NCBI GenBank assembly: GCA_014871385.1
Contig: CM026428.1
Location: 6,489,471-6,553,470, forward strand
Direction of reading: 5' to 3'
DNA: 64,000 nucleotides
From: Ceratodon purpureus
Lineage: Eukaryota > Streptophyta > Bryopsida > Pseudoditrichales > Ditrichaceae
Part shown: positions 1-64,000 of the stretch, piece after piece
Position numbering within the stretch: position 1 is the first letter of the stretch
Layout of the letters: each line of letters begins with the position of its first letter
Notes under the pieces: generated by a model
The model's input: the letters and a program-made list of their open reading frames with translations, nothing else
Database searches by the model: none
What the model was told of the DNA's origin: nothing
Translations under genes and position numbers: made by a program

Positions 1-3000
1 GGCACTTCACGAGTAATGATCTGTTCCGTCAAAAATGAAGCAATAAAATTTTGAAAAGACACAGTCTTCGTACCATGGATCGATCGTAGGCCTCCCGCTC
101 TTCTTTGGTATCAAAAAGCCACTGTGTCGGTGGCTCCGGTACTTTAGGTTCTCCAGCTAGCCTCTGCAGTGTCTTTTGAAGATCACTTGTATCCACAGCT
201 TTGTCGGTCACACCTGCTACATTCTGAGTGATGTACAATCAGTAAAACTGACACATGTGGATTAGGCATATGAAAAGAAGAGGAGGTGAAGGGAAGACTT
301 TAGAAGTACAAATAAATTCAGTGAAAGATAAGCTAGGAAGATGCACTATTACAATGAAATGCTTCTTCTTTGCAGTCTTCATTTTCTACGTTTTAGATGG
401 ATCCTATTCGGATTCAACTACAGCCAGGAGTTTCATATTGAATCCCTCTTTTTATTCAAATCTAGCTTTCCAAGGAAACTTGTAACAAGCATAGAAGAGG
501 CTGTAGTGAGTAACCAGATAGGTAAAGAGCACTTTGGTACCTGAGCGCAGAGTAGCTGCTCCTTCAAAAGACTTGGATGGTGGCGACAAGTCCCTCTTTA
601 CGTCTGCCTCATTCCGCTTCCTTGGAGAGTTATCTAAGCTCTGTCCATGATTTTGCAAAGAAGGTAGGAGTGGCATAACCTTCTTCTTAACCAAGCGACC
701 ACCAGTAAGAGCCGCCAAAAGGAGTTTACCTTCACTCTTCTGACCAGCTTCTTCAAGAAGAGCAAAATTTATTCCACTGCAAAGTCTCTGATTGCCCCGC
801 GCTGATAGTTTTCCTTCGTAGGGCAATTGCTGTTTCCGAAAGAGAAATGGACACCTCATCAAACAGACTCATAAAAGAAGGCAAGTTAATATCGATATTT
901 AATCACGTTAACTGATGTGTACTACAAAAAGTGAGGCTGCAGCAGCAGAAACGTTCTTGGAATTTTGAATGGTATTTGATAACAAACAGATGTTCTTGTT
1001 TAGACAGTCTGGCCAATAATATTCAGCAATTTCCACCGGCTTAAGAAAGCCTGTTCCATAAACTTATCAAAATACTCACCTTGTTCTTGACTCCGAGAAC
1101 ACTGAGACGTAGTGGAGCAGTGAGACCCTCGGAGTGGAGATGGCCACCTCGTGGTTCCACGTTTTCCACCATGATTGTCATTCTGATTCCTCTCAAGCTT
1201 TTGAATAACTAGTAAGGAATCGTTGGGCACAGAGATCCGCCTCCATTGAAGTCAATGAACAGTTGTATCTCACAAGATTTTGTTCACTCTGGCAGTTCAA
1301 CTAACAGCAGCTTCATCTCCTTGCCATACCTCAATCACTACTCCAGGGCTTGAGGTACGTACACTATGCAACTTCGAACGCGTTTCGCAACTGCAAGTCT
1401 CGAAGAACATAATCCTTTCCTGTTTTTGCGGAGAATTAATCACAGAATCTCCAACCCAGGTCCTAGTTCCTCCCCGGCCCGCCAAAAACTTTCACGCCTC
1501 CACCTGAGCTAACCAGCTCCGTGCAAAAAAGGGATCGACAGAATATCTCTGCATCTGAGTAATACAGCAACTCCAACATCATCTTGAAACATTGGAAATT
1601 ACCGAACTCAACCTCATGGATCCTGTCTATATAATTATACTCCTTCAATTTCAGAGTAGGCAACCCTAGGTTGCATCGCATTTATCTAAAGGCTACTCCA
1701 TGGGTGGCGATGTACAATGAGGAATCCCAACTAGCACAGAGCGGGATTATAGTCATGGCCTTCAAACTTCTTACTTTTTCAAGCTCGCTTCCTTCTTCAA
1801 CCTTCACAGCTATTGTGCTGAGATGAGCAAGCATTACCACAAGTTCTCAAATTGAAACTAACATCCGCAGAATGGCCACTACATCAAAACCCTGATTTGA
1901 GCTTTTGATCAGCTCATTATCTCGGAAGAGTCGAGAAGGAGCCACTGGTGCAACATCCTGAAATCACCACTTCACACAATTAATCAACAGTTCATTTGAT
2001 AATTCAGGGCTAACTGGCTGACAGTTCACTCAGCGATGCGTTTTGCAGCCGTTCGGAGCTCCTACCAAGCCAAAGTTCGAGAAATACCTCTTAAAATCAC
2101 ATCACGACACATACTGCGCCAAGAAGATCCTGCAACAGCCTACTGTAAGAGCTTTGCATCATCCATCTCAGCATAGATGATCAGAAGCAATCGCCCAAGT
2201 TGTTGCTCCAGGATCATTCAGCAATGACCTGCGGTATTCAAACAGCCGCTTCTGGAAGGAAGCTGACGTGTTACGTTCGCTGAAGGTGTAGCTTCTGTTT
2301 TAACGCAATTAATGGGAATCAAATGAAGTTGGTCATAGTTTCCGCTCAGAGCTGCTTGGGCACTAAAATTCAATGTCGTGGATGATTTCAATCAGTTGGA
2401 TTCAGCACTCACAGCACATATCTAGTTCTAATGGCGTTAAAAATCTCCATTCTTTGATACTGAAAAAAAATCCTTTGTGAACAGGCACACAGGCAGTGGA
2501 TAGGTCCTCACTTTCTCCCTCATTTGTAATATGCAGTTTAGCTACATGTAAAAAACGTGATGTCCATTGAAAAATTCAGTTTGACAGTCGTAACTTATAT
2601 TGTGCAATGAGCAAAATCATCAAGAGGGAGACATTCTTATGTTCTTTCAAGGCACTAATTGAAGTTCTGTTCTCATGAATATTCGATGGTCAACAACCAA
2701 TTCATAAAGTACAAAGGAACGCATTAAATATATGTGCTTCACAAACATGGAAAACCTAAACCACAATACGTACTATAATGATTCTGGATTAGGCTGGATC
2801 GTTTCCAACTTGGAATCATGAAGAATTGGAGTAAGTTATTCCACAGAGTACAGGAGGCGGGGTGGTTGGCCATAACCGTTTCCATGTGCCCTCATACGTG
2901 TCTTGCTCGTCTCAAGCCCTAAAACGTGAGAACGTTTAAATATGATGAATGAGCATAGTGGCTCTGCATTATTCGACTCTTAAAGCATCACGAAGCACAG

Positions 3001-3669
3001 GCGAGAACTACAAAGCTGCTGAATTACTGAAACATTTTTCGCTCTTGTGCTGCTGCGCTATCCTCCTGTACACCTAACTTTCCAAAGTAAGAGAAGCACA
3101 CCTGTATAACTTTGTCTCGTGTCCGGCGTCATCAACCTCTTTTCAGAAATGAGACCGTTTCTCCTGTTTCCGAATCCTGAAAAATGCAACAAACAGATTG
3201 GAATCTGCATATTCTGAAAGAAAACTAAGAGTCTATGTTGATGCAGCTTAGGATTAAAGCAAAAAAAAAAAACTCCAAGAACCCGGTTTATAATCACAAA
3301 TTTAATACCACTCCAATGCAAAACTGTTCGCATATCAATCATTCCTGATAAAAAATTGGACGGAGCTTTTTAAGCAGAATTCAACTCGAAAAATGTGTGT
3401 GCATCTCATCCTTTCACCATCTTACGTTCCGGAAAACATCAGTCTAAAGATCAGTTCAAGGCAGAGAAAAACATGTCGATAATATTACTAAGCAGTCAAT
3501 AACCAAAGCTCTTTGAATCGTGCTCTATACTTACCACATCTGATGTAATGCAGCATTCGAGAGATTTTTTGGATAAGCTGATATGAGAATCGATGGCATC
3601 GATTGCAGCAGGCCCACCAAAATCAAGAGAGGCAGCCGGATTGTAGCCAAGAAGTTTTCGATCCGCCAT
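1..3669 (-). CDS. Unrecognised multi-exon plant gene, 3' end cut by window edge
   Basis: I do not recognise the family. The likely first exon is 3669-3535 (starts MADRKLLGYNPAASLDFGG, 45 codons, then GTAAGT). Downstream exons with matching phases are 1208-1080 (contains PRGGHLHSEGLTAPLRLSVL), 829-541 (contains LLLAALTGGRLVKKKVMPLL) and 216-74 (contains KTLQRLAGEPKVPEPPTQWL), possibly followed by 20-<1. The 1208/829/216 joins keep one frame, which is strong evidence for coding. An exon from 1957 (DVAPVAPSRLFRDNELIKS) and a piece ending at a GTAAGA donor near 1766 (TIAVKVEEGSELEK) also look coding, but I could not connect them in phase, so 3.5-1.2 kb is unresolved. The visible part is soluble, charged and Ser/Pro-rich near the 541 end, with no membrane segment or known catalytic motif. 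Confidence 0.55.
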
Positions 3670-6600
3670 AGCAACCAATTAACACAAAATAACTCCAATG
3701 CTGACCGTCTTCAGCAGGATACACAACAGGAATCAAGCAATGTAGAGCATCACCTCCACACAGAATCTCCAATCTGGTCCAGAGTTTGCTAACCCTAAGA
3801 AAAGCAGCAGCAATACTAAGTTCCCCACAGATACAGCGATGTTACGAACATTGGATGTCCACGCTCCACCCGCCGCAGTTCCTCACAATTACATATCACA
3901 CCCAATGTCGCAGCATTTGCAATGCGACTCCAATTCTCCGTGGCCTTGCACGAGATTCGAGCACTAAGGTTGGTTGCAGACTGCGGGCAAGCCCTAATCT
4001 AGAGCTCCAGGCGCAATGGCGCGAGCTTCCTTCACTCGCGGTAAAGGCTCTTCTCCCGAAACTTCAAATTGTACAACCATGCATCGTTCTTTTCTTCCTC
4101 TATCTTGACTTCGCATCAAGGAGAACCTGAAAATTCCAATGATAAGAATAAACCATTCCCTGAGATCCAGTTTACAGATGAGAGACTCATTTCTCTACCT
4201 CTCATATCAATTTCAATTGTAGCAGTAGAGCACACTGTGCAATATAATGTTAGTTCAAGCAACAAGCGCATTGCAGGCAAGTCATCCCTCATTGAAACGA
4301 CTTTGATATACTCAACGATCTAAGAAAAACTTCACCACTAGTCATTAGGAGTTGAAACTCGGTGCCATTCATAGGTCTGGTCTACACAAAACGCCTGATC
4401 CTCCAAATCTTAAGTCTACCAGTGCACATCAATCAGTCCATGAAACCATCTCCATAGAACCACCTTCTTGATGTCAAAACATGTGCAAATGCACCAAAAC
4501 CTCCCGTATTATCATGCCGGAAGAACATCACCTCACTCTCAGTGACATCACACAAACTCTAAGACCTAAAAGCCTCTAACTACTACGTTTCCAGTTGAAA
4601 CTCAGCCTCATGACCAACTGCTTCCAACCTCACTCGAAAAATCACTCCAATAAAGAACTTCTAAAACCTCCAAACCTCTAACAACCTTAGAAGGTGAATA
4701 CACGATGAGATTTCGGACACGACATGCCGCAGAGGAGACTTACCAGCATACAAATATTATGAACGTCATCGTGTAGACGGATTCCCATGCTCCTCCGCCG
4801 TAGCACCTGACAATCACATAATTTCACATACCATGTCATAAATCCGCAAGGAAAGAAGCGCTATCCATAGAGACGGACGTCAGTAACACACTGAGATATG
4901 AGTAAACGAAATCACTGTCACAAAGCAATTAAAACGAAGTCGGTCTAACTTATGATGATCGGGAGATGAAACAGAGCTTGCAAACTGATGATCAACATAC
5001 AATCATGTCTAAGCTACGAGATCCACCAAACTGAGAGAGATGTAATGAATCCATCACCTCTACTGTGCAGTAATCGGTGAGTGCAGTCACGCCTCCGGTG
5101 GATGGCTGCCATGCCTGATGCCTTGCCATGCCATGCCATGGCTTCCACTAAGTTAGGTTTAATTGCATCCATCCGCAAAGAGACCTGCAAAGTTCGCTCC
5201 TCGATCGGAAGTACGTCGACACATGAGCCTTGACAGGCGACTCGCGAGGGAGGTTTTGCCTGAGGTTTTTCACAAGACAATTTGGTCACTGTCTGTGGAC
5301 TTCGACTTCGCTTTCATGGAACTCGTGATTTTGGCTCCACTAATTACTCTGGCTACTCTAATTTCAGACATTTCAGAGATCATTGCTACTAAAATTTACC
5401 ATCTACGGTAGCCGGTAGGAACATCCATTCATAACTGCAACCCAATCCTAACCCCTATAGTATCACTAAAAAAAGTGCCACGTTGTGAACCTAAACTTGA
5501 ACACAACTTTACTAGAGTTTCACTGGAACCAATATTGAGATGGAACCAATGTGATGGAACCAATGTGATGGAAGTATTGAGAAGTTTTGTCAGGGTTTCT
5601 TTTCAATAACTCTACAGTTTTGAATGAGATGGAAGTATTGACAAGTTTTGTCAGGGTTCCTTTGGGTAAGTCTACAGTTTTGAATAGGTGTCTACAACAT
5701 CTTGACTTCAAAAATTTGTGTAAAATTGCTCTTGCCTCCAAGAATTCTAATTCTAAGACCAAGCACTTCGTCTCCAATTTACTAACACATTCATAATTCC
5801 ACTTTATGCTCTTTGTACTCCCAAGTTACCATTTCCCTTGTAGCGACATGAGTGGGTATGCATACCTTACGGACCATTTTTGGGAGAGGGGGAAGGATAA
5901 AAATCCTTGATGAGAATGTCTCCAAATGTTAATTCAACATCTAAAAGGTCGTGTATTAATAAATCATATCAGTTTATAAAAAACATCTAATAATTTATAT
6001 TTAGATATCGCATATAACGAAAATAATTGTAGTTTTAATTGGGGATACAAGTGTTTATTCTAGGTTTCAAGCACTCTTATTTGTGGTTATGTTCACTATT
6101 TTATATGTTAGAAAGCTTTGATTCTCAAATTCAGAGAGCAATTATTAAATTGAGACAAAGCATTATATATTTAATCTTTCTAATTATTTTGAAAACAGGT
6201 GACGATGATTAAATGATTACCACAATAACATGCATTCTATTTAAGTTTAAAGTCTTACTTTCAAATATCATGATATGATCAGCAAATCATTCAAATAATA
6301 TAATTGATTTGTAATAACCATATTTCTTTACTTACAATAATACAAAGTTTTAAACAAAGAAAATGGAATTTGAAAATTCGGTGATAAAATTTCAGAAAAT
6401 ATAATTAAAAATTGTTGGATTAGAAAATCTAATTTCAAATTCCAAAAAATACATAATAAAATTATAAAAGGAATATAAAAAGAATCTATTAATTAAACTA
6501 AATATCATCATTTTAAAATATGTTCTATGAGTGTTCCACATTTGATTCTAATTTAAAAAACAACATCCACAAGATCATGAATTATTATTCGTTATGTATA

Positions 6601-7450
6601 TTTAAAATTAAATTATAGTGTAAGATGATAAAATTTGAACTTGTATCATTAGGAATGTTAAGCTTAAAAATTTAGAGTAGTTTATTAAAAGACATTTGAA
6701 AAGAAATGTAGAACAAGTATTATGTTCTATCACTATAATTTATATTCAAGAAGATATTGTTCATTTCAAAAATAGTTGAATACTTATTTGACTAAATAAT
6801 TTATGTTACAAGAATGAATTTTTGATTAGTCAAGAAACTTACAATGTATATCAAGAATATTTAACTAACTTTGTATTCAATATTAAAGTAATGAAAAAGA
6901 GTGATATGGTGGCTCCACTATGGACTTTTATTGAATTCTCATTTAATTAATACCTCATTATAGATACTTCCCACATGTTATGTTTTTTTAAGAAAAGGTG
7001 TTCAATACAATGTATAATGACAATAATACAAAAAGCAATAGAATACATCTAATTCTAATTTCACATATATCAATGTAGTAATTTATGAATCCAAAAAACT
7101 TAGCATATTCAACTCATATCAAATGGAAAATTGAAATGAATCTAATATTACATTTTCTTTAAATATTTAGTTTATAAACATGAAAAATCTTAAAGTATCT
7201 GATTTTGAAAAGGTAGTAAGATACAACATTGTAGACTAGTCTATACGTTAGGATACTAGCAACTTAAGCGGAAAATAATTAATTGTAAATCTACCTAATT
7301 TTCTTCGAAATTCTTCACTCTCTTTGCCCAAAAAAAGTAATTTAAATTATGGTGCTCGTAATGGAATGTGACAGTTCTGAAAAGTACACTGCATAGTTTA
7401 AGTTAAAACAGCGCAACTTTGAGATATTATTTTTCGAACTCCCTAACTAC
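3670..7450. other. Intergenic region, AT-rich in its second half
   Basis: No convincing gene was found. 3.7-5.4 kb has ordinary base composition and only short, unsupported ORFs. 5.9-7.4 kb is strongly AT-rich, with stop codons in every frame and no clear repeat boundaries. A 61-bp tandem duplication lies at 5567-5686. The promoter of the minus-strand gene starting at 3669 is presumably within the first kilobase. Confidence 0.6.
5567..5686. repeat. Tandem duplication, period 61 bp, two copies
   Basis: The unit beginning GATGGAAGTATTGA at 5567 recurs at 5628. Both copies carry AAGTTTTGTCAGGGTT and CTACAGTTTTGAAT at the same spacing, with a few substitutions. A shorter duplicated piece (GGAACCAATGTGAT) lies immediately upstream. 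It is not coding. Confidence 0.75.
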
Positions 7451-7864
7451 TTTTTACACTTAGATTATTATTAGGCAAAGCAGTGCCCAAGCTGCTAGTA
7501 ACCTACGGTACGAAGTGGAACCATGACAATCTGAAAAATGTGAAAAAATCAAAACATGACTCACAACCGCGGGCACGGGCATCCACGCACTCGGCAGTCT
7601 CACAACGCCCTATCACCAAACCGAGTCCCAAAGGAATGTCGAACAGCGCCGCGAACTCTCGAAGCACCAAGAGTTGGCAAAACAACCGAGAGTCTGTTCT
7701 CGACTGAGAACTATCCGATAGCCAGACGATACTACTCCGATACCCTTCGAATACCATGCTAATACCCGCTTCATACATCGGCGCTCGCGTCAAGAATAAT
7801 ACATTGCAGGCTGCGCACAACCCCGAAAGCAAACGACAGACGGCGAGACGGAGGCCGAGACGAA

Positions 7865-7883
7865 GACGACGACGACGACGACG
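7865..7883 (+). repeat. (GAC)n trinucleotide tract in 5' leader
   Basis: Six GAC units form a short microsatellite about 75 bp upstream of the start codon at 7960. It is probably in the 5' untranslated region of the small gene that follows. Confidence 0.6.
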
Positions 7884-7959
7884 CAGCCTCACCAACTTGA
7901 CTCAAGTGTTGCAGAGCAGAGCAGCGGATCAGAGCACATCGGGAGCTCGACAGGACCCG

Positions 7960-9499
7960 ATGATGGCGAGCTCGGACGCCATGGAGGCCGCGGCCTACGC
8001 TGCCAAGTACCGCAAGTACGAGCGCGACTACCTGCGCCGCATCAACCACCTCTACTTCTCTGGCAAGGCGCCTGACAACGGTAACACCTTGCAACCAATT
8101 CACTCCATGGGGTTGCTTGCTCATTGCCTGCGTCATCTGTGTTCCAGATCAGGGACCACATCACGTCGACTGTTCTTGTCGTAGTCCAGGTCAATTATGG
8201 TGTATGTGTGTATATGTTGTATGTGGTGGATCATGTTGTGGGTTTGGGTTTAGTGAGGTCAGGTTGAGGTTGAGGTTTGGGTGTAGAGGGGTTGGATTGG
8301 GTGTAGAGGTGAGTTATGGATGTTGTTGATGGAGTGGTTTAGTGATGGAGTGGTGTTGACATGGATGTGTTTTCCATGGATAGGAGTCATTTGTTGCTGG
8401 AATTGGGATGGTGTTGTGTTGGTTTTACTGTAGAGGAGTGGCGTTGCGGAGTCTTCTGTGTTGTTGACGGTTCGTTGGTAGGCTTTCAGTGTTGTTGAAC
8501 TCGTGATTTTTCATTAGTTGCCGCATGGGAGTTTTGTGTGGTTTGGGAGTATCGTTATGTTGTTTGGGTTTATGGAGCTGAAATTATTGCTGGATGCTTT
8601 GTCTAACCCCAAATAGAGAAGTGGTGGTGTGTCGTATAAAAAAGTGTTCGTTAATTGAGTGGAATAATTGGTCTGAAGGTGTTGTTTCAGTTCCTGCAGT
8701 CAAGACGTTATGAGGTTATGAGGTTTTTTGTGTAGTTATCATTTTCCAATTTTTCCTTTGAGATATGCCACCATTGATTTCTTGTGTTTGCTAAACGCGA
8801 CGCAGTTCAGATACTGTGTGCTTCTTGAACATATTGGGGAATTGATGACCTATTGTGGTAGATTGAAATCAAGTTTTGTTGCTACTGTCTGCAATCAGTG
8901 ATATTTTCATGGACTCGATGTCAGAAATACTCAGGATATTTCTGAATGGCATGATTGAAATATAGTTTTTCAGAAATGTGCTGATGAAGTGGATGTTGTA
9001 GGAGATATGTTTGAGGACGTGTCTACCGTTGACGACTTTGTAATCAAGGAAAGCAAGTAAGTAATTCTTTGCTGATAACTAGAAGGTCGCCTTCCATGAA
9101 TTTATGCTTAAAAATGCTTCGTTGTGTAGAGCTACTCTTGAATGGGTTGGTCGATTAGACTAGTGTGCACGGTTTTCTTTTTCAATTGACCAGGTTTCGA
9201 TACTCTTAGAAAATTTACAATATGTAGTATTATGGGTCTGGGGAGTCGGCAGATGTCTTTTCCTTCAATTTTGTGGGCATGCAAATTCGATGTGTCAGCT
9301 TATCCTGATACGTGAGGTTGGTTTTGTCAGGGAAGCTCCACTGAGGAAGTTCCTCGCCTCGTCAGCTCTTGTAAACAGAGACCCTGGAGCTCCAAAAGTC
9401 GAATCCATGGACATTGATCCAAGCCTACCATCGACCTCAAACAAAAAACCTCAGCGATCCACTCCTGATGGAAGTCGGAAACCAGCTAGGGGTAAATGA
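7960..9499 (+). CDS. Small conserved-looking plant protein of unknown function, 114 aa, three exons
   Basis: Exons are 7960-8080, 9002-9056 and 9331-9499. Phases 1 and 2 join cleanly (345 nt in total), with donors GTAACA and GTAAGT and acceptors TTGTAG and TTGTCAG. The first of two adjacent ATGs (7960, 7963) was chosen. Residues 11-33 (AAYAAKYRKYERDYLRRINH and onward) form a likely charged amphipathic helix followed by YFSGKAPDNGDMFEDVSTVD. The C-terminal third is Lys/Arg/Ser/Pro-rich and probably disordered, ending RKPARGK. The N-terminal pattern recalls short uncharacterised plant proteins, but I cannot name the family. There is no signal peptide or membrane segment. The 5' leader is GC-rich and contains a GAC repeat, as is common for broadly expressed plant genes. 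Confidence 0.75.
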
Positions 9500-10120
9500 G
9501 AACAGTCACAAAATCAACGACCCTCTGCTCCACATGATTATTGAATTGTGTACACAAATCTTGGTGCAGTGGAGCATGATTGAGGTTTTTGGAAGGGTCA
9601 CGTATACGCACATGACTCATTGATACATCAGTTTTGATACCGTCACTTTTTCTTAATTTATGGGAGACATTCCCATTGTTTGCTACTCTGGCCATATTTA
9701 TGACGGCAAGATGTTTCCAGCACGGACCTCGTAACACAGCTCTTTTGCTTTGCATGCTAATTTGCTGTCAATGCTTACCATCTGTCTATTCATACCTGGA
9801 CTTAAATAGTGACAAATTATGAGGCCAGCTATGGATGCTAAGGGAACTTGCATACTTAACGTGTAACAAGTCTCTCCAATTTTTTCCCTGTTGTATGACC
9901 AAACAATTGAGAATGATCAGCAGTACTTCATCTAGTCCACCCGCCTCTACCAATACTGGTATTGACCTAACCAAAGCCCCATGATCAGTATGAGTTACAA
10001 CACAACCTGCTATATCAGAGTCGCTTCTAAACAAATTGCAGCATTGTTTCATTTATTTTTCCATTCTTTAATGGCAGCTGAGGAACTGGCAGCGGCTGAG
10101 CTTGGAGCCTCAAATCCTCA
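9500..10120. other. Convergent intergenic spacer
   Basis: This lies between the stop of the plus-strand 114-aa gene and the stop of the minus-strand GT61 gene, so it holds the two 3' untranslated regions. I see no further gene or repeat in it. Confidence 0.6.
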
Positions 10121-12100
10121 TCATCTTTGCTTTCCCCTGCAAGCACACCTATCAGAATCCTGTTGAACTTCGACCTCGGGCTTCGTCCGCTCTTGCACAG
10201 GTTTTTTCAGTTCACCTATCATGGCATTGAAGTCGGTGACGACATGACGCAGCCAGGCTGAGATGTGAGTGACATTGATTCCAACTGCCAAGTCCTTAAA
10301 ATGCGTCATGCACCGCACATTGTCATTCCCAAATGGACAATCAGCATGGTCCAAATCACGCCAATAACCTTCGTGGGAAACACCTAACCACTCAGCTAAA
10401 TGCTTGTAAATGAACTGTCCATGCCCAGCTAACTCCAGCCACCCCTTGGGAAACATTTCCATCACTCTGCCCCCCGGACTCATGAAGATCATGTTCGTGA
10501 GTTGCGCACCATGTACCGATACCAAAATGTCTGTCCGGCTCATGATTTCAGCCTGCATGTCACCAGCTCACATCTCCACCATCTGTTAAAATTTTCATTA
10601 ACAAAATTTGCAGAAATTCTCACAATTACTAAAAAACAAATGATAAGAACTGAGCTGACTAACAACAGCTTTTGATATCTTGCTCCAACTTCGTCAAGGT
10701 TGATTGTGAACTCAGCCCAAAGATCTATCACTGAAGTAGCTCAAGCTCTATCAAATCGGGCATGGGGTTGATCAGGAAAGAGTTTGGATTCTAGAGCTAC
10801 CTGTTCACAAAATGTGAGGGTGGAGATGTGCATTGTGCTCCATTCACAGCCTTGAATGCGACCGCATTCGGCAGCAATCACAGCCTCCCATTCTGTCTGA
10901 TTCTTCCACTCTCGAGTCCCATTTCTCGCCATCAATGTGATGCGCACACGCTGCTTCTCGCTCTGCTTGAAACTTGTGACGGGGATTTTACAATACTGGC
11001 GTACAAGGCACCTCACTTCCGTGAAAATCTCCTGCAGGTCGGTGTGCGGGACACCTCCAATTCCAGTCCGCGAGACGACGGCTCTTTGGAAGCATATCGG
11101 CCGGTCACCGACTTCCATTTGATAAGGTACAACGGGCAGGCCAGCAGCTGTGAACACCTAGAGGTTTTTCGAGTACCACGATGAGAACTCCTCAACTACA
11201 TTGCAATTAAGTCTCGAAAATGATACCCAATTTCTAAACCTAAACCAAGCTAGAGTTCATGTTAGGAGCAGACACTACCTGTGTGATCCACCCGCCCATG
11301 CGTCGCCGGAGCTCGCTCCAATGGTACAACAACAGCCGATCTGCGTGCGCACATCCATTCACCTTCTTCCAGTACACGAATTGCACCAAGTTGTACATCG
11401 AATGCCATGGGTTTTCGAAGTCATATTGCGTCTCAGAAATGAGCGTAGTGCCTTCGAGAAAAATGTGATCCCTCGACAGTGCGTCCTCCCATGTGTATGT
11501 GTAAAAGTTTCGAGTTCCATTACTGGTGCTGTTGCCTAAGAAACAGAGGAGCCTCCCATTGGAGAGTGCAGATGGGAATTCGAACAGCTGAGGAGGACCT
11601 TGCGCCATTCCTCGATCCGGCATGTCGGAGAGAAATCCAAGGATACTGAACTTCGACAGATCCTTCAAGGGCTTCCATGTTGGCGTCTCCACAAGATGGC
11701 TTACAAGCTGGCCTTTCAGCTTCTCGTTCTCCGACCTGATAACTTCGAACTCGTGCTGCAATTGCGCATCAGTTGCTTGGAGTTTCTCAACTAGAATCGT
11801 CTCAAGATGTTTCACAGCGCGTTCTAGGTTACGCAAATGAGGAATATCTGAGGCCACCTTCTCAATTCCCTTCTCTATTGGCATTTCAACTTCTGAAGTC
11901 TCCGAGTCAAACTGAAAATCATTTTGCAGCGTAGTACGCCGTGCACCTAGAGGAAATCGACCATGAAGATGACTAGCTGCATGAAAAGTAGTACTAATCT
12001 GCCATAATCCGAACAACATGGCGAAGGCTATGACTAAACCAGGCAAAGTTCGCCAACTTCGCCTCCGCTTGAGCACACCTCCAGACATGGGTATCGCCAT
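10121..12100 (-). CDS. GT61-family glycosyltransferase (type II Golgi membrane protein), 536 aa
   Basis: Three phase-0 exons: 12100-11279 (274 codons), 11157-10801 (119) and 10552-10121 (143 plus stop). The N terminus is cytosolic and basic (VLKRRRSWR), followed by one signal-anchor near residues 18-38, so a Golgi type II topology is expected. A heptad-like Glu/Lys/Leu-rich stem follows (about residues 75-140). The lumenal domain holds the GT61 signature HGAQLTN at about 407-413 with MIFMSPGGRVMEMFP just after it, as in plant xylan arabinosyl/xylosyltransferases and EOGT-like enzymes. Known GT61 enzymes add pentoses or GlcNAc to wall polysaccharides or glycoproteins; the acceptor here cannot be told from sequence. 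Length is normal for the family. A sequon-like NGT and several conserved Cys residues sit in the lumenal part. Exon joins are clean and no defect is visible. Confidence 0.9.
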
Positions 12101-13133
12101 TTTCTTCTAAAAATCAAACCTGAAACAGAACTGTTCCAGATGGTACCTGGTTGTGAACCCGTACAGGAAAACGATTTTCAAATAAACCCCGAGATTGTTC
12201 GAGGTGCAAAAACTCTCGGTTAAGCGATCACAACGATAACATAACCGATGCAGAGTTTCTTCTCTTTCTCGAAATTCCATAACGTGTTTTGGGGCTCTTC
12301 CACATCAATGTGTCCGCATCAGGGCATATACTCTCCAATGTGAAGTCCTGACAAACTTCACTGTTACCGCTGATGATGGTATTACCATCTGCACGATCAC
12401 ATGTGTAAAACATTCTTACATGCATATTGCACCGCAGCTAACTTACACTGAATCCCATCTGGGTGAATTCGTAGTAACAGGAAAATAATACCATGGACAC
12501 AAGCCTAACAGATTACCTTGACGTAGTATTGTGGCCAAATCAGAAGAGAGTTTTTCAATGTAGCAAGTTTGTTACCCACCGGAAGTAGACGTTACCCCAT
12601 AGTTACCTCATTGTAATCTGTCCATGGGTTGTTCCGAGATTCACCTTGTTGACCATATCTGCATTATGATTGTAGCGGCGTTTTTTAGGAAGTGGTCCGA
12701 TAGGATCACTCATGAGACTGGCATGAAAGGAGGTACAGTGATCTTTTCTAACGGAAATTGGAATGCTCCCAGTGACTTGTGATTGCTGCACATGGGATCT
12801 GACTGTTTGAGAGGAGAAACATTTGACCAGGAAAGACAGGTGGGACTGGTTCAACGCCATAAGTTATGGCTTCAGGAGCAACCTTGGTCAGAAAAAGGAT
12901 ACGGAAATTGATGATCAGTCTCTCTTTCGAGATCTGGGAGCAAATTTAAAATGCTTCAATTCGAAGGGATTCCAGTGTCTCAGGTTAACAAGTTGACAAC
13001 ATCACGTGATATAGAAGAGGTCGAATTTCAGAACGATTATACAATCCTTTTCTGTACCTGAAGCTGTCCTTCCAAAACCTCGGTCTCTAAGGAAGTGTGA
13101 CGCAAGTATTACTTGAAATGCAGATCATGCAGT
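12101..13133. other. Upstream region of the GT61 gene
   Basis: Presumed promoter and 5' leader of the minus-strand GT61 gene. Two minus-strand open stretches occur here, 12860-12607 (ends at a good GTAACT donor) and 12425-12228, but their phases do not join. They may be non-coding leader exons or chance ORFs. Confidence 0.4.
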
Positions 13134-14103
13134 GTACAGTACCCACCAATAAGTTTACGTTCACAACACAAATAAGAGAACATTTCTCAATTTTCAAACA
13201 ATCACCATGTTCTCAAAAATGATCCAAATTGCCAATTGCAAAGTATATTGGAAAGATAATGGAGTCTTTTATACCATTATGTAAAAGATTTTCCAAAAAA
13301 ATAAAAAATATGTGCTATTATACCATTTTCCTTATGTAGTATCTACTATTTACCCTTAGCTCTTATTAGGGGCTTTCTACGTTGAGGTATGCCAGAAAGG
13401 AGAACTTCAACCATCTTCATAGAAAGCTCTTCCAATTCCTTTTGTATAAATGCAACTTTTTTTTAGAAAAAATATGAATTATACTTACCAAGAAGCTTAA
13501 TTTTAGACTTTCATACTCTAACTGAAGTGTCACCACAAACAAGTGTAACTTCAAATGATCATATCTCTGACCTCAAATGACCAAATTTCATGAAACTAAC
13601 ACCAAATTGTCTAAAACGTAGTAAATTTCATCAAAACCATCTCTTGTGTACTAATCCAAGCCACATGTGTAAGGAAATTTCATTAGCAATCATTGCACTT
13701 AAAAATGTGTATGTTACTTTTTCACAACGGACCACGTCAACGCTTATCACGCCAACTCCATTCAATATTTGTCAGTGTGGGTCACATCTATACAAAGGGC
13801 ATCAAAAGAGGTCTCTCAAGAGATAATAAGATTCTTTTTCTCAACATATCTCACCACATGAAGGCCTTTGTAACAACGAAAGGTAGATACTAAAAAGTAT
13901 GTTAAAATATGCTAAAGTTATTAGATAATTTTCCACTCTTTTTGGAAATTTTTCATATATTGGTAAAGAAGACTCTACTATCTTCCTTATGTAATTTGTA
14001 CTTTGCAATTTAGATTAGTTTTGTGGGCATGGTGGCCAATTGAAAATTGGAAGCATGTTATCTCTTACTGCTATGAACGTAAACTTGTTGGTGGGTACTG
14101 TAC
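13134..14103. mobile_element. DNA transposon relic with about 150-bp terminal inverted repeats (Mutator-like)
   Basis: The left end GTACAGTACCCACCAATAAG at 13134 is mirrored at 14103. About 150 bp inward of each end can still be aligned in inverted orientation, including GTTTACGTTCA, CAATTTTCAA and TTGCAAAGTA blocks and the GAGTCTT pair near 13261 and 13970. The interior has no long ORF, so the element is non-autonomous. Flanks share ATCAT plus partial similarity over 9 bp, which would suit a decayed Mutator-type 9-bp target duplication, but that is weak. Long TIRs also favour the Mutator class. Confidence 0.7.
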
Positions 14104-14707
14104 ATCATCCGAACATACTAACTAAATAATGGCAGATCACCATGGGCTCTTCAGAAAGAGCCTCGAGAGATGATGTTACAAGACAAAGATTTGCAACCGA
14201 AATAAAATTTGACCTGAACTTTCATCTCAATTCAGCATCACAAGCATCGAGCTGCAATTGAAAAAAATCCACAAACATGAAGTGGTTTGCGGAACATATT
14301 GACATCAATGTTCACAATCCTATAGTGAAATTCCTCGTGGCATAATCTACTTTAATACAATCAGGAGATTCTAGCTGCATTCTTCAGAAAGTAGGAAATG
14401 CACATCTCTGGAATCTTTCGCGCATGAAACGAAAGATGAAACTTCAAAGCTTGTCAATATGTTGATATTCTCGGTTGCTGAAGCGACCTCCCTGCTCTGT
14501 TCTCACCATTTTATCTTACAACATGGATGCTCTACTTTGAAAGCCCAACCGCCGCTCATACTCTGCACAAATTTGCACGGGTTTTGGCCCTCCCTTTTGG
14601 AAGCGAGGACTACACGAAATGTACACAACGAGGAAATATGAACTCTCACCTTATATACACTACGCTCAATTTTCATGACTCAAAGAATCCAGTTCGAAAT
14701 TTTTTCA

Positions 14708-17265
14708 TCAATCCTCCTTGTCCAAATCGACTTCGTCTTCCGAATCTGAGAAAAGGTAAAACAGAGAGTGAGATGCCGTGATGGAACAGCTCTTCTCAAG
14801 TGAGTTTGAACAATTATATAACTGTTGGATGAGCACACTATAGCTACTGACTATATTCAATGAAAACCAAAATCAATTTTTGCGTGTCTTGCTCTCAATC
14901 CCCGAATACCTCAGACGTCACAATATCAGTTACAAGTAGAGTGGAAGCAAAGATGACTGAAATTCAGAGGCTTAGCCTTTGGGAGAAGCTTACTCCTGAA
15001 CTTCCATCCCTCAATTCACCAGAATGACAGCCGGATGCAACAAGGCACCAACAAAATTGATTGATGCAAACCACAGCAGAGCCGAATAAAAACGTGAAGG
15101 AATAGAAACTAACCAGAGCGAATGTCATCAGAAATCTTCCCCCAATCTTGAACTTGTTTCACGATCATACGCCACATCAACACCCACCAGTAGATATGCA
15201 GAATGAATAAGCTGATCAACAAGGTGTTGAAGATATAGTACAACACAGGGCCTCGTGGGTTCGTCTCTCGATCAAGTAGCTGCAAGACTTCATAGCTGCA
15301 CAGTCCAGAAACAAAATGTGAACACCTTAGAATAATACTAAATTTGCAATACTTTCAAAATAGCATTCCAGAAACGAATCTGAATGTCTGCTCTAAAATG
15401 TAACGTTATAGAAATTCAACGTTCTTAACAAAGTTGAACGAACAATACACATGGAACTTGAAAACTTCAGAAGAGACACAGGGTTCAAACTGCCATTGAC
15501 AGCATCTCAGCTGGATATTGCTAGCAATGGATACAGAATTGTTTGACAGCAGGAGATGACTTCTGAAGAGTACCTGGTGCTCCAGATGACGAATGATGGG
15601 AAGTAGACGAGTCGGAGCACAATCCAAGACAGCACAAATAGTACGAAAGCAATGCTTGCGCCAACCTCTGATCCGAGGTACTTGCTCAATTTCGCTACTT
15701 CCAAAATTACATCACTCGCATCGTGGATAGCGAGCACTACCGAACCTACTCGAGCAAACCTGTTGCCATGAAACGTGAGCACAGAAGACCTGGGTTATGT
15801 ATCCGAAGTACAGAAAGTCTCCTATCAATGTTGGTTCGCAGCATGAAAGAGAACAAGGTTGTTGTGTCAATTTAAGCAATTAACCACAATTCAATTCCTG
15901 TGCAGGTTTTCCCTTCATTGACTCCTTCACTTTTGGATCTCCGGTGTCTTCGACCCAATCCAGTTTCAATGAACTGCATTATTCACTGATTTCAGGGATG
16001 GTAGGGCAGACCCCGTAGGAGAGAACTGGGTAACCATTTGAGAAAGACAAAATGGATGCACTATGGTGTAAAGGCCCAATGCTGTGTGCAACACAAACTA
16101 AATCAGATTGTCTGCATTCGCCATACCACGGAACTTCAAATACCGTGGGAGGATAAAACCAAATTACCTGGCAAGATAAGAGAAAACGATGAGGACAACA
16201 GCAGCAACATGATGTGACATACTGACACCAAAATCTTTTCGCCTGGTCTCCCAAAACATCAATGCGAATATGCTGTAGGTGTAGAATCCTCCCGCAAATC
16301 CATATAGCACTTTCAGCTTCAGCCTGGTCAATTATCCACCGAGGCAACTAGTACTATCAGAAAAAGTTCCCTTGGTTTGTACTTCATCGTTGAAAATCAT
16401 ACATTCCATGTGATTGACCCGCAGAATAGTTCCATGGCAGCGACAGGAACAGGAATTTTTTCAGATAGAAACATTCCCCTCTCTCGAAGAGTGATGCAAG
16501 AAAATTTAAGAGGAAGATGACCGATTGAGCAGATACCTTGTCATCTGGTTAGGCCATCGCTGATCACCTGGGCCTACCCAAAATTGTTTGCTCTCGGTGA
16601 ACCATGGCTCATTGTAAGTCACTGCTAAGGCAAAGAGTTCAGCTGTGAGGTAGTACAGACCCTTCCAGGCAGACTCCTTGAACTTGACGAGTCTCCTATG
16701 TTGGTATTCTTCCATGTCTTCTGATATTGTCTCTGCGAAAGGCTGCTTTGAACCATATATAACTTTCCTTCCCAATTTCTGCATGCGCACGAATTGTTTA
16801 CAACCTTCACAAAACCTTAACCACCTTAACCTTACCCTACGAGCTGACAATTGAAGTTCAAATTCGACCTCAACTTTATGGTTTAAGTTCTGTAAATGTA
16901 CACTATAACGCATGCCTCTTTGAAGAAGAATGAATTGAAGTCGTACAGCAACCGCAACAAGATCCCGACTTGAGTATGGTCAAATTATGAAACATCACAG
17001 CAAACCCTGGTTTCACAAACTTCAAGTGAGGTGAAATTCTCCATACAACCAGCTTGTGTTCAATTTATCAGAATCACAAGCATCCTCAAGCTCAGCTCTC
17101 ACTGACCTCCAAGATGAAGTTGTCAAAAAAATAGCGCACAGTCGGAAAGACCACGGCAAACAAGGGAATCATCACCAAGTCCTTCGCCGCAGGGTAGCTT
17201 TCCTTCTCCCAGTCCGGCCACTCCATCCCTCGCCATCGCGACACCGAAGCCAACAGAGGAACCAT
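14708..17265 (-). CDS. Ceramide synthase, LAG1/LOH type (TLC domain), 320 aa, six exons
   Basis: Sphingosine N-acyltransferase of the ER membrane, joining a fatty acyl-CoA to a long-chain base to make (dihydro)ceramide. Exons are 17265-17107, 16778-16537, 16323-16168, 15759-15574, 15295-15114 and 14745-14708; all phases close (963 nt). The start was chosen as [20 protein letters not shown], matching the short N terminus of plant LAG1 proteins. Family blocks in order are [19 protein letters not shown], and the Lag motif around [16 protein letters not shown] with the paired catalytic His at about 171-172, then [15 protein letters not shown] near 188. Five to six hydrophobic TLC segments follow. 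The acidic tail [12 protein letters not shown] resembles the C-terminal region phosphorylated in yeast and plant relatives. Plant LOH paralogues differ in acyl-chain preference; I cannot assign this one. No defect is visible. Confidence 0.93.
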
Positions 17266-19300
17266 AATTACAGCAATCCCCGTGAAAGTGCTAAATAAAT
17301 TGGATTTCTTGCCAGCGGAAACAGAATCACCATTAACCTGAGAATCCTGAACCAGAAACAAACCAGAGCACACAACTTAAATCATATCAGACCAAAATTA
17401 TACCAAGCTCTAGACAACAACCGCAGAAATATCCAAGCGAGAGAATTCAACACTCTGTACTTGACCCCACCAGGAATCCCTGGCTAGAACTCCCCCCATG
17501 AGATCGATACAAAGCAAACAGTGCTCTGCTAGTACAACGGACAAAATTATGATGCTTCGTACAGAAGAGCTAGAACACTCCACATCCTTGACCACCTTCG
17601 AGACTTGTTAGTTCGTCCTCTCTCTCTCGCTTCTACTCTTCCACTCCCACCATACCTTGAAGAGATTCTTCACGTTCTCTGTGTCCATTGAACTCACAAC
17701 CACCACCCCGACTCAAAAATCTTCTCAAAACACTACCTCGTTCCGACTCTCCCCAGCCCACATGCCACTGAATTAACTCCTCAAAAACTCTACCGAATTC
17801 ACAGAATCCTCCGACTTGGGAAAGAATTGCCGCCCAGCTAGCTGCTCAAGTCAAGAGTACTTGCATCACTCTGGAAGTCACCAGCCATGAAAAGCAGCGC
17901 CTTTACAGTTTCCAGTGATCTACTCCTCGTGCATCATCACCACCGTCACCACCATCACCTCAGCAACGCTCCACATACTTTACCAACGACGATCGGCTCT
18001 TTAGCCTACCAACCATTACACATGCGGTGTTAAATCCAAAACTCAGTCAATTAGCATCCCCCTCCCTCCCACCTCCCAATTGACCATCACCAGTGCCTCC
18101 TCCCCTCTCCAGGGCCCGCACTGCGACCAAGCACAACATAAGACTTCACAAACTCTCAACAACTACACTCATCTTCATCGATACCTCAATCATACTCATG
18201 CAACACTCGTATGATACCCGAAAGACATGACATGATCACCATGTGAAGCTTAGCCGAGATATGGTCTAAGTTGCTGTGATTGTCATAAGACCCACTTCAT
18301 GACACACACTTCATTCTAGAAATGGGCAGGGCACAAGTTTTTCGACCTCAACCACAACAAACAGACCAAGCTCAAAAACTAGAATATTAAACATTAAACT
18401 TCTAACACCAACAATGATAATACTCATGTGATACTAGTATGATACTGGTGTCGTTGCCGAGGTGATATTTCGGGAAGGTGTGTCTATGAAACAGACGAGG
18501 TTGCTTCGCTGTCGAAGTATACTAAAAGCTTGATGATGAAGAATTCTCATGAATTATGGAGTGTAGTGACAATACTGGAAACATGGGGTTGCCGATGTTG
18601 CTGGTAATAGTATGATTATCTTGTGAGGGATCTTCGGTTCCGGGCCCTCGGAGGGCTTTCGTGGTCTTCTTCGTGCTCCATTTGTCCTTCCAGCATAGGC
18701 TGGTGCTCGGTCAAAAACGCATGCAACTTCCCTTGCATGTCTTGAGCCACTGCTGGTCACTGTGATATTGCGCTGTATTTCTGGGACTTGGAAAGCTCCT
18801 CCGGAACGTCTTTGCCTTCTGGATGGTTCATTTTTTAAAAAGTTTTTTTGAGTTTTTTAATATTTTTGCAACATGGGCAAGGAGGGTCTTTTGCTGGTAT
18901 TCTTTTTGGTTTTAGTGTTGTGGTGATTTGTATATGAAGTCATGGGTTGAGGTTGCAGCATCGTCATGGCATCATCATGTGTTGGGTGTGGTGTTTGGGT
19001 ATCTTACTTTGTGCACTGGAGGAAGGTGCTTTTTAATATTATTGGATAGATGTGTGGGTCACAGCTTAATCATGAAGGGCAGCTGAGTCTTTTGTGAAAT
19101 AGGATTGTTGACACAAATGTGTGAGGAGCATTGGTGTCTTTGGACAAGGTTTGGAGGCCATGACATGGCAGAGAATGTTGGAGATTCTGTGGAAGAGTCT
19201 ACCATGGATGTTCAGGTGAGCTGCGAAAAAGTTGTCATGTGTGTAAGGTGTGGCAACATTTATTTTGGATGCAGGTTTATTAAATTTGAAATTCTGACTT
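17266..19300. other. Upstream region of the ceramide synthase gene and spacer
   Basis: Contains the promoter and leader of the minus-strand ceramide synthase gene. There are pyrimidine-rich stretches near 17.6-18.1 kb (read on +). Repeated ATGATAC/GTATGATAC motifs occur at 18.2-18.45 kb. I see no supported gene; the ORF at 18554-18760 on minus has no recognisable content. Confidence 0.5.
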
Positions 19301-19305
19301 GAAGG

Positions 19306-19329
19306 AAATCTTGTTTATAATTTTTGTCC

Positions 19330-19360
<31 letters not shown>

Positions 19361-19370
19361 GTTTATAATT
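19306..19370 (+). mobile_element. Poly(A) retroposition scar flanked by 17-bp target site duplication
   Basis: A 17-bp direct repeat, AAATCTTGTTTATAATT, lies at 19306-19322 and again at 19354-19370. Between the copies are only a few bases (TTTGTCC) and a run of about 27 A. This is the structure left by target-primed reverse transcription of an almost completely 5'-truncated LINE or mRNA copy inserted on the plus strand. The perfect duplication suggests a recent event. Confidence 0.8.
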
Positions 19371-19821
19371 ACCATGCATGCATCAATCAAGGTTGCAGGG
19401 AACATCCTTGATTTGCACCTTAAGAAACAAAGTCAACTTCCAGCTAGGATATTTGAATGTAGGTATTTTAGTTATTTAGAAAGTGGTTGCTGTTTAAATA
19501 AGGTATATTTGCTTCATTTTGACATTCACAATAGTGTTGCTCACGATTTCATTCTGTAAAATTTTACTTAAGCAATTATGTGAAGCACAATTTTTTGTTC
19601 TCTATGAATTTTAAGATACTAGAAGTGAGATCCACAATTCCCACCTTGTAACGATTGACTTTTCAAAATAGCATTCACAAAAAATAAAATCATTAGTTAA
19701 CTGATATAAAAACATACCAATATAAATAACAAACATAAACAAAGATTGGAACTAAGGGACAACATAAGCATCATATGGGTGCAAAAAGATCAATATATGT
19801 ATTATTTAGAATTTCCATTAA

Positions 19822-20704
19822 CCCAGGGGGAAGCACAATAAAGTGTACCAAAAAAGTGGTTAACTATTTGACAATTTCAGCCCTATGTGTAAATGGTAGA
19901 GAAAGTGGCATGTAGGAATTCTTGATTGAAAATTAAGTTCGGGATACGGAAATTAGACTTGATGTTCTACAACTTCCCAAATTTGCGGAAGAAGATGTTG
20001 AGTTTAGACACCTCTACGAACACCATAAAGTCGGACAAAGTGAAAGCTGTCATTTGGAAAAGTGATCGTTTTACACCGTATTTACGACAAAAATCACTTT
20101 TGACTTCGCAGGGACCTCCGTTTGTACACTACGCTTGTAGAAATAATCTGGACGGCCGTGGTTGGAATTCTGGATTGGCCAAAAGTGTCTAAAATACGTT
20201 TTTAAGACGCTGTTTTCCGTGAAACTTTTGGGGAGTTTTTTTTCACCGAACATTGTTTTTTAAATTGGAAAAAACATCCTCTAAAGACAATAGAGGTCCC
20301 CAAATGAAGAAATTAAGACTTTGAAAAAGTTCATTTTCGTGATTTAGAACTAGCGGTCAAAATAAGTTTCAATTGAAGATGTTTTTTTTATGAAGATGTA
20401 CCTAAGATACCTTGTGACACCCTAAAAAGTGACTAAAATGCTCAAAAACTACACCAAAATGCTCAAAATCAGCTTTGAGCTTTAAAAAACAGCACACTTC
20501 ATATTCACTTTCTAGTGATCACATGTTGCACTTTGTGGTCCACTTTATTGTGCTCTCCCCCACCCCTAAAATTTCACAAAATCCAAAGTAGGTTGTAGTG
20601 AACTTCGGCAAGCTACCATAGTTAGGATTTTTAATATATCTTGGCAAGATTTTTTTAGTGAACATGATAAATCATAATCTTTATGGGGTTGAAATTTCAG
20701 CATT

Positions 20705-20803
<99 letters not shown>

Positions 20804-20868
20804 TTTTTTTGAAATTTTCAGCATTTTAGAAGTGAAAATTGGCAAAAACGGGCTTGGAATTTTAGGGG
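19822..20868. mobile_element. TTAA-flanked non-autonomous element, possibly composite, with internal (TA)n
   Basis: The left side reads TTAA then CCCAGGGGGAAGC, and the right side reads TTTTAGGGG then TTAA (20869-20872). An inner inverted pair of about 25 bp (GCACAATAAAGTG core, 19826-19850 against 20537-20561) and a second pair (CCCCTAAAATTTC at 20563 against its mirror ending 20868) suggest nested insertions. A TTAA target with ends starting CCC is the piggyBac pattern, but TTAA is frequent in AT-rich DNA. There is no transposase ORF. Confidence 0.45.
20708..20799. repeat. (TA)n microsatellite, about 46 units
   Basis: An uninterrupted alternating TA tract. It is flanked on both sides by copies of GAAATTTCAGCATTT or a close variant (about 20690 and 20810), so it may have expanded inside a duplicated segment. 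It is likely unstable and able to form a cruciform. Confidence 0.95.
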
Positions 20869-20872
20869 TTAA

Positions 20873-23080
20873 GATTGAGAATCTTCATTGAAGAAATGAA
20901 TGACATTCTTTTCCAATAGATCAAGGTTGGTATTTACAAATGGACTCTACATAGATTTTCTTTACTAGATAAAGTATTTATGATCACCTAAATAGTACTA
21001 GATTCAATATGGTATAGTATAACTTAGGATGTATATTAGATTCTACAAATGTCTCAGAAGCAAGATTTTTAGTTAGTTGTTATCTTTGATTAGAAGAAAA
21101 GAGATATTGCACAATAGCAAAAAAAATAAAAAGAACCATATTATCAACCAAAATATATGGAATGGTTTAAAACCAAAACAACATGTCCAAATATTAATTT
21201 TCAAAAACATAACAACTTAGGCCCTATTATCTCAAAAAATGGAATAATAGAAACATTTTCTCCTCAAAGAAAATAAACTAATTAGACTTAAAACAAATGA
21301 AAGCCTACTTACAAAGCAAGTTGCAACAAATGGCTTAGTCAATCCAAAGAATCAATTCATAGGTGAATAAATAAAAGAAACCTATCCTCAAACCAAGAGT
21401 AAGTTACAAAATAAAATTTAGCAAGCAATCAAGAATACTTCCATAAGGCTATCTTTCATAACCAATAAAAGTCCACCTCAAACCTTCTACATCTTCTCTA
21501 GCACATCCACCAATCCCACACATTCATTAGTATACACTTCAAACCTCCTCCATGCATAGATACAAACCGCGTAAACTTTCTCAAACAAAAGAAATCAATA
21601 AGGCAACCACAATGGCAAGACTTAGTTTACATTTACAAACTAATCATACATTGTAGTTGTAAGCCTTTTGTCTCAAACTCATGACCAATTCATTCAATTT
21701 TTAGAATTCTTTCAATTGTCTTTTTTTTCATTAAAGACCACATTTTATGTCTAAAGAAGTCAACATTTATTAAGAATTATCACATACATATATTAAACAT
21801 AAGCTTTTAAAAGCTTTCAACTATCCAGACAGTCCTTAAGATGTTCTATAGACTTCCAAAATCTTCTAAAGGTTTTTATAACCTTCCATATAAGGTTCTA
21901 TAGAACTTAGATTTCATAGTATAAATAGGAGATAAGATTATTTGCACCTGAGTTCTACCTACATTTTTGGTGGAACAATCCATCTTATTGCAAGCTCGAT
22001 CAGTCTTTGAACCACCCTTGCTATAAATCTAATTTGTTATCTTTGATTTTCATATACACATTTGACTAATTCTTGTTTTCATAAGTGATTTGCATTATCT
22101 CTTTTTGGGGTGTACTTAATTTATGAAACTTTATGTTTTTAAGGAAATTTATTGTGAACAATTCTATATCACATATGATTTTAGATATATTGTGGAAGAT
22201 CCTACAAAAATTTAAATCTTTAACAAGGTAATACACATTATACATATGATTAGATTTGCATTAACTTTTATGAATTCTTGAACTACATTTGCACCATATC
22301 TTCAATTACTTCTTAGATTTTGGTAAATTTGGTTGTTTTAATAACAATCATTTTCATTTCTGCAAGTCAATACAAGAGTATGTTGTAATTTCATTATATT
22401 ATTTTTTAATATATTTCTTTTAATAATTATGATAGTATATAATAGGTCTAAGATGAAGGAACTTCAATCTTATTAGCATTAGTCTTGTGAGTATTAGTCA
22501 AACATTCTTATCAACATATTTTGTGAAGTTATATTTATGTTTCTTTGCATATGTTTTCTATAGAATTTATATAAAGAAGACAAAGTTATTGGACTACCTC
22601 TAGCACTATAAATTATATTGTTTTTGCAATATTCATTACAATTCCACATCAAAGGCAATAACAATTAAGATTGTAGATATCAAAGAACAAAATATTCATG
22701 ATTCCCTTGATTTTGCAATCTAAAAATCATCATACAAGTGCCTACACAATTATTACAAACAATATACATTATCGTACAACTAAGTTAACTGTCACAAACA
22801 ATATCTATTACTTATTATTCTGTTAGTTATCACAACCAGTTCGTGATTGAAACTCATAGCACACCTTCTTTATATGTTTATCTGAGCAATAATGGTATGG
22901 CAAAAATATTAATATGTCTTGATTAGTTAGTATACTTGTTAAAAATAATTAGCATGAACGATGAATGGACACACTTGTGGGATGTTCGTATCGTTAGAGA
23001 GTAGAATGTTTGATTTTGCATGTTTGAAGCTCTTCTTTGCATTATTTCTCCCAAGAGGCACAAAACTTAATTTTTAGAAG
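20873..23080. other. Gene-poor AT-rich stretch
   Basis: No gene is supported. A TATA-box-like TATAAATAGGAG at about 21920, followed by a non-AT-rich leader-like segment, resembles an LTR U3/R promoter, but I could not find matching LTR ends, so no retrotransposon is called. Confidence 0.5.
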
Positions 23081-23084
23081 AGAT

Positions 23085-25730
23085 GATATTGAAAGGTGAT
23101 AAGTGGCAAATTTTTACTCAAAACTCTATTTATACATCTCTTGTTTGTACGAGCATGGTGAGTAGCAGCACCCTTCTACCATTAGGAAATTGTTTGAAAA
23201 AGAAAAAGAAAATGCTTGTATGGAGAGTGTTAGCTTTAAGTGTTATGTTGCAAGTTTATCACCCCCAAGCCAAAAGAAGGTTAAAGCAACCATACCTAAT
23301 GGAATGCAACGTCCTCCTTTTTGGCTTGGCTACCCCATAATGAATGTTTTAGGAAAGGAAGATTGCAGCACCTCTTATAAGCAGAATTTATTTGTTCCAA
23401 AATTGATAAAAAATTGTAGATCTGAGGAAGAAGCTTTTTAATATGTTAAGTCCAATCCTTCATTCCCGTATATCTCGCAAGAAGAATAGACTTTTAGGCG
23501 GAAAAATGGGAAGGAAGGAATGTACTACAACCTCACACAAATACCATTTGGTGTAGAGGTTGATGAACATGGTTTTGCTTTGGACTATCAAGTTTTTATC
23601 CATTTTAAGAGGAGTTAAACCTCTTAAGGGATGATGTGTTTGCATTGACTAAGGAAAGATTGCAAAAAATAAATATTGAGGTTGGTGATGTTCTTGAGGA
23701 GCCAATTGCAACTTTTTGTTTTTATGGATCCAAGAGATGGTGTTCGAAACCGATGAGGTTCATCCCAACACTCCGCTTCCATTTATGAACTTCATAACAC
23801 ATAATATAATAAATGCAAGTACATAATATTTAACAATCACTTGTAAAGTTGAATTATGAGTCAATAATCGAGAAACAACATTACATTGACAAAATGTAGA
23901 GTGAGGGACACGCTCCCCTCAATGAACTTAAATACAAGAGAAATAATTAACTAACTTAACTACTCTTAGTACTAACTATTAGATATCTTCTGTACTCTTC
24001 CTATAGTGGTTCATTGTAATCCAGTCTTGTTAATACGACAAAGTCGTAACAAATGGAGTGAAATAATTAAACTCCATCTCAAGAATCCAGAAGTGGATGG
24101 ATTGGCTCTTCTCCAAGGACGGAGACAAAGTCTACCAATTTCCATGGTAAAGTTGTCAAATCTTTTGACACCATTGCCATAGGGAACATGTTTTCCGTGA
24201 AAGTAACAAGTCCCTCTCTCAAAGGTAAAAACTAGTATACCTTGCTTTAGGAAATTGTAGCTGATGATTTCGAAAAGGACTTGAGTTTAAAATCACCATT
24301 GTTCAAAAATCCATGGAGTGAGAATATGTTTGGGTAAAAGCACCTTCTCCCAAGGAAGCAAAAATGATTAAACACAACAAAGTTTCATTTTTCAATGAAA
24401 TGGTTGAGGTAAATTTTGCAAGCAATGTAAAACTTTCCGAGGATGATAAAGCTAGAAAGAATGCGGTAATGCTAATTGCCCGGAATCTCAACAAAGTGAA
24501 TACTACCATGCAAATTGAGGAGGGCATCCGAAAATTCATGGAAGAAGGAAATGTCCTTAGCTTCTACTTCAAATTTGAGAATGGCAAGTACCCCGGTTCA
24601 GATAATGTGCAATTTCTCAATTCTTATGTTTATAAAAAGTTGGTCAAGAAAAACGAAAAAATATTAGATAAATATGTAGAATTTATACATCATCCAAAAA
24701 GTCTAGATGGGAAAAATGCGCCTAGTAAAGAAAAGTTAGTTAGACTTGGATTTACCGATGTGAACACCGCCCTTGCCAACACCATCCCAGACAAAGGATC
24801 AGTTAGAAATCTAGAAAGATAAATAAAGAAATATGACAGAGAAAACAATTTAAAAATCATGGCCCTACAAACCTCCAACATTTGCAAATGGAAGGCCAAT
24901 GAAGATATAAACAATGAACTTTCTAATGAATTTTGGGAAAACCCTGCCATCACAGATAAACAAAAATCATGCCTCATGAAATTCCGTACGGGAACTTACA
25001 CGGGACATGCTAGGAAACAAATGTTTTTTGGAAGAGAAAGATTTCCATCTATCACATGTCCCATTAGGAATTAACGTGAACCGGATACATGGCTACATGT
25101 ATTACTTACATGCCAACAATAACATATACATTCACTCCGAGTCAAAAGACACAATAAAGCAGTCTTAGAAATTCAAAATTTACTTGTCTCATCCAAAAAA
25201 TCACGTTGTTTTATTTTCATGAATGCTGGCACGTCCAATGATAAACCTCCAGAAAACATTGTTCCTAACTAGCTACTTCTCTATACATGCGGCGCAAAAA
25301 GATGCCATTGTAACTCAAGATTTACACCAAACATTCTCTGCGTCCAAGGTCTATCATACCAAAGCGACCCCCTCCAAAAATAGACCCCAATCTTACCATA
25401 CAATTTATTGAATTTTCATACTGCAATAACAAATTCTCCTCAGAAACACTTGAAGCTAAAACTAACAAATACAATCCTTTAATCGCGAGTATTGCTGTTA
25501 GAGGATGAAAAGTTGACCCCTTTATTGTCATCACAGCAAGCACTAGAGCCACCACACACATTCCATCAATGAAACTACTTGTAGAGAATTTTAAAATACC
25601 TATGACTACCATCAAAAATACCTTCAAAAATATAAACACTATTGCCATACAATATGCCATGTCTATCCTCCTCTATAAAGGAAGAATAGAAAACCACCAA
25701 CCATTACCAGTAACATTGGACCCCGCATAG
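23085..25730 (+). pseudogene. Decayed LINE-type (non-LTR) retrotransposon
   Basis: Plus-strand coding fragments are scattered over three frames with many stops. An ORF1-like part is visible at about 23.1-23.75 kb (fragments YYNLTQIPFGVEVDEHGFAL and KINIEVGDVLEEPIATF). A longer open piece at 24364-24822 continues it (EVNFASNVKLSEDDKARKNA, GKYPGSDNVQFLNSYVYKKL). The 3' part at 24.86-25.7 kb has a zinc-knuckle-like CPI..REPDTWLHVLLTC segment and IAIQYAMSILLYKGRIENHQ. The organisation and the Cys-rich tail suit the C-terminal region of a plant non-LTR element. No reverse-transcriptase YxDD box is intact. The 23.75-24.05 kb interval does not fit the coding frame and may be a nested insertion. Confidence 0.55.
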
Positions 25731-25741
25731 TTAAAACTTAA

Positions 25742-26001
25742 CCCTTAACTATCCTTAAAACCCGAAATGGGTTTCAATGGTTCCCGCAGGAGAAAAATTC
25801 AGCCAAGTTTGACCATTATTATCTCACAAATGCAAAAGAATCGACGGTTCAAATTTGGTATGTAAGTAGAACTTCAAGTTAAATTTGAGATCCTAGGGTT
25901 GGATTTTTTAAATAATGCTTAGATTGAGCTTTTTTGGGCCTGAAGTAGAAGAAGGTCAAATTTTGTAATTTAGGCACTTTTGCGTCAAGGAAATTTAGGG
26001 G
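25742..26001. mobile_element. Possible short TTAA-flanked MITE
   Basis: TTAA (25738-25741) is followed by CCCTTAACTATCC, and the other end is GGAAATTTAGGGG followed by TTAA (26002-26005). Terminal similarity is imperfect. It is listed because the same TTAA-CCC/GGG-TTAA arrangement occurs twice more in the window. Confidence 0.3.
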
Positions 26002-26005
26002 TTAA

Positions 26006-27508
26006 AACAAAAAATTTAGTAGCTAGGCTACTTTATTGAATGTTAGCATATGAATGTCACTTCTCGCATGCGGGGCTGCTAATTGGCACAACTCAATTCC
26101 TGCCTGCGATCGCTCACTCAGTAGTACCAAGCCACTTCACACCTCACAATTGCTCAAACTAGTCCATCTGGGTTTGAACTCAGACCAATTATATGAGACA
26201 AACGCTCACTACCAACCAACAATGAGCTCGTTGCTAGGTGTCCAGAGTCACATTTTAATAAACCTTAAAGAACTTACCATCATTGTTCTTTTCGTTATTG
26301 GTTACTTGTGACTAAAGTGTCTACTCTCAAAAAAGGGGAGTAGATCTTTACTTCCATATCTTTGTCCTGTGCACATTGGATTGGAGGTGGATCAAAGAGA
26401 CGCTTAATTCACGTCGGTCTCCTCCGGAGACCAAAGTTTCTCTATCTTTCTCTCTTTTTTTTTCCCTCTATTAGTTATCACAAATTATAATTTTTTGAAA
26501 CTATAATTAGCTCCAAGTAACATATCATTGGTCTCTTTCATTCTACTACCCATCACATGTTGTTGGATTGGTTATCACATGCAATATCAATTGTAGTCTA
26601 ATCATAGTTGTTCTATAAAAGATGTGATAGGTCTTTTGATAAAACATTTGTTCATGAAGCTATTATAATTATATTGTTTTCTATATTGGCATTTTAATAC
26701 GATGCTACAATAACCTCCACTAAGGTCATTCTTCAAAAAAATTGATAATTATACAAATATCATAGATTTTATTTTTGGATATAAAATAAAATTACACAAA
26801 AGTAATGGAATTTTATTTTTTTAATTTTCAAAACTACATAACTAATTCCTTAAAGAGTTTTTAAATAATCTAATATTTATTGAATACAAAAAATAAGTTT
26901 CTAAACAATATTCAAAATGATAAGATTAATATATTTAAATAACTTCATGTACATTACTTAGCCTACAATCATTCAAAATCTGAACCTCCAAGCCAAGTAA
27001 TACATGGCCATGAGCATTGTACACCATAAAATCAAATACAGTTACCCAAAGCATTATCATAGTCATTTGAATTAAATGACTAGACTTGAAATTCAAAACC
27101 AAGATTTTAAAAAAAAAAAAAAAAAAATCATTCCAATATCAAAGTTTGATATTATCATCTTAAATTTAAAACAATATAATATCAAATAAAATGGTGTGAT
27201 AGAAGTTATTAGTAAAATTTGGAATAATGATATAATATGATCAGAATTTTTCATTTGATAATTTGAATATGAAAACTCTTGTTATAAGAACATTATATTG
27301 TCTAAATTTGGATTCAATCAATTATCTTAATTCTTAGAATTATTTAGTTTTCAAGGATGAAACAACGATAAAGCTAGTTTCTACTAGTTTAGAAAGCAGC
27401 AAGATCTTCCAAGTCTTGCAATTACTTGTAGTAAAAAAATTACAATAGAGCAAAGCTTAAAATATCTTTAAAAACTAAAGGTAACTTCAATAACACCTTT
27501 ACTATAAG
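26006..27508. other. AT-rich spacer without recognisable genes
   Basis: Stops occur in all frames. A poly(A) run lies at about 27103-27126. I see nothing else that can be named. Confidence 0.5.
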
Positions 27509-27919
27509 TTTTTTTTTTTTTTTTTTTTTTTTGTTTGTTTGTTTGTTTGTTTGTTTGTTTGTTTGTTTGTTTGTTTGTTTGTTTGTTTGTTTGTTTGTTT
27601 GTTTGTTTGTTTGTTTGTTTGTTTGTTTGTTTGTTTGTTTGTTTGTTTGTTTGTTTGTTTGTTTGTTTGTTTGTTTGTTTGTTTGTTTGTTTGTTTGTTT
27701 GTTTGTTTGTTTGTTTGTTTGTTTGTTTGTTTGTTTGTTTGTTTGTTTGTTTGTTTGTTTGTTTGTTTGTTTGTTTGTTTGTTTGTTTGTTTGTTTGTTT
27801 GTTTGTTTGTTTGTTTGTTTGTTTGTTTGTTTGTTTGTTTGTTTGTTTGTTTGTTTGTTTGTTTGTTTGTTTGTTTGTTTGTTTGTTTGTTTGTTTGTTT
27901 GTTTGTTTGTTTGTTTGTG
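27509..27919 (+). repeat. Poly(T) plus (GTTT)n microsatellite, about 97 units
   Basis: About 24 T residues are followed by a near-perfect tetranucleotide array (27533-27919). On the minus strand it reads AAAC repeats ending in poly(A), the arrangement expected when a retroposon poly(A) tail seeds microsatellite growth. Apparent long ORFs on both strands here are products of the repeat. Confidence 0.97.
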
Positions 27920-28292
27920 TTTTGTTTTGGGGACTACATCAAAAACAACCATGCTAGATACTTGTATAAAAAAAATTAGAGGTATTATGAAGGTTTAGCA
28001 TAATTGCCCAAATTGCTATTGGAAGGGTGTGTAGAATATCTCAAGTAGGAAATCTACACTCAAGTGACTTATATCACACAAACAGATTTCATCACATCCT
28101 CCTAGGAAACCTCGTTTGAATGACCACCATAAAAAATACTCAAAGATCAATACAACAAGCTTCAAAAGAGTTCACCTATATTTCAAGAATACATGGGAAC
28201 TGAGGGAGAACTCTCTAGATTCAAGAAGGGATTGAGCAATTGCATAAGTACCAGACTCCAATTCGAAATGCTCAAGTTTTCACTATTAAATA

Positions 28293-28510
28293 CTCCCTCC
28301 GTCTCACTAAAAGAGCATGGTTTGGTAAAACAATTTGTCTCAAAAAAAAGAAGTGGTTTCTAAATTTGGCCAACTAATTTCTAAATTTGGCCATATATTT
28401 TTAAATTTGGCAACTTGTTTCTAAATTTATCCAACTTGTGTCTAAATTTAGAACTGCCCTTAAATCTGCTATTATCAGCAAACCATGCTCTTTTAGTGAG
28501 ACGGAGGGAG
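28293..28510. mobile_element. Stowaway-type MITE (Tc1/mariner superfamily)
   Basis: A 218-bp element has perfect 32-bp terminal inverted repeats starting CTCCCTCCGTCTCACTAAAA, which matches the plant Stowaway consensus. TA dinucleotides flank both ends, as expected for a mariner target duplication. The interior is AT-rich with an imperfect minisatellite of TTTCTAAATTTGGCCAACT-like units (about 28355-28450) and has no ORF. Identity of the two TIRs suggests recent insertion or strong hairpin conservation. Confidence 0.95.
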
Positions 28511-29506
28511 TATGAAGTTTGAAATTTTTAGCAGTCATGAATCTAGGCCAAGATATGTAGCGGGAGGTACTATGAAAGAAAAAAGGTGAAATTGTAATTG
28601 ATATTTTAGGGAACATGAATTTGGAAAAAAGCCAAGAACTGAGGCCCTCCCTATTTTTTTGATGGATGCTCACTATTTATCTTGTGCATAGAATATCCAC
28701 TTATATAAATTGACGCCGGTTTACACATGAACACCCATTTATATATTCCTCTTTATTTATATGAAGCAGAAATAGTCTCTCTTCATTTAGAACCTTAATT
28801 CTATAAATGTTCTCCACTTTCTCTCTTCTGTCATATATTAGTCAAACCATTTTTAATCTACAAACTAAAGTAAACTCCACCTCTACACCCAAAACTTCCA
28901 CTTTAACTCAAAATGGAAACTATACAAGGGATCTTTTCATTGTAACCACATGGAATAACGTAAACAACTCAAAAACTACTCGCATGTCCGTGTAGATAGT
29001 GTGCTTATTTGACTACATGTCATCTACTTGATGGATACAAAATAAATCTTTGGCTACAAATAGCATCAAAGTTGAAAGAAACTTTTTCAAGAAAAAATAA
29101 TGCTTCAAACATTTTTTAATTCAAAACCAATTTAATTAGCCATATTTTGATAAGAGTAGTACTTGGTAACATTGATATTCATTTCAAAGTATTGAATGAG
29201 TGGTAACATCAATTTTTTTGAAGAATTTTTTGTACCTTTGAATTATTTTATGGAATATCAACTCCAACAACAATACTAAAAACAACATAATTTTATTTTT
29301 AAAAAAAAATCTTGCTTCTTTTGTAAATTTAAGTATTTTATAATAATTACAAGCCAGCCTCTACTATCATATGATGATATTTTACTAATTTTATGGTTTT
29401 CATCTACCATGATATTCTCATTGTGGTTTTTCATTACTGTATCAAAATTGATGTGTACTTTTTAGAAGCGCTTCAATGAATTAAACTGTAACAATTTGAA
29501 AATTTA

Positions 29507-29612
29507 ATCATGTCATGTAGTGATGTACTTTTTAAAGTCACGTCATGTATTGATGTACCTAAATTTAAAGTCACGTCATTTAGTGATGTATTTTTGAGTC
29601 ATGTAATTTTGG
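29507..29612. repeat. Imperfect tandem repeats, AGTCACGTCATGTA..TGATGTA type
   Basis: Three to four diverged copies of a unit of about 35-45 bp contain GTCATGTAGTGATGTA variants. They lie just left of the inverted-repeat element at 29617. Confidence 0.6.
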
Positions 29613-29616
29613 AATT

Positions 29617-29856
29617 CACTTCAATGAAGTAATTAAGGTCGGAGTACCCAAAATTGCCATTGTTCTAAAATTGCTCAAACTTACAATATTAGCTCATTTC
29701 AGGGTGAAAGTGTAGGTATTTAGTACATTCCTTATTTTTTCAGGTCACAATGAATAAGGGATGTACTAATCACCTACATTTCCACCCTAAAATGAGCTAT
29801 TGATGAGCGATTCTAGAAAAGTGGCGATTTTACAGCATCCTACCTTACTTCAATGT
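29617..29856. mobile_element. Hairpin-forming inverted-repeat element (MITE-like)
   Basis: The two halves are inverted copies over about 100 bp each. Examples are AGCTCATTTCAGGGTGAAAG against CCACCCTAAAATGAGCT, and TGAGCGATTCTAGAA against its mirror near 29665. There is no ORF and the target duplication is unclear. Class is unassigned. Confidence 0.65.
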
Positions 29857-30783
29857 GCAGATGTCCAATATAGATTCGAAAGAGGAGCACGTCTTCATTG
29901 TTTCTACAGGTAGTTTACGGTATGAACAAAATTTATCATTTACAGTTTACAGTTGCCCACATGTAATCACACACTACAGTTTCCAACTTACAGCCAGGCT
30001 GCCAGCTACGTAACTTGAAGCACGTACAATAATCTCACAGCCCTTGGAAACACTAGTCTTTCCACAATTCAGAGAAAACCACAAACAGCGATCAACTTCT
30101 TAATCCGGCAGCCATAGTCCATTCCATCACTTACTCCAACAACATGTCCGAATCAATATATGCAGGAAAACTGAGAAATTCAATAAGTCATCACACGGAC
30201 TAAGTTAACATAAGGTTCGACTACCTAAAAGTGCAGCTAAACCCAAAAGCGCTCTGTCCTAATCTCTTGATTGTGAAAGGACAGATGTACCTCATTTGTA
30301 TATATCGCATTTGGGTTAAATCTTACTTAGCATTTTGGAATTTTGTATAAAATTCAGAAATGCAAATAATATGTTGCAAAAAATTTCAATCCTCATGAAA
30401 ACCTATTTCGAATGCGATCATATTTTTATTTCGAATTTACTACTGCTAAAAATAGGTCAGGAAAAATAGGTCAGGTCGCTTAAGTTGGTGCTTTTAGGAC
30501 ACTCAACCTTATCATTCACAAGTCCAAGCTGCAAATGGACAAACAGGTAGCCGGCAAATGGAGTAGTGCAATACATTCAGACTCATAATCTTGAACAATG
30601 TCATTCAATCTAGAACACGACAACGTTCGGAATTATGATCATGTCACCTGATATCAAATTATCAATTTCCAGTGCTATATGTGTGCACTTGTAAATGATC
30701 TAATATGGTACAAATATATTAATATTATACAAGTTTTCATGCTTTCAGTGCTCATGAGTATATCTATCTATCAGTGTCAGGCT
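29857..30783. other. Spacer downstream of the HSPA12-like gene
   Basis: Holds the 3' untranslated region of the minus-strand HSPA12-like gene near 30.6-30.78 kb. No other gene is seen. Confidence 0.5.
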
Positions 30784-32556
30784 TCAGCAGAAGCCAACTT
30801 CGACAGGAAGTTCCAATTTTCGGTGGCCTCCAGCCGAGAAGTTCACGGCCTCGGCCTTGATCTCCATCGATGACCCGCCGAAGAAAAGCGAAACTTTCAC
30901 TTCTCTCTTGGTGTCCAGTTTCATGTCCGAGGAGATGTCGATGTCAATCTCACCCTCCTTGTGCACCCCCTCGCCAACAGTGTACCGGGGATCCGTCTCA
31001 TACGAACTGAAGAGCTGGACCTTGATCTCTCGCTGCCCTCGGTGCAGGGGGGTGAAGGTTCTGCTTATGCATGAATTCACGTCGACTTTGTCCCCCTTCC
31101 GGACGTATATCTCGAACCTTTTGCTGCACTTGGCCACCCCGTGGACATCGACCTTGTATTGACGAGAATCCAGCTTTTTGTCGAAGTCAGGATTGGATTC
31201 GATGCCGTAGGTTTTCTTGCACACTCTTGAGACGACTGTGTCGGGGTTGAGCGCCAGCAGGACCGCGCCCTGGCAGACGGCGCTGCCAGGATTGGGAGGG
31301 CTGATGATCTGAGGGACAAGTGGTGAGAATCGCTTTCGGATGCAGTCCATGAGATATGGGGAGCCTGCGAATCCACCGACCACCACGAGCACCTTGACTC
31401 CCCCACGCACTTGGGCTAACTGGTGGGATATCAGTTGCATGTTCTGTTCGATGACGGGGTCGAAGATGGACTGCATCTCCTGGTATGAGATTTCGAGGTC
31501 GTCGTATGAATATCTCTCGGGTTTGCCCATCCTCCGATCATACTTCTCCCACTCGGTCACGACTCTGTTCGGGAGGTTGATGTCGGTGCTGTCGCCGATG
31601 GTAGATCGGTCGCCGAAGCTCGTCTTCCTGTGCTCCCACGCTTGAATCAACTGGGAGTAAACGTTCAGCTGCTGCGTTATGCACTCCTGCAAGCACGGGC
31701 CAATCGTTCTATGCAGAAACTCCATGAATCGTTGATCAATGTAAGTGCCACCACACAAACCTCCGGAGCTTGTCGTCACTTCTTTCACTCGGTAGGAATT
31801 CTTCCCAACCGAAACAACCTCCTGTACGACGATGTCGGAAGTTCCACCGCCGATGTCCGCCACCAGGAGCTTATCCCCAACTCTAAGAGCCTGCTCACTC
31901 ATACTCTTGTGGCAAAAGAACGACGCCGCCTCCGGCTCAAGCACTATGATGAGAGGATGGGGGCTCCCGTCGACCCCATTCACTAACCCCGCGGCTGTCA
32001 TGCACGTTTTCATCATGGCCTTTGCACCATTGTCCCAAATTGACGGAACTGTGACGCACCACTGGATGGACCTCTTGGTCAGCTGCGCCCCGTAATGGTC
32101 TTGCAGCGTCTTGAGGATTAGAGTTCCCATTTCCCGCACATAATCTGTGATAAGCATTTCCACCGTGAGCCCCTGTGGAAGTCCCTGGGCGGATGACGCC
32201 CCCATGTCCTTGCTTGCGAGGTGTAGCTTGAATCTCGTCACGTATGCTCCAACGGAAGGCTGCAATGGATCATTGCTGGGCCCGCTCAAGCGTTGCTTGC
32301 GCATTGCTTGGATGTCGCGTGCATACTCCGCTCGAGCTGGATATCCCCACGACTTGAACTGCCATTTGCCAGGTCCGACGTTTTTGTAATAGATCCCTGT
32401 TACAGTCTTGCAGTATGGTTTCTCGGCTCCTCCAGCTTTAGGGTAGTCGAAGAAGGTGTAGACTTTCTCTGGGTCTGTGATATGTGCAAATGCAAACCCG
32501 GAGAATGTGGTGCCGAAATCGAGCCCCACTACCACCCTTGGCTTTGAATGCGCCAT
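30784..32556 (-). CDS. HSPA12-like Hsp70 family protein, 590 aa, single exon
   Basis: An intronless reading frame of 590 codons, with the ATG at 32554-32556. It shows the actin/Hsp70 ATPase signatures in order: phosphate-1 VVVGLDFGTTFSGFAFAHI at residues 8-26, phosphate-2 LLVADIGGGTSDIVV at 230-244, and the adenosine motif VVVGGFAGSPYLMDCI near 391-406. The variant spacing and the short, divergent C-terminal region without a canonical substrate-binding domain or EEVD tail place it with HSPA12A/B-like proteins rather than classical Hsp70. There is no signal or transit peptide, so it is probably cytosolic. HSPA12-like proteins bind ATP but their plant role is not established. GC content is clearly higher than its flanks. 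All three nucleotide-binding motifs look intact. Confidence 0.92.
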   Translation of the reverse strand: MAHSKPRVVVGLDFGTTFSGFAFAHITDPEKVYTFFDYPKAGGAEKPYCKTVTGIYYKNVGPGKWQFKSWGYPARAEYARDIQAMRKQRLSGPSNDPLQPSVGAYVTRFKLHLASKDMGASSAQGLPQGLTVEMLITDYVREMGTLILKTLQDHYGAQLTKRSIQWCVTVPSIWDNGAKAMMKTCMTAAGLVNGVDGSPHPLIIVLEPEAASFFCHKSMSEQALRVGDKLLVADIGGGTSDIVVQEVVSVGKNSYRVKEVTTSSGGLCGGTYIDQRFMEFLHRTIGPCLQECITQQLNVYSQLIQAWEHRKTSFGDRSTIGDSTDINLPNRVVTEWEKYDRRMGKPERYSYDDLEISYQEMQSIFDPVIEQNMQLISHQLAQVRGGVKVLVVVGGFAGSPYLMDCIRKRFSPLVPQIISPPNPGSAVCQGAVLLALNPDTVVSRVCKKTYGIESNPDFDKKLDSRQYKVDVHGVAKCSKRFEIYVRKGDKVDVNSCISRTFTPLHRGQREIKVQLFSSYETDPRYTVGEGVHKEGEIDIDISSDMKLDTKREVKVSLFFGGSSMEIKAEAVNFSAGGHRKLELPVEVGFC

Positions 32557-34707
32557 GCTAATACTGGGTGATTGCTCGCGACTATGTCAACCGCGCCGAT
32601 GTCGTTGTGTTCACAGCGGAATAGCTCGCTACGCCGTTATGAAACCCTCAATGATCTCCTGGAAAGCGGAGGCATCAACGCATCTGATCAAAATCCTTAC
32701 TTTTTTGCGGTAGGACAGAGAATTCCTGTCTGAATTGGAACATAATTTCAGGAACACAACATGTCCAGCGACTACATCATTTGCTTCTCCATACATCCCG
32801 CAGGTGGAGCGACACATTGCACAATGGTCACTTTATATCCAAGTTCGACGTTCCGCCATGACCTAACTTACAACAAACCCGAAAACAGGATCCACCTTTT
32901 ACCGACACCACTTCTAAGTTGGCTATGGACACTAATCGCACTGAAGTTTCAGCCCGTACAACGTAAGAAATCAACTCAGACTGATATCAAATACAATTCG
33001 TTCCTAAAATAACCCACCAACTCGTCATCACACGGTGAACTAGCAGAATTGCAAACACATCAGTCGAAGTATCCCAACTTCCAACTGAAAAACTCATCTA
33101 GAACTTTTCAAAAGCAAGAAGAAGCTCCACAAACGCAGATCTTCTAAGTGCGGTACTGTACTCACTGGAGCATCGACGTCAGCTTGATGAAACTCCGTTC
33201 TGCAACCAAACCACCAACAGATCTGAAACAAGTCTCCCAGTTGTGTGTGCCCTCGAGTCCAGCCCTGCCCCCGGCGAGCACCACCCTCCTCTTCATAGAT
33301 ACGAACGAGAGCCTCTAATCTGACGGTACTCCCAAGCGGTGCACATCGTCTCTACTGGTATTCGAAGAGTTTGTGCAGACAAACATGACCATGTCTGCAC
33401 TGTACGTACACTACTTCACACCGGCAGATATTTAGTCGGACATAGGACATCGACTCAATTCCAGGAAGGAGATGAGACTGGTGGCTCTAGAAAGTACCTA
33501 ACGCGTTCAGTGGAAAAACTTTCACATCGGTGATGGAGTCGGCATTGCAGGTCGTCGGTAAGCTGTAAATTAGAGAGTCGAGATGTAGAGTCCAGGTTGC
33601 TTCTCTACAACACATCTGAGCTAGGTGGTGTATATTTAGTACTCTAAGCACACGCTTAGTTAGTACCTTGGCACTTGGAAATAGTTGGCCACTTCAAGGA
33701 TCTCATGTTGTGATTTTCAACTTGCACCGCAATATGTTAAGCGCTGCTTCTTTCCATTTACTTCCTTGCTCGGCGTTCTCTGGATTTGTCTTTACATGGG
33801 GCCCTGGTCGTGCGGATTCGTTTAGTCATTACCAATTATGGAGTATTATATTTGGTGGGAAAGTAAATAGGGATTTTGACTGTAGGTGAAGCTTGGTGAT
33901 TTTTGTAAGACGATTACAAGTGGGCCTAGAGAGGTGTCTGGACGGAGCAGTGAGGTGAATCGAAAGAGGTCAACTTGTTCAGTTAAGTGAGTTTGAAGAT
34001 CAAGGACATATTGAAAATAACATCGACACTCTTTTCAGTAATGGAAAGGAGAGGGACTTTGCCACATGATTGTGTGGAAGGAATAATGAACCAATCACAG
34101 GCAGTGGTAGTAGGAGTCTGAAGGAAACATTGAAGTGCTCATGCAATGATGTATCAATAATGAACTTTCCTTCAACAACTACAAGAGATGGAGAGCTGAT
34201 ACCACAATCAAACTGTCCTTCCATCGTCCATGAACCATACAACTACATCCCTTCATCCATTTGACATGTAAACACGGTGCTTAATAAGTTGCTTCAACTA
34301 CATTGAGATCCAGTCGTTGAGAGATGTGTGACAATGAGCCGTCCTCATAAATTCACGGTAGCCATTTGACAAGGATCAGCAGAAGTCCCATGACTCTACC
34401 AGAATAAGCCTTTACACTCTAGAACTCATGATCCAAACAATTTGTGACTACGGCACACATTCAGTTTAACTGAAATTTACCTGTCAAGAGACTGATTATA
34501 ATTGCTGCTTAGGCTCCATTCCCAGGACAGTTAAGAATCTGCAGCTAGAAATTGCAGTGGAGTTTTAATACACGTACCTACCCAAAATGGAATATACAAG
34601 TTTCTCAGTGCTTGGAAAATGAGGACGAGAAATCCTTCCTTTGCTCCTCATCACTTTGTATATGGATGCGAGTCGTTGAAATGGGTATCTTGGGGTACTC
34701 CTGAGGT
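32557..34707. other. Spacer: HSPA12-like promoter side and 3' side of the WD40 gene
   Basis: The minus-strand promoter of the HSPA12-like gene lies at 32.56-33.3 kb. The 3' untranslated region of the WD40 gene lies near 34.5-34.7 kb. Short ORFs here have no recognisable content. Confidence 0.5.
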
Positions 34708-37700
34708 TCATGAAGGCGTGGTAGAAGGAAGAGATTTTTGTACCAATGCAAGCACCTGGCTTGCTAGAGTCTCAGAGTAGCGGGAAATGAAGTTTTCCAT
34801 ATCCACAGAGGAAAGCACTGAATCTAAGGATGCTCCACTAGTCCTTGGCCTTGGCCATGACTGTCGGTTATTATCTCCTGCCATCACAAGAAAATGAGTT
34901 TCAGTAACGTAAAAAATTCTATGATGGTTACTGTTAAAGATTGACTGCAACAAAAAATTCCACCGATACGTGATCGCGAAAGGTTCAGCGGTTGTGGTCT
35001 GTAAAAGTCTCATGAAAAGCGGCAGGTTGTACACAGGAATAGAGTGGATTGGACATCAATCCAGAGTAATAATTTAAAAGGTTAGTATCCCTGGGAAGGG
35101 GAAGAAAGGAATTGCAATCCGCACAAAGCCAAGTAGACTTATGCAGCGAATACATATACACGAATGCAGCGCATATTTGATCAAATGAATACAATTGTAA
35201 ATAGAACTTACCGAAGTCACTAGTTTTGCGAAAGGAAAAGTCACAGACTGCAGCATTGTCTGAAGACTTTGCAGCATCTGGAGAATCTGGAGGAAAACTA
35301 CAAGCCGCCACCTTGTCAGCGAGTCTCTGAATCACTTGTAGACTGCCTGGTGCCAGTCTTTGATAGGCCTGGCCAGAGCGCAGAACATCCGGTGGTAAAC
35401 TTGACATTGGAATATTTGCAGAATCAGGTCCAGATTCAGCCGGTTCACTTTTGTAACAGAAAGAATAAATTTCATCAAAAAGCATCGAAGCCTTGCTTGT
35501 TGCGTCCACCATCTCCTTCAAGGCTTTCTGATACTCCTCAACAGGGCGAGGTAATGCTTTTATTGTGGACCTTCTTGCACTGAAGGTTTCCCACTCTGAT
35601 GAGTGAAAAGGTTCCTCCACCTCATTGCTGAATGCAAATATGCCTGATTCACACAAAGAACGCAAGAATCAGAGAACAGTGATATCAGAAGCATTCGACA
35701 TTCAGCATAGCAATCGTGCCGACCAAGGGATTCCAAAATGATGCAGACTTCAACGAGATCCTTCAATAATTGATGAACCACAGGAGATTGTCGTTCTCGA
35801 TTAAACCCAGGCAAAACAACCCAAACTCAGGCAGGCGGTTAAGAACATTTAACGGAAATTCGTCCTGCTTGGCTGGATTCCGAATTTAACGGCAGCACAC
35901 AAGCTTGTGCAAAAATTAATGATGAGTTCCTTGCAGATGTACCTGTAGATAAACGAGAAACATTTTCCTCATGGTCTTCTTTGTCCTTCTCAAACTCAAC
36001 CTCATGGTCAGTGGTACTATCAACCAACGGACGGGTGTATGGGTTAAGAACATCAGCAGCAGCAAGAAATGATTCGGTGCCACGAGAATTTAGTTGTTCA
36101 GTCGCGATATGCGCAACTGTACCTTCCTGATTTCCGGAGTGAAGAAGATCTATAGACAAGCCGCTTGACTCATCTATTCTCTTGTAATGCTCTGCTTCGT
36201 GCCTTATCCTGCCAATCGACTGCTCACTACGGTCAAACACCACTTTCTCTACAGCTCCCTCTCGCAACTTGGGGGAAGGGACACGTGAAGCGAGTCCGTC
36301 CTCGACCGCTGCGGCTACAGTTCCAGTTTTGAGCTTCGGAGGGAGGCTTCCTTTCCTTTCCCCTGCCAGTTGAGGGCTATTGGAAAGCAAAAGATCTGGC
36401 GTCTGTGGCGACCCTTCCAGATTCAAATCTTTTGATCTTATCTCTGTGCCTCCTTTACCACCGCTCTTCTCCGTACTAAATGCTTGATTTGGTGTCCAAA
36501 AATCTGCGTTATCTAAGTTGACTAATATCTCATTTTTGGGCTGAGCTCCGCCAGTGTCCTGCTACAAATTATATCAAATGTTAACAAGAGATCCCATACG
36601 TGCAAATTGAAGAATATGGGAACATCTGGCATAAAGGAAATTTCTTGATTGAGGGCTTCAAGTACATCCATTGAATCAACATTTACAATACTCTTATGGT
36701 ACATCATGTACAAGTCAAAGCCATTACCTCTTCATGCAGATTAGCGCTACCCTTCTCAGCAGCAAACAGCTTCCCTGGGGTTATTTCAGAGGCATCACTA
36801 CCTACCAACAAAGCCTGATTATCTCTTCGACCTTTCATTCTATTTCCGGCAGGAGAAGCTGGGAATAGGGAAGATCTTGGTGGCTTTGAGTTCGACTGTG
36901 CAAAAAATCGGGCAGAGAAACTTCTTCTGGCGGATCCTCCGACCTGTTCAAAATTACCATTATTATCGTCTCAAAAAACATTCAAGAAACGAATAGTAAA
37001 TGGACAAATCTTGCAAGCTGATTTTGTAATACTTCAACAAGCTCATTAATGGCGGCATTTCAAGAAGTAGCCCTCTGACCACCTAACATTGCAATTTAAC
37101 TGATATTTTGAATTATCATTAGCATGCTCAATACCAGGAAACACGGCCCAGAGAGGTTCAAAATAGCTGTTAAGGTAGTCAATGAAGTATAAACGACCCG
37201 CAAGAACCAAAAGGTCAGGAAAGTAAACCTTTGGGTCTGATGCCAGCTTGTCAAAATGAGCACTGAAAAGATCCCGACAAGGGCTGAACTCATCATCCTC
37301 AACAACGTCATCTTCTTCAATATCCAAGGGCAACTTCTCACTGTCTAACTGGGATAATCTTTTGTCATCCCCATCATTTTCATCAATTTTCCTTGTTAAG
37401 TTCACTGGGCTGCTGGAAATTATATGAGAATCCTCCGTAACTTCATTTTTATCTTTCGACGACACCTTAAACAGAACCTTGTCTCCACCGTTGCTCTTTA
37501 GGCCTGCTGATCCAGGCGTATAATAAACAATCTGCTCCACCCCAACAACGGCATTCACATGTACAGAGTCTCCCTCGTCATCCGAAGAGCCTCCTTTAAC
37601 ATCTTCATCCTCATTTTCACGCTTTCCCTGCTTAGGACCTAGAGACGATTTCATTTTAGCACTCCTAGCTTGTGTAGATCCTGCCTGAATCCCATCCGGC

Positions 37701-40700
37701 GGCCCGACTACTTTGGGACTGATATCATCAAAATCAGAATCACCCAAAAATACAGTATGAACTGAAGTCCACTGATTCTCCTTCCTGCATCCAAATGACA
37801 AAGATTTTGGTCTAGATAAGTATTTGTCAATGATCCCAGTTAGATAAAGAATTATTGTCGAGAACTGCCCAAGTATAGTCGTCTAGTCATCGGCGATGAG
37901 GCTGGAGCGTAAAGAGTGTCTCAGTATGGGCTCAGACAGCCTACAATCTTCTCTTTTGCAAATTGATTTACTAATATAATGAGAATCATGTATCAAGCAC
38001 AGAGTCTAACAAAATCAATGCGAAAGGAACACTTGTTAATGCAGTTCACTAACTTGGGAAATGAGTTACTAACTTGGGAATCGAACTTGAACCGGAAATG
38101 GGACTACTATGAAGTTGAGAGATTGCGCTTCCAGGAGTGCTGTCTGATTCTGCTACACTTCCTCCTTCAATGGAGAATCGCCTCTTAGATCCAAAACCGC
38201 TTGGGCGTATTGTTGGTGGTGGCGTGGATTCTTCCATGAATTCAGAGAATAACTTGTAGCCGTCACGACCCAAACGCTGTCGAGTGCAACGACACGCATA
38301 ATCAATAGGAGTTACTTAAACCAAACTGTAAAGTTTCTCTAGTCTGAATAGATCAGCATGAACTTGCCAATTCTGGAAAAGGTGACACGAAAGTAGGATT
38401 CTTTGTACCTCTGCCCATCGAGACTGAAATGCCTTTCTAGTGTTTCCAGATGAATTAGCCTCCTCTTTACCTCCGGAAGCTGGAGCTTCATCACGTGCAA
38501 TTTTCGCTTGTGCCCATGGTGGGAGCCTTGATACACTGAACTTGAAAGCTGCAGGAGTCACTTCACCAACCTAATCCCAAATCAAAGGGAGTCAGAAGAT
38601 GATCATGCATGAATACTGATAAAACTTCCACCTTCAACCATGTCAACGAAGCTGATCACTGCGAGTTGAGAAGATCATACCACTGTTCCTTCCTTCTCTT
38701 TACATATAGCGTCCACATTCTGACATTTCTTCGCAACGGCCTCCGCAGTGCTTTCTCCATTTTCGTCATGCTCAGTAGGACAGACGTTCTCATTAGACTC
38801 TAAGGGAACGGATCTGCTTTCGATGGCGTCTCCTTTCATAGAGTGAAAGCGCTGCATCTTTGCAGCTCTGGGGACCTCTTTGATGTTTGACCGGGGTAAA
38901 GATGATTTAAGAGTTTTAAGAGGTGGTCTCGAGTCGGCTGTTACGCTGCAACGTTTACGCATGGCCCGTGAAAGAGTTATAGGAAGCCGCCACACGAAAA
39001 TGCAGCTATCACCGCTTACCTGTAAAGAAACCCGGTCAATTGACATCGCAAAAATTACAACCTGGATTGATAAGTGCTATACGAAGATACACAATATAAT
39101 CAGCAACTTACAGTGGGATCAACACATGTCAAGTTCACAGATAAGACAGCGAATTAAAAATCATTAAAGCTAATAATCATGATAATTTTACAAAAAAGCT
39201 GCAGATTTTCCTGTAAGAAACTTACAGAGATGAGACGCCGACAATCGGGGAGGAAAGTTACTCCAGTTATCACTTCTGCATGGCCTGATGCTTCGGCTAA
39301 AGGCTCGCCAGTTATGAAATTGTAAATACGCATACATCTATCTGAGTGCGAACATACCACATACGCGCCACTGGGATCCATCCGTACCTACATTCCACAA
39401 CTAGTCAATTACAATACGGGTATCCCTCACTACAAATGTAACATCTCCTATTGCAATCAACGAAGAACATGCTTCTGTTTTACTGCTGTTACAAAGCTCC
39501 ATACCAGACCTCTATGAAACGTGCTACGCAAGAGTAATAGAATTACCTTGATAGGCTCTCCGATGTCACCCTCGGGTTTGAAACATCGCACGGACTTACC
39601 CGACGTCAAACTCAGGATATTTAGTTTCTTATCCTGAAAACCCGAGCAGGAAAAACGTGAGGCTAGTACCATGGTTTGATGAAAATAAGCTGGCGAAAGC
39701 TAGATCAGCAGGTTCACAAGCTACAGATACAAGCATGTTGGTTGCCATCTGTTTAGCTTTCCGTAACGTCCTTGATATAACTCAACCAAATGAAAAAATA
39801 AATCTCTTGTTTCAGAGGAACTTGAAGTGAACAATCAATATAACCTCGACCGACAAATGACAAGTAAGACCTGGCCAACGGTGACAACGAGCTTGTCAGA
39901 AGCATCTATATCCATGTCATAAATGGTGCCCCTTGTTGCTATTTCTTGATGGTAACGCGAGGCCTTGCATCCCGACGAAGTCATTGAAAGATTTCGAAAC
40001 ACTACTGACCTGCACAAAGTCGGCCAAATGATTAGCGTAAATATGGACAAATCAACATCTGTCTAAATCAGTTCGAACCCGCCCAGTGGACATTTACAGG
40101 GGAGCAATTGGAAGATAACGTAATTCAGGACAAAGACTAGAACTTACCGATCATTGAGATGTAACCTAGTTTATCAAATTAAAACCCAGGTCCATGCAGA
40201 TATACTGCGAAATCATACCACTATGAATGGCATCCAACTAAGGCATGGTGTCTGAAGAGCGGTTATGCAGTCAAATTCTGTCAAAATTTGGTACATGCAG
40301 AGTTGTTATAGACTTACTTGTCAGCACTGCAGCTCAGCAATTTCAACCCATTGCAAGCGAACCTGACTGTTGTTATTGATGCTGTATGATCATCCAACGT
40401 CTCAACTACATCATAGCCTCTGCAAAAGCCCATGAAAGAAAACACATTACATTAAAACTTCCCAGTCTTTAAATATATTGCCTACGCAAGTATTCCAAGA
40501 GAACCTTGAAAAACGATTAGGTTAGCACCAAGAGAAAGTTCCAAGTACAACACTTGTGTCCTTACTCGTGATACTATAGAAACGGAAATCACCTATTGAC
40601 ATCATAGATGTGGATAAGCCGGTCACGCCCTCCAGAAGCCAGTAGAGAACTGGTTAAGCGCTCTGTGTCGCAAGAATGACCCTCATTCACGACTGTGGTA

Positions 40701-43700
40701 TAGCCCAAAGATAGAATTTCTGCATCATGGGCTTCCTGCAAATATTATTGAGGTACAAACTTAGATACAATGCTGTAGAAACGTGATTGGATAATAAAAG
40801 TTTTGCCATATAGCAGTACTGAAATACAGTATAAGTTCACTATGACAAAGAAAAAATGCACCAATCAGATAGTAGGTATTTGAGGCTAGCATACTACAAA
40901 GAAATGACAATCATGAAACAGGAAACATTGTTGCTCTTTTTTCTTTTAGTGACTAGTTGCTCTAGTCGAGATTCAAAAGAGGTGCAACCTATCTGAAAAA
41001 CCTAGTTCAACTAAATGTTCAAGAACAGAGTAGCTGTTCGTACCTGGAAACTGTATAAAAGAAGACTGTTGAGGTCAAAAATGCGAAGATTTCCACTGCT
41101 GTCACCAGCTGCCAGGTGATTTCCATCAGGGCTCACAGAAATGGAACGGAATCCAACGGCTGTATCAACAGGTTCTTCAATTGCACCTGTGGTGGAGAGT
41201 CTTCCCTTCGACTCTCCTAAAGTATCTGCAGTTCAAGGAAAGCTATCAGAATTATAGGACTATCTTGCAGTGGATCTCTTGCATCAAATATTGTAAGGAA
41301 CTGTGTAAATTGTTCCATTTCGGATTAAGAACCATTTCAAAAACGAATCACTTGGCAAGATGACGTAACAAGTCAAGTCCAATAGCAGCAGTCTCACAGT
41401 CTATCAACAAACAAAGGATTGGTAAGGTACGAACGGAATCACAGATAGTGTTCTTTTCTTTATTTTCGAGGAATCAAAATTTGCAACTATGTTATACGTG
41501 ATTAAGTAATCGAAAGAGTGCTGATGCGGAACCTATGTAGAGCACCCCCAAGATATCCTTGCTGTACACATTTTGAAGACGGGCGTGATCACTTGAAGAG
41601 TGGACTGGCAAAGCCTTAGAAGTGTCATCTTGACCAAGATCTAGGTGCCACAACCGAATGGAACCATCAGCCGAACAGGTTGCGAAGGCCTCCCCTCGCA
41701 TTACACTATTTACATTTGTGGATTGAAGCGGATCAGGTAAGCTCACTACATCCCAAATGCAGGAACTGTGGGAAAGAAATGTGCGGTATCTTCCGATCTG
41801 TGACAACGAATCAGAAAATGATGTAATCAATATGAAGCATGCTTGTCGCATCAGTCGGTACTTCACTCAAGAGAGTAACTATTTCATGCAGTTGAAACCA
41901 AATTAACTTAGCAGTGACTTATATCTTATTCCACGCTTCACTGCCTTCAGAGGAAATTTGCAACCTTTGCACATTCATAATCCACCAAATAGATGGAAGT
42001 GCCAAGATTGAAGTGACCATAGGCAATAATTAGTAAGGGAGGGACCTTTGAGTAGCTCCGAACGTCCCACACATACAAGCTATGATCATCATAAATGACA
42101 GCTGCAAGCCAAAAGAAACTGAGTACAATTAGAGCGTATTACACAACACTAGCATACTGAGTTTCTGATGAATTCGCATTAAAAATAAAGAAATATTTAA
42201 CTCACTTTCCTCCTGTCTATCTTCATTAATTGTACATGTAAAAAGATAGACTTCTACATGCTGTCTACTTTGCGTTAACGCCAGAGTCTTACCAATGTTT
42301 TGCCCTTGCTGGAGATAAGCACAGGCAATTGCATCTGGGAACTTAATGCCAGCTGTTACACGATTACCAACAGCCAGGTAGGCACCAACGTCGGCATCTG
42401 TAAGACCATGATAGCCATGGGGAGCAGGCCGAGGAAGAGTGGCAGAATATTCAAGACTACCTTGCGAGAAAATCCTTACTATTCCATCGCTACATGCACA
42501 AGCTATATAACCGTCTGAGGTGGTCAATGCATACGCTTGTCGCACCTGCTCAGCCAAGTTCATATGTCATTTAAAGGGATCGTGCTGCAGTTTGAAATTC
42601 TCCCAACGATTGAACAAAAATGTTAAAGAGAACCCCTCACAGGCATACTGCTCTTCAAATTCTAAAGAATGAACTCATTTTATTAAACTAAGCAGTACGT
42701 CACTGTACATAGGATGTGGAAGAATACTTGAATACCATATGGAATACTAAGACTTCATGGAAGCACCGCAGTCATGCATCGTATAGAACTACCTGTATAT
42801 CAACCCATTTTTCGATAGCAAGCCCAGCCTGGAGAAAACAAAGAACACCTGCAGAAATGCATGATCATGGTCGTCAATGCCAGGCCCACACCATCAAAAC
42901 TAATTAATGTGCCTACATATTCTATCTAAGCAAATACATACACATAGTTAAGGACCATTCCTAAATGCTCCCAGCCCACCAATTATAAGTCGCAATTGTG
43001 CATGAAAAAAGGTTGTGACACTAGAGAACCAGCTTACCACTAGATGTCAACGCATAAATGGGCTGATTTGATAGAGATCCAGCAGTCTGTTCTCTTGAGG
43101 CAGCTGCAGATGATATACAAACAAACATGCTCTCCTTCTGACTGCCCAGTTTAATTGGCTTTCCATCCATGCCAGGATTAGTGGTCGTCCCAAACGAACT
43201 TGCTCGAGAACCACCAATGGTCCATTGCTTCAGATGCTTCGAACCACCGGAAACAAAAAAACTGCCGTCTGTGGCGAACTGCAGAGTAGACGCAACTAAA
43301 GAACCGGAAGCTGGTCGAGTTTTCATCAGCAAAGCTCCACTTTTCCAATCCCATAGGCACATGTACCCATCATGAGGGAGACCAAGTGAAACCAAGTGCT
43401 TACCTACAACATGCAATTCAATGGCAAAGAAGTGTTAGAAGAAAAAGTTTCACATTTCAAGAAGCGCTTCCAGAGAAAATGACCACACGTATAGAAAGAA
43501 TACGATCCACCAAAAGAATCTGAAAGAATCTACTTTAAAATGCTTTGCTGTTATTTTCGACGTTGCTTTGCAAAACAAGATGTGTAAACTGACGATCAAT
43601 CTCCTTAATCAAATTGGACTATCAATCGTGATGTCCAGCTCATCTGCAGACCTTCTAAAAGAATGAAAAAAAGAACTATGAGCCGACACCTAAGCACATA

Positions 43701-44573
43701 TATACAAAGTACGATGACGTTAGCGAGAAGGTTGTTCGTCACCAGTGCAATCAAGTGCTTACATAGTTCTCGGTATTAAAATTTTGACTCACCGTTCGGG
43801 GAAAACTGTACAGATGACACTCCATACTTGTGTGACTTCAAATCGACAATGCTAGTACGTGTAGCTACCTCCCAAACCACAACTGCTGGTTGGTGCCCTG
43901 ACTGCAGATATAAAATAAAATGTGTAAGAAAGGGGACATTAAGTTGTCTTTTGCCATGAGGCAGGGGATTCCTTGAGAAGCACAGAGCATACCTACATTC
44001 CATAATCAAAGAAGCAACAAACCGGTCAACTTGCAAGAAGGCTGGAATACTATTTAACAAGTCATTTCAAAAAAATTACCTCTCCAGCAGCTATGTATTT
44101 CCCTCCTTGGCTCGAGAATGCGACGCATGAAAAGGGTTTGGGGCTTCCTTGCGCCGTGAGAAAATGTGTTTGACTGTTGGTTCTTACATTATATATCACT
44201 ATTACACAGCCGGCGATGTATGCAATCTCTTCGCTGACACCATTGCATGCTAACCCACTTGGAGTTGCTGTTGTCAGACCAATGACTCGTTCAAGTTCAA
44301 GCTGCACAAATTTCATTAGAACATGCATCAAGAGTTTGCAAAACCAGGTCTCTAATCAGGTCCGAAGGGAGGTCAAAATCTTCCAAGACTCGAATAAAAG
44401 CCGAACGCTTAATGTATTCTCAATTTGACAACTATGAGAATCTACTCAACCGACGAGAATGGCATCACGTACACAGTAGATTTCAATGTCATCAAATATC
44501 CAGTGAACATGGTTAAAATGAAAACCTTCCCACAACCATCCAGCTTTCTAGGTTTTCGCCTGACGAGCCTCAT
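34708..44573 (-). CDS. MAPKBP1/WDR62-like WD40-repeat scaffold protein, more than 20 exons
   Basis: Two WD40 arrays are followed by a long disordered tail, the architecture of MAPK-binding protein 1/WDR62. Exons deduced from phase include 44573-44526 ([16 protein letters not shown]), 44301-44080, 43901-43793, 43403-43038, 42848-42793, 42545-42293, 42101-42046, 41797-41533, 41225-41044, 40735-40593, 40419-40318, 40009-39871, 39633-39547, 39387-39226, 39019-38681, 38570-38409, 38276-38074, 37784-~37085, ~36940-36729 and 36558-35943. Two or three more lead to a last exon at about 34876-34708. Blades are recognisable by [25 protein letters not shown] and [12 protein letters not shown]. The tail is rich in Ser, Glu and Asp and ends with a helical stretch ([19 protein letters not shown]). 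Animal relatives scaffold JNK signalling and spindle poles; the plant role is open. Donors near 37085, 44526 and 35735 are weak, so those boundaries are approximate. Confidence 0.85.
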
Positions 44574-47144
44574 ATTGCTTGAATTATAATGACGTAGCTA
44601 ATATATTCAGAACGTGCTGACGCTGTCAATCCCAGTCATTCCTTCCAACTCATCCTGCAACAACCGAGGTATTCCAACCTGTAAAGGTATCAATATAGCC
44701 CCTTCTGCAGCATTTCATGCGGACTCACTGAACCAAAACCCATGGAGTCACTAGAGAGTTAAGATCAGAGAGAAAAGAGGAACCAATGCTGAGTCAGAAA
44801 GAATTTGATGTTATCCTGTCAACTGACATATCCAAAAGAATGACCAGCAGAAACTGGTTGCCGGGAACTATAACTCCTGACTATACACCAAGAATCGGAG
44901 CCACGTAAACTTCCAGAACGATCAGACCTAAGCAAGAATGAAACAAAACCAGCACAACCAAATGGAACACAAATGCAAAGAGGAACCTGTAAATGACAAC
45001 ACACTCCTCAATTCCGCCCGCCTTCCACTTCTCTTCCGCCCACCAAAGAAATCACCACCTACCCTGCATCAAAACACTCAACGTCAGCTCATCCAACCAC
45101 CAATTCACCAAGATCACCAAATTCCATAAAACCAAAAACAAACGCACCTCACATCACATCACAATTCCCCAAAGAACAATCCCAAAACCTCAGTCCAAAA
45201 CAAGCTAACAACGCACCCACTAAACCCAGAAATCCAAAAACTACAAAACAGAGCAACAGAACCCAAATCCGGATCCAGAAATCCTCCCAACTCCCAACAC
45301 TCCCTCTCTCTCTCTCACCCACGCACTCCCTCACTCTTCATCACATCCACCACCACCCCACACTGACACTAAACTACAAATCTGAAGCCATCGCAACAAC
45401 ACCTCCATGGAGCCCTAAAACCTCCACAAAACCTGTTTTTGCTAATCCACATTGCTACTCCACATCCCATGCGCATCTGCAATCAATCTCTACACATCCA
45501 TACCAGCAATCTACACACATAGCCAGCAAAGCCAGCAAAGTGGAGACATGAATGAACATAAGATACATGATTACACATTGCAACTTGGCAGCTGATCCAA
45601 ATAAATGGAGATGTGATCACATGTGTAAGTTGATGTATGTGTTGATGGAAATGGAAACCGATTGAGGTGGGAGTGAGAGCAGGAGTCACCTGAAATGCAA
45701 TAACTTATGCAATAACTTATGCAATGCTCTTCGGATGGTGGAGTGATACTCTTGTGTGTGTGTGTGTTGTGTGTTGTGATGTGTGATTTACTGTGTTTTT
45801 TTGAGTGTTTTGTTAGTTTTTGGAGTGATGGTGTTTTTGGACTTGATCAAAGGATTTCGAATTCAAATGGCTCGTTGCGTGGGAGTGATGGCGACGTTTT
45901 CTGCGCTGGAATTGTAGTTCTCTTCGCGGTCTTAGGGTGGGGTGGTCGGGGGACTGTTTCTTGGTCTTGGGGTGGGGAGGGGAGGGGGGCTGAACCGTGG
46001 AGATGTTGTTCGGGTCGCCAAGTACCTTAACTCAGCCCTATTTTGTTCTGGTTAAGGAGTGCAGCCAGCCCTGTTTGTTTTCTCAATTTTGAATTTATAA
46101 TTTTTCTTTTTGAGTGATTTGAAGAATTGAGTAATTTTATAGAAAATATTGATATGAGGAGGAAAATTAATATTATATTGAATTGATTCATTAGATTTAT
46201 TAGCAATTTAAATTATAATTTATAACTGTCACTATCAATGAACTGGAACTTTAAGATTTTACTATGATCAATCAAAATCATATTGTGAAGATGCAAATGT
46301 ATTGGTTTATTTAGATTTTGATGTTTTGATTTGATTAAATATATTATTTATATGTAGGTTTAATTATATTTTTATAATTATATAAATTATCTCATTGGTG
46401 ACTTGTGAATATATGTTTAAAATTAAACCAACAAAATTTTATTGGATTTTGTCTCATTTAAATTGAGTTTTTTTTATAAAACTATATTTTCTAAAATTTA
46501 GATTTTAAAATTTAGTGTCTTATTGTAAAGAACCACTTCTATTGTTCTTCATCCACCAATTCTATAACCTTTCTTTGCTTTCTCTCTCCTTTTCTCTTTT
46601 ATCATATATGCAAGTCAAACCACTTTTTCTCTATGATATAGAGTAAGCTCCCATCTCCACAACTACAAGATCAAGTATTTTCTATTTTTTTAAAAAGAAT
46701 TAAAATTTAAAAAATAAGAAATTAAAAAAAATTAAAAATTAAAAACATTCCAAAAACGGCAACCCAATCACAAGCCTTTTCAATTTTTGTGGCAGAGCAC
46801 GAGTCTAAAGTTATATAATGCGCCAAGTGGATTTTCTTGTTATTGCTAGAAATTGAGTTTAGATGAATTTTCTTATATACATAACCAATAATGTAACATG
46901 TTGAAGATATGAAATTATCAAATAAATAGAAGTTGTGGATGACTACCAGTTTTGAGGTGCAAAAACACTGTAAGGCACGCCTCCAAGTTACAATGACTCC
47001 TCTAAACACGCACTAATCCACTATAACACCTTAGCATGTTCGCTACTCGGAGAACAGATGTTTTTTTTTGGAAAGAATAAAGTTCACTTCTCAAAACTTG
47101 AATTTCTCAATTTTGTTTTCAACAAAAAATCAGTAAAAAGGACC
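44574..47144. other. WD40 gene promoter region and AT-rich spacer
   Basis: 44.6-45.5 kb is the likely promoter and leader of the WD40 gene (C/A-rich on +, with a CT tract at about 45303). 45.7-46.0 kb is G/T-rich with a (TG)n tract at about 45755. 46.05-46.75 kb is strongly AT-rich. A segment at about 46580-46675 is a diverged copy of 28810-28905. No gene is supported. Confidence 0.5.
46580..46675 (+). repeat. Dispersed repeat copy (pair with 28810-28905)
   Basis: Shares the order CTCTCTT..TCATATAT..AGTCAAACCA.TTTT and AGTAA.CTCC.ATCTC.ACA with 28810-28905 in the same orientation. Both copies are pyrimidine-rich and diverged. They may be fragments of a retroelement family. Confidence 0.5.
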
Positions 47145-47148
47145 TTAA

Positions 47149-47962
47149 CCCCTAAAGGACAAAGCAACCACTTTTGGGTTGGACCAGAAATTAAAAAACC
47201 CAATAAAATGCCCTAAAAGGCTCGGATTTGAGTGTTTTTTTTCTTAACCTCTTTAGAATTAAGTTGGCAATAAGGATATGCTAAAATTTTAGTGAAAAAG
47301 TGAAACTTTTATTTTAGAAAAAAAGAAAAAACATGAGTGGGTCCTATGTTTCTACAGTGAAGTTAGTATATTTTCACTTACAGTGTTTCAACCAAACTTT
47401 GAGCACATTGAAAACTGAAATGAAGATCTCTCCTTGTGGATTTTTTTTTTAGCATTTTGTTTCGGGGTTTGCTTATATGACCAATCTTTTATGGCTTCAC
47501 CGTTTTGGATTTATCAGAAACCCTTTTGAATTTCTCAAAAAGTGCCATGTTGGAAAAAATAAAATTCAGAGTGACACTTATGTCAAACCCATTTTCTCCA
47601 AATTGGTAACTCGGAAAAATCTTTAAAAATTTTTGCATGTTCCTAACATACTCAAGAAGAGAATTAGCTTTAGTTGCTAAGCTTTTATAAAATTTTGAAT
47701 TAGCAAATTTCAGTCAAACTCGGAAACTCACTGATAGTATTTCAAAAATTCACTAATCTTCCAAACTTCACATGTTATGATCTTCTGATCCCTTGCTTCT
47801 CCAAAGCCAAAATTTGGTATAGATTTTAGTAGCCCACTACTTTCAAAGATCTTACGGTTAAACTGCTTATGGTGATTCTCAAATTTGTCTCACTTTGGAA
47901 ATTGCAAGAATGGCACTGTAGGTACTGAAAAATTGTGGACATACCCCTCCATCCTTTAGGGG
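47149..47962. mobile_element. TTAA-flanked non-autonomous DNA transposon, 814 bp
   Basis: Ends are CCCCTAAAGGA and its exact inverse TCCTTTAGGGG, directly bordered by TTAA on both sides (47145-47148 and 47963-47966). A TTAA duplication and ends starting CCC are the piggyBac hallmark. The interior has no transposase ORF, so this would be a deletion derivative or MITE. Only about 11 bp of TIR are clean. Confidence 0.55.
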
Positions 47963-48313
47963 TTAAATGGCTTAGAAACAATAAAATATTACAAAAAATA
48001 ATTTATTCTAGTTTTGTTTATCTATCTTCATAATTTTCTAACTTTTACATTTTATTTTTTTTAAAATTATTTTTGGACAAAACTGCTTTGGTACTACAGG
48101 TCTAGTTCTGGAATTCGCAATTAAATGGGCTGCTGTCATTCCTGAATCACACACGACCGGTACACAAAACCAATAATTGACAGTATGATACAATTCAAGG
48201 ACAAGAAATTAATAAATGATATTAGTATATTTATTTATTTATTTAAACCAAAGAAACTAATATTATCTATTTATTTAATATCATATATAAATAAATAAAT
48301 TAGATGATAATTA

Positions 48314-48390
48314 TTTGGTACCAAATAAATAGATGATATTTGGAACCAAATAAATAGATGATATTTGGTACCAAATAAATAGATGATATT
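48314..48390. repeat. Tandem repeat, period 25 bp, three copies
   Basis: The unit GGTACCAAATAAATAGATGA and following bases is repeated three times with one substitution. Inverted ATTTATTTATTT-type stretches lie just upstream (48.22-48.29 kb), so the block can fold back. It ends about 165 bp before the mS34 start codon. Confidence 0.85.
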
Positions 48391-48479
48391 GGTTTTGGGG
48401 TACAGTAACGGATGTAGGTGCGCCTCCTAGAACCGGCGACCCCAAACCCGCGCGACCTGAGTGTGTTCAGCAAAGCGAG

Positions 48480-48493
48480 GGTTTAGGGTTTAG
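48480..48493 (+). promoter_or_regulatory. Telo-box in the mS34 gene leader
   Basis: GGTTTAGGGTTTAG contains the telo-box AAACCCTAA on the reverse strand, 65-77 bp upstream of the start codon. Telo-boxes are typical of plant ribosomal-protein and other translation genes. Confidence 0.7.
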
Positions 48494-48556
48494 AGAATTT
48501 GGCGATCGGGTTGGGGAGCTTGATTGTTGGGCTGCGAGGAGAGGATTGCCAAGGTG

Positions 48557-48960
48557 ATGGCGATGTCGAGATCAGCGGCGACGCTGGTGCTGCGACGAGG
48601 CCTGGCCACGGTGGTCAAGAATGCGGAGGAGGTGGTGGTCAAGAAGCCCGGCACCGGGAGCCCCAAGAAGAAGAACGTGTTCGATGTGGCCAGGCTGTTG
48701 CCTGGCTGGGGCGTCGGCCACAAAGTTGCCAAGTCGCACTGGAAGCCGCAGACGTATTACAAGCTCTGCGATGTGAAGCTGCGGAAGGTATGCTGCTGAA
48801 TTTTTAAATTAGGTTGTGTGGGAGGTTGAATTGGAGATTTGTAGCTGCATTGGATTTTAGGGTTTGATTTCTCTGTTCCTGGACTGTGATTTCTTTTTGA
48901 ATTGGATTCTGTGATCGTGAACAGCGGTGAAGAAAATGGGTTTGGACGGGAATGGGTTGT

Positions 48961-48994
<34 letters not shown>

Positions 48995-50298
48995 ATTAAA
49001 TTTTTAACTCTGATAGTATGGGGCTTCTAATTCTTGGTTTGATTCATCAATGGGATTTGGGATCGATCGGTTCGTGGATTAGAGGAGTTCATTGAGTAGT
49101 TCAGTGCTTGAGTTTTGGGGATGAGCATGCCAATGCGGTCAATTATGTTGCATGTTTTGCAGCCAATGTTATTACCACGGCCTTCCTCAGCTTCGTGCAT
49201 TAGGTCAAGTTGATTTCGTGCAATTGATAGCAGTTGAGGAGATAGAATTTCTCGCTTCGATGGTGAGCAGCCACACCGTAGTAATCAAACGAGGACACAT
49301 GGAGAAGATCCCGAAAGTAGTCAATTTGTGTATCTTTTATAAACCATGGTCATATTCTATAAGTTCTATAAAGCAGATGAAAAATTTATGTGGAGAGCCA
49401 TTATTCCAATTCTAATAATGTCTTGAAGTTCATGTAATATTTTGACAAAACTTATTCTTTAGCGTAACGATTAAGAAAGGAAAATTCATATTAGGAATAG
49501 CATGTGATCAGTGTGTTAGATATGCACCGAGAGATCCTGCATGTCCGAATTGATGTGCTTCCTATGGTAGTAGATTGTGGTTTTCCTCGTTTAAGTATCA
49601 TCCTCTGTCGTTTGTGTCACAATGTTCTTTTTTAAGCTGACGTGGAGTTTGGGTTTATTACTTGCAGGATGCCGGGCATGGAGCTGCATGGGGGATATAT
49701 CACGAAGAAGGTAAGCGTTATATCATTTAACTCGCCATAGTGTGGATATGATGAATAACCACATTGCATCTTGTTTATGAATTTTGACAAGCATGTGTCC
49801 GATAGTGTCAACCTTGCCACAAGATTATTGCATAGTGCGTGTATATCTTATCGGGAATTTTAAATTGACACTGGTTTGAAGTGCCGCTTACTTCGGCTGT
49901 GTCAAATCCATGTGAGAGACTTTTTGTTAGATTTAAGTCCGCGATGACAATCTGTTCTTAGTGTCATCAGTTTTGAGGAAGTGTGTAATCCCTACTTGGT
50001 TGTGTGGAGAAGCTGGCATTTAGTTCTCTTTTAAGATTTTCCCTTAGAGTTTGTAGTCTGTAGAGCATCAAGGTTTCAGCTTGTCGATTTGATTTGTCGA
50101 TCTATAGTTTTCGGAGGCGTGAATATAACATCCTATCTTGTTTATCGTATATATGCAGGTGTAGAGGCAGGGAAGTTGCAAAAGATAAGTGGGGCGAATA
50201 AGCGGTGTTGGAAGTATGTTGAAGATGGACCTGAGCGAACTTGGAAAGCTGTAGCTTCGCAGAATACTTTGACACCCAAGACGGAGGTATTAGCTTAG
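48557..50298 (+). CDS. Mitochondrial small-subunit ribosomal protein mS34, 137 aa, three exons
   Basis: Exons are 48557-48787, 49668-49710 and 50159-50298. Phases 0/0/1 close to 414 nt. The N terminus MAMSRSAATLVLRRGLATVV is basic and Ser/Ala-rich, a typical mitochondrial presequence. The core VFDVARLLPGWGVGHKVAKS followed by HWKPQTYYKLCDVKL, then HGAAWGIYHEEG and KYVEDG, match the short plant homologues of mammalian MRPS34 as I know them. The protein is expected in the mitoribosomal small subunit. The start ATG was preferred over upstream non-ATG codons because it opens the presequence. The leader carries a telo-box, fitting co-regulation with translation genes. A poly(T) run of about 29 lies in intron 1. 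Confidence 0.85.
48963..48991 (+). repeat. Poly(T) tract in mS34 intron 1
   Basis: A run of about 29 T, possibly the poly(A) tail of a minus-strand retroposed insert or simple slippage. Confidence 0.85.
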
Positions 50299-51960
50299 TA
50301 ACAAGAATTATCAGCAGAATCCTTTCAGTCAGCGGCAAATCTCGTCGCCATCTTTCGTATGGCATCTTCATGAGTCTTTCGAAGCCAACTACATCGGCTA
50401 ATTATTTGGCCAGCATGCAATGACGAGCCTCTTTCGATTTGTAGCCTTTTGTTTTCCTCGAGGAACTGAGCAGGTCAGGCTTTCGGATCCTGATAGTACC
50501 CGGAGCAGGTGTATCCGTCATGAAAGGGTTCCGATGCTTAACTCAAGATGCACATTCAGAAGCTGCTGCTTGGTTCAGATGTAGGCTTCAGGTAGCTTCT
50601 GCTTTGTAAAATACAATATGCAGTGAAACCACATGTCCTATCAGACGAAAGAGTTGTACTCAGATAGCGAAAAATGGAAAAATTCGGTTCTTGATGTACC
50701 TTCTTGATTCCATTTCTTTCCATGATTGCTGTCCTTTGTGAGATTGCTCTGCAGATGACGCCGCTTTTATCTGCCAAGATTGAATCCATTGCCCATGTAC
50801 TGATCATGTGTAAGAGTCTCTTGGGAATCGGTCCCTCGAGTTAGTTTACGTGCGAAAAGGCTGCATACCTCAAGACTTAACTTTATAAGCATTATGGTCA
50901 AGGAGTGTGTCGGAGTGCTTGTGATGCAGTTAAAAGCATACAGTATCCTTCTGTATTTCTTGGCGTGCAGGTTTGGAGGTGGGTGCCTTCTCAAACGCAT
51001 TCATTTGAAAAGTCTTCTTCCTTAATGTACAGAGGTTCCAACCCTCACGAGTTGTGCCCTGCTTATGATCATATTGGTGGCCTGTTGGTTGTCGATCAAT
51101 TATGGTCGCCACCAGCAAGGCTGTATATTTGCCAGGAGGGGTACGGTATTGACCAACACCTGGGAGCAATTTCTGTATACCGTAGAAGACGAAAGATGGT
51201 CTCTGTCAAGCGGGAGAAAATCCTCGACGTTGCACGTTCTACGTGAGGTGCTCAGGCTACCTGGAAGCTCGTCGACGCAGGAATCTGGTACGATCTTTCC
51301 TCAATCAACCCAATTCATAGTTTTGCAGCTTCCGTAATTTAAACCGGGAGTAATGAAGCCCAGGATTAGGATTTCAAATGAAAATGGGCTAGCTTAATAC
51401 ACTGGCACTGGGAAGAGCGTTTCAGAGTGTGCCACTCGGAGTGCGTGTAGACCTGGCAACTGCCAGGTTGTCTGACAGAAAAGACACGCAGCAGAAAAAA
51501 CAAGGCGAACGAAATCGGACATTCGTCCAGCACTGATGACTTATACCTGTACACACCAAGTACTGATACAGTCGCATACAAGAAAGATGAAAACATAAAG
51601 TATTGATGAAAATCATCCAGTATACTATACGTACAAATACAAGAAACGTAAAAATACGTAATTCCGCGACACAACAATACACCCGTGATACTGGTGTTCT
51701 CAAGGAAAGATCTCAGCAACCAGTGAAGATGACAAAAATAGATATGCGGAATGCAATTTTATCGGAAAACAATTTTGCCCTAAGGCTTTGGAGAATGAAT
51801 ATCAAGAGATATATGCACCCTAGGTTTAGGAGTTTCTTAACAAAGATTGCTTAAATCCCAAAAGCATAACCATGGTAATTAATTCGCCAAAATATAAATG
51901 GTTACAAGTCCATCACACAAACCCATATTCCGTAAGCACTAAACCAGTCATTACAACTTA
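50299..51960. other. mS34 3' region and spacer before the accessory block
   Basis: Ordinary-composition sequence holding the mS34 3' untranslated region. Short overlapping ORFs at 50.9-51.7 kb on both strands show no recognisable content. The left edge of the GC-richer block with palindromes lies near 51.9 kb; I found no clear terminal repeat there. Confidence 0.45.
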
Positions 51961-52400
51961 CACGAATCAATCGAACCATTCAAAATAATCATGTGGCGCC
52001 GGCGCCATATGCAAATACGAAATGATATTGCAGCATCATTTTTGCCGACTCAGCAAGATACAAATCACCGACAAAAATCGGGAAAGTTATGACAAAAGAT
52101 TCTAGAAAAGTGACCGTACGAAGCCAAAATCAAGCTAAACCTTTGAATCCGGGATACAAGCAACCTTACTGGCGCCAGCGCCACTCGACTAAATACTCCC
52201 GAAAACAGAAATTATCGGATCGAACACCAACAAGTGAACAAACGACTAAAAAAGAAGGTAAAAGGAATCCATGATCAGAGATCTGATGAACTCGTTAAAA
52301 GCGGTATGCAATACTCTGATTTTAACACAGGCAAACGAAACAAGTTAGACGGAATAGCAAAAAACGGGGTATTGGCCGCATGTAGCAACCTTGTAGTCGA

Positions 52401-53045
52401 TCATTCGTCCCGGCTGGCGTGAGTGACCTGAATCTCAAGTTCTTCCCAGCCCTTCTCGTGAGTTACCAAATATCTTCCGGTACCTCGGTGGATCCAACGT
52501 CTCGCAATATGGTCAAGCTGCCAAAAATGAAGGACTTGCATACCGAGGCTTCCTTTGACCTGTCTCGAGACGAGCACCTGCATCGCGGGAAGCGATTCCC
52601 AATTTCGATTTAAGTAAAGCGATACTTGGTCGGAAACTGGCCCAAAACTCCCTCCGCTAATCAACATGAAGTGCGGATGATAAGGAAACTTATCGGCGCT
52701 TACTCCCTTGCAGACCGATGACCAAGGGAACGACTCGTCCGGGCAAGGATCCAACAGGGGAAGAATCTCTGCAAAGAGTTTCATCAATCTACTGAAAGAT
52801 AGTGATCGAAACCATCGAGGGCCCAAGGAGGAGTTCGGCACAAGGGAATCATGATTCGGTTCGAAATCGGAGTCGCTACTATCACCTTCATCAGAGACAA
52901 TCTGCGCACCAGGGATGTAATCAACCCACCGCGTTGCCATTCCAACCATCAATGCGTCCATAATATGACCCTTCGATGGAGTATCTCCAGATGTTAAATT
53001 AACAAGCAAGGTTGACGGAACCGAAGTTGAGTGCTTCTTGGCCAT
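52401..53045 (-). CDS. Orphan 214-aa protein in the accessory block
   Basis: A continuous frame from ATG at 53045 to the stop at 52401, starting MAKKHSTSVPSTLLVNLTSG. I do not recognise it. It has an acidic patch around DEGDSSDSDFEP (about residues 53-64), then a Trp/His/Phe-rich half (PRWFRSLSFSRLMKLFAEIL, HFWQLDHIARRWIHR) that looks like a folded globular domain. There is no membrane segment or zinc motif. It lies on the same strand as, and 1.3 kb beyond, the ParB-methyltransferase gene and is flanked by two perfect palindrome copies, so it probably belongs to the same element. It could also be the last exon of a longer gene. Confidence 0.5.
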   Translation of the reverse strand: MAKKHSTSVPSTLLVNLTSGDTPSKGHIMDALMVGMATRWVDYIPGAQIVSDEGDSSDSDFEPNHDSLVPNSSLGPRWFRSLSFSRLMKLFAEILPLLDPCPDESFPWSSVCKGVSADKFPYHPHFMLISGGSFGPVSDQVSLYLNRNWESLPAMQVLVSRQVKGSLGMQVLHFWQLDHIARRWIHRGTGRYLVTHEKGWEELEIQVTHASRDE

Positions 53046-53617
53046 TGAACTTACAAGACTTCAAAATCAAAAAAGCACGAAAAACAGAAACGACAGAGAC
53101 AAGGGACCTGGTGCAATGATACCAGCAACTTTGAAATTTATCTATGTGATCCCAGGTCTCAAAAATGGCCAAGGAAGACGACGTCAAAAAGCAATTACAC
53201 CATGTCCACAGGCTATAAAATATCAGTTACGACTACAGGTTAATGACCTAATTTGATTAACAAACTACGTTTAAAAACTCAACCATACTACCATCTTATT
53301 ACATTTACTTGAAATTGCCGATATGGTATATAAATGCACGCGGCACACGACATAAATTCTCTGAAAGAAACGATATGAGATCAGATCCACAAAAACCAGT
53401 GCAATCGAGAGACGATATTGGCGCATCCTTCATAATGGGCATTGCTATCCTTGGACAACGTGCATGCCCTACTTTTGGCCGTCTTGTACAAGTTCATTAC
53501 TCCATACTCTCATAAACAGGAGCGCAATGCAGTCCATACAATACGTCCCATCAGCTAACTTTGATCTCAAGAGTGGAGTAGAAGCCAGACTCCAGAGGTT
53601 GCTCTACGTCACACCTA

Positions 53618-54113
53618 ATGGCGACTCCCAGGCGAAGATTTAGGAAGGCTCCGAGGCGGAGAAGTCGCTCCACATTGTACTGGGGAGCGAAGCAGAGGGC
53701 AAGGAGTAGGAGGACATTCGATTTCAGTTGTGCAGGTAACTTCAATCTGTATGAACCTCTCGACTGTACGTGTTTCAATGCGATTTCAATGGACAGTTTC
53801 AGCCGAATCAGATTGGTCAGACTTCGTTTCCTAATGATGATTTTGAAATTGTGCAGAATGCAGCTGTGTATGGCATTCGCGTCTCGATCGCTCGATAGCG
53901 CATGCGCCTTGGCTGCAAACCACGGACGGTGAAGAACGATTGAGCCTACCCATGTCTCCAAGGACTGAGGATCGACCGAACTACATTGAGCAATCAGCTA
54001 CGATGGAGCCAGGCAGCGAAGCAGGAACTGAAACAGGTGATTCAGTGAAGGACTATGAGATGATTTCAAAGTATTGGGTTGGTCTAGTCAGTGACACAGA
54101 CTGTGAGGAGTGA
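53618..54113 (+). CDS. Small two-exon protein, basic N terminus and acidic C terminus, 124 aa
   Basis: Exon 1 is 53618-53735 (MATPRRRFRKAPRRRSRSTL, very Arg-rich, donor GTAACT). Exon 2 is 53857-54113 (acceptor TTGTGCAG), and the phase-1 join keeps the frame open to the stop. Exon 2 encodes APWLQTTDGEERLSLPMSPR and an acidic tail ending VGLVSDTDCEE. The charge split suggests nucleic-acid binding with an acidic regulatory end, but this is inference from composition only. It sits between the 214-aa ORF and the ParB-methyltransferase gene on the opposite strand. No homologue comes to mind. The alternative is that the GC-rich first exon is a chance ORF. Confidence 0.4.
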
Positions 54114-54351
54114 GCAGCATAGCTTGTAAGCAGGTTTAAATTAAATTTTGTAGGACATGATTGGGCAAATCAAACTTTCAGCACGCAATGAACCTGATTT
54201 TGAATTCGGCTCAAGTTTTGTGTATTGTATAGAATATTAGAGGTACAAACACAGTGCATTGCACTTCTCAGTAGTCTCGATTGTGCATCAAAATGTGACT
54301 GTGAATCTAAGATTCTACACCGGCACATGATTCTATTCCTAATATCGCCCT

Positions 54352-57300
54352 TTAATCAGCCAATCCATGTGAACTACCGCTCAGGGCAGCTTGCGAAGTA
54401 GATTGAGAGAATTGTCCGTCCAACTCTGCGAAGTGCTGCTGCAAGGTTAGAATCCGATTATCCTCCAATCCCTTGTCGTGGGCGCGTTTGACTGGGAATT
54501 CATTTAGACACATATTATAAGCGTCCTCGTCTTCCTCTAAGGCGAGTACATGTCTGCCACTTAGCTCACAAGCCCGGACAGATGATCCTGTGAAAAACGA
54601 ACGCGTCGTTAGTTACCTTCTAGATAGTCCTTACTTATAAATACTCAGTATATTAACTAGATCCTTACCGATTCCGCCTGTTAGGTCAAGTACAGCGCTC
54701 CCTTTCCCAGTGCAGATTTCTATCATCGATTCCATAAAAGCCGGAGACTTTTGTTTCGACCCTCGATATGACACGGTTTCCTTGCACCGAAGCAGATTAA
54801 CATCCGTCACAACATTCTCCAGCACATCCGACGATTCAGGATTCCAATCCATTACTTTACTCGCAATTTCATTAAATCGGAATTCCATGTGACTCATGGA
54901 TCTTCGCCTTAGCACCTTCGCTTTAAAGAGACGCTTCTGAAGTCATCACACACAACAGACTAAGTTTAAACAAAGAAAATATGAACACAATGTATGCAAA
55001 TTAAAAATGAGCACGAACAATTAATAAATTAGGATAGCGAGAGTGGATGAGGCATACCCATCTCGGAAAAAATGGCCTATGGTTGATGACATAAAAGGTC
55101 CGCATACATTCCCAGTTGCTGGCCCAGCTGGGAGACATCAATGTCGGCTGCTCCTCGGCAGGTACAAATAGTAGGATAAAACCTGTATCCGCAAGCAACG
55201 ATTCCGCGGCATGAAATATGGCAGGGAAGGTAGTCCTCCTAACCATGTTCCACGGAGGTGTCTCGGACTTCCCTTTAATTTCAACATCTGGAACCGGGCT
55301 ATTGTCAGGGGTGTCACACACAATAAGATCAACACAATGCGGGCTCCATACTCTGTTGTGCTGACGAAGCGTTCCACCATTAATCTACGATAATGATACA
55401 AACAAAAATGATCAGCCAATGGTTGACATGTCAGTTGACGCCGGCGCCATTCCAATACAGTAGGTAACCAACTGAACTCGAATAATGCCAATATTGACCA
55501 CACAGGCTCACAGCAATGCGAGCAGTCGACAATCATAACCAACCTATCAATGATCTTAAGCAAAGTATCCAAAAAAGGCCATATAAATCACTTCTAAAGA
55601 TGGTCGATCGGAAATTCCCGAAAAAAAATCGAGATCGCGCGCAAGTTGAACACTGTAAGACTGAATGAATGATGACTACCACGAGACCCAGGGAGAACCG
55701 GCGCCGGCGCCACATGACAATAACAAGGGAAATCATACTACATTCTTATCACGTTTTATACATAGTACAACCAGAAACAGCAGGTCCGTAACCTATTGTT
55801 CATGGCCATATATTAAGGATATGAAATTCACGACACATAAAGGACGGAAACAAGACTCAAATACACAAAAGAGACTAGTGGCGCCGGCGCCGACTCCTAG
55901 AATGAAGTATGAACCAACCATACGATCTGAATGACGTGACCTATTCGTGACCTTAAAACCACGAGCAATATCGGTTATCAGAACACTATAACAAAACACT
56001 CAGACAATATATTACAACAAAAGCAAACAGCAGGTCGTTAGTTCCCGTTCGGTAGCATATCCAGGTCGACACGATTTTTGGTGGATCAATTGGAGCAAAG
56101 TGTAATCACCTGCTTGATAGCGCCAAGTAAGGTATTGAAATCTGATCGCTTCATCCCTTCAACAAAGCTAGCGAATGAGTAGTTCATAGATAACTTAATC
56201 GTGGGAGCGACGCCCTCAATCTTCTGGGCTTCGTATTTTTCGGGTAACAGTCTTCCAGGTTCTGGTTTAGAACGGCTCTTCCCAAGTTTAGAAGATTGCT
56301 TACGCTGTGATGTGCCGGGAAGTGAGGAATTCGGAAGCAACACATCTTTATCCGTTCCCTCTTGCGGGACATTCCTGGGTCTTAAGTCGTGCGAGTGTGA
56401 AGAACTGGCAACCTCTCGACCATCGCTCCCGATTTTGGTATTGCCTTCTTCGTGAACAGAAGAGGGAACATTCATGACTTCCGCCAGAACATTTGCAATG
56501 ATGCCACTAGCATCCTGAATCTGCGATTGATCAACGGGGACTTCCCTCCCGGTTTTCTGGGCAATCAATTCCTGCAGCTCAGTAAACAATATGGGACCGT
56601 AATGAGTGGAGTAAGTCCCAGAGTTAGTTATAGGAACGTACACAGCGTTTTGCCTACCCGATAACGCAGAAAGCAGTGTAGAGGATGGAACTACCGTGCT
56701 ATCTCCTGAATCCTCGTCGCCCTCTGCCTTCGCCAAATCTTTGAATTCCTCGAGTGTCGCCTCAAGAGCCTGGGCCTTTTCCGAGAACGGCGCAGATTCT
56801 ACGGATTCAATCTCCTTAATAACGCAGCTAAGAATGGCTTCATCATTCACATCCATGAAGCCCTGTACATCGGGAAAGTTTTCGATGTACCAACCAAGCC
56901 ATTTAAGATGCGGTGGGTCGAAATTGAACATCTGCTCTGCAGTATAAACCCCTTCTTCACTAACCCGGAGCCAGTCAGCGAAAACGGGAAATTTACTAAG
57001 ATCGCCGCTCTCCCTCGGAAGCAACGAAGTCGTCTCGCAAATCCAACGTACAAACCTCATTACAAACCGGCGGACAGCCTTCTCGCCCAAGTCGTAATTA
57101 CTTTGATCCTCCCAGCATTTGTGCCGAACAGGTCCTCCGTCAGGTTTGAAGATCTCAGGAAAAAATTGGAGAAAACCATACACCATAACCTTGTCGAAAT
57201 ACTTGTCAAAGAAGGGACGAACTTCTTCTGGCCGAACGATTCCTACCCCCTTTTCTGGTTTAGACTTCTTCACCAAATCCGTAACTATCTCAAATGCCCT

Positions 57301-60300
57301 TTTGCCCATCTGTGCCAAATTATATACGCATCTAGTAGGTCAGTCTTCAGCCCAATCAGAGCATTGTCTCACGTTCATATTTCACGTTGATTACACAGTT
57401 AAATAACAAGAAAATATCATGGAAGTTCTGCTCGGACTTTGTATAAAGATAAATAACTTTCAAACTTCGGACGAGCACGTTTACAGGAGAATAAATACAA
57501 TTCAAATTCAGATTTCTCTTGTAATCCTCCGAGGATCGATAAGAAGCCAACATTCTAAGAATGATTAAGGATGTACCTGCTCCCACCAGGCCCTGCGATT
57601 CAACCATTTTTGAAATGCTGCTCTCGTGAAATCAGAGTCGGGGAAGTGATACCTCTCTTTGTCGGCACTGGACCCATTCCAAAGCTTCAAGACTGTATGA
57701 ATGTCCACCCCTTGTGCCCCAACAAGAATGCCGAGGTTGTCGATTGTCATTGCACCTGTCTTCCTAGGGGGTTGGCGCATGTGTGCGTCGAGCTCATCAG
57801 CGAGATGGGGGTGATATTTTGGATTGCAAAGCCTGAAAATCTTTTTCATGTAGTCCAGCTTCTCCTTTCGTATCGGTGCAGCCCCGTCAAACTTTGCTTG
57901 CTCGATTTCCTGAGGCGTTGGATTTTGGACATCATCCTTCAAGGCCTTCACTCCTGCTCGCTCAGCCAATGTTATCTCACGCTGGTTACACAAACCCCAA
58001 CCGTTAGAGACTTTTCATTGTTTTTATCATAGCAAACAAAGAATATTTGCGCGTTTCCTCACGAATACAGACACTCGGGAATAAAAAATGCAGCCAAGTA
58101 TCTGCATAACTGAACAGGTAGTGCTAATTGATGACATTATCTTGATCCAGGAAACCAGCATAACATATTGCTGGTTAAGTCTATTCCCAAGTGCCAAACC
58201 AATACCTTGTCGGATCTGGATAGGCGAGAAAACTTTAGCAATACGGTCAACTAGAAATATAAATACTATCGGTCATAATGCAACAACAACCGGGGGACGG
58301 TGGAATAATCAAGCAAACTAAGTGGACTATTATCATTAAAAGGTTTCAGACCAGCATAATTCGAAACACATTTCCAACATAATCCACAAAAATAGAGCAG
58401 AACTAATCAAAGTCGCGTGCTTCTATAACTACCTGAGCAGATGGCGCTGGCCCCATGTGCTGCTCGTGAGGACTGAAATGAAGCAAACTAAGATCGATTA
58501 TGTAAACCTTTAAAATTCCATGCCGAGCTAGATCATACGCGTAGTCATCGATCAAATGGAAATCAAAAGAACCATAGGACTGTCCGGTTAAAGAAGTTTT
58601 ACAACTCGGACATACTATCCGTACATAATACCGCTATACAACTTCTAGGCGACTGAGGCAGTCGGATCCGAAAATTAGGAAATACAGAGCAAGCTCTTAC
58701 AACACTCACAAAAAAGTATGGCCACACCGCAAAACTCACGCAATATAAGAAATGCAAAACTTCCCTTAGATCACGAAGTATCAAGAAAATAGAAAAATTC
58801 TTACCTTGAAATACACTTCAGTGACGGCATCGCAAGTCATGTTGTACCACCTCCCTTTGCAGACATCGTTAATTCGATCCATTTCTGGCTCGGTAAAATA
58901 GTGCCTGTACTCCTTTGGCTCCCTTTTAGCTATCTGCATCACTTCATACAGCACGTGGGCGAGCTGCTTTTTGACTGTGGTATTCGAGGTCCCGCTGATT
59001 CAATCATGTTTCATTTTGTGAGTAACATCACCATGGACAAGGGATAGAGCTGGGCAGCAGCGTACCAAGGTGACTCGCAAAAGACATGAGAATTCCCTAA
59101 ACTCACAGCACAAACCCGGCATTTGATAGACACTCCACAGGACAAGAAGGAAATAAAAAAAACCGAAACTTACTCGTTGATGTCCCGCATAAAATTTGAA
59201 ATCCAGCCTCGATCTGCTTCACTGTCGTTGAGAACAAAACAGTTAACCTTTATGGGCTCTCCATTGTTGTCTTGAATGTGTTTCATCCATGCTAGAGCTC
59301 GGTGGTTCCCATCCCAGACATTCACATGGTGACCGATCATCTTCTCGTACATTCCTATGTTCCCAGGATCGCTCTTGCAAAGCTCTTGCAGTTCACTATC
59401 AAATTGATCCGAAACGGATTGCCATCGAGCCACGTCCTTAAATCCTTCCGCTGGATATTTCCCAGGGCTACCGGAGCAAGTAACCCAAAAGTTAGTTCCC
59501 CAGTTCCCGATGTGGAATCCATCGTACACTGTCTGCACATCTGCAGGGAGAGCTTGGCGAACCCAAGACGTAGGTTTAAGCCTGCACAGCGGAATCTCCA
59601 GACGCAGGGGTTTTATCTTCTGTATCTCAAAGTGTTTGCTGATGTTGAGTTGGCCGAACAAGGTCTCTTGGAATTTCTCGAAGGACGTCACAGTTGGATT
59701 CAGGTCGATGCTCCGATCAATGGTCTTCTCGAACGCATCGTCCTCATTGCATGGTTCGGCCTCCCCCCAGTCAATGGTCGGATCATTATTCTGCGAAGGC
59801 CAACAGTGTATAAAAAAGCTATCAACCAGCGCATGCCCTAAATTCGAAAATGGGAAGGGCCAATGCCAGAAGAATGAATCCTTCAACGAAGACGATAAAA
59901 GTACATTTACCAACATAGAGCACATTATACGTCAGATGGCGCCGGCTCCGTCTGCTTGAAATCTCCGATGCACTCAAGCAACCTTTAAATTCTGTAAACT
60001 TCAAAAATAGAGCTAGAATGGAGAGAATAATAAGCGAGAAGGACGAGAAGAATATGGAAAAGGACTCAGGGTGACCACGGGACTGCGCACATCATTCGAG
60101 CAAAGAGAGACAAATGAAGAAAAGAATTCCGTCACCATGACTGAGAAATTTTAAACTCTCCAGCCGGATGAGCAAATGCCGCGAATACATAATTTCAGAC
60201 AAAAAAAAAGAGCCTGCCTAATGGTGAAGTACCTACTGGCGCCGGCACCATCCACTCCAAGAACGACGACACAATGCAATGTGCGGCGCATTGGACTAAG

Positions 60301-60765
60301 GTATATAACATAAACGAAAACAGGATGCATAAGGATCCGAGACGTCATTAGAACAATCAAATCGCATTTCACGCAATCCAGCAGTTACTACCAGACTATT
60401 ACAGAGAAGTCTATTCTAAGCCGCAATGTCCGTTCCTAAGAGCAATAGGATGCCGAGAAATGGAAAGGGCCTCCCCCAAATCAAACTGGAGTTAGGGATA
60501 CGCATAGGCATAACATCGGGACCCAACAGGTACTCAGTACCCGTTCGTCCCCAGAATGACCACATTTTACCACATGACAGCCTACCCTAATCTCAAAATG
60601 GCGCCAGCGCCATACACCACATCACAACCTATGTTAGCGACATCGGTTGAAGTAATGTATCCTTATACCACGTACCTCGCGTTCAAGCCACAGCGTGACA
60701 GACCCCATCCGCTTCTTCTTGCGCAAACCATTGTCTGATTCAGATCCGCGCTTCGACTTGCCCAT
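54352..60765 (-). CDS. ParB/sulfiredoxin-like domain fused to a permuted DNA-methyltransferase-like fold, 1110 aa, eight exons
   Basis: Exons are 60765-60676, 59790-59174, 58994-58805, 57981-57577, 57309-56110, 55384-55058, 54936-54669 and 54587-54352; every phase joins (3333 nt). The N terminus MGKSKRGSESDNGLRKKKRM is a likely nuclear signal. Around residue 80, LRLEIPLCRLKPTSWVRQAL resembles the first ParB strand, and near 195 VWDGNHRALAWMKHI matches the ParB/Srx G-x-H-R box. Residues about 300-835 are unassigned, mostly helical then Ser-rich. The C-terminal 275 residues look like a beta-class (permuted) amino-methyltransferase: VDLIVCDTPDNSP where DPPY is expected (about 858), and then, after a spacer, GSAVLDLTGGIGSSVRACEL as the SAM-binding motif (about 1022-1041). 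The altered DTPD box makes classical N4/N6 catalysis doubtful. ParB-methylase fusions are familiar from phages and prokaryotic mobile elements; a multi-intron plant copy suggests old capture. Confidence 0.75.
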
Positions 60766-61412
60766 TCTGAAAACCGCTACAGCGACCGAACCCCAACCAG
60801 CGGAGGATCCTCTACGCAAAACTTGAAAGAAGTGTCTAAGATAAAAGCATGACCAGACAGGAATGTTTGACAAGAGTGGTGATCAAACCAAGAGAGTGAG
60901 CTACCCTAGCAAAGTTGGACCACGATGATGACACGAGCTCACGTGGACTTGAGGATAAGGTCAACATCAGCGCCTCCATTTATACCTGAGATCAGAAGCT
61001 GTACTCGTGACACATCAATGCCACAGAGTTCCGTTTGGACCATCGTTCTCATCCGACGGTAGTTTAGATCAAAAGCCTGGGCGAGTGTGGATCCCGGCTG
61101 AGTATCCGGAAATGTTACTGTTGAGCTCTTCAGATGCGATACGTAATTTAATTATCTGCAATATGGCGGCGAAGCATTACAGTTAGGATACATTTAACCG
61201 TTTGGAAGAGCGCTTTTGTGATTCTTCGGCATTACTTACACAAAAACCCGTTAGAAATTGTTGAACGAACTCGAACTGAAATCCATATAGGAGATTTAGA
61301 AACTTACATCGACGTCACTTACAGCGTCTGTAGTATTTCGAAGCTAAACGTCCAACACTCCACCCATCCCATTCCCCAATTTGCTTAGTAATTTGTAGTG
61401 AGTCACAGTGAA
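60766..61412. promoter_or_regulatory. Divergent promoter region shared by the ParB-methyltransferase and transposase-like genes
   Basis: 647 bp separate the two start codons, which face away from each other. A palindrome copy lies 150 bp inside the minus-strand gene (60599). I see no convincing TATA box, and there is no ORF here. Head-to-head spacing this short suggests co-expression. Confidence 0.45.
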
Positions 61413-64000
61413 ATGGCAACCTCTAGCCAGCTGATCTTACGCTTGGCGGGGGAGTTGTTACATTTAAAATACACGTCCTCTGACGCTGATATAGAAATAC
61501 CAGAGCTAGAACTAGTCTTCGCATTCGGCTTGCAAGAGGGCACTGTCCACATTAAGAGGATAGATTCACAAGGCGCGTTTAGAGGAGAGTTTTGGCCCGA
61601 GGATAAACTAGGTCAGTCCATGTTTAGTTTGCCAGTTGTTGACCGCGCCTCATACATAGTTTTTGGAGAGATGGATCCGGATCCTTCGCGGCCTGACCTC
61701 ACAGCTGGTATAGTTGCAAGGAAACCGACCAATATTATTGAGTTAGACGATACATCTGTCGACACGACCAGCACAGGTAGCCAGATGTCGTTCGGCAGTA
61801 GAGAGTTTCAAGGTCCATCTTCAGCAGCGCAAGCATGTCAGGACGGTCAACGATCATTAAGCTTGGAAGACTACCCGATTGAACGCCTTGACGAAACCTC
61901 CACTCCTCAGGGCCAGTTTTCTCCGGTGACATCGCGGCCTACCGCTGATGACGGCATGCCAGAATCACCTCGATTTGGGAGCGAATCCCCCGAAGATGAA
62001 CTAGCGGGCCAGGCAACAAACGCTCCTGGAAGCGACCCAGAACCCGAGGCCGAGGGAGCTGAAGAATTTATACTAGAGGACATTTCATACCCGAGCATGC
62101 GCGCAGGGACTCGAAGGAGTGCAACAGAGGAAGACCATCAGGATCCAGGTAGTAAGTCTATACTACCCCTTCTAATGGGCTTGGCAAGCCGTGGATGTAC
62201 TGGAGAATTTGCGTACTTACCGTTTGCTGAATTTTCACGGAGCAAATGCAACTATCTTCCCATGGTCTATGATGGGAACTGTATTTTCGAACTCCCTCCA
62301 CTGATTGACGACGATACAATATCTACGGATATATCATTCGACCCTCATCCATGGGTGAAGTCCAATAGTTACAAGTCAAACATTTTAGACGACGCAGGCC
62401 TTCGTGTTCGAAAATCGTTCTGCAGTGGATCCTTCATCTGCAGGAGTTCAGAATGCAGCCATCTTACTCTCCATGGAACACCAAACACGCTATACTGGGA
62501 AGGCCGCTGTCAGGCCAAGCCTACGCCCGGAAGTATTCCAATTGATGGTGACTGGAGGTGCTCATTTTGCCGGTGGACTCCAACTTGTGTGTCGCAATGT
62601 TCAAGCGTACTTTGGGTTGTTCACCATGAATCAGACATTTATACTCGGGCGGTTGTGCATACTGGCATACATAGCCATCCATCACCTCCAGGTAGAAGTC
62701 GAGAGGCTTATGCTAACATGACCGTCACTATTCAGAGGTATCTTGATCAAAACCCTTGGCTCTTGGATGCGCCCGGTTGGGTAGGATTTCGTTGTGCCCA
62801 CAGAAATTTCCTAGACCTAATTATTCAGGCAACCACTGTTGATGAGCAACGACTTATGACCGAATCTCAGCTACATGAGATTCTCGAAACTGCGCCACCA
62901 TATCACGACAAGGGACGGGTCAAATACGTTGTGACGAAATTTAGGGCGGATCAAGAGAGGTGTATATTTGCGTTGAAAAAATACTCTCGCTACAGTTTTA
63001 TCCAGGACAGCCATTTCCCAGGTCAGTCCCACAATGGCATCCAGTTTGTTTTCAAAATGTCAACCGTGGGCATTGGTAGCGGTGTAAACCTTGTGAAAAG
63101 GATGACGTGCGGGGATCTCAGAGATTCCTTTATCATGTTTGACCACATCAAGCGTGTGAACTTGTGGACAACCATGGCAGCACATGTATATGATCACAAC
63201 TTGGGAAGGCTGCTGACAATAGCAGTTTGTGAAATGAAGTTGGAAAATACCGAAAACCAAGTCAAGTTTTGGGAGTTACTAATTGAGACAGTAGTTCGAA
63301 GTGGACAGCCTCGGCCAAAATTCAAAGGGTTTATGGCCGACGCTGCACCTGCAAATTATAACGCAGTCCGGAAGGTCTTTGGAAATTCAGAGGGTTTGGA
63401 TGGCGATGTCCAGGACGATGAACAAGTTCCAAATCCCAGTGACCCAATCCTACGAACTTGCTACTTTCACTTTGTTCAAAGCATTCGGGATCATACGAAT
63501 AAATGGATCCTTGAGAAATACCGCCCTCACCACGTAGAGATGTGCAAGAGATGGGCTGCTGCTCCAACAAACGAAGCGCAGTGCACAAGGACAATCTGCG
63601 AAACATGCAGGCATGGATGACATGGTGGATGGCACGGCGCACGCTTTTTGCTTATCATCATCTTAATGAACTGGACCTGGATCTGGAGAGTGAAGCCCTT
63701 GTACCAACCACAAATCTCTGCGAAGCAGTCCATAGTTCGATGTGGGCAACTTCTGCAAGTGGATTGAAGGTTAAAATGGATTTATATACAGTTTGCGCGG
63801 AAGACATGACAAGATCTTTGCTACAACAGCAGTTCTGTTTGGCGGCATCCAAAGGTCTGCTCCGTGGACGTGGACCATCAAAAGCAGAATTGATGTGGCG
63901 AAACGCAGCAAGGTCTTATAAACCAGAGCGCCTAGCCATGGCGGTGAAGTCAGCAGTCGAAGGCACCCAGTTTCATTCACGGGGTTTGGGTTTAGAGGGC
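61413..64000 (+). CDS. GCM/WRKY-zinc plus MULE-like transposase-related protein, frameshifted and cut by window end
   Basis: The frame runs from ATG 61413 to a stop at 63618-63620. It continues in another frame (from about 63530 on, e.g. NMQAWMTWWMARRTLFAYHH, then EAVHSSMWATSASGLK) to the window end. The start at 61413 is the first ATG; the frame is open upstream only through a GTG. Regions are an N-terminal helical part (MATSSQLILRLAGELLHLKY), an acidic Ser/Pro-rich linker (residues about 110-250), a zinc module with CRSSECSHL, CSFCRWTPTC and HTGIHSHP (WRKY/GCM/FLYWCH-like), then a MULE-type RNase-H-like core (FKGFMADAAPANYNAVRKVF, CYFHFVQSIRDHTNKW). These features are typical of Mutator-related plant transposases and their domesticated relatives. 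The frame change is best explained by an indel or assembly error; I see no obvious slippery site or fitting intron. Confidence 0.7.

Follow-up and report, generated by a model that had tools for sequence, protein, structure and literature searches.

The window, a stretch of DNA of 64,000 nucleotides, ends in a block in which a transposase-like gene faces a ParB/methyltransferase-like gene among copies of a short palindrome. This raises the questions of whether the block is a single mobile element and, if so, what its palindromes do and which protein reads them.

Extent, termini and copies of the transposon

It is practically certain that the block belongs to one giant transposon carrying the transposase and the ParB/methyltransferase-like gene as a pair. 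The element is a DNA transposon of 43.9 kb that runs from 51410 to 95274 (continued window coordinates), 31 kb past the window end, and only its left 12.6 kb lie in the window. A left target-site duplication (CACTGGCACT, 51400..51409), whose second copy directly follows the right end outside the window, precedes the left terminal inverted repeat (51410..51439, plus strand), which forms a sharp border in the compared copies. Given that the sequence common to the copies starts at 51410, a left border at the first palindrome (51994) was ruled out.

Dozens of related copies are present in the genome, some of them 98% identical. Element ends were matched at 40 left and 21 right places, from which 16 pairs were made; 24 left ends (18 of them short, <125 bp) and five right ends were unpaired and excluded. 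The 16 copies with both ends paired are 42–63 kb long, and 15 of them are flanked by target duplications of 9–10 bp, within the 8–11 bp range of Mutator-like elements (MULEs). The sole copy without a duplication (C1:20262659-20315460) is probably rearranged, because its left flank is the same as that of the C4:12149837 copy. The inverted repeats are weak and about 30 bp long: the left and right ends of the window copy are identical at 16/30 positions, and 15 of the 16 copies have 16–22 of 30 in register, the sixteenth having 13/30, or 16 when shifted by 2. Up to 22/30 positions are identical outside the window copy, and a perfect 14-nt core is found in three copies.

A ParB-like exon was located within 15 kb of 68 of the 73 transposase matches, in 67 cases upstream, head-to-head and on the opposite strand; for 27 of the 99 ParB-like matches, no transposase was listed at that distance or closer. 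Common termini, duplications in 15/16 copies and this pairing bear out the preliminary description, which had claimed one mobile element with both genes. It had proposed extending the contig past 64 kb in search of termini and a duplication, and both were found, with the right end at 95274. Single-copy, unpaired genes and missing termini, named there as grounds for rejection, were not what the copies revealed. Local duplication or unrelated neighbouring genes were ruled out by the common ends and target duplications. The block had also been called GC-richer, which is true relative to 46–48 kb (0.43–0.48 vs 0.29) but does not set it apart, since 31–33 kb reaches 0.52.

The transposase and the gene facing it

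The four open reading frames first described for the block were in part exons of one spliced gene, the frames at 59.2–59.8, 57.6–58.0, 56.1–57.3 and 54.4–55.4 kb all being parts of the ParB/methyltransferase-like gene. The frame at 52401..53045 (minus strand) is a separate gene of unassigned function, encoding 214 aa (MAKKHSTSV...) with a dN/dS of 0.20 between subfamilies, and the sequence from 61413 onward is the transposase. The divergent gap of 647 bp noted between the two main genes is exact: their shared upstream region occupies 60766..61412 and is without a palindrome site.

The transposase gene (61413..64000, plus strand) continues to 65959 past the window. In the window copy a 49-bp deletion near 63574 breaks the frame; in the related copy F it stays open for 1,516 codons. 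A dN/dS of 0.10, rough because synonymous divergence is high, indicates purifying selection. Motifs D, D, C-x2-H and E occur in Mutator-like order, with a D1–D2 spacing of 66 compared with 66–67 in two local PF10551 elements, and the C-terminus carries a SWIM-like stretch (CNC...CKHMYH), which we take to be a SWIM zinc-finger motif and which has no Pfam match. Pfam scans with E up to 1 and up to 10 returned no transposase or zinc-finger profile for this protein; all matches were below the cut-offs and to unrelated families (PF16754, E 0.22; DUF6395, E 0.002, for the relative L034). The MULE transposase profile PF10551 likewise did not match the element transposase in the Pfam scans, and a genome search with it found 93 other places, none of them an element transposase. 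An hhalign comparison with three local PF10551 elements gave a probability of 0.5% and was uninformative. We consider the giant transposon likely to be of the Mutator-like type. Visual inspection showed a cysteine/histidine-rich module upstream of the catalytic motifs in copies C and F and in L033 and L034. Its earlier labelling as a WRKY/GCM module was supported by no profile in the Pfam scans and was dropped. This module of the transposase is a possible alternative reader of the palindromes.

In the window copy the ParB/methyltransferase-like gene comprises eight exons on the minus strand and encodes 1,110 aa. Exon 1 (60676..60765) holds the start codon and a basic N-terminus, and exon 2 (59174..59790) holds the ParB-like segment (IPLCRL ... 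VWDGNHRALAW). These are followed by exons 3 (58805..58994), 4 (57577..57981) and 5 (56110..57309), then by exon 6 (55058..55384) with the region of methyltransferase motif IV, exon 7 (54669..54936) with the motif X/I region (QKS..., VLDLTGGIG), and exon 8 (54352..54587) with the stop codon and gene end. Exons 2, 4 and 7 are under purifying selection (dN/dS 0.057, 0.058 and 0.039) and exon 5 evolves faster (0.33), all values being rough owing to high synonymous divergence.

The ParB label stands at the level of a GNHR-type motif, presumably a mark of the ParB/sulfiredoxin superfamily. No ParB-family match to the segment was obtained in Pfam, PHROGs, PADLOC or the PDB; the PDB matches of alignment A1 are not evidence for the ParB-like domain alone, because A1 includes two phage methyltransferases. 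Searches with a single sequence, suited to close relatives only, found no relatives of the segment in phages, plasmids or viral contigs. Among prokaryotic genome contigs, none of 30 pattern matches was upheld by tblastn, and a second ParB-like family (L035) had no match in phages.

Methyltransferase homology extends across motifs X, I and IV, as seen with PF01555, with PHROG methyltransferases and in an alignment with two phage enzymes. The C-terminal 280 aa match PF01555 at the gathering score (26.7 bits, E 6.6e-6), and the whole protein scores 23.1 bits, below the cut-off. From its motif order we assume the domain to be of the beta class. The catalytic motif of beta-class N6/N4 enzymes is [DNS]-x-P-[YFW], and such enzymes often recognise palindromes. 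An active methyltransferase that chemically marks the GGCGCC sites of the element, distinguishing self from host, might therefore be envisaged; motif I keeps its G-x-G and motif IV its aspartate and proline, and purifying selection on exon 7 is strong. However, motif IV reads CDTPD in copies A, D, E and F (CDTPDN in exon 6), which departs from the catalytic pattern by loss of the aromatic residue present in phage relatives (CDLPY), and motif I is altered as well (VLDLTGGIGSS vs VLDNCMGSGTT in the phage alignment). We thus regard an active enzyme as quite improbable. Given the loss of the aromatic catalytic residue, we infer that the protein is probably a reader of GGCGCC-type palindromes and not an enzyme that methylates them.

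Near-palindromic sites and their candidate reader

Nine palindromes had been described as confined to the block, and a search for GGCGCCGGCGCC with up to two mismatches agreed, giving nine non-overlapping sites in the block of the window and none in the 60.1 kb outside the element. Sites 1 (TGGCGCCGGCGCCA, 51994..52007) and 2 (TGGCGCCAGCGCCA, 52170..52183) are kept at 14/14 positions in copies E and F. Within introns, site 3 (55436..55449) is kept at 13/14 in both copies, site 4 (55699..55712) at 13/14 in F and 12/14 in E, and site 6 (58442..58455) at 11/14 in both; site 5 (55879..55892; 7/14 in F, 5/14 in E) is not kept in place. Intron 1 contains sites 7 (59937..59950; 8/14 in F, 11/14 in E), 8 (60237..60250; 11/14 and 12/14) and 9 (60599..60612; 14/14 and 12/14). 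The whole window element has 32 sites, 31 of them non-overlapping, of which three fall in coding models, all in the transposase tail; about 30 sites per copy were found in both 42–44 kb copies counted whole.

In the 362-Mb genome the near-palindrome TGGCGCCRGCGCCA occurs exactly 793 times in its G form and 415 times as an A variant, and reversed controls gave 0 for each. Among the 50 G-form matches listed, all on C1, 47 lie no more than 50 kb from an element gene, and among the 100 A-variant matches listed, 86 lie inside an element with a listed transposase. A chance palindrome was ruled out by these counts and by the conservation of the sites. It is rather probable, on comparison of the copies, that an element protein binds the dispersed sites.

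The transposase itself might be that protein, its N-terminal cysteine/histidine module reading the sites in the service of transposition, for example by gathering a 44-kb element for synapsis. Subterminal repeats play such a role in Ac/Ds and En/Spm, the module precedes the catalytic motifs in the four sequences in which it was recognised by eye, and most of the listed sites fall inside elements that have a transposase match or close to such elements. We nevertheless judge this unlikely: the sites are dispersed along the sequence read in copies A, C, E and F at roughly one per kb without clustering near the ends (one per 1–1.4 kb in A, E and F, most of them intronic or intergenic), and a conserved partner gene would be unnecessary.

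Between subfamilies, identity is about 85% in site columns (154/182 and 152/182) and about 47% in other noncoding DNA (2460/5273 and 2423/5273), in a comparison of 13 raw sites, two of which score only 5–7 of 14, in which MAFFT may have aligned sites with each other and so inflated identity. This difference argues against passive palindromes that conversion or duplication spread within the element and that are retained only through the youth of the copies. Some sites do lie in tandem repeats (84–88.6 kb, continued coordinates) and in transposase-tail repeats, and some copies are 98% identical, as such spread would predict; yet one motif, mostly dispersed, is common to several diverged subfamilies, with variants in a subfamily of 73% identity (L033), and we hold the passive explanation to be very improbable.

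A role in replication, recombination or DNA structure (a cruciform or a polar signal) instead of chromatin marking would suit the G form, whose inverted symmetry is perfect, the preferred orientation of the A variant (that of the transposase in 65 and the reverse in 21 of 86 among the matches listed) and the excess of site gaps of 150–270 bp (7/30 in A, 9/21 in E and 7/20 in F vs about 2 expected). However, the spacing and orientation counts are not independent because the sites of A, E and F are homologous, and for this reason both preferences were kept as unexplained. No replication gene was present among 10 proteins or ORFs scanned, which represent part of the element, and a role of this kind has, in our view, very little probability.

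The preliminary description had the methyltransferase-like protein mark or read element DNA, an interpretation with which, we infer, the conserved element-wide sites are compatible. In the mechanism proposed here, the transposase of about 1,500 aa would cut and insert the element at its ends, and a protein encoded by the element would bind the dispersed sites. The likeliest candidate is the ParB/methyltransferase-like protein, which would have kept its SAM-domain framework and lost the catalytic aromatic residue to become a reader of GGCGCC-type palindromes. By coating the long noncoding DNA it could allow own copies to be recognised and host silencing to be resisted in a VANC-like manner. We see an even chance, on the sequence comparisons, for the reading as a whole, in which a Mutator-like element of giant size has its dispersed sites read by a protein of its own, most likely this one, perhaps against silencing. 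That the site-binding protein is the ParB/methyltransferase-like one is plausible at slightly short of even, and an anti-silencing or self-marking purpose in chromatin, suggested by analogy, is somewhat more tentative. Rather doubtful is a parS-like version, by analogy with ParB proteins that bind palindromic sites of their own replicon. In it a ParB/pseudo-methyltransferase of prokaryotic or viral origin, acquired by capture and conserved opposite the transposase in head-to-head order, would load on the near-palindromes, so that the element would stay open, be recognised as self or be compacted for its transposition; as judged from the copies, sites and putative reader do co-occur on the same element. 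If this is true, a mobile element would be identifying itself as 'self' by tags in its own sequence.

Relation to known systems

Searches of open PMC papers brought up no description of a giant transposon with this gene pair, nor of a mobile element that marks itself as 'self' through sequence tags. With protein and DNA site both defined and dozens of copies occurring naturally, the family would make a test system for transposon self-recognition and escape from silencing.

Fungal KDZ transposons are linked to DNA-modifying enzymes, and KDZ target duplications are 8 bp long, unlike the 9–10 bp found here. No KDZ-named family was among the Pfam matches of the scanned element proteins, in a library that presumably holds a KDZ model. 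KDZ identity was dropped on the missing profile match and the differing duplication length. According to the part of PMC12477816 that was available, KDZ elements of algae and fungi are likewise DNA transposons of giant size that encode accessory genes and a transposase of >1,300 aa; the lengths quoted there, 30.3 and 31.7 kb, are exceeded by the 42–63 kb of the present elements.

With MULEs, as characterised in the accessible portion of PMC6446971, the element shares its duplication length, weak inverted repeats of about 30 bp (absent in non-TIR MULEs), the D-D-CxxH-E order and a putative SWIM-like C-terminus. It differs in lacking a PF10551 match and in being giant, and a ParB/methyltransferase-like partner is absent from the MULE group table as far as that portion extends. 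Bacterial and phage ParB-methylases such as Bce_0392 also join a ParB-superfamily domain to a DNA methylase (PMC5512222, in excerpt). Here, by contrast, the gene is spliced and belongs to a eukaryotic transposon, its catalytic motif is degenerate and its ParB similarity is at motif level. A ParB/methyltransferase fusion, elsewhere reported from bacteria and phages, would in this case occur in a eukaryote.

In the VANDAL/VANC system a protein binds the short motif and removes DNA methylation. VANC proteins act in anti-silencing for VANDAL Mutator-like elements of Arabidopsis (PMC5735166 and PMC10398659, both in excerpt). The excerpted text describes, as here, a DNA transposon that brings accessory genes along and whose introns and intergenic DNA contain short motifs specific to the element. 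VANDAL motifs are, however, non-palindromic 8–9-mers in tandem repeats that differ between families (PMC5735166), whereas here one near-palindrome, mostly dispersed, is common to diverged subfamilies. The elements compared here are 42–63 kb long, and their accessory protein is ParB/methyltransferase-like. The transposon could represent a second, independently built answer to the VANC problem, in which one motif is retained across subfamilies instead of diverging.

Ends and copies of the element

The block from 51994 to the end of the window (C8:6489471-6553470) had been proposed to be a single mobile element. A search with 51994-54994 found 66 DNA matches in the 362-Mb genome (151 contigs), which makes the block a member of a repeat family. 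Among the matches were two more copies at 99-100%, another at 84% and 12 at 70-71% across most of the query. Comparison of the window and its rightward continuation, numbered in window coordinates, with copies on contigs C4 and C6 revealed a left border lying sharply at 51410; the C6 copy placed the right border at 95274. Flanks outside both borders were unrelated between the copies compared, and the window copy (copy A) is 43,865 bp long.

End searches listed 40 places for the left 251 bp and 21 for the right 400 bp. For 16 copies (A and C included), position and orientation allowed a left end to be matched with a right end, with spans of 42.3-62.8 kb measured between ends; interiors were read in some of them. 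In 15 of the 16, the same two ends are flanked by direct repeats, 10 bp long in the window copy and 9 bp in the others; in the copy at C6:8075253-8121761, the left end is set two bases further outward. The sole copy lacking a target duplication has the same left flank as another copy and is therefore probably rearranged. Terminal inverted repeats are weak: in 15 of 16 copies, 16-22 of 30 positions agree in register (16 in the window copy). The best were in two C3 copies (22/30, GGGGAGAGAGTTTCGGAGTGTGCCACTCGG versus GAGGTAGTAGTTTCGGAGTGTGTCACTTAG), and a perfect 14-nt core was found in three copies. Common ends and target duplications strongly support one mobile element, and the rightward extension in search of termini was successful.

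Many places match just the first 60-73 bp of the left end at 79-85% (e.g., C119:15613-15684, C108:9243-9314 and C6:53577189-53577247) and are perhaps short or otherwise different elements sharing that terminus.

Gene pairing and coding content

The plus-strand transposase gene starts 647 bp from its minus-strand partner, the ParB/methyltransferase-like gene. Its frame is open for 1,516 codons in copy F, carries a 49-bp deletion in the window copy, is interrupted by TGA and TAG stops in copy B and stops after 928 codons in copy C; many genomic relatives have frames of about 1,400-1,700 codons with the matched part stop-free. Stops were present in 20 of 32 matches on C6 (110.5 Mb) versus 3 of 41 elsewhere (among the matches listed), and C6 is possibly a non-recombining sex chromosome that would keep decayed copies.

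Exon models of the partner were predicted from conservation with copies E and F, both of another subfamily, and joined at GT/AG sites, giving eight exons from 60765 to 54352 (minus strand) that encode 1,110 aa. Exon 2 encodes VWDGNHRALAW, which we take to be a ParB-type motif. PF01555 is matched by the C-terminal 280 aa at precisely the Pfam gathering score (26.7 bits; 23.1 bits, under that score, for the whole protein). The same stretch hits methyltransferases in PHROGs (E about 1e-6) and can be aligned with two from phages across motifs IV, X and I. The methyltransferase homology of the preliminary description was upheld, but the catalytic motif is degenerate: phage CDLPY (motif IV) is CDTPD in the element protein, with CDTPDN identical in copies A, D, E and F. 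In motif I, phage VLDNCMGSGTT is replaced by VLDLTGGIGSS.

dN/dS was calculated by NG86 for copy A or C against F (exon 6 was synonymously saturated; exons 1, 3 and 8 were left out). Values were 0.10 for the first 900 transposase codons, 0.057, 0.058, 0.039 and 0.33 for partner exons 2, 4, 7 and 5, and 0.20 for a 214-aa gene. Both the transposase and the ParB/methyltransferase-like protein are under constraint.

Matches to the transposase protein were listed at 73 genomic places, a lower bound because scoring covered 72 of 3,317 first-look candidates, with some loci yielding two pieces. The ParB-like exon gave 150 listed places, of which the top 99 were used for pairing; the other 51 were 7 short pieces and 44 members of a distinct family. 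Among the matches listed, 68 of 73 transposase places had a ParB-like match within 15 kb, in 67 cases upstream on the opposite strand, so the pairing first seen in the window recurs across the same genome. The 27 of 99 ParB-like matches with no listed transposase within 15 kb may be fragments, copies outside the scored list or elements lacking a transposase; those at C9:184980, C9:379531, C9:452181 and C3:186262 (65-67% identity) have a methyltransferase match nearby. The distinct family (L035 at C8:8019600-8020700 and 43 others, 25-32% identity) has many copies with open frames of 205-433 aa, many near 320-365, and may mark another kind of element. At C12:9216472-9218115, a 51%-identical relative of the transposase in a 1,334-aa open frame adjoins a ParB-like match although neither the first aspartate nor the C-x2-H motif is present in it; this is possibly a non-catalytic or co-opted form.

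The 31 kb of element past the window hold RING-like ORFs at 67180-67926 and 89466-90695 (weak Pfam matches, E 0.04-0.6), several ORFs with zero Pfam matches, and tandem repeats. Large imperfect tandem repeats at 83155-88804 are arranged differently in copies A and C.

Near-palindromic sites

With ≤ 2 mismatches allowed, the window element contains 32 occurrences of GGCGCCGGCGCC, and the 60.1 kb outside it contain 0. Counts inside/outside were 31/3 for copy C, 7/0 for D, 24/0 for E, 21/0 for F and 18/1 for B (A and C whole; B, D, E and F partial, part of B reading N). Exact TGGCGCCGGCGCCA was found 793 times in the genome (reversed control, 0), and 47 of 50 listed places, all on C1, were ≤ 50 kb from an element gene, such zones making up 466 kb of that contig. 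The A-variant TGGCGCCAGCGCCA was found 415 times (control, 0); among 100 places listed, 86 were inside elements whose transposase was also listed and 14 were not. Of these 86, 65 are oriented like the transposase and 21 the other way, a tendency counted among homologous copies.

Alignment of eight noncoding segments across subfamilies showed identity at 154/182 (A-F) and 152/182 (A-E) of the site columns, versus 2460/5273 and 2423/5273 for other columns. Conservation in place does not extend to every site: those at 55880 and 55886 reach 5-7 of 14, and the one at 59938 reaches 8 of 14 in F and 11 of 14 in E. Coding models (13,093 of 43,865 bp) hold 3 of 31 non-overlapping sites, all in the transposase tail. 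In L033, from a 73%-identity subfamily, three motif variants at ≤ 2 mismatches (one at ≤ 1) lie between transposase and ParB-like exon. Neighbouring sites were in excess at 150-270 bp (A 7/30, E 9/21, F 7/20, versus about 2 expected under uniform placement), close to nucleosome spacing.

Proposed mechanism and known systems

Transposase motifs D, D, C-x2-H and E are spaced 66/40/104, and the spacing in local PF10551 elements is 67/37/95 in one and 66/23 in another; we infer DDE chemistry. An element-encoded protein would probably bind the dispersed sites. The preferred, if tentative, candidate for their reader is the ParB/methyltransferase-like protein, because it is the conserved partner, belongs to a DNA-sequence-recognising domain class and has a degenerate catalytic motif, which would suit a reader more than a writer. 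Site marking might serve anti-silencing or self-marking of chromatin, a somewhat more speculative step, and a parS-like self-marking system run by a eukaryotic transposon is a more daring and less likely reading.

The length of the target duplications, the inverted repeats and the order of the transposase motifs all liken the element to Mutator-like elements, and it is likely of that type, with formal membership unproven since a PF10551 profile search of the genome did not match its transposases and hhalign was uninformative. KDZ transposons duplicate 8 bp of target, and a KDZ identity was rejected on the element's 9-10 bp. No description of such an element was found in open PMC papers, mostly judged by listing alone. 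In Bacillus cereus, ParB and methylase domains are known to be fused in one protein (PMC5512222). The closest functional precedent is VANC, which binds to short noncoding motifs of VANDAL elements and removes methylation there (PMC5735166, PMC10398659, PMC13317346).
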